43,404 nt of DNA. Origin: Thermoplasmata archaeon. Its GTDB lineage: Archaea; Thermoplasmatota; Thermoplasmata; Thermoplasmatales; Thermoplasmataceae. The stretch is taken from positions 1 through 43,404 of the forward strand of contig JAJZXS010000011.1 of assembly GCA_021806295.1 (NCBI GenBank), given 5' to 3'. Position numbers and translations under genes: made by a program. This document shows, piece by piece, positions 1-43,404 of the stretch. Position 1 is the first letter of the stretch; every line of letters begins with the position of its first letter. The notes beneath the pieces are model-generated. The model was given only the letters and a program-made list of their open reading frames with translations. It ran no database searches and had not been told where the DNA came from.

Positions 1-125
1 GAATTATGATGTATCAATTGGAGAAATAATAGTTGCATACAACTGTATTGTAATGGCAAATAAAATAACCGGAATCTCAGGGAGGAAAATAATGTACATC
101 GTGAGTTGACGTATGTTTGGACACT

Positions 126-307
126 CTAAGAATATGCTATTAATACAGAAACGTTGGATGCCTCAATAATTGTTGAAAATCCTACAAAATATACAAACAA
201 CAGGCTTATTGCCATTGAAAGTAGAATGGAAGACAATGGAGTGCCGAATTTATCTATTTTACCAAATCTTTGCGGTATTTCCCTGTCCCTGCCCATGGCA
301 AAGAGAA
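126..307 (-). pseudogene. APC-family amino-acid permease, 3' fragment
   Basis: This is the downstream half of the permease whose first half lies at 2267-3144. The minus-strand frame reads VLFAMGRDREIPQRFGKID, the loop that follows the GTSR motif in APC-superfamily transporters, and then one hydrophobic segment (LLSMAISLLFVYFVGF). If the IS607 element between the halves is removed, keeping one GG core, the two halves join in frame as GTSR-VLFAMGRD. The frame stops at TAG (126-128) after the residues IAYS, giving about 353 residues in total, shorter than the 430-480 usual for the family. In another frame further downstream (about 13-122) the minus strand still encodes a hydrophobic stretch (EIPVILFAITIQLYATI), so a second lesion may lie near 126. 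The window edge prevents following it. Confidence 0.8.
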
Positions 308-321
308 CCGTTCCTGAAATA

Positions 322-1629
322 TTATGCATTGCTATGCAGATACTTCTTGCAGTCGCTGGAATTCTCAATAACTACATGATCTGGATGGTACAGGTAATTA
401 TTCTTCATGGAATCCCAGGAGGAACTGCCACTCACGGTAAACGGGGTACCGCACAGGTATAATCCCCTTACAGAAATAGACAATGATGATAGTCTATCCC
501 TGTTAAAGGTTACACCACAGTTAATGCATTTTGATTCCTTCCAGATAGGGTGCCTTAATTTACCACCACATACAGGACATTCTGAAGAAGTCCCCTCTGG
601 ATTTACGTATAATGTTCTATTTTTGGATTTATAATCAATAAGCTTCTGGAACAATCTATATGGCCATCTGTTGATATCTGTCCTGAACCTTTTGTTTTTA
701 TGATTCTTATTCTTATTACTTTTTTCATTGATGGCCTTGCTGTCTTTATTATTCTTATATTTTTTATTATTATTCTTCTTTCCCTTCTTTTTTATATCTG
801 TCAGGTCTTCGAACACAAAGGTCTTATCACTGTTATCATTGACAATTTCAGTTGTCAGTTTCTGGAGTTTATCCATTACAGTGTTCTTCTGCCTGTGGCC
901 TGCCTCCATTAATTTCCTGTCCCTTTTGGCAGGATTCTTTATATGCTTCTGTATCTTTGTCCTCTTCCTTGCATAGTCCCTTTGAGTTTTTGCTATGTCA
1001 GATGTATCTACTGAGTCAACCTTCACTATTTCGTTGTTCTTTATAATGGTATAATCAACAGATTTGAAGTTCAGGTCAAATCCTATTATATTATCATCCA
1101 TTACCGGCTTGTTTAATGTTCCTGTCCTGAAAGTAATGCATACCTTACTGTCTGTCAATAATACCTCTGATAATTTATATTTAGAATATTCGCTGAACTT
1201 CTTATTTTTGTCAACAATGCCAATGTATTCATACTCATGGGGCTTTATAGTTATTCTTAATTTATTATTCTCTATTTTTATTAATTCAGAATCTATCCTC
1301 ATTGCCAGCCTTTCTGCTTTGATAACCCTTAATTCCCCATTATTGTTCTTCTTATAGGATCTTAATATTGCTATTGCATTCCTGCATGCAGGATTAATAT
1401 GGTGCTTTGCATAAATGATATTATTATCATAATAATTCTTTAATGACCTTCTTAAAACAATAGGCGATGGCAGTTCATTATTGTTAGATTTTGCCATGGC
1501 ATATGCATTTATTATTGCCCTATTTATTAAATTCCTCATATCGGTTAGATATTGTATGATGTTATTACCTGGACTATAGCTGAATACTATGGTTCGCTTC
1601 TCATCAGTGGATTTCCATGGATGTGTCAT
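322..1629 (-). CDS. tnpB: TnpB, RNA-guided nuclease of the IS607-family element
   Basis: A 435-residue TnpB, the family ancestral to Cas12. In studied TnpBs an omega RNA from the element's end guides cleavage of DNA matching the flank next to a short TAM. The RuvC acidic residues are all present: D185 (GFDLN), E274 (FEDL) and D378 (NRDR). A zinc ribbon is formed by C351/C354 (CPVC) and C368/C371 (CINC). Between about 276 and 316 there is a very Lys/Asn-rich insert. The ATG overlaps the tnpA stop (ATGA), so translation is coupled. The stop codon is only 12 bases inside the element end, so any omega RNA scaffold must be encoded mainly within the last part of this reading frame. The protein looks catalytically competent; activity is not shown. 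Confidence 0.93.
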   Translation of the reverse strand: MTHPWKSTDEKRTIVFSYSPGNNIIQYLTDMRNLINRAIINAYAMAKSNNNELPSPIVLRRSLKNYYDNNIIYAKHHINPACRNAIAILRSYKKNNNGELRVIKAERLAMRIDSELIKIENNKLRITIKPHEYEYIGIVDKNKKFSEYSKYKLSEVLLTDSKVCITFRTGTLNKPVMDDNIIGFDLNFKSVDYTIIKNNEIVKVDSVDTSDIAKTQRDYARKRTKIQKHIKNPAKRDRKLMEAGHRQKNTVMDKLQKLTTEIVNDNSDKTFVFEDLTDIKKKGKKNNNKKYKNNKDSKAINEKSNKNKNHKNKRFRTDINRWPYRLFQKLIDYKSKNRTLYVNPEGTSSECPVCGGKLRHPIWKESKCINCGVTFNRDRLSSLSISVRGLYLCGTPFTVSGSSSWDSMKNNYLYHPDHVVIENSSDCKKYLHSNA

Positions 1630-2210
1630 TCCCTTACAGCCTCTAGGATGTTCTTCATCTTATGCGACCTGAGACCGTAGAGCCTCGCTGAAAAGGAGGT
1701 TATTATGGATATCAAATCTCTGGTGAGTTCTTCATTTGCTGATAGTATTTCTTCCCCGTCTACCTCTATTATTTTTGTATTATGTATCTTGCATATACTT
1801 TCTATTAAATCAAAGCCGAACCTTGCCAGCCTGTCCCTATGGGTAATATATATGTTATTTATCTTATTGTCCTCGATCATATTCAATAATTCAATGAATC
1901 CCTTCCTGTTGAACTTCAATCCTGATTTAATGTCGCTGAATACCTGTGCATCCCTATACAGTGATTTTAATCTATCTATTTGATTATACAAATCATTCTT
2001 CTGGTCACTGGATGATACCCTGGCATATATTGCATCTATCCTGTTGCTCTTTACTCCTAATATTCTGTTGATTTCCTCTTCTGGCACCCTTCTGAAGTTG
2101 TTTGACAATCTTATGCAGTGTATTTTTCCCTCATGGTCCCACCTTCTAAGTGTGGTTGCATCTATCTGCAGTATATCGCATGCCTCCCTGATTGTGTATA
2201 TCCTGCCCAT
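1626..2210 (-). CDS. tnpA: IS607-family serine recombinase (MerR-like HTH + resolvase domain)
   Basis: A 194-residue transposase of the IS607 type. The N-terminal 50 residues form a MerR/excisionase-like helix-turn-helix (TIREACDILQIDATTLRRWD), placed before the catalytic domain, the arrangement typical of IS607 and opposite to classic resolvases. The catalytic domain begins with IYARVSSSDQ; the nucleophile should be S66, with R64 beside it, and the downstream HRDRLARFG motif carries the conserved arginines. The enzyme should cut at a GG core and integrate without target-site duplication, which agrees with the junctions seen here. AT-rich sequence in the element terminus (2211-2250) supplies a TATA-like promoter. 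The gene appears complete. Confidence 0.94.
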   Translation of the reverse strand: MGRIYTIREACDILQIDATTLRRWDHEGKIHCIRLSNNFRRVPEEEINRILGVKSNRIDAIYARVSSSDQKNDLYNQIDRLKSLYRDAQVFSDIKSGLKFNRKGFIELLNMIEDNKINNIYITHRDRLARFGFDLIESICKIHNTKIIEVDGEEILSANEELTRDLISIITSFSARLYGLRSHKMKNILEAVRE

Positions 2211-2266
2211 ATATATTGCATAATAATAAATAACTATATATAATGTTTACATTAACAGTTTAAGCC

Positions 2267-3144
2267 CTGCTGGTTCCCAGTATTCCCGTTAAGACTACAC
2301 CGGCAGTGGCTGTGATCCCCCCTACTGCTATTATTACAATTAAATATGGGTTATGCAGGACCTTTATCGCAGCAGACAATGGTGCCGATGCTGATGCTAA
2401 GTTAGATGCAGGTATCAATCCTATGGCCACAACTGCGACTATTGAATACAGTGCAGAGGAAATGATTATGGAAATAATGATGGCTTTCGGTATATTTTTT
2501 TCAGGGTCTTTTACCTCATCTCCCACAGTTGTAATTCTGGAAAATCCGGTAAAAGCAAAGAATATAAGGGCAGAACCTTCCATTATACCTGTAAAACCTC
2601 TGGGCGCAAAATTTGTAAAATCTGCTGCCTTAAAATAGAATAATCCGGAAATAATAAATATTATTAAAATTACCACATTCACGCCAACAAGAATTGACAG
2701 TGTCTTGGCTGAATTCTTTATTCCCAGCATGTTTAGAACCGCAAAAAGTATGATAACAGGAATTCCGTAAATAATTAAATCAAGATTGAGATGGAATAAT
2801 GAGTTTATGTAGCTGCCCATGCTCAATGATACTGCAGAGATGGCTATCATATTAGAAAAGGTCCACATAGTTCCACCGATAAAGCCTGCAGATGGGGCAA
2901 AAGATTCTTTTGCATACTCGTATACTCCACCTTCCTTGGAAATATGCTGCGCAATTTCTGAAAAACTTAATCCTGTGAATATGGCTATAATGGCAGATAT
3001 GAAAATAGACAGGATTATGGCTGGTCCTGCCTTTCCTGCTGCTATCCCTATTATGACGAATATTCCGGCACCGATTATGGCTCCAAGGTTTATTATAACA
3101 GCGGATCTGAGACCAAGAATTCTTTTCAATTCATATGACGCCAT
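2267..3144 (-). pseudogene. APC-family amino-acid permease, 5' fragment
   Basis: The first 293 codons of an amino-acid/polyamine permease. The N-terminus (MASYELKRILGLRSAVIINLGAIIGAGIFVI, shown here only as a landmark in parts: GLRSAVIINLGAIIGAGIF) carries the glycine-rich TM1 GAIIGAGIF motif of the APC family, followed by seven or eight further membrane segments. It breaks off at GILGTSR, where the IS607 element begins; the frame then reads two bases into the element and stops at 2260-2262. The rest of the gene is at 126-307. The gene diverges from the Cys/Met enzyme at 3245, so sulfur amino acids are possible substrates, but nothing in the protein shows that. A truncated product of nine or so membrane segments could still be made, but is unlikely to be functional. 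Confidence 0.88.
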
Positions 3145-3227
3145 TAACTGTGAATAATAGCATAATAAATCAAACTACCGGATATTATGGAAACAATTTA
3201 GGTGTCTGTGAATAAATTATTATATCT

Positions 3228-3244
3228 GGTAATAATATATTACC
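3228..3244. promoter_or_regulatory. 17-bp perfect palindrome touching a start codon
   Basis: GGTAATA-ATA-TATTACC is a perfect inverted repeat with 7-bp arms. It ends on the base before the ATG of the Cys/Met enzyme, and a TATA-like stretch (TTATTATATC, about 3217-3226) lies just upstream. A repressor bound here would cover the transcription start of a leaderless mRNA. The divergent permease promoter is in the same 100-bp gap. It is a candidate operator only. Confidence 0.4.
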
Positions 3245-4420
3245 ATGAGTATTAAAGGTTTTAATTCCAGAGCGGTACATGGTGGAGAATTATATATCCC
3301 GGAAATAGGAAATGTAACAACGCCAATTTTTGAGGATTCCACATATAAGTACCCAAATAATTCAAAGGATATAATTGCGGATAATACAAGCAAGTCAACA
3401 TTTCTTTATTCGAGATGGGGAAATCCCACAGTACAGTCCTTTGAGGGTAAATACAGATCACTGGAAAAGACTGAGTATGCAGTTGCTTTCTCCACCGGGA
3501 TGGGTGCAATTACTGCAACAGTTCTATCAATAATGAAGAGTGGGGATAGAATGCTGGCAATAAACGTACTTTATGGGCAAACATATTATTTCTTTGCCAG
3601 AAAACTCAAATCATATGGCATAAATGTGGATATGGTTTCAGTGGAAGACATGAATAACCTGAATATTGAAAAGAAAGATTATAAAATGATATATATTGAA
3701 TCTATCCCGAATCCACTCATGGATGTTCTGGATATAAAGAAAATAGGTGCGTACTGCAGAAAAAACAATATAATACTTATTGTTGATGCAACCTTTGCTT
3801 CTCCATTTAACCAAACACCTGTAGATTTCGGTGCGGATATTATAATACACAGTGGAACAAAATATATTGGTGGACATTCTGATGTCCTTGTCGGTGTGGT
3901 TGGATGCAATGACAATAAATATTACAGCGGGATAGTTGATATGAGAAAAACTTTAGGAGCATCTCCTGATGCGTTCCAGGCTTATCTGGCATATCGTGGG
4001 CTTAAAACTCTCGGGCTTAGAATGGAGAGGCACAACTCTAACGGATTGAAAATTGCCCAATTTTTGGAAAGTTCTGATAAGATAGTAGAGGTATATTATC
4101 CTGGATTGAAATCCGGAAAGTACTATGAAATTGCTAAAGACAACCTCAGAGGATTCGGTGGGATGATTTCATTCAAGCTGAAAGGCGGCATTGAAGAATC
4201 TCATAAATTTATCCAAAATCTTGAAATACCCATGCCGGCGGTGAGTCTCGGAGGTGTAGAAAGCCTTATTACGATTCCTGCTGAAACAACACATAGTGAA
4301 ATGACCGGGGAAGAAAGAAAGAAATCAGGGATCACGGACAATCTAATAAGGCTCTCTGTGGGAATTGAGGATTATGAAGATCTGGAAAATGACCTTTACC
4401 AGGCATTGAATAAAATTTAA
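3245..4420 (+). CDS. Cys/Met-metabolism PLP-dependent enzyme (cystathionine gamma-synthase/lyase family)
   Basis: A 391-residue fold-type I PLP enzyme of the Cys/Met metabolism family, full length for it. Visible motifs: SRWGNPT (57-62), the SSGMG-like phosphate-binding turn STGMGAI (83-89), Y110-G-Q-T-Y (ring-stacking tyrosine), D181 (DATFASP, binds the pyridine nitrogen) and the Schiff-base lysine K206 in SGTKYIGGHSD. The C-terminal region has the typical SLGGVESL and RLSVGIED motifs. Family members catalyse cystathionine gamma-synthase, gamma-lyase, methionine gamma-lyase or O-acylhomoserine sulfhydrylase reactions; sequence alone does not separate these here. It stands alone, diverging from the interrupted permease. 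The ATG follows a TATA-like box by about 22 bases, suggesting a leaderless transcript. Confidence 0.93.
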   Translation: MSIKGFNSRAVHGGELYIPEIGNVTTPIFEDSTYKYPNNSKDIIADNTSKSTFLYSRWGNPTVQSFEGKYRSLEKTEYAVAFSTGMGAITATVLSIMKSGDRMLAINVLYGQTYYFFARKLKSYGINVDMVSVEDMNNLNIEKKDYKMIYIESIPNPLMDVLDIKKIGAYCRKNNIILIVDATFASPFNQTPVDFGADIIIHSGTKYIGGHSDVLVGVVGCNDNKYYSGIVDMRKTLGASPDAFQAYLAYRGLKTLGLRMERHNSNGLKIAQFLESSDKIVEVYYPGLKSGKYYEIAKDNLRGFGGMISFKLKGGIEESHKFIQNLEIPMPAVSLGGVESLITIPAETTHSEMTGEERKKSGITDNLIRLSVGIEDYEDLENDLYQALNKI

Positions 4421-4431
4421 TACTAACTTTA

Positions 4432-4504
4432 TGGGTCTGTCCGGATTTGGACCGGAGTTTCCAACTCCCGAAGCTGGAAGGATACCAGGCTACCCCACAA
4501 ACCC
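4432..4504 (-). tRNA. tRNA-Pro (anticodon CGG)
   Basis: The minus strand folds into a full cloverleaf. The acceptor stem is GGGTTTG/CAGACCC with discriminator A73. The D arm contains GGGTAGCCTGGTATCC. The anticodon stem is CCAGC/GTTGG around the loop TTCGGGA, giving anticodon CGG (codon CCG). The T arm is TCCGG-TCCAAAT-CCGGA. The overall pattern, including the TGGGGTAG start and the CGGGA loop, is that of archaeal tRNA-Pro. No intron is present and CCA is not encoded. It converges with the upstream PLP-enzyme gene, leaving 11 bases between them. Confidence 0.95.
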
Positions 4505-4526
4505 TAGGGTCTTAATTGATTTACCG

Positions 4527-4535
4527 TATAAAAAG
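4527..4535 (-). promoter_or_regulatory. TATA box (box A) of tRNA-Pro
   Basis: On the minus strand CTTTTTATA lies 23-31 bases upstream of the first tRNA base, the normal archaeal box A distance if transcription starts a few bases before or at the mature 5' end. Confidence 0.55.
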
Positions 4536-5141
4536 TTATTTTTTAATTTCTTCCCTGATAAATTTTGCCACAGAAACGGCGTCAGCATCTCCCAGATTAT
4601 CAAGATTTATTGCTATATTTTCCATGTCCTCAGGGCGATTCTGACTGAGCTTGAATTTTGCAGTAATTTTCGAAACACGTATTTTAAAACCCACGATCTG
4701 CAGCACCATTCTGCTATAATATTCCCTCTTATCATTTCTTTCCTCTGCCCATTTCTCATCATAAAACTGTGACATTTCCAGCAAAAATTTTCTCGTTTCC
4801 GGTTCATCCATTAACTCCAGTTTTCCATCCATCCTGACTGTCATATAATCCCATGTGGGCACTGAATCCTTGTCTTGATAGTATAATGGAGAAATATAAT
4901 GATGAGGTCCTGTGAATAATGCAGTGACAGCCTGATCACGGGACCTGTACCACTGCATATTAGCCCTTGCCATATGACCTTTCAATACAAATTTTTCATC
5001 TTCTTTACCCAGCATCAGGGGTATTTGAGTATTATATATCTCATTATTATATATGCTCAGAAGAATGCCGAAATTATTATCTTCAACGAAATTCACAATC
5101 TTTTTAAGATCTTCAATTTTAAATTCATGGGGGATGTACAT
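4536..5141 (-). CDS. PaiB-like FMN-binding split-barrel protein
   Basis: A 201-residue protein of the PaiB/FMN-binding split-barrel family. Family members begin with a MYIPxxF motif; here MYIPHEF, which sets the start at 5141 rather than at the more distant ATG at 5204. Also typical are the early segment VNFVEDNNFGILLS, then IPLMLG, LKGHMARANMQW and ALFTGPHHYISPLYY, and PTWDYMTVRMDG. PaiB proteins are flavin-binding or negative regulators of sporulation/protease genes in Bacillus; the archaeal role is unknown. A TATA-like ATTTTTATAG lies 20-29 bases upstream of this ATG, as for a leaderless message, which supports the start. It diverges from pgk and its end is 31 bases from the tRNA-Pro gene. 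Confidence 0.85.
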   Translation of the reverse strand: MYIPHEFKIEDLKKIVNFVEDNNFGILLSIYNNEIYNTQIPLMLGKEDEKFVLKGHMARANMQWYRSRDQAVTALFTGPHHYISPLYYQDKDSVPTWDYMTVRMDGKLELMDEPETRKFLLEMSQFYDEKWAEERNDKREYYSRMVLQIVGFKIRVSKITAKFKLSQNRPEDMENIAINLDNLGDADAVSVAKFIREEIKK

Positions 5142-5160
5142 ACAATAAAATATTATTTCT

Positions 5161-5170
5161 CTATAAAAAT
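5161..5170 (-). promoter_or_regulatory. TATA box of the PaiB-like gene
   Basis: ATTTTTATAG on the minus strand, centred about 25 bases upstream of the ATG at 5141. The spacing places transcription start at or next to the start codon, and so decides between the two possible starts. Confidence 0.5.
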
Positions 5171-5226
5171 ATTTGCAGCAATAATTCAGGTTAACAGTAT
5201 ACATATCCAGAATTCTTGAAAAATAA

Positions 5227-5235
5227 TATTATATA
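5227..5235 (+). promoter_or_regulatory. TATA box of pgk
   Basis: TATTATATA is centred about 23 bases upstream of the ATG at 5254 and only 5 bases before the ATG at 5236. If it is the real box, transcripts start near 5254 and the earlier ATG is untranscribed. Confidence 0.5.
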
Positions 5236-5253
5236 ATGTATTCATTACTGTTT

Positions 5254-6492
5254 ATGGATACTTTTCCTTTTTATACCATGAACGATTTTGACTTTACCGG
5301 CAAAAGAGTTTACCTGAGGATAGATATAAATTCCCCTATCAACCCCATTAATGGAGAAATACTTGATGATACCAGATTCAGGCACCATATACAGACAATA
5401 AATGAACTGAAAAATTCAAAGCTCGTCATTGTAGCACACCAGGGAAGACCAGGAGACAGCGATTTTGTCAGTTTGCGTAACCATGCAAGGCATCTTGAAA
5501 AGCTCATAGGCAGGGATGTAACTTTTGTGGATTCCCTTATCGGATCTGCAGCTGAGGATGGAATCAGGCGTATGAAGACAGGGGAAATCGTGATGCTGGA
5601 GAATTCAAGGTTTTACAGCGAGGAGGTGGTTGTGAAGGACGAGGAAAATTCTCTGGAAAATACTCATATTATAAAGACTCTTTCACAGTTTTTTGATTAT
5701 TATGTCATAGATGCATTTGCGGCAATACACAGGGCACAGGCAACACTCACCGGCTTCCGAAACGCCGGGCCAAATATTGCCGGACGGCTCATGGAGAACG
5801 AGGTAAAAAATATAGAAATGTTCAAAACATCAAATAGACACCCGAAACTGGCAATACTGGGTGGTTCAAAAATAACCGATGCAATACAGGTAGCAAGGCC
5901 ATTCCTGGAAAATAATATTGTGGATGATATAATACTCGGTGGTGTTGTTGCAAATATATTTCTGTGGGCTTCCGGAGTGGATATAGGCCTTAGAAATAAG
6001 GAATTCATAATGAAGCACAGCAAGAATTATGAAAGGCTGATAGAGGATTGTAAATATCTTCTATCAAAATATAGAAAAAGCATACATATGCCTGTTGACT
6101 TCGTCCTGAACCCATCAGGAGACAGGATAAATTCCGGTGAACATGTCCCAGAAGGGGAATTAATTGCGGACATAGGTATGGAATCTGTGGCAAATTTCAG
6201 CAAAATTATTGGAAACGCAAAAAATATCTTCCTGAATGGCCCGATGGGAATGTACGAAATAAATGAGTATTCACTTGGCACAAGGGAATTATTCAATGAC
6301 GTTGCGCAGTCAAATGCCTCCAAAATAGTTGGAGGTGGCCATACCATTAATGCAATAAATGAATTTTCACTGACAAGGTCAATGGGATATATATCAACAG
6401 GTGGAGGGGCCCTGATAAATTATTTATCCGGTGAGTCCATACCAGTTATAGAATCACTTATCAAAAACAGGGAGATATTTGGAGGTAATTAA
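5254..6492 (+). CDS. pgk: Phosphoglycerate kinase
   Basis: Catalyses the reversible transfer of phosphate between 1,3-bisphosphoglycerate and ATP in the cytoplasm (glycolysis/gluconeogenesis). About 412 residues, as in archaeal enzymes. Visible motifs: VYLRIDINSPI (substrate-binding Asp/Asn), VIVAHQGRPGD, MLENSRFY, YVIDAFAAIHRAQATLTG, LAILGGSKITD, FLNGPMGMYE and the final VGGGHTINAI and YISTGGGALINYLSG nucleotide-binding loops. The start was put at 5254 because the TATA-like box at 5227-5235 leaves no room for the ATG at 5236; a third ATG at 5278 also fits the family. The stop is directly followed by the pfdA ATG, so pgk, pfdA and ftsY form one operon. Confidence 0.95.
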   Translation: MDTFPFYTMNDFDFTGKRVYLRIDINSPINPINGEILDDTRFRHHIQTINELKNSKLVIVAHQGRPGDSDFVSLRNHARHLEKLIGRDVTFVDSLIGSAAEDGIRRMKTGEIVMLENSRFYSEEVVVKDEENSLENTHIIKTLSQFFDYYVIDAFAAIHRAQATLTGFRNAGPNIAGRLMENEVKNIEMFKTSNRHPKLAILGGSKITDAIQVARPFLENNIVDDIILGGVVANIFLWASGVDIGLRNKEFIMKHSKNYERLIEDCKYLLSKYRKSIHMPVDFVLNPSGDRINSGEHVPEGELIADIGMESVANFSKIIGNAKNIFLNGPMGMYEINEYSLGTRELFNDVAQSNASKIVGGGHTINAINEFSLTRSMGYISTGGGALINYLSGESIPVIESLIKNREIFGGN

Positions 6493-6894
6493 ATGGCAGG
6501 AGAAAATGAATTAATGGAACAGATAGAATATTTAAAGAATTTAATAGAGAACATAGATTCAAGATTGAATCTTTTAATGAAAACACTTGAGGAATCTGCT
6601 GATACACTGGCACTTCTAAAGGATAATGATTATAAGAATTCGAATGATGTAAAAATATCAATAGGTTCAGGACTTTTTTCAAAGGCAACCCTGGATACTG
6701 AGAAGATCGTGGTTCCAATAGGGTCCAGCATATACATAGAGGAAGAAAGGGAAAAAACTATACAGAGAATGGAAGAAAATATCAAAAGCCTTCAGGACAC
6801 ATACAATAACCTGATCAAACAGAAACAGACAGCCCAGAATAATTACGATGCCTTGATGTATTCAATACAGAGATCACAGGAAGGAAGAAGCTGA
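6493..6894 (+). CDS. pfdA: Prefoldin alpha subunit
   Basis: A 133-residue archaeal prefoldin alpha subunit, which with the beta subunit forms a hexamer that hands unfolded proteins to the thermosome. The first 45 residues and the last 50 are heptad-rich helices (coiled-coil arms), and the middle (VKISIGSGLFSKATL and KIVVPIGSSIYIEE) is the beta-hairpin region in which family members have the conserved VPIGSGVYVE-like strand. The ATG directly abuts the pgk stop, and the stop TGA overlaps the ftsY ATG by one base, so expression is coupled. pfdA next to ftsY is a common archaeal arrangement. Confidence 0.92.
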   Translation: MAGENELMEQIEYLKNLIENIDSRLNLLMKTLEESADTLALLKDNDYKNSNDVKISIGSGLFSKATLDTEKIVVPIGSSIYIEEEREKTIQRMEENIKSLQDTYNNLIKQKQTAQNNYDALMYSIQRSQEGRS

Positions 6895-7826
6895 TGTTTG
6901 ATAAGCTCAAGAAAAAATTTTCAGAGGTTTTCTCTGGCCATGGTGACATGGAGGTTAATCAGAACCACCAGTCTACCGGAGGCAAAGCGCTGGCACAGGA
7001 CAGGATAATACGCAGGGTAGACCTTGAAGACACGATTCAGGAGACATTACTGGAGTCCGATGTGAGCTTTGATGCTACAGAGGAGATTATAGGGCAGTTA
7101 AAGTCAAATCTGGGCAAAATAAAGAGGAGGATTGATTATTCAACAGTTCAAAATGAACTCAAAAATGTTATCAGGGATCTGGTTAACAAGAATAATAATC
7201 AGGCCACAGATCTCTTAAATATTGATAAAAAACCTTACGTTATTTTATTCCTGGGCATAAACGGGACAGGCAAAACAACAACAATTGGAAAACTGGCATA
7301 TTACCTGAAAGATCATAATAAGAGCGTTGTGCTTTCGGCCTCAGATACATTCAGGGCAGGAGCCATAGACCAGCTTGGGATACTTGCCAGAAATGTCGGC
7401 GTTGAGATAATAAAACATGAGTTCAAAAGCGATCCAGCCTCGGTTGCCTTTGACGCAATCGACCATGCAAGGGCAAGGAAAATGGATTTTGTGCTTATAG
7501 ATTCAGCCGGAAGAATGCAGACGAATAAAAACCTCCTAGATGAAATGAAAAAAATAAAGCGTGTGGCAAAGCCCGATATGACACTCCTTGTTCTTGATGC
7601 CATGATTGGGCAGGACGTAATAGAACAGGCAACAACGTTTTCAAGAGAAATAAATTATGATGGAATAATTGTAACAAAGCTGGATACAGATGCAAGGGGA
7701 GGATCAATTATAAGCATTTCTGCAGGAATAAAAAAACCCATACTTTTTGTTGGAATTGGACAGAATATGGGAGATTTAATACCATTTGATGTGGAATGGT
7801 ATCTCAATAAAATATTTTCATCTTAA
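6894..7826 (+). CDS. ftsY: Signal recognition particle receptor FtsY (SRP GTPase)
   Basis: A 310-residue SRP receptor that docks SRP-ribosome complexes at the membrane. The N-terminal 95 residues form the NG-domain helical bundle, preceded by only a short charged A region, as in archaea. GTPase motifs: G1 GINGTGKTTTIGKLA, the insertion-box/DTFRAGA motif (SASDTFRAGAIDQL), G3 DSAGRMQTN, G4 TKLDTDARGG and the closing GIGQNMGDL. It is the last gene of pgk-pfdA-ftsY. Its 3' end overlaps by 9 bases the convergent gene at 7818-8492, an unusually tight convergent pair. Confidence 0.96.
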   Translation: MFDKLKKKFSEVFSGHGDMEVNQNHQSTGGKALAQDRIIRRVDLEDTIQETLLESDVSFDATEEIIGQLKSNLGKIKRRIDYSTVQNELKNVIRDLVNKNNNQATDLLNIDKKPYVILFLGINGTGKTTTIGKLAYYLKDHNKSVVLSASDTFRAGAIDQLGILARNVGVEIIKHEFKSDPASVAFDAIDHARARKMDFVLIDSAGRMQTNKNLLDEMKKIKRVAKPDMTLLVLDAMIGQDVIEQATTFSREINYDGIIVTKLDTDARGGSIISISAGIKKPILFVGIGQNMGDLIPFDVEWYLNKIFSS

Positions 7827-8492
7827 AAGGTTCATAACAGATGATATTGTTTTGTAATCCATATCTGTTTTAATTAAGGGTATATTTTCAATTTCAGATA
7901 GTTTTATTGCCAGTTCATCCACATTTCCGGGTTTAATGTATACAACTGCCGCAGGCTTCAGTGGATGGGCCCTGATTGCAATCATGGGGCTCCTTCCATA
8001 GGATACATCCGTTATAAAGATAATACGCTGGCTTGACCATCCATACAGTTTGCTGTATTCTGCATATGAAAATTTAAGAATGGCCTTGATTCCATCTATC
8101 ATTGTGTATCCCCTGATATTTCTCTTTAGATCAGCCCTGGAACAGGCAGTGCCCCGAATTTTAGTCATTATATACCTGAGTTCTATATCATGGTCATAGT
8201 CCTTTATGTCCAGAAGTGCATCGGAAGGTATTCCGCTATTGTACCTCCTCAAAAGGGTACCACCCCTTGATTCATCTATTTTTATAAGTGCGTCCACTAT
8301 TTTTTTGATCGAGTTGGCTCCCGGTGATTTTCTTCTTCCTGATTCATAATCACTGATTACTGATGGCGATACATCCATGAATTTTGATAATTCCATCTGG
8401 GAAATACCGAATTCCTCACGCCACTTTTTTATGGTTATTCCCGGAGTTTCAGATATTGTTATTTCTCCGGCAATCTTTTCACTGATATCCAT
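7818..8492 (-). CDS. XRE-type HTH transcription regulator, archaeal
   Basis: A 224-residue protein with a Cro/XRE helix-turn-helix at about residues 20-72 (IKKWREEFGISQMELSKFMDVSPSVISDYESGRRKSPG). The C-terminal 140 residues have no domain I can name beyond the family of predicted archaeal regulators; they include a segment GWSSQRIIFITDVSYGRSPM and predicted alternating strand/helix. It is monocistronic. On the minus strand a TATA-like ATTTTTATCC lies about 25 bases upstream of the ATG, as in a leaderless transcript. Targets are not evident; the convergent neighbour is ftsY. Confidence 0.8.
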   Translation of the reverse strand: MDISEKIAGEITISETPGITIKKWREEFGISQMELSKFMDVSPSVISDYESGRRKSPGANSIKKIVDALIKIDESRGGTLLRRYNSGIPSDALLDIKDYDHDIELRYIMTKIRGTACSRADLKRNIRGYTMIDGIKAILKFSYAEYSKLYGWSSQRIIFITDVSYGRSPMIAIRAHPLKPAAVVYIKPGNVDELAIKLSEIENIPLIKTDMDYKTISSVMNLLR

Positions 8493-8551
8493 GGCATATA
8501 ATGACAGTATAGGATAAAAATATATTCATTCGATTATAATAGAATTTCACT

Positions 8552-9028
8552 TCACTTTTTAATGACATGCCTGCTGGAGAAGAATCCAAGGAAGATACCC
8601 CATACAGCCCCATAAAATATGTGCATGGTGTAATAGAAGAATGTTGATGGAATATAGTATTTTTCATACACATAGAGGTGGAGCAGGAATATATTTACAG
8701 GCAGGCTGAACACAAGCAGTATCAGAAACCCTGCCAGTACTCCTGTGCCAAGCCCTGATAAAGTGGTATTTATTCTCAGGTGGGGAATATAATAGGATAT
8801 TAGCGCCGCAAATAATCCAACCACTGTCCCCACCAGAAAATGCAGTAAAAGACCGTAAAATTCTCCATAGATTCCGGAAATTTTGAGCAGTCTCATGCCT
8901 ATGGCTGTAAACTGGTATCCAGGTGAAAGTGAGGATAAAACATCATACAGGTAAAACATTACAGCCTCAAATATGGCCGAAATGAATCCGGAAATCAATC
9001 CGAAAAATAGATATCTTCTTATTTTCAT
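8552..9028 (-). CDS. Polytopic membrane protein of unknown function
   Basis: I do not recognise this 158-residue protein. It has four hydrophobic segments: residues 7-27 (FFGLISGFISAIFEAVMFYLY), about 58-80 (GLLLHFLVGTVVGLFAALISYY), about 92-115 (GLGTGVLAGFLILLVFSLPVNIF) and about 131-150 (YTMHIFYGAVWGIFLGFF). It ends in a basic tail RHVIKK, so the C-terminus is probably cytoplasmic. The segment pattern with glycine-rich helices resembles small archaeal membrane proteins of no known role. It is the only gene of its unit as far as can be seen, 59 bases upstream of the XRE regulator on the same strand, which has its own TATA box. Confidence 0.7.
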   Translation of the reverse strand: MKIRRYLFFGLISGFISAIFEAVMFYLYDVLSSLSPGYQFTAIGMRLLKISGIYGEFYGLLLHFLVGTVVGLFAALISYYIPHLRINTTLSGLGTGVLAGFLILLVFSLPVNIFLLHLYVYEKYYIPSTFFYYTMHIFYGAVWGIFLGFFSSRHVIKK

Positions 9029-9209
9029 GGTATATTATTACAGCAACTTACAAATACATTCTCGATATCCATTTTTAGCTTTTAGCTGGAAAGACCCTGC
9101 AGGTTGGTATTGAACAGGAATAATGTGTCAAACTACTGTCAGCCATGGGGGTTTCACCGGCATAAAATTTAAAATTCCGTAATTTTTGCAATATATTAAA
9201 ATAACCCTT

Positions 9210-10160
9210 ATGGAATACACTTATATGGAATGTGAAACAATCAACTGGCTTAACCGGCATCACGGGAAATATGAGCTCAGCCATAGTGGGATGTCAAATG
9301 TTTTTAATTTAAAAGAGTATTTAAGCAATTCTCCTGTAAAGAATGACAGTGATTTAAAGGAAGAAATAGCCGGACTGCATGCATGTAGCCTAAAACAGGT
9401 CGTCATAACACATGGTGCTACAGAGGCATTTTCCATGGTTCTTTTCCATCTGGCCGGAAAGTACAGGTCTTTCAGTGTAAACCGGCCTGAATACGAAATG
9501 ATATATAAAACACCTGAAATATTAGGTTTCAGGAATGGGGAAGAAGTATTTACAGCCAGCAATCCAAATAATCCTACAGGGACAATGGCAAAACTGCCAG
9601 AAAAGTATGAATCTGCTGTAATAGATGAAACCTTCATGGAATTTGTTGACACCCTGGATCATTACACATATAGAAATGGATTTATTGTTAACACTTTTAC
9701 AAAGGTCTACGGTGGAGGGGACCTGAGACTCGGATATATAGTGGCGCCCGATGAGAGAGATGCGTCGGCACTGGAAGGATTCAAGGGACTCATCACAGAG
9801 GATGTTTCGGTGCTGAACATTTCTGCCGGTTACCATGTCCTGAAAAAACATGATGAATTATTGCAGCAGGTAAGGGAGGTCATAGGAAAAAATCACAGTG
9901 TCCTTTTGAAGGACAGGGGGAAATTAAAATTCTTCAATGAAAAAACACCCCTTGCACTTCCCGTTTCATTTATGGATTACTCTGCATATACAGAAAGGGA
10001 TTCAGATACTGTAAGTGAAAAACTTGCAGAAAAAGGCATTATAGCATTACCGGCAAGATACTTCGGAATATCTGGAACATATCTCAGGGTCTGCATAACA
10101 GGAACAGATTTCCCAGAGGCGTACAGCCAGTTAATCGGTGCGCTGGAAAATATGGAATAG
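9210..10160 (+). CDS. Class I/II PLP-dependent aminotransferase
   Basis: About 316 residues, short for the class I/II family (350-400) but with its main landmarks: the cofactor phosphate turn THGATEAFSMVLF, the ASNPNNPTGTM loop (the Asn that contacts the PLP ring), VIDETFMEF (the Asp that binds the pyridine nitrogen) and NTFTKVYGGGDLRLGY, where the lysine of FTK should hold PLP and the Arg after GGGDL is expected to bind phosphate. LRVCI near the C-terminus contains the arginine that binds the substrate carboxylate. The pattern is closest to histidinol-phosphate/aromatic-type aminotransferases, but the substrate cannot be assigned. The start could be 9210 or the ATG at 9225; a TATA-like ATATATTA at 9191-9198 fits 9225 slightly better. 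It converges with the PEBP gene, leaving 2 bases between them. Confidence 0.85.
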   Translation: MEYTYMECETINWLNRHHGKYELSHSGMSNVFNLKEYLSNSPVKNDSDLKEEIAGLHACSLKQVVITHGATEAFSMVLFHLAGKYRSFSVNRPEYEMIYKTPEILGFRNGEEVFTASNPNNPTGTMAKLPEKYESAVIDETFMEFVDTLDHYTYRNGFIVNTFTKVYGGGDLRLGYIVAPDERDASALEGFKGLITEDVSVLNISAGYHVLKKHDELLQQVREVIGKNHSVLLKDRGKLKFFNEKTPLALPVSFMDYSAYTERDSDTVSEKLAEKGIIALPARYFGISGTYLRVCITGTDFPEAYSQLIGALENME

Positions 10161-10162
10161 AC

Positions 10163-10615
10163 TTATTCCCTGCTGTAGATTGCATAGAATTCTGCTTCAG
10201 GTGTCAGTTTATCAAGAATCTTGTATGAATTTTCAGCATCAATTTTTTTTCTGCTCACGGCCTCTTTCATCCTGTAAATTTTTATGAAATATCTGTGGTC
10301 ACCATCTCCTCTGGGAGGGCATGGGCCCCTGTAACCCAGCTCACCGAAATCGTTCATCCCCTGATAATATCCCTCGGCAGTTATCTCCTTGCTGCCCATA
10401 TTTTCTTCCAGGGTAACGATCCCTGCCGGTATGTTATATATTAGCCAGTGGGTAAACAGCCCTGAAGGTGCGTCTGGATCGTTCATAACAATAAAATAAT
10501 AGCCATCTTCATTTCTATCATGTATCTCTATCTTCGGGGAATAATCCTTTCCGCCACAGGTAAATTTATCCGGTATTCTGCGACCCTCAGACATCCCTAT
10601 AACCCTCAATTCCAT
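10163..10615 (-). CDS. YbhB/YbcL-type PEBP (Raf kinase inhibitor-like) protein
   Basis: A 150-residue phosphatidylethanolamine-binding-protein family member. Typical features: IPDKFTCGGKDYSPKIEI at the N-terminus, YYFIVMNDPDAPSGLFTHWLIYNIPAG (the DPDAP and HW motifs that form the anion-binding pocket) and the YRGPCPPRGDGDHRY motif. Bacterial and archaeal members are cytoplasmic; their role is not established. The ATG at 10615 is preferred over the TTG at 10624 because a minus-strand TATA-like ATTTATAAGT lies about 24 bases upstream, as for leaderless transcription. Confidence 0.92.
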   Translation of the reverse strand: MELRVIGMSEGRRIPDKFTCGGKDYSPKIEIHDRNEDGYYFIVMNDPDAPSGLFTHWLIYNIPAGIVTLEENMGSKEITAEGYYQGMNDFGELGYRGPCPPRGDGDHRYFIKIYRMKEAVSRKKIDAENSYKILDKLTPEAEFYAIYSRE

Positions 10616-10633
10616 GCATAACAATTAAGAAAA

Positions 10634-10643
10634 TACTTATAAA
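10634..10643 (-). promoter_or_regulatory. TATA box of the PEBP gene
   Basis: ATTTATAAGT on the minus strand, centred about 24 bases upstream of the ATG at 10615; it supports that start. Confidence 0.5.
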
Positions 10644-10687
10644 TTTATCTAATCTGGAAAATCCTGTGTGAGGGGGTAATAAAATTT

Positions 10688-12718
10688 TTAAAGTACAGCC
10701 TGATCAATATTTCTGGATAGCCTTGTCCGTAACCTGAGAGAGTTTAATACAACCGTAGTGGAACTCAGGCCCATTGCCAGGGCTGCGAATATGGGAAGCA
10801 CATAATATATTCCGAGCCCCAGCAGAGGAACCAGGACTCCGGCTGCAACAGGTATAAGTGCAGAATTATATCCTATCGCCCAGCCAATATTCTGCTTTAT
10901 TTTCTTTATTGTGTATTTCCCAATGTATATGCTCCTCAAAATGTTTTTTAAATCGTTGTTCAAAAGTATAATGTCTCCTGTTGCACTTGCTATGTCCGAT
11001 CCTGAGGCCATTGCAACGCCCACATCAGCAGTCTTCATTGCTACAGTATCATTTATTCCGTCACCAACAAACATAACATATCTTCCGGCTTCCTGCTCCT
11101 TTTTTACAATGTCTGCCTTCATATCCGGCTTCATGGAACAGTAATATTCTGTTATGCCAAGTTTACCGGCAATCCCAGAGGTATTTTCCTCGGTATCACC
11201 AGTAACTATCATGACCTTGATGTGATTCCTGATGAGGTTTTTCACATCCTCTTCTATCCCCTTCCTCATGGAATGGTCTATTTCCAGTGATGCCATCTCT
11301 TTTCCATCAAGGAATAATGATATATGCCCCTCAGACCTCTTTGCTTCCAAACCGGTACTATTATAAATTCCGCTTACGCCTGTGCCGGGGATCTCTCTGA
11401 ATTCCTTGATCTCAATCTTTTCCGGGTTTCTATCCTTAAGATAGGAACATATTGCTACCGCAACGGGATGGTTGGATAGAGATTCAATGGAATAAAGAAG
11501 TGAAACTGCAAGATGTTCATCACCATGAATACTGAACTTTGTAACCTTCAGAGTGTTGTCTGTAATTGTACCTGTTTTATCGAATATTACTGTATCAATT
11601 TTTGAAAGCCTGTCCATTGAGCTTGAATTTTTTATCAGTATGCCATCTCTGGAGGATGCGTTGGAGGAAATAAGAAGGGTAATGGGGGCCGCAAGTCCTA
11701 TTGCACAGGGACATGCTATTACAACAACAGAAACAAAAACAAGCACTGCAATTATGGAATATAGTGGATTTCCTAGGGATCTCAAATAAAAGTACCAGAA
11801 AATGGCTGATGACCCCGCTGCAACAAGCACTATGGGTACAAAATAAGATGAGAATATATCCGATATTTTTTGTATTTTTGCCCTTCCCATTGATGCCATC
11901 TGTATCATGGAGTAAATTTTATTTACAGTAGAATTGTTTCCAGTTTCTTTCACGGAAATAGTGATAAGCCCGTTCAGGTTCACTGTCCCCGAGATTACCG
12001 CAGAATCCTTATTTTTGAGTACTGGCTCCCCCTCTCCTGTAACCATGGATTCATCTACCTCAGAAGAACCATCTACCACAATGCCATCTGCCGGAATATT
12101 CTCACCGGGTCTTACCTGTATTATATCACCGGGTACCATGGATTCTATGGGCATATCAACAGTTTCACCATTCTTAAGCACATGTACTTTATCCGGCAGA
12201 AGTGATAAAAGTGTGGTGGCCGAAGAATTGGCTTTTTTCTTTGTAAGTGATTCTATATAGCTTCCTGTAAGAATCAGCGTTATTATAAAAACTGATGCAT
12301 CATAATAGGTATAGCTGACAGGAAATATGTGTGGATCAACGGTCACCGTCAGGGAAAAGAAAAACGCTGTCAGGGTTCCCAGTGTAATGAGGAGGTCCAT
12401 ATTGCCCATTTTATCCTTTATGGCCTCATAAGCACCACGGTAAAAATCAAGTCCCACATAAAATTGAACTGGAAGTGCAAGTATAAGCAAGACAAAATTT
12501 TTGAATGGAAAAACTAACAGGTAATCAATAAAAATAACTGCTAAAGAAAATGGCCATGCGATAAAGAGTTTGGTTTTCAACGCACCGCTTTCCTCATCTG
12601 GCTTGTCGAATTTATCCTTGCAGCCCTGAGAGCAGAAATAGTACCTGACCCCGTCTCTATCTGAGTATATAGCAGAATCCTCTGATACATACATTCCACA
12701 AACAGGATCTACAGCCAT
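10688..12718 (-). CDS. copA: Cu+-exporting P1B-type ATPase with N-terminal TRASH/YHS domain
   Basis: A 676-residue heavy-metal P-type ATPase that should expel Cu+ (possibly Ag+) across the membrane. The N-terminal 40 residues are a TRASH/YHS metal-binding domain (DPVCGM, then YYFCSQGC), which takes the place of the HMA domain of bacterial CopA. Catalytic motifs: TGE at 227-229 (actuator), CPC at 336-338 in the transport helix (Cu+ type), the phosphorylated Asp D380 in DKTGT, SNHP (nucleotide-binding), and GDGINDTVA. Hydrophobic segments at about 51-97, 105-150, 295-345 and at the C-terminus match the eight helices. It lies 4 bases after the small TRASH gene, with which it forms a copper-resistance operon. 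Confidence 0.95.
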   Translation of the reverse strand: MAVDPVCGMYVSEDSAIYSDRDGVRYYFCSQGCKDKFDKPDEESGALKTKLFIAWPFSLAVIFIDYLLVFPFKNFVLLILALPVQFYVGLDFYRGAYEAIKDKMGNMDLLITLGTLTAFFFSLTVTVDPHIFPVSYTYYDASVFIITLILTGSYIESLTKKKANSSATTLLSLLPDKVHVLKNGETVDMPIESMVPGDIIQVRPGENIPADGIVVDGSSEVDESMVTGEGEPVLKNKDSAVISGTVNLNGLITISVKETGNNSTVNKIYSMIQMASMGRAKIQKISDIFSSYFVPIVLVAAGSSAIFWYFYLRSLGNPLYSIIAVLVFVSVVVIACPCAIGLAAPITLLISSNASSRDGILIKNSSSMDRLSKIDTVIFDKTGTITDNTLKVTKFSIHGDEHLAVSLLYSIESLSNHPVAVAICSYLKDRNPEKIEIKEFREIPGTGVSGIYNSTGLEAKRSEGHISLFLDGKEMASLEIDHSMRKGIEEDVKNLIRNHIKVMIVTGDTEENTSGIAGKLGITEYYCSMKPDMKADIVKKEQEAGRYVMFVGDGINDTVAMKTADVGVAMASGSDIASATGDIILLNNDLKNILRSIYIGKYTIKKIKQNIGWAIGYNSALIPVAAGVLVPLLGLGIYYVLPIFAALAMGLSSTTVVLNSLRLRTRLSRNIDQAVL

Positions 12719-12722
12719 TCAT

Positions 12723-12857
12723 TCACCTTGTATATTTTACAGGATTTTTATTAAATTCTTCCCTGCATTCTTCCCTGCAGAAGTAATATGTTTTGCCACC
12801 ATACTCGCTGGATATTTCCTTTTTTCCTTTCATTCCACAAACTGGGTCTGTTGCCAT
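12723..12857 (-). CDS. Small TRASH/YHS-domain protein, putative copper chaperone
   Basis: A 44-residue protein, easily missed because of its length. It starts MATDPVCGMKGKKEI and has KTYYFCREECREEF, so it is a lone TRASH/YHS domain with cysteines at 7, 27 and 31, like the first 40 residues of the ATPase encoded next to it. In Sulfolobus a similar three-gene set (regulator CopT, TRASH chaperone CopM, ATPase CopA) is known, and Ferroplasma has a comparable copper locus, so a copper carrier or buffer is the best guess. The minus-strand TATA-like CATATAAAT, centred about 25 bases upstream of the ATG, suggests a leaderless mRNA. The codons for CREE are a 12-base exact tandem repeat. Confidence 0.88.
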   Translation of the reverse strand: MATDPVCGMKGKKEISSEYGGKTYYFCREECREEFNKNPVKYTR

Positions 12858-12877
12858 GTTTTAGAATTGATAAAGCC

Positions 12878-12886
12878 TATTTATAT
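12878..12886 (-). promoter_or_regulatory. TATA box of the TRASH protein/Cu-ATPase operon
   Basis: CATATAAAT on the minus strand, about 25 bases upstream of the small TRASH gene. It lies just upstream of and partly opposite the end of the regulator gene, so the operon has a promoter separate from that of its regulator. Confidence 0.5.
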
Positions 12887-12888
12887 GT

Positions 12889-13425
12889 TTACAGGGCAGA
12901 ATGCCTATTTTTTATAGGTTTTTGTGTGTTTTCGTTGTTCATATAATCACTCCTGCAGGTGTTGCAGCAGAAATATAATGTTCCATCCGGGGTATCAGTT
13001 TTCAGAGGTTTCCCTGCTATAATGCCACCACAGTAATCACAGTACAGATCTATTGCTGGTGGAATTTTGTTGATAACTCTATGGTGCGCTATATCTACCC
13101 TGATGTAGCGTATACCCGTCCCAATCGTATCCCTGTTCATTATAACAGTGTAGTGGCCGTTGGCCAGCTCGAAATATTCTATAACTTTATCCTTATCAAC
13201 GGAATTTATGTCGTCTGTCTCCATAATTATGTAAAGGCTATCCTCGGATTCTTTTGTTTCCAGAGTGTATCTTTCTATGATACCGCTATTCAATTTTTTT
13301 ATGATATTCGACACGGTATTCCTGTTGAGTCCGAGCTTTCTGGAGATATCAAGAACTGATATTCTTGAGTCTTCCATTAAAAGTCTTAGAACTTTTGATT
13401 CGTTATAAGTAATTTTATCATGCAT
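12889..13425 (-). CDS. Lrp/AsnC-like HTH regulator with C-terminal TRASH domain (copper-responsive)
   Basis: A 178-residue regulator. Residues 5-48 form an Lrp/AsnC-type winged helix (SKVLRLLMEDSRISVLDISRK, then LNRNTVSNIIKKLNSG). A middle domain follows, with LYIIMETDD and GHYTVIMNRDTIGTGIRYIRVDIAH. The C-terminus is a TRASH metal-sensing domain: CDYCGG (CxxC), then YFCCNTCRSDY. This is the layout of Sulfolobus CopT/CopR, which controls the copper ATPase operon. It is encoded immediately upstream of the small TRASH gene and the ATPase, on the same strand, with 31 bases between. An inverted repeat overlapping its own TATA box (13443-13460) suggests autoregulation. Role by family and position is well supported; direction of control is not known from sequence. 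Confidence 0.88.
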   Translation of the reverse strand: MHDKITYNESKVLRLLMEDSRISVLDISRKLGLNRNTVSNIIKKLNSGIIERYTLETKESEDSLYIIMETDDINSVDKDKVIEYFELANGHYTVIMNRDTIGTGIRYIRVDIAHHRVINKIPPAIDLYCDYCGGIIAGKPLKTDTPDGTLYFCCNTCRSDYMNNENTQKPIKNRHSAL

Positions 13426-13442
13426 ATTCCATTATTATTAAA

Positions 13443-13460
13443 CAATATAAAATCATATTG
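13443..13460 (-). promoter_or_regulatory. Inverted repeat over the TATA box of the copper regulator
   Basis: The minus strand reads CAATAT-GATTTT-ATATTG, arms of 6 bp with a 6-bp spacer. The TTTTATATT inside it is centred about 26 bases upstream of the regulator's ATG and is the likely box A. A protein bound to the repeat would block TBP, so it is a candidate autoregulatory operator. Confidence 0.4.
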
Positions 13461-13532
13461 CTATATTTTATTAATTTAAATTTAACATAATGCACATAAT
13501 AACACTTTAATAATACATATGGATAATCTCTT

Positions 13533-13856
13533 ATGAAAATCCAGGTGGGCAATGGCTCAATTGAAATCGGAGACAAAGAGTTTAAACTGATAGGAAAGAG
13601 GGTTCTATCAATATCAGTTACCACAATACAGGGTCCATGCACTGATGAAATGTGCCCGCTAATCAAAAAACCTGTATGTACCATCATTGATCATTTTACG
13701 CCAAACAATGATTATAGAATAGAGAATCCTTTACAAATTGAAATGCAGCAGGAGATATATAATTCTATTAATAAAGAAAGGCAGGCTGTAAAGATAAAAT
13801 ATAAAATCGGGGGAAAATTTGAAATTAAAGGATTATCACTGATCGGCGCTGCTTGA
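13533..13856 (+). CDS. Uncharacterised 107-residue protein
   Basis: I do not recognise this gene. The 107-residue product is soluble and probably beta-rich: residues 1-35 alternate short hydrophobic strands (MKIQVGNGSIEIGDKEF, then RVLSISVTTIQG). It contains a cysteine cluster CTDEMCP plus a third cysteine in KKPVCTII (about residues 36-49), which could bind a metal. The N-terminal half looks like a small strand-rich domain and the second half ends in KIKYKIGGKFEIKGLSLIG. It diverges from the copper regulator, and its last 21 bases overlap the convergent end of tatC. Its placement between copper and Tat genes is suggestive but gives no function. Confidence 0.65.
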   Translation: MKIQVGNGSIEIGDKEFKLIGKRVLSISVTTIQGPCTDEMCPLIKKPVCTIIDHFTPNNDYRIENPLQIEMQQEIYNSINKERQAVKIKYKIGGKFEIKGLSLIGAA

Positions 13857-14660
13857 ATATGTGTTTTCTGCTTCAAATTTTTTCTCTGCTTTGATAGAGA
13901 AATGAATTCCAGCAAAGTAGAGTGCAATCATGGGTATGGCTATTACAACCATGGTAAATCCAGTAACACCGGGTGAGAATATCATACCATAGACCAGTGC
14001 ACCTATAACCGCATATCTCCAGTTCTTTTTCCATGTATCCGCTGTGACTATGCCGAACCTACTCAGGCCCACCATGAACACCGGAATTTCAAATGAAAGA
14101 CCAAAAGCTATGGTGTACATAAATATGAAAGAAACAAAACTGGATATCCCCATAGTTACATCTGCACCCACACCCAAATCAAAATCTGCAAAAATCCTGA
14201 ACAGTACAGGTGCAATAAAATAAATTCCCACAAATGCTCCAGCAAAGAATAGAAGGGATGCAGGTATTATTATTGATCTTAAAAGTTCCTTTTCACTGTT
14301 TTTTAGCGCCGGGTCAATGAACTTTGAAACTTCATATATTATAACGGGCATAGAAATTATGAGTGAAATGGCCATACATGTGTAAAAATCAGCCATTACA
14401 CCATCAACAGGCTTCAATACAAGAAGCGTTGTATTTGAGGTAAGGTCATGGGATTTTAAGAGGTATAACACCTGGGCACCGACATTATCCAGAGGATCTG
14501 GATATAAAAAAAGGAATCTCTGACCGAATATAGAAACATACTGGATTCTGAAAATAACGAAAATTCCAAAAAACACAGCAAAAACTGCCAGTATTCTGAT
14601 TACCCTGTATCTAATTTCGTCTGAATATTTGACCAGATAGTTCAATAATTCGTTTTCCAT
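13836..14660 (-). CDS. tatC: Twin-arginine translocase subunit TatC
   Basis: A 274-residue TatC with six hydrophobic segments, the membrane receptor for twin-arginine signal peptides. Typical features: the basic/acidic N-terminus before TM1 (LNYLVKYSDEIRYRVIRILAVFAVFFGIF), LVLKPVDGVMADFYTCMAISLIISMPVIIYEVSKFIDPALKNSEKE (the FxxPALxxxEK-type motif), and FSFEIPV-like GLSFEIPVFMVGLSRFGIV. Like many archaeal TatC, it has an enlarged extracytoplasmic loop after TM1. It starts one base after the tatA stop, so both form an operon. It faces away from the Rieske gene, whose product carries a Tat signal. Confidence 0.95.
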   Translation of the reverse strand: MENELLNYLVKYSDEIRYRVIRILAVFAVFFGIFVIFRIQYVSIFGQRFLFLYPDPLDNVGAQVLYLLKSHDLTSNTTLLVLKPVDGVMADFYTCMAISLIISMPVIIYEVSKFIDPALKNSEKELLRSIIIPASLLFFAGAFVGIYFIAPVLFRIFADFDLGVGADVTMGISSFVSFIFMYTIAFGLSFEIPVFMVGLSRFGIVTADTWKKNWRYAVIGALVYGMIFSPGVTGFTMVVIAIPMIALYFAGIHFSIKAEKKFEAENTYSSSADQ

Positions 14661-14661
14661 A

Positions 14662-14991
14662 TTAGTTTTGCTTGGTTTCTACTGCCCCTTCCACAGGCTT
14701 TGATGAGGTGCCCAGCTTCTCATTAATTTCACTGATTATTTGATCTATTGTTTTGTCCTTTATATCTATATTTAGATCTTCGGCAATTTTCATGTAATTA
14801 ACCTGGCCTTTGTTTGCCTGTGCAGTGCTTGTTCCGTTTTTCAACTCATTTTCAATCTCCATCTGGCCCCTTTTAAATTCACCAGTAGCCTTACCCAAAT
14901 TTCTCGCCATTTCCGGTATCTTCTTTGTTCCGCCGAATATGATCAGCGCAACAACCGCAATTATCAATATATCCATGTAGGAATCAAACAT
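14662..14991 (-). CDS. tatA: Twin-arginine translocase subunit TatA
   Basis: A 109-residue TatA. A single N-terminal membrane helix (DILIIAVVALIIFGG) is followed by the conserved FGGTKKIPEMARNLGKATGEF amphipathic helix (family FGPKKLPELARSLG) and a long polar tail of about 60 residues, which is Asn/Lys/Glu-rich. TatA oligomers form the passage for folded proteins recruited by TatC. It is the first gene of tatA-tatC and diverges from the Rieske gene across 108 bp. Confidence 0.93.
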   Translation of the reverse strand: MFDSYMDILIIAVVALIIFGGTKKIPEMARNLGKATGEFKRGQMEIENELKNGTSTAQANKGQVNYMKIAEDLNIDIKDKTIDQIISEINEKLGTSSKPVEGAVETKQN

Positions 14992-15099
14992 CAGCTATCA
15001 CTTATTCATAATTAACTTGGAATTAAAAATATGTTTTGTTTTTATTGAACATATTCAGGGAATTAAGTAAACATTTAGATATCTTACAAATCAACATTC

Positions 15100-16188
15100 A
15101 TGGTCAATGATAAGAACTATATTCCTGAGCCTGAGAAAAGGGCTTTTCTGAAGGGAGCAGGTCTTTCTATCGCAGCTCTGATGGTGGGGGGATTATCTAT
15201 GGAACGTTACGTTGTACCAAGTGACCGGAGCGTACCTGTGATGGATAACTTTCCTCTGGCTGTTCTGGAGGACCCCAGTGGAAACAGGATTACAATATCT
15301 GATGTTATAGAATATGCAGCAGCAAGTCCTACATCAACAAGTACACCCATACTTGTTTTTAATTATCCCTTGCAGGACGAACCTACCTTTTTAATTGTTC
15401 TGAAGAATGTTAAGGTTACAACACCCAATACATCTCCTTCAAGTGGATTTGCCCCAGTATCTCCATCTTCAACTGCTCCCATGGACGGAATCATTTATGT
15501 AAAGAACTATAAAGGGTCTGGAGATAATTATTCTATCCTTGCTCTAAGCGGCATATGCCAGCATCTGGGATGCGTGCCTCCATTTCTGGATTACCACCCA
15601 GGACAGAGTATACCTTTTGAATCCAAGCTTATCGGATATAAACCCGATGCCCCGGGAACACCGGCACAGTGGCCAGAGTACGGTTTAATTTACTGCAAGT
15701 GCCACGGAAGCCAGTACAACCCTGTATGGGGGGGCAGAAACCTTTACAATAATGGTCCTGCATCAAGCCCAGCAAATCATTCTTTGCCGCAGATTATGCT
15801 TGCAACAGATAGTAATGGCTCCAATGGAGGCGGCAATATATATGTTTATGGAATAAATTCAAGCAATGCTGTTATAAGAACGCATCTTAAGTTCCCGGGC
15901 GGGGAAACTTATGGTTCACAGGTTAAAACAGAAGATCTCACAGGCGGGACTGCGATAAGAACTTCCAGAAACCCGACTTCTTATCCATCCACAATGTATA
16001 CTGGAGAAGTTAATAATTCTAGTTCTTCAAATTACAAAAGTCTGGCAACTTCAGCTTTGGAGTTGAATAGCAACAGCAGTGGCGTCATATTATATAGAAC
16101 TACAGTAGTAAGCAACCAAAATGATAGTGCCAATAATTTGAACTGGAAAGGAAGTTTTTCCGGAAATAGCTCTAGTAGGAGCTCGTAG
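15100..16188 (+). CDS. Rieske 2Fe-2S protein with Tat signal/anchor
   Basis: A 362-residue Rieske protein, about twice the size of bacterial ones. The N-terminus has EKRAFLKGAGLSIAALMVGG, a Tat-like signal/anchor with a KR in place of the usual twin arginine (RAFLK core). The 2Fe-2S ligands are in CQHLGC and, 40 residues on, CKCHGS; the second Cys of each pair forms the expected disulfide. The long spacing between the two boxes and a C-terminal Ser/Asn-rich tail of about 100 residues are unusual. The protein should pass electrons in a bc-type complex with the cytochrome b encoded 9 bases downstream. Its folded, exported Fe-S domain needs Tat, and tatA/tatC lie next to it, divergently. Confidence 0.92.
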   Translation: MVNDKNYIPEPEKRAFLKGAGLSIAALMVGGLSMERYVVPSDRSVPVMDNFPLAVLEDPSGNRITISDVIEYAAASPTSTSTPILVFNYPLQDEPTFLIVLKNVKVTTPNTSPSSGFAPVSPSSTAPMDGIIYVKNYKGSGDNYSILALSGICQHLGCVPPFLDYHPGQSIPFESKLIGYKPDAPGTPAQWPEYGLIYCKCHGSQYNPVWGGRNLYNNGPASSPANHSLPQIMLATDSNGSNGGGNIYVYGINSSNAVIRTHLKFPGGETYGSQVKTEDLTGGTAIRTSRNPTSYPSTMYTGEVNNSSSSNYKSLATSALELNSNSSGVILYRTTVVSNQNDSANNLNWKGSFSGNSSSRSS

Positions 16189-16197
16189 GTGAAATAA

Positions 16198-17391
16198 ATG
16201 GAAAAGGCAGAAGCTAATAATTATAATTTAACCGATTTGATGAAGGAAGAAAAAGATCTCCCAGATGGTTCCTATACGTTAGGATTTAAATCAGTAACAA
16301 AAAGAGGCTATAAAATAGATGAATGGACTGGGGCATGGGTTGCAACCGCACTTATTTATCAGATAGTTTCAGGAATAGTCCTGTTCTTTTATTACAGTCA
16401 GGTTGATCCATATCAATCTACCCAGTACATTATATCCGATGTCCCGTTCGGGCATATAATACTGACATCCCATCTTTATATGGCATACGCCATGATAGGG
16501 CTGGTTTATTTCCATATGATGAGGCAGTGGTTTGTTGGCTCATATAAGGGAAAATGGAGGTGGCTACAGTGGATTCTGGGAGTTATTTTATTCCTGCTTA
16601 CAATATTTACGGCTATACTTGGGTACATGCTTGCAAATACTGCAATAGCAATGGCAGCCGTGCATATCGGTTTACTATTTATGCAGAGAAGCGTGCTTGG
16701 CAGAATACTTCCAGGAGCATTCATAAACTGGCTTGAGGCAATACTTATAGGAAATGGAACAACCACAGCTACTTTCTCCCATCTGTTAGCGCTTCATGTG
16801 GCAGTGTTTTCAACGTTGATGTTGGCTCTCTTTGCAGTGCATTTTATGCTATTCGAGAGATCTGGCCTAGCAAGCGAAAAACCAAAGAAGGGGGAAATGA
16901 TACCATGGTTTCCCACAAACCTACTCTATGCAATGTTCTCCGGAATTGTAATGGTGGGAGTAATACTATTGATATCAGCTGCATTCCCACAACAGCTAAC
17001 ACTTGCATACGGTTCTCTTGCCTACGGAACATTTCCAGTTCCTGACTGGTACATAACACCTGTTTACAAACTAATGGATGTGGCAGGTTACGGTTTGAGC
17101 ACAGGAGGAGTTCCTCTGATAATAGGTATGCTTGTATTCATACTTATACTACCCTTCATAGACAGATACCATAATAAGGGAGTGCTGGAAAGGCCATGGA
17201 TTACTGCATTTGGAATATTTATGCTTATTGGACTGGCTGTCATGACAGTATGGGGATATTCGCAACCGGGGCTTAGCCAGACAAGGCTAATGACAATGTA
17301 CCTGTGGTGGTCTATAACCTTCATATCATTTATAACAGTATATGCTATGAGATTCGCAAAAAGGGATGGTGAGGCAAATGAAAGTAACTAA
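16198..17391 (+). CDS. Cytochrome b (b6/bc-type) of a Rieske complex
   Basis: A 397-residue di-haem cytochrome b. Haem ligand pairs are visible: SHLYMAYAMIGLVYFH has His-x13-His, and LHVAVFSTLMLALFAVH has His-x14-His, the spacing of the b6 type. At least eight hydrophobic segments follow, among them the quinol-site region PDWYITPVYKLMD (the PEW-like motif is PDW here). It carries electrons from quinol to the Rieske protein and across the membrane. A strong GGTGAAATAA ribosome site precedes the ATG. It is the second gene of the locus; a small membrane gene follows, overlapping by 14 bases. Confidence 0.94.
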   Translation: MEKAEANNYNLTDLMKEEKDLPDGSYTLGFKSVTKRGYKIDEWTGAWVATALIYQIVSGIVLFFYYSQVDPYQSTQYIISDVPFGHIILTSHLYMAYAMIGLVYFHMMRQWFVGSYKGKWRWLQWILGVILFLLTIFTAILGYMLANTAIAMAAVHIGLLFMQRSVLGRILPGAFINWLEAILIGNGTTTATFSHLLALHVAVFSTLMLALFAVHFMLFERSGLASEKPKKGEMIPWFPTNLLYAMFSGIVMVGVILLISAAFPQQLTLAYGSLAYGTFPVPDWYITPVYKLMDVAGYGLSTGGVPLIIGMLVFILILPFIDRYHNKGVLERPWITAFGIFMLIGLAVMTVWGYSQPGLSQTRLMTMYLWWSITFISFITVYAMRFAKRDGEANESN

Positions 17392-17572
17392 TATTGTTTA
17401 CCTGATAGGCATACTGCAACTTGTTGTTGTGGATCCTATAATGTGGTATATTACCCAGGAGTATCCATTTAAATATGAAAGTCTCTGGGCAGTAGTGCTT
17501 GTAATTAATTTATTCATGTTCGCAGCGATTATTTTTTTAATGCTGCAGAGAACAATAAAGGCGAGGGTTTAA
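17378..17572 (+). CDS. Small two-helix membrane protein, cytochrome b locus
   Basis: A 64-residue protein with two hydrophobic segments (IVYLIGILQLVVVDPIMWYI and AVVLVINLFMFAAIIFLML) and a short basic tail. The ATG at 17378 was chosen because GGTGAGG lies just upstream; an in-frame ATG at 17366 is too far into cytochrome b. It overlaps the end of that gene by 14 bases and is followed after 1 base by another small membrane gene, so it is likely an accessory subunit of the quinol-oxidising complex or of a terminal oxidase. I recognise no family. Confidence 0.7.
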   Translation: MKVTNIVYLIGILQLVVVDPIMWYITQEYPFKYESLWAVVLVINLFMFAAIIFLMLQRTIKARV

Positions 17573-17573
17573 A

Positions 17574-17912
17574 ATGGATAAAAAATCTATATATCTATAT
17601 TATTATTCGATGATAATTTACCTGTTTGGCAGCGTGCCATTTATCCTGTATGCGGTATTAATCAAACCCATAGGGGCAATGTACCATGAAAATCCTTCTA
17701 CCATGGTATCCCCCGTGTTCGGAAACTTTGCCGTCTATGAGGAGGGGTTGCTTGTAATAACACTGGTACTTGTTATAATATCAATAATACTGTATGCTAT
17801 TTCTCTGGGACATAATAGATCCAGAAATGGCAAGATTTCGTCGAGGACCGTGATTGCACCGATACTTCTGTATATATTCACATTTGCTGTTATAGGGGTG
17901 GCTTTAATATGA
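17574..17912 (+). CDS. Small three-helix membrane protein, cytochrome b locus
   Basis: A 112-residue protein with three hydrophobic segments: about 9-30 (YYSMIIYLFGSVPFILYAVLI), 58-76 (LLVITLVLVIISIILYAIS) and 92-112 (VIAPILLYIFTFAVIGVALI). Between helices 1 and 2 a loop (GAMYHENPSTMVSPVFGNFAVYEE) could face the outside. No conserved metal ligands are clear. The TGA overlaps the next ATG. It is translated as part of the Rieske/cytochrome b operon and was probably kept for an interaction with it. I do not recognise a family. Confidence 0.68.
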   Translation: MDKKSIYLYYYSMIIYLFGSVPFILYAVLIKPIGAMYHENPSTMVSPVFGNFAVYEEGLLVITLVLVIISIILYAISLGHNRSRNGKISSRTVIAPILLYIFTFAVIGVALI

Positions 17913-18133
17913 TGAGAGAGAAATTTGATAAAATGAGAAAAAGTTCGAAGTATATGATGGTGACAGGAATTATATTTCTTATAATTTCAATTCCCACATT
18001 TCTGGATTACAGTGCATTTCCGACTATTAATTCCCAGATAGGGCCACATCAGATTTCCAGCTGGATATCTTTCTTCTTCACATTTGTCGGATTTGTACTG
18101 CTGGTAATGGCTTTCGGGCAGGAAGATATGTGA
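17909..18133 (+). CDS. Small two-helix membrane protein, cytochrome b locus
   Basis: A 74-residue protein with a basic cytoplasmic N-terminus (MMREKFDKMRKSSK) and two hydrophobic segments, YMMVTGIIFLIISIPTFL and ISFFFTFVGFVLLVMAFG, separated by a short loop DYSAFPTINSQIGPHQISSW. It overlaps the preceding gene by 4 bases (ATGA) and is the last gene of the Rieske/cytochrome b operon. No known family is evident. Together with its two neighbours it forms a set of three uncharacterised small membrane proteins. Confidence 0.65.
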   Translation: MMREKFDKMRKSSKYMMVTGIIFLIISIPTFLDYSAFPTINSQIGPHQISSWISFFFTFVGFVLLVMAFGQEDM

Positions 18134-18237
18134 ATAATTTTATTATATTTAAAAACTTATTATATTCCTCGAAATGGAGATAAATGTTATTTTATAATCT
18201 GGAAATTAATTTTATTGCCAGGGTATATTGCTTGATT

Positions 18238-19017
18238 TTAGTTTTTTCTGCCAATTTCCTGGGCCTTTCTATATGAACCCAGTACAGCATTTGCAATAGC
18301 AGTTCTGACGTTGGCCTTTTCCATTTCGTATATACCTGTGACTGTTGTGCCCCCGGGAGTCATTACTTCGTCCCTGAGATCTGATGCGGATATGCCCCTT
18401 TCCCTCATTAGCTGCATTGTATTTATAAAGGTATCAATTACAAGGTCTGTTGCCTGCTGTCTCGGTATTCCCGCCAGTATTCCAGCATTTATCATGGAAT
18501 CTGCCATGATTGCAACGAAGGCTGGGCCACTACCACTCAACCCGGTAACAGCGTCCATATTAGACTCCTCAACTTTCACATAGGATCCGAATCCTGCAAG
18601 GATCTTTTTCATCAGTTCGATCTCTTTATTATCAAGATTTTTATAACTGTATGCAGTAACGGACTTCTGTACAAGCATGGGTATACTTGGCATTGCCCTG
18701 GCAATATGTGATTCCTTCAGCCTTTCCTGCATATGGTTAAGTGTCACACCTGCCATGAAGGATATTACAAGCTTATTTCTGGATGCTGCCTGTATTTCCT
18801 CCATCACAGAATCTGATATGCCCGGTTTTATGGTGAGGAGTATTACCTCTGCATTCTTCGCGTTGTCAACATTGTTATCAAAGATTTGAAATCTTTCATT
18901 ATTCCATTTTTTTAATTTTTCAAATGAACCTGAACTCAGGGATACGCTGAAATCATTCTTTATGCCCTCTGCTATAGATTTACCAACTGTGCCTGCACCT
19001 ATTATTGCAACTTTCAT
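18238..19017 (-). CDS. proC: Pyrroline-5-carboxylate reductase
   Basis: A 259-residue ProC, which reduces pyrroline-5-carboxylate to proline with NAD(P)H. The N-terminus carries the Rossmann motif GAGTVGKSIAEG; NAEVILLTIKPG and VISFMAGVTL follow. The C-terminal signature is clear: ESNMDAVTGLSGSGPAFVAI, then ATDLVIDTF and LRDEVMTPGGTTVTGIYEME. Length is normal for the family. It ends convergently to the small membrane protein operon, with about 104 bp between, and its 5' side faces the membrane protein gene at 19151 across 133 bp. It is monocistronic. Confidence 0.95.
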   Translation of the reverse strand: MKVAIIGAGTVGKSIAEGIKNDFSVSLSSGSFEKLKKWNNERFQIFDNNVDNAKNAEVILLTIKPGISDSVMEEIQAASRNKLVISFMAGVTLNHMQERLKESHIARAMPSIPMLVQKSVTAYSYKNLDNKEIELMKKILAGFGSYVKVEESNMDAVTGLSGSGPAFVAIMADSMINAGILAGIPRQQATDLVIDTFINTMQLMRERGISASDLRDEVMTPGGTTVTGIYEMEKANVRTAIANAVLGSYRKAQEIGRKN

Positions 19018-19150
19018 AATTTATAATTACAGTATATTATATTATTGTTTATGCAGTGATTTTTTCCAGCCAAAATATGAAGGCCTATGAGGTATCTCAA
19101 ATGGCAGAATCTATGAAAAATATTAATAACTTCATTTCCCATTAAATTTT

Positions 19151-19522
19151 ATGTCATTGCTCTTTGATATAATTGCATTGCTGATAGCCATTGTAATAAT
19201 TTCCCTGCCAGCCTACGCGGCCTCACTTATTGTTGTTCATAAATCTACTGCAAATTTCGGAAATGCCATTGTAGTAACTCTCCTTACACCCATAATAATT
19301 ATATTCTTCTCTCTGGGGCTTCACTTTGTTTTTGCGCCTCTGGCAGCCCTGGGAAGCCTCCTTGCATTTATAATAACACTGGTGATACTTTTATATGTGT
19401 ACAGCATCATTTACGATATCAGCATAGGCAGAAGCTTTGTTCTAGCAATAGTTGAAATAATAATATGGTTCATATTCTTCTTCATAACCGGAATCCTGGT
19501 TGCACTCCCGGGAATAATATAA
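19151..19522 (+). CDS. Small four-helix membrane protein of unknown function
   Basis: I do not recognise this 123-residue protein. It is almost entirely hydrophobic: segments at about 1-24 (LFDIIALLIAIVIISLPAYAAS), 37-58 (AIVVTLLTPIIIIFFSLGLHFV), 60-83 (PLAALGSLLAFIITLVILLYVY) and 95-120 (VLAIVEIIIWFIFFFITGILVAL). It has few charged residues and no obvious ligand-binding motif. It diverges from proC and converges with hom, leaving 2 bases, and is probably a single-gene unit. Confidence 0.62.
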   Translation: MSLLFDIIALLIAIVIISLPAYAASLIVVHKSTANFGNAIVVTLLTPIIIIFFSLGLHFVFAPLAALGSLLAFIITLVILLYVYSIIYDISIGRSFVLAIVEIIIWFIFFFITGILVALPGII

Positions 19523-19524
19523 AA

Positions 19525-20508
19525 TTATGAAAGAAGCAGAATATCATTGACAACCTGGGCTGCTGTTTCCAGCGGGCCATCGTGCTTTTCAAAAACCGTA
19601 AGATCATCATTATTGTCGGTTCTCTCCAGGTATCCCATAGAAAGTGAATCCATAGAAGCCACAGGATCTTCCTGCTTTATGGTAAATATTTTAGATTCTA
19701 CAACTGGATCTTTCCCGCCGGTTATATGGGAAAGTACACGGTAAACTTCTCCGGAATTTTTCATATAGTTGATATCCTTTATATTATCAATGCCCTCATA
19801 TGCCACATCTTTCAGTGTATAATCCTTCCCGAGGAGTGCGTTGGCGATGATCACCGTTTTTCTGGCGCCATCAAGGCCATTTGTGTCATCACGGTAATCA
19901 GTTTCGGCTATTCCCATGTTCTGTGCTGTTTTTATAGCCTCATGGAAATCAACTCCGGCGATCATCTGATTCAAAACAAAATTTATTGTGGAACTTACCT
20001 GCCCCCTGAATTCCAGGAGTTTTGATGATTTTAAAGAATATTTATTCAGGTTAAAAAGGGGAACACCCCCTCCCACAGAGGATTCGTAAAGTATTTTTTT
20101 CCTGTTTTTCAGTGATGATTCCATAATCTCGTTCCAGTGCAGTGCCAGAGGTGCCTTGTTGGATGTCACAACATGCTTTCCGGCCTCAAATGCACCGGTA
20201 TACATTTTCATTCCTGCTATCCCATCCTTTGTTGCAGGTGACATATCAACTATTATATCTGAATGCAGAGAATAAATTTCATCCATGCCTATAACCTCGG
20301 CAACCTCATCAAGTTCTTTTCTCTCCTTGTACATGAGTACCTTATCCAGATTTAAACCATTCTTGTCATAAATAGTATTTCTTGAATCAGAAACAGATAT
20401 TACCCTTATATCTGCATTGAATTTAGACTTAAAATATTCATGATTTTCATTTAAAATGCCAACTACTGCCTTTCCTATGTGACCCAACCCCACAAGAGAA
20501 ATATCCAT
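19525..20508 (-). CDS. hom: Homoserine dehydrogenase
   Basis: A 327-residue NAD(P)-dependent homoserine dehydrogenase, which reduces aspartate semialdehyde to homoserine on the way to Thr and Met. The N-terminus is a Rossmann fold (LVGLGHIGKAVVGIL). The substrate domain has TSNKAPLALHW (catalytic region, Lys in SNK), SSVGGGVPLF (the conserved GGGxP), GQVSSTINFVLNQM and TDYRDDTNGLDGARKTVIIANALLG, with the conserved D-x-x-G-x-D-x-x-R-K pattern (NGLDGARK). No ACT domain follows, so feedback control through this subunit is unlikely. It is monocistronic, convergent with the gene at 19151. Confidence 0.95.
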   Translation of the reverse strand: MDISLVGLGHIGKAVVGILNENHEYFKSKFNADIRVISVSDSRNTIYDKNGLNLDKVLMYKERKELDEVAEVIGMDEIYSLHSDIIVDMSPATKDGIAGMKMYTGAFEAGKHVVTSNKAPLALHWNEIMESSLKNRKKILYESSVGGGVPLFNLNKYSLKSSKLLEFRGQVSSTINFVLNQMIAGVDFHEAIKTAQNMGIAETDYRDDTNGLDGARKTVIIANALLGKDYTLKDVAYEGIDNIKDINYMKNSGEVYRVLSHITGGKDPVVESKIFTIKQEDPVASMDSLSMGYLERTDNNDDLTVFEKHDGPLETAAQVVNDILLLS

Positions 20509-20621
20509 GGTTGCTGATTATTACTTATTTTATAAAACTTATTATACAGTTTTATAAAAAAATCAGATAAATTTTATATTCCAGGTAGGTTCAAAAAAAT
20601 TAATTTAAAATGCTAAAAAAT

Positions 20622-22997
20622 TCACAGCACGGATGCTGCCACTACCTGGTCATTGTCATCAACATTGATAAGTTTAACCCCGGAGGTTACTCTCGACTGA
20701 ATCCTGATTTCATCAGAGTTGAGCCTTATTGTTTTATTGTTTCTTGTTACAATAAGAACCTCCTGGCCGTCCTGAACAGGTATGGCAGTAACCAGAGAAC
20801 CGGTTCTCTCACTTTCCTTGAATATTAAATTGCCAGAAGTTCCTCTGTGGTGTATTGAGAAATCAGTTATCGAGGTCCTTTTACCGAGCCCATTCTCTGT
20901 TATGCTCATGACTGTATCGTTATCATCCACCATGAAGGAGTTGATTACTTCAGCACCGTTTAATTTCATTGATTTTACACCACGTGATGCACGGCCCGTT
21001 ACAGATACCTCATCACTGAGAAATACAGCAGCCTTATTATTTGATGCGGCCACAAATATTTTCGATGGCTTTTCCAGATCCATTACAGAAACAACTTCAT
21101 CCTGGTCATCCAGCTTTATTATCTTGAGCCCTGATTCACGCATATCCAGTATCTCCTTTACAGGAGTTTTTTTGATGAACCCCTTCTTGGTTACTATGAT
21201 CAGGTGATTTTTAGAACTTTCAGGGGACTTCATTATCTGCCTGATTTTTTCGTTTTCTCCCATTTTCAGGAAGGTCCCCCCGATGCTTCCAAGAGACGTA
21301 CGGGATTTCTTTTCTATTGTGTATGCCTTGGCTTTCAGTACCCTGCCGGTGTTGGTGAAGAAGTATATCATGTCATGGGACATGCATGAAAGTATGCTCC
21401 TTACAGTATCCTCCTTCCTGGTGGCAGTTATTGTGCCCTTACCTCCCCTTCTCTGGACATTGTATTCCTCAGTTGAAACCCTTTTGATCAGCCCGTTTTC
21501 GCTCAGTATCATTATTGATTCTTCGTTAGGTATGAGATCCTCGTCATTCCTTGAATTAATGTCCCTGTTAAGTATTCCGGTTCTTCTTTCATCGCCGAAC
21601 TGCTTTTTTATCTCCAGCGTTTCCTGCTTTAATACATCACGCCTTGCGGAATCGTTATTTATAATCTGATTCAGCCTTGCTATATTTTCCTTAATGCTTA
21701 CCAGTTCCTCATTTATCTTCCTTATTTCAAGGCCTGTTAACCTCTGTAATCTCATGTCCAGTATTGCAACAGCCTGCTTTTCAGAAAGACTTAGCTGGGA
21801 CATCAATGAGGTTCTGGCTATCTCAGCGTTATCAGATGACTTTATTATTTTTATTACCAGATCAATATTCTGCAGGGCTATGGCCAGGCCTGCAAGTATA
21901 TGCTCCCTGTCCAGCAATCTGTTGACGTCGTAAATTGAACGCTTCTTTATTATATCTAGCCTGAAATCAATGAAGCCAAGAATCATTTCATCCAGGGTCA
22001 TTACCTTGGGCTCGTTGTTGAGAAGGACAAGGTTGTTTACACCTATTGTAGTTTCCAGGGGAGTGTGTTCATATAGCTGGTTGATTGTAAGTCCCTTGCT
22101 ATCTTCATTTTTAACCTTTATAACAACCCTGATTCCATTCCTGTCGCTTTCATCTCTTATATCAGAAATATTGTTGATTACCCCATTCTTAACCTGTTCA
22201 GCTACGTTCTGTATATATAATGCCTTATTGACGCCGTATGGCAATGTTTTTATGATTATCTTTTTCTTTTCTGTATCGTCTATTTCACCCTGGCAGAAAA
22301 CCTTGCCGTGGCCCGTCCTGTATATATTCAGAAGGTCAGAATTACGGTAAATGACTCCACCGCCCGGGAAATCTGGGCCTTTTACAAATTTCAGCAAATC
22401 TTCAACATTGCAACCGGGATTATCGATAGCATACATAATTGCATCAGAAACCTCTGTCAGGTTGTGGGGCACCATATTTGTAGCCATTCCAACGGCAATG
22501 CCAGATGTGCCGTTTATAAGAAGCTGTGGAATTCTTGAGGGGAAATATACAGGCTCATCCAGGGAACCGTCAAAGTTGGGGCTGAAGGGGACTGTTTCCT
22601 TTTCTATGTCCCGTACCATTTCCTCAGCCATTCTTCCCAGCCTGGCCTCTGTGTACCTCATTGCTGCAGGTGCATCCCCGTCAATGGACCCAAAGTTGCC
22701 CTGGCCATCTATCAATGTATATCTCAATGAAAAATCCTGGGCCATCCTTGCCAGTGCCTCATATATTGATGAATCACCGTGTGGATGGTATTTACCCATG
22801 GTTTCTCCTATGATACGGGCTGATTTTTTGTATGGTTTATCGTGGGTAACGCCAAGCTCAAACATAGAATATATTATCCTTCTCTGAACAGGCTTTAATC
22901 CATCACGAAAATCCGGTATGGCTCTGCTGACAATTACACTCATTGCATAATCTAGATATGATGTTTTGATTTCTTCTTCAATCGGTCTAAGTAACAT
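20622..22997 (-). CDS. gyrA: DNA gyrase subunit A (bacterial type)
   Basis: A 791-residue GyrA. The active-site tyrosine Y115 lies in AAMRYTEARL, the helix-turn-helix before it has GMATNMVPHNL downstream, and the C-terminal beta-pinwheel region carries a full GyrA box, QRRGGKG at 515-521, required for negative supercoiling by wrapping DNA. Gyrase of bacterial origin is known in the Thermoplasmatales and related euryarchaea. The ATG follows GGTGAAATAA, a good ribosome site, and gyrB ends 9 bases before it, so gyrB-gyrA is one operon in that order. It forms an A2B2 complex with the gyrB product. Confidence 0.97.
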   Translation of the reverse strand: MLLRPIEEEIKTSYLDYAMSVIVSRAIPDFRDGLKPVQRRIIYSMFELGVTHDKPYKKSARIIGETMGKYHPHGDSSIYEALARMAQDFSLRYTLIDGQGNFGSIDGDAPAAMRYTEARLGRMAEEMVRDIEKETVPFSPNFDGSLDEPVYFPSRIPQLLINGTSGIAVGMATNMVPHNLTEVSDAIMYAIDNPGCNVEDLLKFVKGPDFPGGGVIYRNSDLLNIYRTGHGKVFCQGEIDDTEKKKIIIKTLPYGVNKALYIQNVAEQVKNGVINNISDIRDESDRNGIRVVIKVKNEDSKGLTINQLYEHTPLETTIGVNNLVLLNNEPKVMTLDEMILGFIDFRLDIIKKRSIYDVNRLLDREHILAGLAIALQNIDLVIKIIKSSDNAEIARTSLMSQLSLSEKQAVAILDMRLQRLTGLEIRKINEELVSIKENIARLNQIINNDSARRDVLKQETLEIKKQFGDERRTGILNRDINSRNDEDLIPNEESIMILSENGLIKRVSTEEYNVQRRGGKGTITATRKEDTVRSILSCMSHDMIYFFTNTGRVLKAKAYTIEKKSRTSLGSIGGTFLKMGENEKIRQIMKSPESSKNHLIIVTKKGFIKKTPVKEILDMRESGLKIIKLDDQDEVVSVMDLEKPSKIFVAASNNKAAVFLSDEVSVTGRASRGVKSMKLNGAEVINSFMVDDNDTVMSITENGLGKRTSITDFSIHHRGTSGNLIFKESERTGSLVTAIPVQDGQEVLIVTRNNKTIRLNSDEIRIQSRVTSGVKLINVDDNDQVVAASVL

Positions 22998-23006
22998 TTA
23001 TTTCAC

Positions 23007-24977
<1,971 letters not shown>

Positions 24978-25068
24978 TTATAAGGTTTATGTCCGGATCA
25001 AGATATCCAGCAAAATTATTGATTTTTCTGGACAGAAAAATGTTTTATCGGTTAATCAATAGTGATAA

Positions 25069-25761
25069 ATGGATTATATTATTTCAAATGGCTGGAATAT
25101 AGAAACTGGAATTTTCACCGGAAAAAATCCCGATGAGTACGTAAAAAAAATCCTTGAAGTGAATAGCAAGGATGCCATGTATGAAAGCCGGAGCGTGAGA
25201 CTGAAATTCAGGCATAAATTTCATGGAGTTAAATATTTGCCATTACTGCATGATTCAATTAATAATGTAGATTACCTGTCCCTGGGGTTTGTATATGATA
25301 GTTACGGGCATCTGGGTTTCAACAGAATAGAGGTAAGAAACAGAAAAGCCTATATTTTTATTGCTGATAAAAACTATTTTTCTGGTAAAGAGGGAAATGT
25401 AAGGGTCAGAATATTCAACACATGCTCGGTCAAGCACATTCTTGCAGCCTCGGTCCACATGGAGGATAAGATAAAATTTCTTATGAATTATGATAATAAT
25501 AACATCTATTATAACAAAATTATTCCTGAAGACTGTGCTTTTATTATAGATGCCGAAATATCAAGGGAAACTGAATCATTCCGGGAGACTATTTCCTTTG
25601 GGAAGGAGATTATTAATAGAACAATGGTTTACAATAGATTGAAAATTTTCAGATTCAGCTTCAATGAAAAACACTGCTGTGGAATTATTCAGGGTGGTTA
25701 TGACCATTTATTTCTTTATAAAGTTGCTGTGAAACTTGGAACAGACACAGGGAAAGTTTAA
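25069..25761 (+). CDS. Uncharacterised 230-residue protein
   Basis: I recognise no family. The product is soluble, with mixed strands and helices and many aromatic residues. It has a possible beta-sandwich middle section (VDYLSLGFVYDSYGHLGFNRIEVRNRKAYIFI in pieces) and a long block of asparagines (about 143-147, NYDNNNIYYN). There are four scattered cysteines (NTCS, EDCA, HCCG), of which HCCG near the C-terminus is the most striking. The gene diverges from gyrB across 118 bp and converges with the small gene at 25763, one base apart. The ATG is about 25 bases after a TATA-like TTTTATCGG, consistent with leaderless transcription. Confidence 0.6.
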   Translation: MDYIISNGWNIETGIFTGKNPDEYVKKILEVNSKDAMYESRSVRLKFRHKFHGVKYLPLLHDSINNVDYLSLGFVYDSYGHLGFNRIEVRNRKAYIFIADKNYFSGKEGNVRVRIFNTCSVKHILAASVHMEDKIKFLMNYDNNNIYYNKIIPEDCAFIIDAEISRETESFRETISFGKEIINRTMVYNRLKIFRFSFNEKHCCGIIQGGYDHLFLYKVAVKLGTDTGKV

Positions 25762-25762
25762 A

Positions 25763-26002
25763 TTATTTTCTAATAATCAATTTCTTTTCGTTACCCTCAT
25801 CTTTGTAATCCGAAAGTTTTAATTTTGCTGCACTTACCAGCTGTCCAAATTTTTCAGGGTTGAATGGGAACTTTTCAGATAGGAAGATTACACTGATTTC
25901 TTCTCCATCATCAAGGTCAAAATAAAGACCCTTTAAATAGGCTTTCAGATAGTTTTCCGGGTCACCTCCACATATAACGTTTCTCTGGTCATCTGTTTTC
26001 AT
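25763..26002 (-). CDS. Small uncharacterised acidic protein
   Basis: A 79-residue soluble protein: an N-terminal helix region ENYLKAYLKGLYFD, a strand EEISVIFLSEKFPF, a helix FNPEKFGQLVSAAKLKLSDY and a final basic strand KKLIIRK. The helix/strand alternation resembles a small alpha/beta domain but no motif identifies it. It converges with the gene at 25069, one base apart, and is likely single-gene. It faces the AT-rich gap 26003-26364. Confidence 0.55.
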   Translation of the reverse strand: MKTDDQRNVICGGDPENYLKAYLKGLYFDLDDGEEISVIFLSEKFPFNPEKFGQLVSAAKLKLSDYKDEGNEKKLIIRK

Positions 26003-26081
26003 AATTCAGATATTACAACTTAGAACTTATGATTTTTTGTTTTTAATATATGAATAATATCCATGCTCACTGTTGAAGCTG

Positions 26082-26097
26082 TTATCCACGTGGATAA
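26082..26097. promoter_or_regulatory. 16-bp perfect palindrome
   Basis: TTATCCACGTGGATAA equals its own reverse complement over all 16 bases. It lies 80 bp upstream of the small gene at 25763 and about 270 bp upstream of the permease start. It could be a regulator binding site; nothing shows which gene it would serve. Confidence 0.4.
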
Positions 26098-26335
26098 AAT
26101 TTTAGCACAATGTAAAATATTTATTGATTATCTAATAATTTAAGAATTATATCAGCTCGTATAAAATAGCCATATAGATATGGTAGACCATTTCCAAATT
26201 TCTTATATATTCGATTTAAAAGCAAGTATTCTGTTTATATAGCGTGCTATCCTGTTTCAAGGTATAAAATTATTTTCGATAAATATAAAGCATACTTTAG
26301 TGGTTTAAAATTTATAACAATATGTTTATACATAT

Positions 26336-26343
26336 ATTTATAT
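26336..26343 (+). promoter_or_regulatory. TATA box of the second permease
   Basis: TTTATATA is centred about 25 bases upstream of the ATG at 26365. This spacing indicates that the original start codon was 26365, not the TTG at 26420. Confidence 0.5.
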
Positions 26344-26419
26344 ATTAAAATTAATTATAAATTAATGGAAACAGAAAAATCTTAATAAAAATTCCATACC
26401 GCTGAGACGTTTTATAACA

Positions 26420-27811
26420 TTGACCATGTCGGGCATATTTGTTTATGGATTTGCAATTTCAGTGGCCGGAGGTTATATCGACTACGCTGGAGGTGCTGCA
26501 ATTTATGTTGGCATTTTAGGTTTAGTTGTAGTTCTTCTTATGTCTATTCCAATTATGGAATATACCAGATTGGCACCATTTGCAGGTGGTTACTACGGAC
26601 TTGCAGAGATGGGGTTCGGCAAAGCAGTCGGGAAGTTTACAGCCATACTGAACTATGCATATTATTCATTTTTGCAGGTTGGAAATGGATTGATAACTGC
26701 GGAAATAATGCTTGTGGCCATATATATTGTATATGGAATATTACTTCCATTTGTGCTTGTACCTGTTATAGCCCTAATCACAGTTTTTGTAATGTACATA
26801 GGGGCAAAATATCAGGTTAGAAACCTGGCAAGAATCATAGAGATAAGCGTATGGGCGCAGGTGGGTGTTATGCTTGCAGCTGCTGTTTATGTTATATTAA
26901 CAACGCAGAACAACTCCCTGACTTATTTAAACCCGTCATCTTCTCCTACAGGATTTGCTGGTATAGGACTTGGTGCTGCTGTTTCTGGGTTTCTAACATT
27001 TGAGGCATACGGGAAGGGTTTATTCTTCTCTGAGGAGGGAATAAAGCCCAAAAAAGTAGTCTGGCGTTCAATTATAGTAGGGGTCCTTCTTGCCACAGTT
27101 ATCGGATCTGTAAGCATATATTCAGAACTTGCAGCATATCCAAACATTACAGCCCTATCAGCATCACCCCTGCCATTAATTACATCGTATCTTTCATTTA
27201 TAGGAAAAATCGGAGTTTTATTTCTCGCCTTTATATATGTGCCATTTTACTTTAGCAGCAATATAATAGGAGCTTCTGGAGCCCAGGCAAGGTTACTATA
27301 TTCATTATCTAGGGATAATTTCATTAAGAGTAAATGGCTTTCAAAACTATCACCAGCAAAAACTCCAGCCAATGCGGCCCTGGTCAACTTTATAATAGCC
27401 ACCACAATGACATTGATAGTTCTGGCAGTGATGATACCTGTTTACGGATATAATGAAACCTCGCTATTTTATGTAGCTTTTGCACCATACTCTGCAGCCA
27501 CAATACTATGGTATTTCCATCATGGAATCCCTGATGTTTCCCTGTATTTCTATTATAGGAGATCAGGAATTAAAGTCTCATTCATGAGAAAGCTTTTTGC
27601 TAGCATACTTGCACCTGCATTCGGCCTGGGAATATTCGCATATGCATTTTACGATGGCGTTATCAGTAACTTTGTTGAACCGTATTTTGCATTCGTTCTC
27701 ATCGCTATCATCATAGTTGTCTTCTCGGCAGGATATGTGGTATACAGGGGATACAAAAATAGCCTGGGCGGGAGCGTTATAGAGAGGATGATGGCAGAAA
27801 CAGAAAAATAA
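26420..27811 (+). CDS. APC-family amino-acid permease with a frameshift near its start
   Basis: A 463-residue permease of the APC superfamily with about 12 membrane segments. TM1 (TMSGIFVYGFAISVAGG) and the TM2 APFAGGYYGLAEM motif (family PxAGGxYxY) are typical, as is GASGAQARLLYSLSRDNF (family GxSRxLYAxARD). The TTG given here is only where the open frame first offers a start. The same frame extends upstream as KNSIPLRRFITLTMSG, a usual APC N-terminus, but reaches a stop before any ATG. The promoter points to the ATG at 26365, whose frame, METEKS, stops at once. One A too many in the run GAAAAATC (26374-26381) explains this: with four As the gene would read METENLNKNSIPLRRF. Sequencing error, inactivation or slippage are all possible. 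The substrate is unknown. Confidence 0.85.
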   Translation: MTMSGIFVYGFAISVAGGYIDYAGGAAIYVGILGLVVVLLMSIPIMEYTRLAPFAGGYYGLAEMGFGKAVGKFTAILNYAYYSFLQVGNGLITAEIMLVAIYIVYGILLPFVLVPVIALITVFVMYIGAKYQVRNLARIIEISVWAQVGVMLAAAVYVILTTQNNSLTYLNPSSSPTGFAGIGLGAAVSGFLTFEAYGKGLFFSEEGIKPKKVVWRSIIVGVLLATVIGSVSIYSELAAYPNITALSASPLPLITSYLSFIGKIGVLFLAFIYVPFYFSSNIIGASGAQARLLYSLSRDNFIKSKWLSKLSPAKTPANAALVNFIIATTMTLIVLAVMIPVYGYNETSLFYVAFAPYSAATILWYFHHGIPDVSLYFYYRRSGIKVSFMRKLFASILAPAFGLGIFAYAFYDGVISNFVEPYFAFVLIAIIIVVFSAGYVVYRGYKNSLGGSVIERMMAETEK

Positions 27812-27948
27812 TTATAATTAATTTTTTATTATGTATGTTGTTATAATCATCAAAAATTTATATGGAATTTTATAAACAGGTCAGTAGGTTTCTCTCCAAT
27901 TAAATATGTGTGTTTCAAGGTTTCCATCTAAATATATGTATATTTAAC

Positions 27949-29592
27949 TTATCTATGAAGGAAGTAACCCTTATTGCCGTTTAGATTGACGTATCCGTAA
28001 CGCTCCAGTTGCACCACACTGTTTTTCCCGACGGCAAGCGGCTCCAGCATTCCATTATCAACACTGCCATCAGGATGGAATATAGAAATTTCAGATGAAT
28101 TTTCAGGTGCCCACTGAATAATTTTAACCCTCTCACTGGGATCATAATCTGAATACACTATTCTGCCATTCTCCTTCCTGGCAACGCACAGGTCTTTCAA
28201 TCTTATGGTTTCTCCCTCGGCAATTTCCAGCATATCCCTGGCCGGAAAATATATACTCGCGTCGGGTTTCAATGTGTATTCCCTGAATCCCCTTTCTGGA
28301 TTCTGTGGGTGCAGCATTGCATGGCTTTTTAATTCCACAGGGTTTTTTATGTGCTGTATAACTGGTTCCGGAACAAAGGAATATCTTTCTGTATCGTTAT
28401 CTATTATTTCACGATCCATGGAATTGAAAATATCCCATGAAAATGTGGCATTGTTTTTATTCATTCCGGAACTTATCCAGTAATTCCTGAAAGTCTCAGG
28501 GTTATACCCTCTCTTTTTCAATGCCATCAGTGTTCCCAGTCGTATATCATCCCATCCAGAATATTTGCCTGACCTTATTCCCTCCTTTATAACGGTAGTT
28601 TTCAGAATCGTATCAGGAATTGTTATAAACCCGTAATGGAAATATTCTGGAATTTCCCATTTATTGTATTTGAATACATATTTCTGCTTTTCAGTGTTTA
28701 CCAGATGGTCGATACCCCTTATAACATGTGTAAGCCCAAGATAATGATCATCAACGGAAACAGAGAAGTTCATGGTAGGGTATACAACGTATCTGTTACC
28801 TGTGCGTGGGTGCTCATGTGTATTGATTCTGAATGCTATCCAGTCCCTGACAGATGGATTCGGATGGTCTATCTCTGTTTTCATAACGAGTGCTGCCTGC
28901 CCGTCTGAATAATATCCTGAAATCATCCTGTCAAACTTTTCAAGACTGTATGACGGATCGGCATCCCTTTCCTTAACAGGAACTTTCTTAAGTTTTAAAT
29001 CGTGGAATTCCTGCTGGTTCTCCTCAATTGCATACATATAGCCTTCTGAAATCATTCTTTTTGCTTCCGAGTAGTAAAATTCCATTCTGGAAGACTGTAT
29101 AACGGTCTCTTCGACATTTACCCCCAGCCATTTCAGATCTTCCGGTATTAGCCTGTATGCATCAGGGTCGATATTTGCTGGATTTGTATCTTCAATTCTC
29201 AGTATGAGTTTCCCTCCGTAACGCTTTACATATTCATCATTAAGAATTGCCATTCTGGAATGCCCAATATGCAGGGGCCCCGATGGCGATGGGGCCATCC
29301 TCATTACAACACCGCCCTTCACGTTGGGGAGATCTGGGAGCCTGTGTTTTTCTTCCTTCTTTTCCTTTATAAGTATGTCCGGGTATTCGGCATTAACAAC
29401 CTCTTCTATCTGATCACGGGTCATTGAATTTACTTGATTTACATATTCCTGTATTGATTTCATTACGCTTTTCATATCCTTCCGTATCTCCGGGTTTAAG
29501 GATATCAGCTTTCCAACTACCGATGATACATCCGCCTTTCCACCATGTAAATATGCGTTTTTAATAACCTGCTTCCTTATTTCTTGTTGCAT
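27949..29592 (-). CDS. gltX: Glutamyl-tRNA synthetase (archaeal type)
   Basis: A 547-residue class I synthetase that charges tRNA-Glu. The N-terminal helical part (about 1-85) is typical of archaea, followed by [14 protein letters not shown] (the HIGH box), [16 protein letters not shown] and IRGIDHL. The C-terminus is the beta-barrel anticodon-binding domain of archaeal/eukaryotic GluRS. In place of the KMSKS-equivalent STS of many archaeal enzymes it reads [11 protein letters not shown], a weak match. The ATG at 29592 lies after GGTGG and is preferred to the TTG at 29613. The first 32 bases lie inside the end of the upstream GTPase gene on the same strand, so the two are one operon. Confidence 0.94.
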
Positions 29593-30544
29593 AAAAATTT
29601 TCCACCTCTGCAATTACTACCGAATCAATTTCCTTCAATCCCGGTGCTGCTACCGAGGAGATACAAATATCCTCGCGCCTCTCGCTTATATCAATTTTGG
29701 TCTGTATCCTGATAATTCTATTGGGGAATGTTTCTGAAATTTCCCTGTAAAGGTTATTCTGCTCTTCCTCCGTGTATTTGGAGGTATTGGAATAATCAAA
29801 TAAAAACAGTATTGTTCCCTCAATTTTTGAAAGGGCAATTATGGCCTTTCTTTCTATGTCATTTCTTTTATCCATGGGCCTGTCCAGGATTCCCGGAGTG
29901 TCTATAAACTGTACCCGCCAGTTTTCAATATTTTTATAACCTATCAGGATGTCCTTCGTGGTAAATGGATAACTTGCAATTTCTGGAGAAGTCCCAGTCA
30001 TTTTCTGTATCAATGAGCTCTTTCCTGAATTTGGAATACCGGCTATTATAAATGTGGGTATGTCTGTAATGATTCCGGGAAGCCTTCTAAGATAATTTCT
30101 GCACTCGGATAGATATAAAAGATCTGAATTTATATTTTTTATCAGGGAAGAAAATCTTCCATAATATGTCTTCATAATGCTGTTCATATCATTGATTGTT
30201 TTTGCGCCCTTCAATTTTTTGATATAGATTGTGCTGAAATCCTTTATCTTGTCTGTGGTCCACTGTATATTGCCCAGGCTCAGCTTGTATTTGTCCACAT
30301 CAAACATGAGATCTATCAAATCAAAATAAAATGGATGCAATGTCTCTATGGTGGGAAATTTTCTTATTATTTTATCAAGATGCCCGGTCGAGATGCTTTC
30401 AATCGTGGATATTCTGTCAGTAATTTCCTTTCTAATTTTTGTTTCCTTCTTGGGGAAGTATGGTTCCACAATGTTTGACGCCTTATGAAATGATTTATCT
30501 ATGATTTCCTGTGATCTAAGCACTGTGGGTATATAATCAAACAT
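29561..30544 (-). CDS. Nog1-like GTPase
   Basis: About 327 residues. The first 150 form the helical Nog1 N-terminal domain ([23 protein letters not shown], quoted in part: [18 protein letters not shown]). The GTPase domain has G1 GIPNSGKSS, a Thr/Ser-rich switch (SYPFTTKD), G3 DTPG in [11 protein letters not shown], and G4 QTKID. This is the Obg/Nog1 type, used in large-ribosomal-subunit assembly in eukaryotes and archaea. Its C-terminus lacks the long Nog1 tail, as in other archaea. The ATG at 30544 matches the family start (PTV-type), while one at 30580 adds 12 residues and cannot be excluded. It diverges from the ACT-domain gene and overlaps gltX by 32 bases. Confidence 0.88.
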
Positions 30545-30627
30545 ATAACCCCATTTCAAGGTGGTTAATATCCTTTTCATTGTATAGATTAATAAATTAT
30601 TTTAACAATCTATTGATATACCATAAA

Positions 30628-31257
30628 ATGGTTAATACAGCGGAGATTGTCAGATCTTACATGAATGAAAACCCAGAAATCAAAGATTATATGGCAAGAG
30701 GACTGATTAATGTTTCTGCACTTGCAAGGGAGATCGTTGATAAAACGCACGTGGATGATTTTGAAGCCGCTGTGGCTGCCCTGAAAAGGTACAGAAATAA
30801 CGATTTGCCATCATACACATCAGAAATCCTGGACAGGTCAAATCTGGAAATGTCATCCAATATTTCTATTATAGTTATAAAAAAGAACTATGATACCCTG
30901 AAAATAATTACAGGAATTATAGGAAACCTGAAAAAATTGAATTCGGTAAACCTGATAGAAACAATAAACTGTTTTTCCATTATAGGAGATAATCAAACAG
31001 TCTCGGGCTTCTCTAATTTCTTTTCAGATGACCAGATAATAGAGTACAGAAAGGATTTGGGACAGTTAACAATTATTAGCCCTGATGAAATAGAAATTAC
31101 GAAGGGCTACGTTAACTTCATAACCTCACTGTTATACAGGGCAGGAATAAATATTATACATATAATTTCTTTTTACCGTGATACAATAATAATACTGGAT
31201 GAAAAAGACCTTACAGATGCATTTAAGATTATTTCTGCCAAGATGATAGACAGGTAG
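30628..31257 (+). CDS. ACT-domain protein, predicted archaeal regulator of amino-acid metabolism
   Basis: About 209 residues, with an N-terminal helical part (TAEIVRSYMNENPEIKDYMARG, in part; NVSALAREIVDKTHVDDFEAAVAALKRY) that resembles a small HTH-like domain, then two ACT-like units (ISIIVIKKNYDTLKIITGII and INIIHIISFYRDTIIILDEKDLTDAF), as in the archaeal family of predicted amino-acid-metabolism regulators with ACT domains. The ATG at 30628 is preferred to a TTG at 30580, which lies in the divergent gene's leader. Ligand and target genes are unknown. It diverges from the Nog1-like gene and precedes the methyltransferase gene by 38 bp. Confidence 0.8.
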   Translation: MVNTAEIVRSYMNENPEIKDYMARGLINVSALAREIVDKTHVDDFEAAVAALKRYRNNDLPSYTSEILDRSNLEMSSNISIIVIKKNYDTLKIITGIIGNLKKLNSVNLIETINCFSIIGDNQTVSGFSNFFSDDQIIEYRKDLGQLTIISPDEIEITKGYVNFITSLLYRAGINIIHIISFYRDTIIILDEKDLTDAFKIISAKMIDR

Positions 31258-31295
31258 TGGCTTAAAAATTTAGTGTATTTTCTGGTAAGCAGGAA

Positions 31296-31859
31296 ATGTT
31301 AAAATATGGAATGTTTATTTCTAACTATATGAGATATGAGCGGATACACGAATTCAGAGAAAAATATATTCCTTACAATGAGATAATCAGGGAAATGAAT
31401 CTTGCCCCGGAAGATGTTATCATAGATATGGGCGCCGGTGATGGTTTTTACAGCAAAATATTTGCAGGTAAGGTCAAAAATGGAATGGTATACGTTGTTG
31501 AGCAGAATGCAAATGTTATAAAGTATATTGAAAAGAATATGGATGGAAGGGACAATTATAAAATCATCAATGAGGATATGTGCAACCTTGATATTAAAGA
31601 CTTCAATAAGATATTTTTCTCAACAGTTTTCCATGATATAGACTGCCATGATGATATCCTGAAATTTATAAAGGAAAGTTCCAGAAAGCCTGTGTATGTA
31701 TATTTGATAGAGTTCAATAAGAAAGGTCAGATGGGGCCCCCTATGGATATCAGGATAACCCACGATCTGTTGAATCAAATATTTACTGATGCCGGTTTTA
31801 AACCGGGAATACATATGGATTTTGAGTATAATTATTTTGATATATATTCGTTTGAATGA
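31296..31859 (+). CDS. Class I SAM-dependent methyltransferase
   Basis: A 187-residue Rossmann-fold methyltransferase. Motif I is VIIDMGAGDGFYSKIFAG, motif II region VYVVEQNANVIKYIEKN, the acidic turn IINEDMCNL and the post-motif III strand KIFFSTVFHDIDCHDDIL. The end KPVYVYLIEFNKKGQMGPPMDIRI resembles ubiE-like/small-molecule methyltransferases. The substrate is unknown. A TATA-like TTAAAAATTTAG about 30 bases upstream fits the ATG at 31296; MRYERIHEF at 31329 is an alternative. Its last four bases overlap the first in-frame ATG of the next gene, although that gene more probably starts at 31874. Confidence 0.86.
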   Translation: MLKYGMFISNYMRYERIHEFREKYIPYNEIIREMNLAPEDVIIDMGAGDGFYSKIFAGKVKNGMVYVVEQNANVIKYIEKNMDGRDNYKIINEDMCNLDIKDFNKIFFSTVFHDIDCHDDILKFIKESSRKPVYVYLIEFNKKGQMGPPMDIRITHDLLNQIFTDAGFKPGIHMDFEYNYFDIYSFE

Positions 31860-31873
31860 AAGGAGTGATAAAG

Positions 31874-32110
31874 ATGAGCGAGGATAATAATGGAAACAGG
31901 AACTCAATAAAACCGATCAGGAGCAATGTTAAATTGAAGAATGTAAAGACCAACACACTGGAAACCGGGAAACAGAAAATAACCGGGGCCCCGGAAAATT
32001 CAATATCGGAGGCAAAAACCAGGATTGATCCATTCGGAATTAAACGATCACAGGTGAGTGTAAAGAAAAAGAAAGAAAATAAAGAACAAAAAGAATATTT
32101 TAAACGCTAA
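31874..32110 (+). CDS. Small basic, disordered protein of unknown function
   Basis: A 78-residue protein rich in Asn, Lys and Ser, with no predicted hydrophobic core: NRNSIKPIRSNVKLKNVK near the N-terminus and a lysine-rich C-terminus (VSVKKKKENKEQKEYFKR). It looks like a disordered nucleic-acid-binding or ribosome-associated protein, but no family is recognised. The ATG at 31874 is chosen because GGAGTGAT, a good Shine-Dalgarno, ends 6 bases upstream; the in-frame ATG at 31856 lies before the site. It follows the methyltransferase gene in one operon. Confidence 0.65.
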   Translation: MSEDNNGNRNSIKPIRSNVKLKNVKTNTLETGKQKITGAPENSISEAKTRIDPFGIKRSQVSVKKKKENKEQKEYFKR

Positions 32111-32140
32111 AAGGTTATTTTAAATTTTATTTTTTGAACT

Positions 32141-32374
32141 TTACAGGAAATGGTGTTTTTTCTCTCCAGTATCATCCTGTACTGGTTGTGGCTCGTAGAG
32201 TTCTACCTTTCCACATGTATTGCATTTATAAAGCGTGAATGTCTGGGTTGTTTCGCTCAGGTCATTCCAACCGCCCAGAAACATGCCACCAATTCCAGTA
32301 TAGCCACCGACCCTAAAATTCATATTGCCAGCTGGTTCCATCTCTCCAGGACAATCAGGTGTAGAGCATTTCAT
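32141..32374 (-). CDS. Small zinc-ribbon protein
   Basis: A 77-residue protein with two cysteine pairs, CSTPDCPGEM at the N-terminus (CxxxxC, then P-G-E) and CNTCGKVELYEP in the middle (CxxC), forming a probable zinc ribbon. Between them a Gly-rich loop (GGYTGIGGMFLGGWND) is notable. Such proteins are common in archaea, often with no known function, and may bind nucleic acid or another protein. It converges with the preceding plus-strand gene and diverges from the dsrE operon across 154 bp that hold the dyad at 32491-32520. Confidence 0.72.
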   Translation of the reverse strand: MKCSTPDCPGEMEPAGNMNFRVGGYTGIGGMFLGGWNDLSETTQTFTLYKCNTCGKVELYEPQPVQDDTGEKKHHFL

Positions 32375-32490
32375 AATTTTTACATTTCACATTTATATTT
32401 AAACTTTGTAGTTAATCTTTCATTCCTCTAATTATTCAATCGATATTATTCATAGAAATATGATCTGAAGCAATTGTGGTTAAGAAATAT

Positions 32491-32520
32491 TTAATTAGTA
32501 TATTAGTATATGCTAATTAA
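32491..32520. promoter_or_regulatory. 30-bp near-perfect dyad upstream of the dsrE-arsR operon
   Basis: TTAATTAGTATAT-TAGT-ATATGCTAATTAA: 13-bp arms pair with one mismatch across a 4-bp centre. It ends 8 bases before the dsrE ATG and covers the probable TATA and start region. The operon's last gene encodes an ArsR-family repressor, so this is a good candidate for its operator. Confidence 0.6.
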
Positions 32521-32528
32521 GTGATATA

Positions 32529-32888
32529 ATGACAGGAAAGATAGCAATTGTAATAAACTCAGGATTGGATCAGCGTGCAAAGGTGATGTCAGGATTACAT
32601 GTGGCCAAAAGGATATATGATGCACGAAAAGAAAATAGAATTGAAAAACTTGAGGTATTCCTATTTACCGGCGGTGTTAAGGCTCTAGGAAATGATGAAG
32701 ATAACAGCGAGGTTATCGATACAATAAAAGAGCTCAGGGAGTCAGGGATCGTTCTAGAGGCATGTTCAAATCAGGTCAAGAGCTGGGATATGGAAGACAT
32801 TTTCGTGAAAAATGGGATAAATCTTGAATTCGCTAGGGATGCTTTTTCTAGATATGCAGTGGAAGAATATACAGTTATATCGTTCTGA
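32529..32888 (+). CDS. DsrE-family protein
   Basis: A 119-residue DsrE/DsrF-like protein of the YchN fold. It starts TGKIAIVINSGLDQRAKVMSGLHVAKR, with the family's nucleotide-like loop, continues KLEVFLFTGGVKALG, and has the Cys in VLEACSNQVKSWDM (about C79), the position at which sulfur-carrying members hold a persulfide. Family members pass sulfur in sulfur oxidation or tRNA thiolation (DsrEFH, TusBCD), though others lack that role. It is the first gene of a three-gene operon with an FmdE-like protein and an ArsR regulator. The ATG is 8 bases after the dyad. Confidence 0.85.
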   Translation: MTGKIAIVINSGLDQRAKVMSGLHVAKRIYDARKENRIEKLEVFLFTGGVKALGNDEDNSEVIDTIKELRESGIVLEACSNQVKSWDMEDIFVKNGINLEFARDAFSRYAVEEYTVISF

Positions 32889-32911
32889 TAACTGCATGAA
32901 AGGTGAATGTA

Positions 32912-33520
32912 TTGTCAGGAGAGGATAGCATAATATTCCAGGTGCTTGATACAGAATCAAGCCATGGGAGATATTCAAAAGAATATAAAGAAATACGGTT
33001 CAATGATCTGGTAAAATTTCACGGCCATGCCTGTGACGGATTATACAGGGGCAGTTATGCACTTTTGGTGGCACTTCATGATTTATTCCCAGATGGTATA
33101 GTGGACAGGACGGATCTGAGAGCTATATCGAGAAATAGCCCCTGTTTGGGAGATGCAGCCACGTACATTACGGGCGCAAGGGTAAGGTTCGGAACACAGG
33201 ATGTCAGGAACCGGCCAGGAGTGTGGTACATAATACAGAAAATATCCACAGGGGAAACAGTGAGTGTGTCTGAAGATGTGAATTTTTTCCCGGAAGAAAT
33301 ATCCAATATGGAGGCACCCATCTCTGTCCTGAATGGATCAAAACTTTCAGAAGGTCTTACCATTCTGAAGAAAATGCAGGACAGCTGGATTCAATCAGTA
33401 TTGTTGAAAACTGAACCTCGTGAACATTATCATGCAAAGCGGATAGAGTATGAATGGACTGAAGTAGATTATAAGAATAAGGGAATACGCAGTGATATTA
33501 TATTCAAGAATGTGATATAA
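32912..33520 (+). CDS. FmdE-domain protein (formylmethanofuran dehydrogenase subunit E-like)
   Basis: About 202 residues of the FmdE type: FHGHACDGLYRGSYALLVAL holds the HGHxCxG signature, and NSPCLGDAATYITGARVRFG the second conserved Cys block. The His and Cys residues likely bind a metal. Despite its name, this domain is widespread in archaea without methanofuran, where its role is unknown. TTG at 32912 is chosen because GGTGA (32902-32906) is a well-placed ribosome site; a GTG at 32903 would begin inside it. There are 23 bases after dsrE and 4 before arsR, so the three genes are co-transcribed. Confidence 0.8.
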   Translation: MSGEDSIIFQVLDTESSHGRYSKEYKEIRFNDLVKFHGHACDGLYRGSYALLVALHDLFPDGIVDRTDLRAISRNSPCLGDAATYITGARVRFGTQDVRNRPGVWYIIQKISTGETVSVSEDVNFFPEEISNMEAPISVLNGSKLSEGLTILKKMQDSWIQSVLLKTEPREHYHAKRIEYEWTEVDYKNKGIRSDIIFKNVI

Positions 33521-33524
33521 CATT

Positions 33525-33872
33525 ATGGAACAGTCGGTGAAAAATCTAAATATAGAATATGTTGCGAATATTATGAAGATACTTGGAGATAAAAACAGAC
33601 TGTATATTTTTTTATTATTAAACAAACGCGAACTGTGCGTTTGTGAAATAACCGCAATATCACATTTATCACAGTCAAATGTCTCACAGCATCTTGCCAA
33701 ATTAAAGGCTGCAGGCCTTGTAAAAGAGAGAAAGGATGCCCAGTGGGTTTATTATTCTATCAACGAATTAGTAAATCCCCTGATAGATAAAATCATAAAA
33801 CTTCTTCCAGATCCTGAAATAGATGTTTCTAAATTAACTACTTTAAAAAGCCACCCAGCATGTAAACTTTAA
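33525..33872 (+). CDS. ArsR-family repressor with ELCVCE metal/thiol motif
   Basis: A 115-residue ArsR/SmtB winged helix: ANIMKILGDKNRLYIFLLL, then ELCVCEITAISHLSQSNVSQHLAKLKAAGLVKERKD (recognition helix SQSNVSQHLAKL). C38 and C40 of ELCVCE match the As(III)/Sb(III) site of classic ArsR, and C113 near the end (HPACKL) could be a third ligand, as in some three-coordinate sites. The family usually represses its own operon and leaves DNA when metal or, in some cases, a persulfide binds. With DsrE and FmdE as partners the effector could be arsenite, another soft metal or reactive sulfur. The dyad at 32491-32520 is its likely site. Confidence 0.9.
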   Translation: MEQSVKNLNIEYVANIMKILGDKNRLYIFLLLNKRELCVCEITAISHLSQSNVSQHLAKLKAAGLVKERKDAQWVYYSINELVNPLIDKIIKLLPDPEIDVSKLTTLKSHPACKL

Positions 33873-34196
33873 AAATGCACTGGACATATATGGCTAGAAT
33901 TGCTAATAACCTTGTACCATAATATATTTTAGGTATCAACTAAATAGGAGTTTAGAGGAATACAAATAAAAACTGAATTTTATAAATATCTGTGTTATGA
34001 AAATATTGACTATGAAGGTCATTAGAACTGATCTAATCTTTAACTGTGATAATGGGAAATATCTAAAATGTGCCTCGTTATGGAGTGTATTTATAAAGAA
34101 TCAGAAAGACATATATTGTTAACAGGTTCTCATGAAATATCCGAATTTATAAAACAAAATTCAAATATAAAATAACGTAATCAGCTATTGATAATA
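33873..34196. other. Gene-poor gap between arsR and the next gene
   Basis: About 320 bp with no strong gene. Short overlapping frames exist: 33997-34122 (41 residues, KVIRTDLIFNCDNGKYLKC in part) and 34068-34175 (35 residues, ECIYKESERHILLTGSHEI in part). They might be parts of one small decayed gene with a frameshift, but each alone is too short to support. A TATA-like TATAAAAT (34167-34174) serves the gene at 34197. A 6-bp inverted repeat ATTAGA/TCTAAT lies at 34021-34037. Confidence 0.4.
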
Positions 34197-34532
34197 ATGG
34201 TAACATGCGTGATGTATAATTTAAAAATGAGCGAAACACATCCCTCAACAATATGCGTACTTGCCTCAAGGTTTAAAGACTCATTTAAAGACCTGATTGA
34301 AGTACTCACATCCCCACTACCGGATGAAAGTCTTGAGGAATACATAGAGGAATATGCAAGAACAGATGAAATTATGCCGGATGATAAGACAATTGGGTTT
34401 GTAATTATCAACAAGGATAAGAAAGTAGCATCTTTGAATTTCAATGAGAAAGGTACTGATGACTCAGAAATACAAAAAATACTAGAAAAATATAAAGAAA
34501 TGGGATATAAAACGGAGCTGGTTTACAGTTAA
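34197..34532 (+). CDS. Uncharacterised 111-residue protein
   Basis: A 111-residue acidic protein I do not recognise. After a start MVTCVMYNLKMSETHPSTIC it has a helix-rich half (KDSFKDLIEVLTSPLPDESLEEYIEEYA) and an alternating strand/helix end (KTIGFVIINKDKKVASLNF, then EIQKILEKYKEMGYK), as in a small alpha/beta domain. The ATG at 34197 is 26 bases after TATAAAAT, which suits a leaderless mRNA; ATGs at 34212 and 34227 are possible. It converges with the minus-strand tail of the nuo operon and overlaps its last gene by 4 bases. Confidence 0.6.
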   Translation: MVTCVMYNLKMSETHPSTICVLASRFKDSFKDLIEVLTSPLPDESLEEYIEEYARTDEIMPDDKTIGFVIINKDKKVASLNFNEKGTDDSEIQKILEKYKEMGYKTELVYS

Positions 34533-34774
34533 TACATTGTTAAATTATATAATTTATCTGCCGCCTCATAACTTTCCTGTGAGTTTATTTCAAGCATCTT
34601 GCTGATTTTTATCATATGCTCTTCCGGGCTTTTGTCGTATATTTCCCTCCAGAGTATCAATCTCTTCTCGTCCTTATCATACAGCACAGTTTCACCGCAT
34701 TTCTGAACGCAGTGTATGGCCTCTGCGGCCTCCTTTGCATCAGATATATCTTTGAAGCAGTCAAGGTAATTCAT
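34529..34774 (-). CDS. Uncharacterised protein at the end of the nuo operon
   Basis: An 81-residue acidic helical protein (YLDCFKDISDAKEAAEAIHC, then KCGETVLYDKDEKRLILWREIYDKSPEEHMIKISKMLE). It has three cysteines, at 6, 22 and 26, the last two as CVQKC, a possible metal or disulfide pair. The ATG overlaps the previous stop (ATGA), so it is translationally coupled to the gene at 34771. No family is recognised. Its membership in the complex I operon hints at a part in assembly or function of that complex, but this rests on position only. Confidence 0.65.
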   Translation of the reverse strand: MNYLDCFKDISDAKEAAEAIHCVQKCGETVLYDKDEKRLILWREIYDKSPEEHMIKISKMLEINSQESYEAADKLYNLTMY

Positions 34775-35109
34775 AGATCATCACACCTCTTGGCATCAAA
34801 ATATGGATATTTTATATTGTAACGGTTTATCGAGTACCTCATGGTATCTATCAGGGCGAAAATATAACCTTTATAATACCTGATATAGGGAAATATATTA
34901 TATTTATCCTGTGAGAGAGCCTGGTAAATATCATCGTAGGATATTTCGCCCTTCAGGCCCCTGATGAGGTATTCCATGAATTCTTTCTTCGCGGCCTCTC
35001 CTCTTTTTTCATACTTTTTCATATTTTTTTCTACAATTTTATAAGCGTTATTAACATCGCCGTTGACAATAGCCATTTTAAATATTTCTATTACATCTTC
35101 AGTATTCAT
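34771..35109 (-). CDS. Uncharacterised protein following nuoN
   Basis: A 112-residue soluble, helix-rich protein: helices around DVIEIFKMAIVNGDVNNAYKIVEKNMKKYEKRG, then AKKEFMEYLIRGLKGEISYDDIYQALSQD, and a tyrosine-rich end (YIRYYKGYIFALIDTMRYSINRY). The early repeat of helical pairs resembles TPR-type packing, without a clear TPR consensus. It starts 9 bases after nuoN behind AGGTGATATAA, a strong ribosome site, so it belongs to the nuo operon. Function is unknown. Confidence 0.68.
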   Translation of the reverse strand: MNTEDVIEIFKMAIVNGDVNNAYKIVEKNMKKYEKRGEAAKKEFMEYLIRGLKGEISYDDIYQALSQDKYNIFPYIRYYKGYIFALIDTMRYSINRYNIKYPYFDAKRCDDL

Positions 35110-35118
35110 TTATATCAC

Positions 35119-36546
35119 CTATATGATTGCTATCCCGGCCAGGTATGTGTACAGTGCAAAAGATACTCCGAGACCAAGCGTGATTAATCCCATTATAATT
35201 ACACTGTATTTTATTCCCGGTGCCATGTTGAAATCATTATCGCCCTCCTTTCTATATGAGTATATAATAATTCTGAAATAATAGAATATGGAGATGGCAC
35301 TGTTGATAATTGCTATAACGGCAAGCCACCATAGATTTCCTATGATGAGTGAAAAGAACAGGAAATATTTTGCTATGAATCCTCCGGTAAGAGGAACGCC
35401 TGCCAGAGATAGGAGCATTATAGCCAGGAACAGGGCAGTCCATCTGGATTTTTTGCTCAGCCCTACTATATCATCTATCATGACCTTATCGCTTTTTACA
35501 AGGCTCATTGCTATGAATGGCCCTGCCTTCATGAAAATATATGCTATAGCATAAAACATTGCCGATGCGATGGCAAATCTGACGAAAACTTCCTTGGATA
35601 CAAGGACTGCAGGATAGTATGAATATCCAATCAGCGCAAATACCAGTATCATATACCCGGCCTGGGCAATGCTTGAATAACCCAGTATTCTTTTCAGATT
35701 GCTTTCCATCAAAGCCGCAAGATTTCCATATGTCATTGTTAGTATTGCGAGTATCGCGAAGAAGAAGAAAACGTAGTTATAGTCCGGTATAAATCCTAGA
35801 AACAGGAATTTTAAAAGTATCATATATGCTACAAGCTTACCTCCTGTAGACAGGAATGCTGATACAGAATTCGGAGCACCGTCATATGTATCTATTGCCC
35901 ACTGCTGCATGGGGAATATTGCTATCTTAAAACCGAATCCGATAGTTATGAATACCAGGGCCAGGAGAAGGGACCGATTGAAATCAACACCCCCGCCGAA
36001 ACCGATGCCTGCCGCTGCGGCATTTAAATTGAACGTCCTGGTAGATAGATAGAAGAATGCTATTCCCATTATATTGAATGATGTTCCGATGGTGCTGATC
36101 ATGAAATATTTTAAGGATGCCTCCAGGTTGCGCTTTGTCTTATTATATGCTGTAAGCACATATGTTCCGATACTAACACCCTCAAAGGACACAAACAGTA
36201 CAATAAGGTTATAGGTAAATGCTGCGATAACCATTGAAAGTGCAATAAATAATAGAAGAGCGTAGTAAACATCAAATCTCTTCTTTATATCGTTCATTGA
36301 TGGTATTATAACCACCATAATGGAAACTAGAAATATCAATGCCCAGTAGGTATCAAAGGACGAAATGTTAAGCGATAGAATACTGTAATTCTTTTCCTGG
36401 AAAAGCAGAATGAAAAATGCTGCGATCAGAACGATGAAAGTAAATCCTCCCAGTATTCTCTTGCTGTCTGTTTTAATCCCTGCTGCCAGTGTTATAAATC
36501 CAGCCAGGCCCAATAATATCAGTGCGTAAAGGTATTCATAAATCAT
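35119..36546 (-). CDS. nuoN: NADH-quinone oxidoreductase-like subunit N
   Basis: A 475-residue antiporter-like subunit with about 14 membrane helices, one of the three proton-pumping subunits of complex I. Conserved features include VLFVSFEGVSIGTYVLTAYNK (the glutamate in TM5, here SFEG), LVFITIGFGFKIAIFPMQQWAIDTYDGAPNSVSAFLSTGGKL (the Lys helix and the PxHxWxxDxxxGAP-type loop) and LKRILGYSSIAQAGYM. The start overlaps the nuoM stop (ATGA). It is followed by two uncharacterised genes. It should act in a membrane complex with subunits C, D, H-N of the same operon. Confidence 0.94.
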   Translation of the reverse strand: MIYEYLYALILLGLAGFITLAAGIKTDSKRILGGFTFIVLIAAFFILLFQEKNYSILSLNISSFDTYWALIFLVSIMVVIIPSMNDIKKRFDVYYALLLFIALSMVIAAFTYNLIVLFVSFEGVSIGTYVLTAYNKTKRNLEASLKYFMISTIGTSFNIMGIAFFYLSTRTFNLNAAAAGIGFGGGVDFNRSLLLALVFITIGFGFKIAIFPMQQWAIDTYDGAPNSVSAFLSTGGKLVAYMILLKFLFLGFIPDYNYVFFFFAILAILTMTYGNLAALMESNLKRILGYSSIAQAGYMILVFALIGYSYYPAVLVSKEVFVRFAIASAMFYAIAYIFMKAGPFIAMSLVKSDKVMIDDIVGLSKKSRWTALFLAIMLLSLAGVPLTGGFIAKYFLFFSLIIGNLWWLAVIAIINSAISIFYYFRIIIYSYRKEGDNDFNMAPGIKYSVIIMGLITLGLGVSFALYTYLAGIAII

Positions 36547-38036
36547 ATTAATCCCCCCAGATGCGATGCATATGCGGTCAGTATCTTAAATAGCAATGTC
36601 GGATAAACCCCGAGGAAAATGGTTCCGGCCAGGATGAATAATAATATAAGAAATTCCTGCTTATTTATATCCTTTAATCTTCCCAGGCGCTCGTTGAAAT
36701 ATCCAAACAGGGACCTCTGTGCGGCCCATATGTAAAAAGCAGCGGTGATTATAAGCCCGAGTACTATGAACAGTGTGTATAACCCGATGCTCTGGAATGA
36801 CGATATAGTAACAGAAAATTCGCCTATGAATCCTGCCAGGGAAGGTAATCCCAGTGATGCCAGCATTCCAATCAGAAGGAAGGAGGAAAGCACTGGTAGT
36901 TCTCTGTTTAATCCTCCTAGATCGTATATCTTTGATGTCTGTGTTCTTCTGTAAAGCATGGAAAGCGATGCAAATATAAGTGCTGCAACAAAGGTGTGCG
37001 CTATTATCTGATACATACCACCAGAAAGGTCAAGTGTTCTGACGTAACCTGTAGATAGAAGTGCAGTACCAAATGCAATTGTAATGAAAGCCATTTCAGC
37101 TGCACTACCATAGGCAGCCATCCTTTTGAGATCGGTCTGGAATAAAGCTGAAAATGAGAAGTATATTACGCTAATCAATCCCAGGAGTATGATAAAGTAT
37201 GCAAGGGCCCGTGGAAACAGCCCTGCAACAGGATACAGTATACCCAGAAGGCCATAGCCACCCATGGCCACAAGACCTCCGGAAAGCATTATTGTTCCGG
37301 AATAAGGTGCATCATTATATGCGTCCGGAAGCCAGGAATGCAGCGGGAATGATGGAAGTTTTATCAGGAATGCAAGCAGGAACCCGAATATAATGAAATA
37401 GAAACCTGAATTTGGTACGGTTTCCAGGAATGAAAGAGCTGTTAGATCCCTTATCTGAAATGTAAATATACCGGTATTGAGAAAATAGTATGTGGATAGA
37501 GTAAATATTGATAAGAGCAGGAATAAAGAACCTATATGGGTATATATGAAGAACTTCAGGGAACTCCTTTCCCTGTTTCCGGTTCCGTACTTTCCTATTA
37601 TGAAAAATACAGGAATCAGGACCACTTCCCAGAAAATATAGAAGAACAGGAAATTTCTTACCATAAATAATCCAGCCAGCCCGAAGCCTGCGGCCATGAA
37701 TAATCCGTAGAAATATGCTCCATGGGATTTACTTCCCATTAATACTGCAAACATTGTAATAAACAGTGAAATTATCACGAGAAGATCGGTGAACCCTGTT
37801 AATCCCAGTGAAAAATCTATGTTTATTGTAATTCCACTGGCATGGAATTGCGCAAGCAGGGTATTATAATAAGCTATCACCCCGCCTGTGTAATTCCTAA
37901 ATTCAAATACTGAGTATATGATAAAAAACACAGTAAGTATTGCAAGAGATACCAGTGATACAGTTTTTGATTGATTTCCAGCGAAAAAGCTCAGTGCTGT
38001 AAGAATGAAAAACAGGATAAAGAAATACAGTAAAAT
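36543..38036 (-). CDS. nuoM: NADH-quinone oxidoreductase-like subunit M, AUU start
   Basis: About 497 residues, an antiporter-like proton-pumping subunit. Motifs include VLIPVFFIIGKYG (after the TM5 glutamate in FFYIFWEVVLIP), FLLAFLIKLPSFPLHSWLPDAYNDAPYSGTIMLSG and LKRMAAYGSAAEMAFITI. No ATG, GTG or TTG gives a whole protein: the first usual start (GTG, 37931) would cut off TM1. The frame extends upstream to the nuoL stop as ILLYFFILFFILTALSFFAG, a proper first helix. GGGGTGATC (38051-38043), the ideal Shine-Dalgarno, lies 6 bases before ATT at 38036, so AUU is the likely start. The end overlaps nuoN by 4 bases. Confidence 0.88.
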   Translation of the reverse strand: MLLYFFILFFILTALSFFAGNQSKTVSLVSLAILTVFFIIYSVFEFRNYTGGVIAYYNTLLAQFHASGITINIDFSLGLTGFTDLLVIISLFITMFAVLMGSKSHGAYFYGLFMAAGFGLAGLFMVRNFLFFYIFWEVVLIPVFFIIGKYGTGNRERSSLKFFIYTHIGSLFLLLSIFTLSTYYFLNTGIFTFQIRDLTALSFLETVPNSGFYFIIFGFLLAFLIKLPSFPLHSWLPDAYNDAPYSGTIMLSGGLVAMGGYGLLGILYPVAGLFPRALAYFIILLGLISVIYFSFSALFQTDLKRMAAYGSAAEMAFITIAFGTALLSTGYVRTLDLSGGMYQIIAHTFVAALIFASLSMLYRRTQTSKIYDLGGLNRELPVLSSFLLIGMLASLGLPSLAGFIGEFSVTISSFQSIGLYTLFIVLGLIITAAFYIWAAQRSLFGYFNERLGRLKDINKQEFLILLFILAGTIFLGVYPTLLFKILTAYASHLGGLI

Positions 38037-38039
38037 CGT

Positions 38040-39926
38040 TTAGATCACCCCAATTAGTTCAATAATTGCAAATATGACAACCATACCTATTATAAGAAAA
38101 GCCACATAAAACGGTATGTTTCCGGTTTCTATTTTCCTGAGATCTGAACCAAGGTCAGAAATACCTCTCCCTGTTTCGTCAACGCTATTATCGATCTCCC
38201 TTTCTCCTGCGCCGAATATGTATGAAATAGGAAGTATTATGCGCTCAGATATTATTTCTGTGTAAAGCCAGTCGAAGTAAAATTTATTCTTGATAACCCT
38301 GTAAAGAGGATTTTTAGAAATGGATGTATGCCCGTTGATATTGTAACGGTAGATGGCAAAGGCTATTCCTATCCCTATAAGGGAGAATACAACAGGCAGG
38401 ATCTCTATTGCCAGCGGCGGAGTATAAACAAATACAGAGGCATCGATGAATTTATAAAATGGCTTCTGTATTATGCCCAGCGTCAGTGAAAGGAATGCCA
38501 GTATTATAAGAGGGGATAAATAGATGAGTTTGGGATCGTGTGCCTGTTCTGCCAGTCTGGATCTAGGTTTTCCTAGAAATACAAGAAAATACATCCTGAA
38601 TGTATATGTTGCGGTAAGGATCTCCCCGAATATCAGTAGAAGCCATGGAATTATGTTGCCTGAATTTACAAAGTATTCATATGCCCCGGATATTATCTGC
38701 CCCTTGGAGAAATAGCCAGCTGTAGGTGGTATCGCCGCCAGTGTAAGGGCGCCTACTAGCATCAGTATGGCCGTTGCAGGCATTCTCCTGAAAAGGCCAC
38801 CCATGTCCTTTATATTTCTGAGCTCCATGAGTGTCATTAATATTACAGCTGCAGCCATGAAGAGAAGTGCCTTGAATACTGCATGGACAACTAAATGATA
38901 CATTCCAAATGCAACACCGGAATAACCGATTACACCTCCAAGGCCTATGGCTGCCATCATGTAACCCAGCTGGCTTATTGTGGAATACGCCAGTACACGT
39001 TTTATATCATTTACAACAATCCCAAGAATTCCGGCATAGAAGGCGGTAAATGCACCTATTATCACCACAGCATAAAGCGAGTATGATGAAGCGTAGTAAA
39101 ATAATGGAAACAGCCTTGCAACGAGATAAACACCTGCTGTAACCATTGTGGCAGCATGGATAAGGGCCGATACTGTGGTGGGGCCCTCCATGGAATCCGG
39201 TAGCCATACATGTAGTGGAAACTGCGCAGATTTCGCAACAGCCCCTCCGAGAAACAGTATTGTTGCCAGCGCAAGGACATTAGGCCCTATGGCTATTGAA
39301 ATGCTCCGGGCATTGTCAATAAGGTACGGTATGCTCAGGGGGCTTATGCCTGAGGGTACAACACTTATCAGCTTTGTATACAGAACTCCCATTCCTATTA
39401 TAAATAATAAATCTCCGACGCGGGTTACGATAAATGCTTTCTTTGCAGCCGCAGCCGCATTTGGCTTGAAAAACCAGAAGCCTATAAGCAGGTATGAACA
39501 CAGGCCCACTATTTCCCAGAACAGGAAGAATAAGACCAGGTTTGAGGAAACCACAAGGCCAAGCATACCCCCTATGAATAGAGACGTCTCAGAAAAATAG
39601 ATATTTTTCCTAGGATCTTTTTTCATGTAAAACATTGCAAAGAGGTTGATCATGAGAGACATAAAGGCAACCATCATGGCCATTATAACAGTAAGATGGC
39701 TGATGTATATTCCAACATTTATATTGTAAAACCATGTATAATGGGAATATATGTAACTATGATTTAGAAGATACAGGTAGGCAAGTATTACCAGCATCAA
39801 TGAACCCAGAATCATAAGGCTGCTGAAAATACCCGAATATTTTATCCTATACCTGCCAATTATGTATTCCAGTGGAAATGCTATGAGCGGAAGCAGGAAT
39901 ATGAAGTAATATAATATTGTTACCAT
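38040..39926 (-). CDS. nuoL: NADH-quinone oxidoreductase-like subunit L
   Basis: A 628-residue antiporter-like subunit with about 15 or 16 helices, the largest pump of complex I. Visible: LFFLFWEIVGLCSYLLIGFWF (TM5 Glu), FLGGAVAKSAQFPLHVWLPDSMEGPTTVSALIHAATMVTAGVYL (Lys helix and the conserved W-L-P-D-A-M-x-G-P-T-P loop) and IKRVLAYSTISQLGYMMAAIGLG. The C-terminus has the lateral helix region and a final helix, full length for the family. It overlaps nuoK by 7 bases, and its stop region carries the ribosome site for nuoM. Confidence 0.95.
   Translation of the reverse strand: MVTILYYFIFLLPLIAFPLEYIIGRYRIKYSGIFSSLMILGSLMLVILAYLYLLNHSYIYSHYTWFYNINVGIYISHLTVIMAMMVAFMSLMINLFAMFYMKKDPRKNIYFSETSLFIGGMLGLVVSSNLVLFFLFWEIVGLCSYLLIGFWFFKPNAAAAAKKAFIVTRVGDLLFIIGMGVLYTKLISVVPSGISPLSIPYLIDNARSISIAIGPNVLALATILFLGGAVAKSAQFPLHVWLPDSMEGPTTVSALIHAATMVTAGVYLVARLFPLFYYASSYSLYAVVIIGAFTAFYAGILGIVVNDIKRVLAYSTISQLGYMMAAIGLGGVIGYSGVAFGMYHLVVHAVFKALLFMAAAVILMTLMELRNIKDMGGLFRRMPATAILMLVGALTLAAIPPTAGYFSKGQIISGAYEYFVNSGNIIPWLLLIFGEILTATYTFRMYFLVFLGKPRSRLAEQAHDPKLIYLSPLIILAFLSLTLGIIQKPFYKFIDASVFVYTPPLAIEILPVVFSLIGIGIAFAIYRYNINGHTSISKNPLYRVIKNKFYFDWLYTEIISERIILPISYIFGAGEREIDNSVDETGRGISDLGSDLRKIETGNIPFYVAFLIIGMVVIFAIIELIGVI
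38043..38051 (-). promoter_or_regulatory. Perfect Shine-Dalgarno before the AUU start of nuoM
   Basis: GGGGTGATC on the minus strand overlaps the end of nuoL (ATC is its last codon) and complements the archaeal 16S 3' end (GAUCACCUCC). Six bases separate it from ATT at 38034-38036. It decides the start of nuoM. Confidence 0.7.
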
Positions 39927-40219
39927 TTAATATCCCTCAAAAGTGAAATGTTTGTCTTGCCGTATTTTTTGGATATCAGCGTGAATATTGCTATTCCTGT
40001 TGCTGTTTCAATGACTCCTATGGCTATGACAAAGAGTGCGAACACAATAACAGACGTGGAGTAATAAAATGCTGCCACACCAACAACATCCAGCAGGGCA
40101 GCGTTAATAGTTATTTCAAGGGAAATTATAACCTTCATTCCAACCTTTGATGTTGTTACCCCGTAGATTCCTATTGTAAACAGTATCATTGATAGAAACA
40201 GTATGTAAATTATATTCAT
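39920..40219 (-). CDS. nuoK: NADH-quinone oxidoreductase-like subunit K
   Basis: A 99-residue three-helix subunit. The segments are IIYILFLSMILFTIGIYGVTTSK, MKVIISLEITINAALLDVVGVAAFYYS (with the conserved Glu in SLEIT, on the proton path) and VFALFVIAIGVIETATGIAIFTLISKK (the second conserved Glu in GVIETATG). It overlaps nuoL and the second nuoJ piece by a few bases. As MrpC/NuoK family, it is part of the membrane arm of complex I. Confidence 0.94.
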   Translation of the reverse strand: MNIIYILFLSMILFTIGIYGVTTSKVGMKVIISLEITINAALLDVVGVAAFYYSTSVIVFALFVIAIGVIETATGIAIFTLISKKYGKTNISLLRDIKW

Positions 40220-40437
40220 TTTTCATCATCTCCGACTATATACATAACACCTATTATAGCGGCGACCAGAAGTACCGAGAGTAGTTCAAATGGCACTACA
40301 TAGGTGGAGAACAATAAATGCCCGATTCTTGATATATCCTGTGAATGCCTGGTAAAGGTTCCGCTGATTGTCAGCAAATTTGCTCCGATCACTATAAAGA
40401 ACACTATGGCCGCGATTTTCTGTGCCTTATTCTTCAA
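40216..40437 (-). CDS. nuoJ: NADH-quinone oxidoreductase-like subunit J, C-terminal half
   Basis: A 73-residue two-helix protein (AQKIAAIVFFIVIGANLLTI and YVVPFELLSVLLVAAIIGVMYI), the counterpart of the last third of NuoJ (LFTxYLLPFExxSxLLLxAxIGAVxL). Between the helices SRIGHLLFSTYVVPFELLS is the family signature, with the conserved Glu in PFE. The reading frame is separate from that of the N-terminal piece, overlapping it by 11 bases, so NuoJ is encoded as two polypeptides. Split nuoJ genes are known in archaea. Confidence 0.85.
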   Translation of the reverse strand: MKNKAQKIAAIVFFIVIGANLLTISGTFTRHSQDISRIGHLLFSTYVVPFELLSVLLVAAIIGVMYIVGDDEK

Positions 40438-40678
40438 CGTCCTTACCCCCTGTTAGCATTAGTACGAAAACTATGAGTATCACGATAGATCCTGTATATA
40501 CAAGCAGCTCAATACTCCCCACAAAACTCAGTCCAAGCAGTATGAATATTGTTGAGAATACGAGCATGAGAATGAATAAGAATATGGATGAATGTATAAG
40601 ATTTTTTGAACTTATAGCAGCAAGTGCCATTATTACTGCTATGGCTGCGAATACCAGAAAAAGGATGGTATATATCAT
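40427..40678 (-). CDS. nuoJ: NADH-quinone oxidoreductase-like subunit J, N-terminal half
   Basis: An 83-residue three-helix protein: IYTILFLVFAAIAVIMALAAISS, NLIHSSIFLFILMLVFSTIFILLG and FVGSIELLVYTGSIVILIVFVLML. The third segment holds the most conserved NuoJ motif (QxLVYVGAIxVLFxFVxML; here ELLVYTGSIVILIVFVLML, with Glu replacing Gln). It corresponds to the first half of NuoJ, and the next gene supplies the rest. It overlaps nuoI and its partner, each by a few bases. Confidence 0.88.
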   Translation of the reverse strand: MIYTILFLVFAAIAVIMALAAISSKNLIHSSIFLFILMLVFSTIFILLGLSFVGSIELLVYTGSIVILIVFVLMLTGGKDVEE

Positions 40679-41181
40679 TTTATAACATCCTCCTCCTGCA
40701 TGGTTAATTCCTGTGGTGAATAGGTGAAACTATTCCTTGTCCTGGCATTTTCAAACTGGTGAGTCAGGTAAATAGCATCTGTGGGGCATATCTCCTCGCA
40801 CTGCCTGCAGACTGTGCATGTCCCAAAATTCACATCCGGGTATATATTTCTTTTATTCTGCAGGTTCTTTCTATCTCCCCTTGCAGTCTGGACAACATTG
40901 TTTTCGAGCCCACTTCTATCAAGATCCCAGTGCTCCATTTTTATACTATGGTTAGGGCATATTTTTGAGCATAGGGTACATCCAACACAGGCCTCCGGAA
41001 CAAGAAATATTCTAAATCTGAATCTTTCCGGTATTTCCCCCTTGTCCTCTGGATACTGGGTGGTTACCGGTTTTTTAAACATATATTTCCCCATACTGTA
41101 CATCAACTTCAGCGATCCGACAACAGGTACAGGTTTTTTCGGCATTTTAATTTCTTTAACTGTAGCTACCATTTTTATCAC
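40675..41181 (-). CDS. nuoI: NADH-quinone oxidoreductase-like subunit I (2x 4Fe-4S)
   Basis: A 168-residue ferredoxin-like subunit carrying clusters N6a and N6b. Both binding motifs are intact: CVGCTLCSKICP and CTVCRQCEEICP. Between them lies an unusually long linker (about 40 residues, with YPDVNFG). It carries electrons between the peripheral arm and subunit B. Since E, F and G are absent from the visible cluster, the electron donor is probably not NADH. It overlaps nuoH and nuoJ by 4 bases each. Confidence 0.95.
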   Translation of the reverse strand: MIKMVATVKEIKMPKKPVPVVGSLKLMYSMGKYMFKKPVTTQYPEDKGEIPERFRFRIFLVPEACVGCTLCSKICPNHSIKMEHWDLDRSGLENNVVQTARGDRKNLQNKRNIYPDVNFGTCTVCRQCEEICPTDAIYLTHQFENARTRNSFTYSPQELTMQEEDVIK

Positions 41182-42233
41182 CTTATATATAATACAAATA
41201 ATCCTGCGTACACAAGATTAGCCATGGAAAGCGGAAGCAGATACTTCCATCCTAGATTGACAAATTTATCTATTCTTATCCTTGGAATTGCAACCCATAT
41301 GAGGAACGATATTAAAACGAGAATAATTGTTTTAATCATCAGGTAAATGAAACCGACATAGTTATCATAGGGGCCATTTGCGCCGCCGAGATATAGAACA
41401 GATATAAGGAAAGAGCTCAGGTAAACCATTCCGAATAAACCGATATAGAAGAAACCGAATCTCATGCCGGAATATTCTGTTGTGTATCCTGAAATAAGCT
41501 CGCTGTCACTCTCGCCCAGATCGAAGGGAGAATATGAAGCCCTTGCAACCATCGATATAAAAAATACCAGAAGCCCAAGTGGCTCTATGATACCATAGGG
41601 TATAACTTCATTGGACACAATTCCCGAAAGGCTGAGCCCACCTGTTATGGCATCACCGGTAACATATGACCTTGAAGATACTATTACAATTGCAAGTACG
41701 CTTATCATCATGGGAATTTCAAATGATATGTCTTTGGCTACCGCCCTCATTGTGCCCAGAAGCGCATAGTTGCTCTTGGTGCTTATGCCACCAAGTATTT
41801 CACCTATTGGTATTATTGATAATATTCCGAACATCAATACCAGCGTGACCTTCGAATGCGTTACTGCCAGGGAACCAAAGTATGCCAGATCACCGAATGG
41901 CAAAAGCACAAATGCAAGTATGGTTGCTATCATTACAATTACAGGTGCTATTTTATATGCCATGTCGTCCCTTCCTTCAGGGAGGATTGATTCTTTACCC
42001 ACGAGCTTGAGAGCATCTGCAATTAACTGAAGAAGCCCGAATTTTCCTACCCTGTTTGGCCCGATTCTTCTCTGAATCCTTGCCATGTACTTTCTGAAAA
42101 TGTAAATTAAAGCTATAAATGAAAGTGCAACGAATACCAGCACCACTATAGATTGCAGAAAATAGGCAACACCGAAGGATGCAAAACTACCCAGAAAAGA
42201 AAACCATTGATGGATTCTGAGCAGAATGCTCAT
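41178..42233 (-). CDS. nuoH: NADH-quinone oxidoreductase-like subunit H
   Basis: A 351-residue subunit with about eight helices that forms the quinone-binding base of the membrane arm. Characteristic motifs: RIQRRIGPNRVGKFGLLQLIADALKLVGKE, GTMRAVAKDISFEIPMMISVLAIV (Glu in FEIP), MVARASYSPFDLGESDSELISGYTTEYSGMRFGFFYIG (the family motif with EAESELVAGY replaced by ESDSELISGY) and WVAIPRIRIDKFVNLGWKYLLPLS near the end. It overlaps nuoD by 4 bases. Confidence 0.96.
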   Translation of the reverse strand: MSILLRIHQWFSFLGSFASFGVAYFLQSIVVLVFVALSFIALIYIFRKYMARIQRRIGPNRVGKFGLLQLIADALKLVGKESILPEGRDDMAYKIAPVIVMIATILAFVLLPFGDLAYFGSLAVTHSKVTLVLMFGILSIIPIGEILGGISTKSNYALLGTMRAVAKDISFEIPMMISVLAIVIVSSRSYVTGDAITGGLSLSGIVSNEVIPYGIIEPLGLLVFFISMVARASYSPFDLGESDSELISGYTTEYSGMRFGFFYIGLFGMVYLSSFLISVLYLGGANGPYDNYVGFIYLMIKTIILVLISFLIWVAIPRIRIDKFVNLGWKYLLPLSMANLVYAGLFVLYIR

Positions 42234-43333
42234 CTATCCACCTCCCCTGCCACAGCATCAACAGATGCAATAGTTATAATAAGATCGGCTATAAGTGACC
42301 CCTTTGCCATTATTGGAACCACAGCAAGATTTTTAAAAGAAGGGCTCCTGGCATGAACTCTATATGGTTTTACCCCGCCATCTCCACGTATGAACACTCC
42401 GAATTCGCCACTCTCTGACTCCACCCTTGTAAATACATCTCCCTGCCCCTTGAGAAGAAGCATGGCAGATTTCTTGGTTTTGGGATTGAAATATGGGCCA
42501 TCAGGCAATTTGGCAAGGCACTGCTCTATTATCCTTATTGATTGCCTTAGTTCTTCCGCTTTTACAAGGAATCTGCCCATATTATCCTTTGTCCTTGCAA
42601 TAGGAACATCAAAGTTAACTTTATCATAAAACAAATATGGAGAATCCTTTCTGACATCATAGGGAATTCCAGATGCCCTCAACATGGGGCCTGTTACCCC
42701 ATAATCAAGTGCTATGTCTGGCTCAAGTATTCCTGTTCCAACATTTCTCTGCCAGAATATTTCACTGTCCGTGAACATCTTTACTATTTCTTCCAGTTTC
42801 CCTTTAAATTCAGAAATAAATTCCCTGATTTCCTCAATAATTTTATCGTTAAAATCCTGATAAACGCCGCCTATGCTCATGTAATTAACTTCCTGCCTTC
42901 CACCGGAGGCTTCAACAAATATTTTCTGTATTTTTTCGCGCTCATGGAATGTATGGAAAAATGGTGTGAGCATGCCGACATCCAGTCCCAGGGCCCCTAT
43001 ACCGACCATTCTTGCGGCAATCCTGCTTAATTCGGCCATGATCATTCTTATCCACTGGGCGCGCTCAGGAACCTCCATATCGGTGAGTGCTTCAACAGCC
43101 CTCAGGTAACCCAGTTCCATGTTCATGGCATCAATATAATCCATTCGATCGAAGTAAATAGTATTGTTTACAAAATAATTCAATTCGCATATTTTCTCTG
43201 CGTTTCTGTGCAGGTATCCTATTGTTATATCCACATCCTCCACGGTTTCTTCGTTCAGTTTGACCCTGAACCTATAAATCCCGTGAGTTGATGGGTGAAC
43301 AGGCCCAATATTCAGTTCTATCCAGTGAGACAT
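42230..43333 (-). CDS. nuoD: NADH-quinone oxidoreductase-like subunit D
   Basis: A 367-residue 49-kDa-type subunit at the quinone site, related to the large subunit of NiFe hydrogenases but without the Ni-binding cysteines. Motifs: NIGPVHPSTHGIYRFRVKL at the start (family GPxHPxxHG), IGYLHRNAEKICE, RMDYIDAMNMELGYLRAVEAL, GIGALGLDVGMLTPFF, and the end HARSPSFKNLAVVPIMAKGSLIADLIITIASVDAVAGEVDR (quoted in parts: AVVPIMAKGSLIADLIITIA). The ATG at 43333, overlapping the nuoC stop as TAATG, is preferred to the upstream TTG. Confidence 0.96.
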   Translation of the reverse strand: MSHWIELNIGPVHPSTHGIYRFRVKLNEETVEDVDITIGYLHRNAEKICELNYFVNNTIYFDRMDYIDAMNMELGYLRAVEALTDMEVPERAQWIRMIMAELSRIAARMVGIGALGLDVGMLTPFFHTFHEREKIQKIFVEASGGRQEVNYMSIGGVYQDFNDKIIEEIREFISEFKGKLEEIVKMFTDSEIFWQRNVGTGILEPDIALDYGVTGPMLRASGIPYDVRKDSPYLFYDKVNFDVPIARTKDNMGRFLVKAEELRQSIRIIEQCLAKLPDGPYFNPKTKKSAMLLLKGQGDVFTRVESESGEFGVFIRGDGGVKPYRVHARSPSFKNLAVVPIMAKGSLIADLIITIASVDAVAGEVDR

Positions 43334-43404
43334 TACCAACCCTCTTTATCATCGAAGCTTACATGCTCATTTCCATCTCTGTCCATACTTATATACTGTA
43401 CCTT
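43333..43404 (-). CDS. nuoC: nuoC, C-terminal end (partial, continues beyond window)
   Basis: The last 23 codons of the gene before nuoD: the minus strand reads VQYISMDRDGNEHVSFDDKE, then GW and TAA, which overlaps the nuoD ATG (TAATG). By position and operon order it should be nuoC (30-kDa subunit). The hydrophilic, acidic end fits, but the piece is too short to show its family by itself. Confidence 0.6.
   Translation of the reverse strand, partial: KVQYISMDRDGNEHVSFDDKEGW

Follow-up and report, generated by a model that had tools for sequence, protein, structure and literature searches.

A very rare start codon, ACG, has most likely been kept through long evolution in the core respiratory gene nuoM by the lineage of a Ferroplasma-type archaeon. 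The codon (38039-38037) lies directly after the TAA of nuoL and, judging from the comparisons described below, it is the start of nuoM with a probability of roughly 0.7. The window, i.e. the whole stretch of DNA that was analysed, comprises 43,404 nucleotides and belongs to a draft genome of 1.47 Mb in 49 contigs (G000). The junction between the two genes contains the following features:

38040..39926, minus strand: nuoL, the upstream gene, taken from the ORF list and above the cut-off of the NCBIfam model TIGR01974 (NDH_I_L)
38042-38040, minus strand: TAA stop codon of nuoL, read from the sequence
38043..38051, minus strand: Shine-Dalgarno sequence GGGGTGATC in the last nuoL codons, read from the sequence and complementary to the congener 16S 3' end GGATCACCTCC
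38037..38039, minus strand: ACG, most likely the nuoM start codon, at the ATG position of relatives and at spacing 3 after GGTGATC
38034..38036, minus strand: ATT, most likely codon 2 (Ile); close congeners have Ile as codon 2 (ATA/ATT), four of them with ATG before it
36543..38039, minus strand: nuoM coding sequence, 498 codons from ACG, its translation above the cut-off of TIGR01972 (NDH_I_M)
37929..37931, minus strand: GTG, the first canonical in-frame codon and an unlikely start, the use of which would drop 36 conserved residues

Judged by these family models, NuoL and NuoM are complex I subunits of the ordinary kind. Read along the minus strand, nuoL closes with GAA CTA ATT GGG GTG ATC TAA and nuoM follows with ACG ATT TTA CTG TAT TTC. 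Both genes share one reading frame, so that no start upstream of the nuoL TAA is possible for nuoM. Downstream of it, no ATG, GTG or TTG occurs before codon 37 (the GTG at 37931), which lies past the first hydrophobic segment. A first-pass annotation of this DNA had claimed that the nuoM frame lacks these three codons ahead of its first helix and that a non-standard start is used directly at the nuoL junction, and both claims are borne out by frame and sequence. In the alignment to the NuoM model NF004503, model position 2 matches residue 2 counted from ACG, at a score of 631 that lies below the curated cut-off of 720.

The position of the start codon is indicated by homology. Junctions were aligned on the coding strand for the window genome and nine other genomes of its genus. 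At the start position of nuoM, ACG is present in G000 and G006 (both ggggtgatctaaACGATTTTACTG) and in G008 (gaggtgatctgaACGATTTTATTT) alone, and every other congener has ATG: G003, the nearest ATG relative (ggggtgatctaaATGATTTTACTG), G004 and G009 (both ggggtgatctaaATGATACTACTT), G001/UBA567 (ggggtgatataaATGATACTGCTT) and the more distant G002, G005 and G007. In G003, G004, G009 and G001/UBA567, this ATG stands directly after the nuoL stop and aligns with the ACG of the window, while the ATT of the window corresponds to their second codon, Ile (ATA/ATT). The AUU at 38036-38034, proposed as the nuoM start by the first-pass annotation, is therefore off by one codon and does not coincide with an ATG, GTG or TTG of relatives. 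The same annotation expected related junctions to keep the Shine-Dalgarno sequence together with ATG, GTG or ATT at the site of this AUU. The former is found in G006, G003, G004, G009 and G008, but the latter is not, as ATG lies one codon upstream and the site itself encodes Ile. The ACG most likely arose by a single T-to-C change from ATG.

The perfect Shine-Dalgarno sequence that had been described before nuoM is real and strong and is located in the end of nuoL, although its pairing includes one G-U. The 16S 3' end used for this assessment is that of congeners (GGATGGATCACCTCC), with which GGGGTGATC pairs over 9 bases. The sequence is kept in G006, G003, G004 and G009, and the Shine-Dalgarno sequence of G008, GAGGTGATC, matches the congener 16S 3' end perfectly. 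The whole G000 draft contains no match to the pattern CTGGATCACCTCC; since the congener 16S end GATGGATCACCTCC does not conform to this pattern, the missing match is no evidence that G000 lacks the 16S gene. In G006, the orthologue-supported starts of 610 genes comprise 512 ATG, 57 GTG and 41 TTG. With spacing counted from the C of the GGTGATC register, the start follows GGTGA-type sites of this genome at a spacing of 1-5 in 51 of 53 cases (15 at 2, 12 at 3 and 20 at 4) and never at 6, a spacing that is also found for only 1 of 95 GGTG-type starts. An earlier and smaller survey that pooled G006 and G009 agrees with these numbers. After the GGTGATC of nuoM, ACG is reached at spacing 3, in the usual range, with codon 37 as the first canonical start, whereas ATT is reached at 6 and thus outside the usual spacing, which argues against the start assigned to it. 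Local RNA folding of the junction does not discriminate, as congeners with ACG and congeners with ATG both come out at about -6 to -8 kcal/mol.

Among the alternatives, a start at the neighbouring AUU survives best, even though we consider it unlikely. After loss of the ancestral ATG, initiation would have shifted three bases downstream to 38036-38034, resulting in a NuoM that is one residue shorter and carries Met in place of Ile2. In archaea, the pre-initiation complex scans locally in the vicinity of the Shine-Dalgarno sequence (PMC6237735), and in an E. coli reporter set an ATT start reached 7-22% and an ACG start 0.1-1.5% of the ATG level (PMC6925171). Codons that mismatch at the middle base initiate very weakly in E. 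coli, which by analogy would count against the ACG reading. The ATT is also found in all three ACG species; this conservation is uninformative, since ATT is codon 2 in the ATG-bearing G003 as well and, out of 24 Ile codons of the ATT type, 7 are in any case shared by all four species. Besides the unusual spacing of 6, the AUU start faces the difficulty that the ACG would then have been free to drift, yet it is identical in three species. The chance of such identity in a free leader is about 0.06, as calculated from a fourfold-site identity of 0.394, a value that favours ACG as the start but is suggestive only.

AUG, GUG and UUG are given as the start codons of archaea (PMC7531240), and literature searches, with most subscription journals outside their coverage, yielded no paper describing an ACG start in this domain. 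Within 618 ortholog pairs of G006 and G009, compared over stretches of 1.2 Mb from each genome, nuoM is the only conserved start that turned to ACG in G006. CTG candidates aside, the other flagged starts were rejected as antisense shadows or because they lack a Shine-Dalgarno sequence and have a canonical start nearby. An ACG in G009 (agaaaactggaaataccattttACG), without a Shine-Dalgarno sequence and with a canonical start 4 codons later, was also discarded. With a single ACG among the conserved starts of 618 pairs, nothing points to editing as a general system, and we regard it as very improbable that the nuoM mRNA is edited from C to U at 38038 to give back AUG. To our knowledge, mRNA C-to-U editing is not known in archaea, a further point against this reading. 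What recommends it is that the mutation affects precisely the middle base, T having become C in the DNA, and that C-to-U editing makes the start codons of chloroplast ndhD (PMC9845219).

Apparent CTG starts were observed in several places. In two species of one other genus (UBA447-like; L021/L045 and L023/L046), nuoM apparently starts at CTG (gggggtgctttaatCTG and gggggtgctttgatCTG, respectively), with a Shine-Dalgarno spacing of 4 and no ATG, GTG or TTG in the first 20 codons. A gene of G009 (within L115-L134) has an apparent CTG start (tagaggtgatttatcaCTGATAAGG) with the next canonical start 20 codons on, and its G006 orthologue (N-terminus MISGFAEAVYKNYNGSVYDLMDEALGKALEMAGLERKDLD) has ATG. 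Separately, a nuoM-like region of G016 (contig 3, 24222-25515) is split over overlapping frames, one match containing in-frame TGA and TAG; in this genome, which is 50% complete, the split probably reflects frameshift errors.

The retention of ACG was followed in a tree of NuoL and NuoM from which the start codon was left out. Here, G000, G006 and G008 form a clade with moderate support (83/89), and G003 branches next (94/95). Since the ACG species group together, a single change suffices, and the best explanation would be that ATG changed to ACG in the ancestor shared by the window species and the two sisters nearest to it, and was then retained. In each of the three species with ACG, strong purifying selection acts on nuoM along its entire length. 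For codons 37 to the end, dS is 0.37 between G000 and G006, about 1.0 between G000 and G008 and 1.9 between G000 and G003, with dN values of 0.01, 0.04 and 0.05, respectively; ACG has thus been retained in three species up to a dS of about 1.0 along with a functional protein of low dN/dS. Codons 2-36 (dN 0 with dS 0.21; dN 0.11 with dS 1.03) are constrained as well and are therefore very probably translated. A NuoM that begins at the GTG at 37931, leaving the first 36 residues untranslated, has hardly any probability left: no canonical start precedes this GTG in frame, and congeners have retained the codon, but residues 2-36 are conserved at low dN/dS, come after an ATG in these relatives and align with NuoM models from position 2 onwards. 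Although the window assembly is a 49-contig draft, an error of sequencing or assembly, or decay of the gene, is just as improbable, given the same ACG in three separate assemblies despite their synonymous divergence, including the single-contig genome of G006 (1,859,113 bases), and the strong purifying selection, which makes a dead gene unlikely.

Regarding the use of the ACG, we infer direct decoding as Met and termination-reinitiation at the nuoL-nuoM junction. The TAA abuts the ACG and GGGGTGATC lies in nuoL, a layout suggestive of the coupling to nuoL that had been proposed earlier for nuoM. Ribosomes finishing nuoL would be held by the 9-base Shine-Dalgarno sequence in its end, which would leave the ACG where a start codon normally sits. 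Present at the junction in this way, a ribosome or small subunit would then place the initiator tRNA on ACG often enough, and the initiator Met-tRNA (anticodon CAU) would start at this codon even though the middle base gives an A-C mismatch, so that the product would begin with Met-Ile-Leu-Leu-Tyr-Phe. As a tentative account, to which we give slightly less than even odds, nuoM would be ACG-initiated directly because post-termination ribosomes, held by the Shine-Dalgarno sequence at the abutting stop, escape start-codon proofreading. If true, start-codon identity would be nearly neutral at such abutting junctions. The weak ACG start may lower NuoM output, or its effect may be masked by coupling. 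Two reports from Sulfolobus weigh on the other side: aIF1 was reported to discriminate against non-canonical starts, which counts against the ACG reading (PMC6237735), and no coupling was found for a gene pair with adjacent UGAGUG and a Shine-Dalgarno sequence, which counts against coupling (PMC6728339). A dedicated initiator or an altered Thr tRNA for ACG was considered and rejected: among the best 30 of 40 tRNA genes, tRNA-Thr CGT is normal-looking and the initiator-type gene (L077, judged by eye) has the anticodon CAU. A changed aIF1 was rejected as well, the protein being identical in the two genomes compared, G000 (ACG) and G003 (ATG). With an identical aIF1 and a normal initiator anticodon, no special factor is visible. 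A further tRNA gene in L085 (1501-1600), above the Rfam cut-off and not called by ARAGORN, possibly contains an intron.

A naturally fixed ACG that goes back to one base change and is shared by three species in a conserved gene offers a clean test of archaeal start-codon strictness after adjacent termination, and gene callers restricted to ATG, GTG and TTG would shorten NuoM by 36 residues. Among known systems, the AUU-initiated bacterial genes infC and pcnB have in common with nuoM a rare near-cognate start behind a strong Shine-Dalgarno sequence. In nuoM, however, the homologous start position is ACG, a middle-base mismatch, in an archaeon and in a respiratory operon without known initiation-factor autoregulation. 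The apparent CTG starts in relatives of the same family, including those of the UBA447-like nuoM genes, are likewise starts other than AUG, GUG or UUG with a Shine-Dalgarno sequence, but with CTG the mismatch falls on the first base, and this codon is better known as a weak start. The plastid gene ndhD, which encodes the homologous complex I subunit (NuoM/NdhD), opens with ACG as well. There, the start is restored by C-to-U RNA editing (PMC9845219), whereas nothing suggests editing at nuoM, and the occurrence of an ACG start in the same gene in plastids and here is probably a coincidence. Archaeal termination-reinitiation (Huber et al., 2019; PMC6728339) likewise involves touching stop and start codons with a Shine-Dalgarno sequence in the upstream gene; the cases studied are ATGA or TGATG overlaps with canonical starts, whereas the start of nuoM would be ACG.
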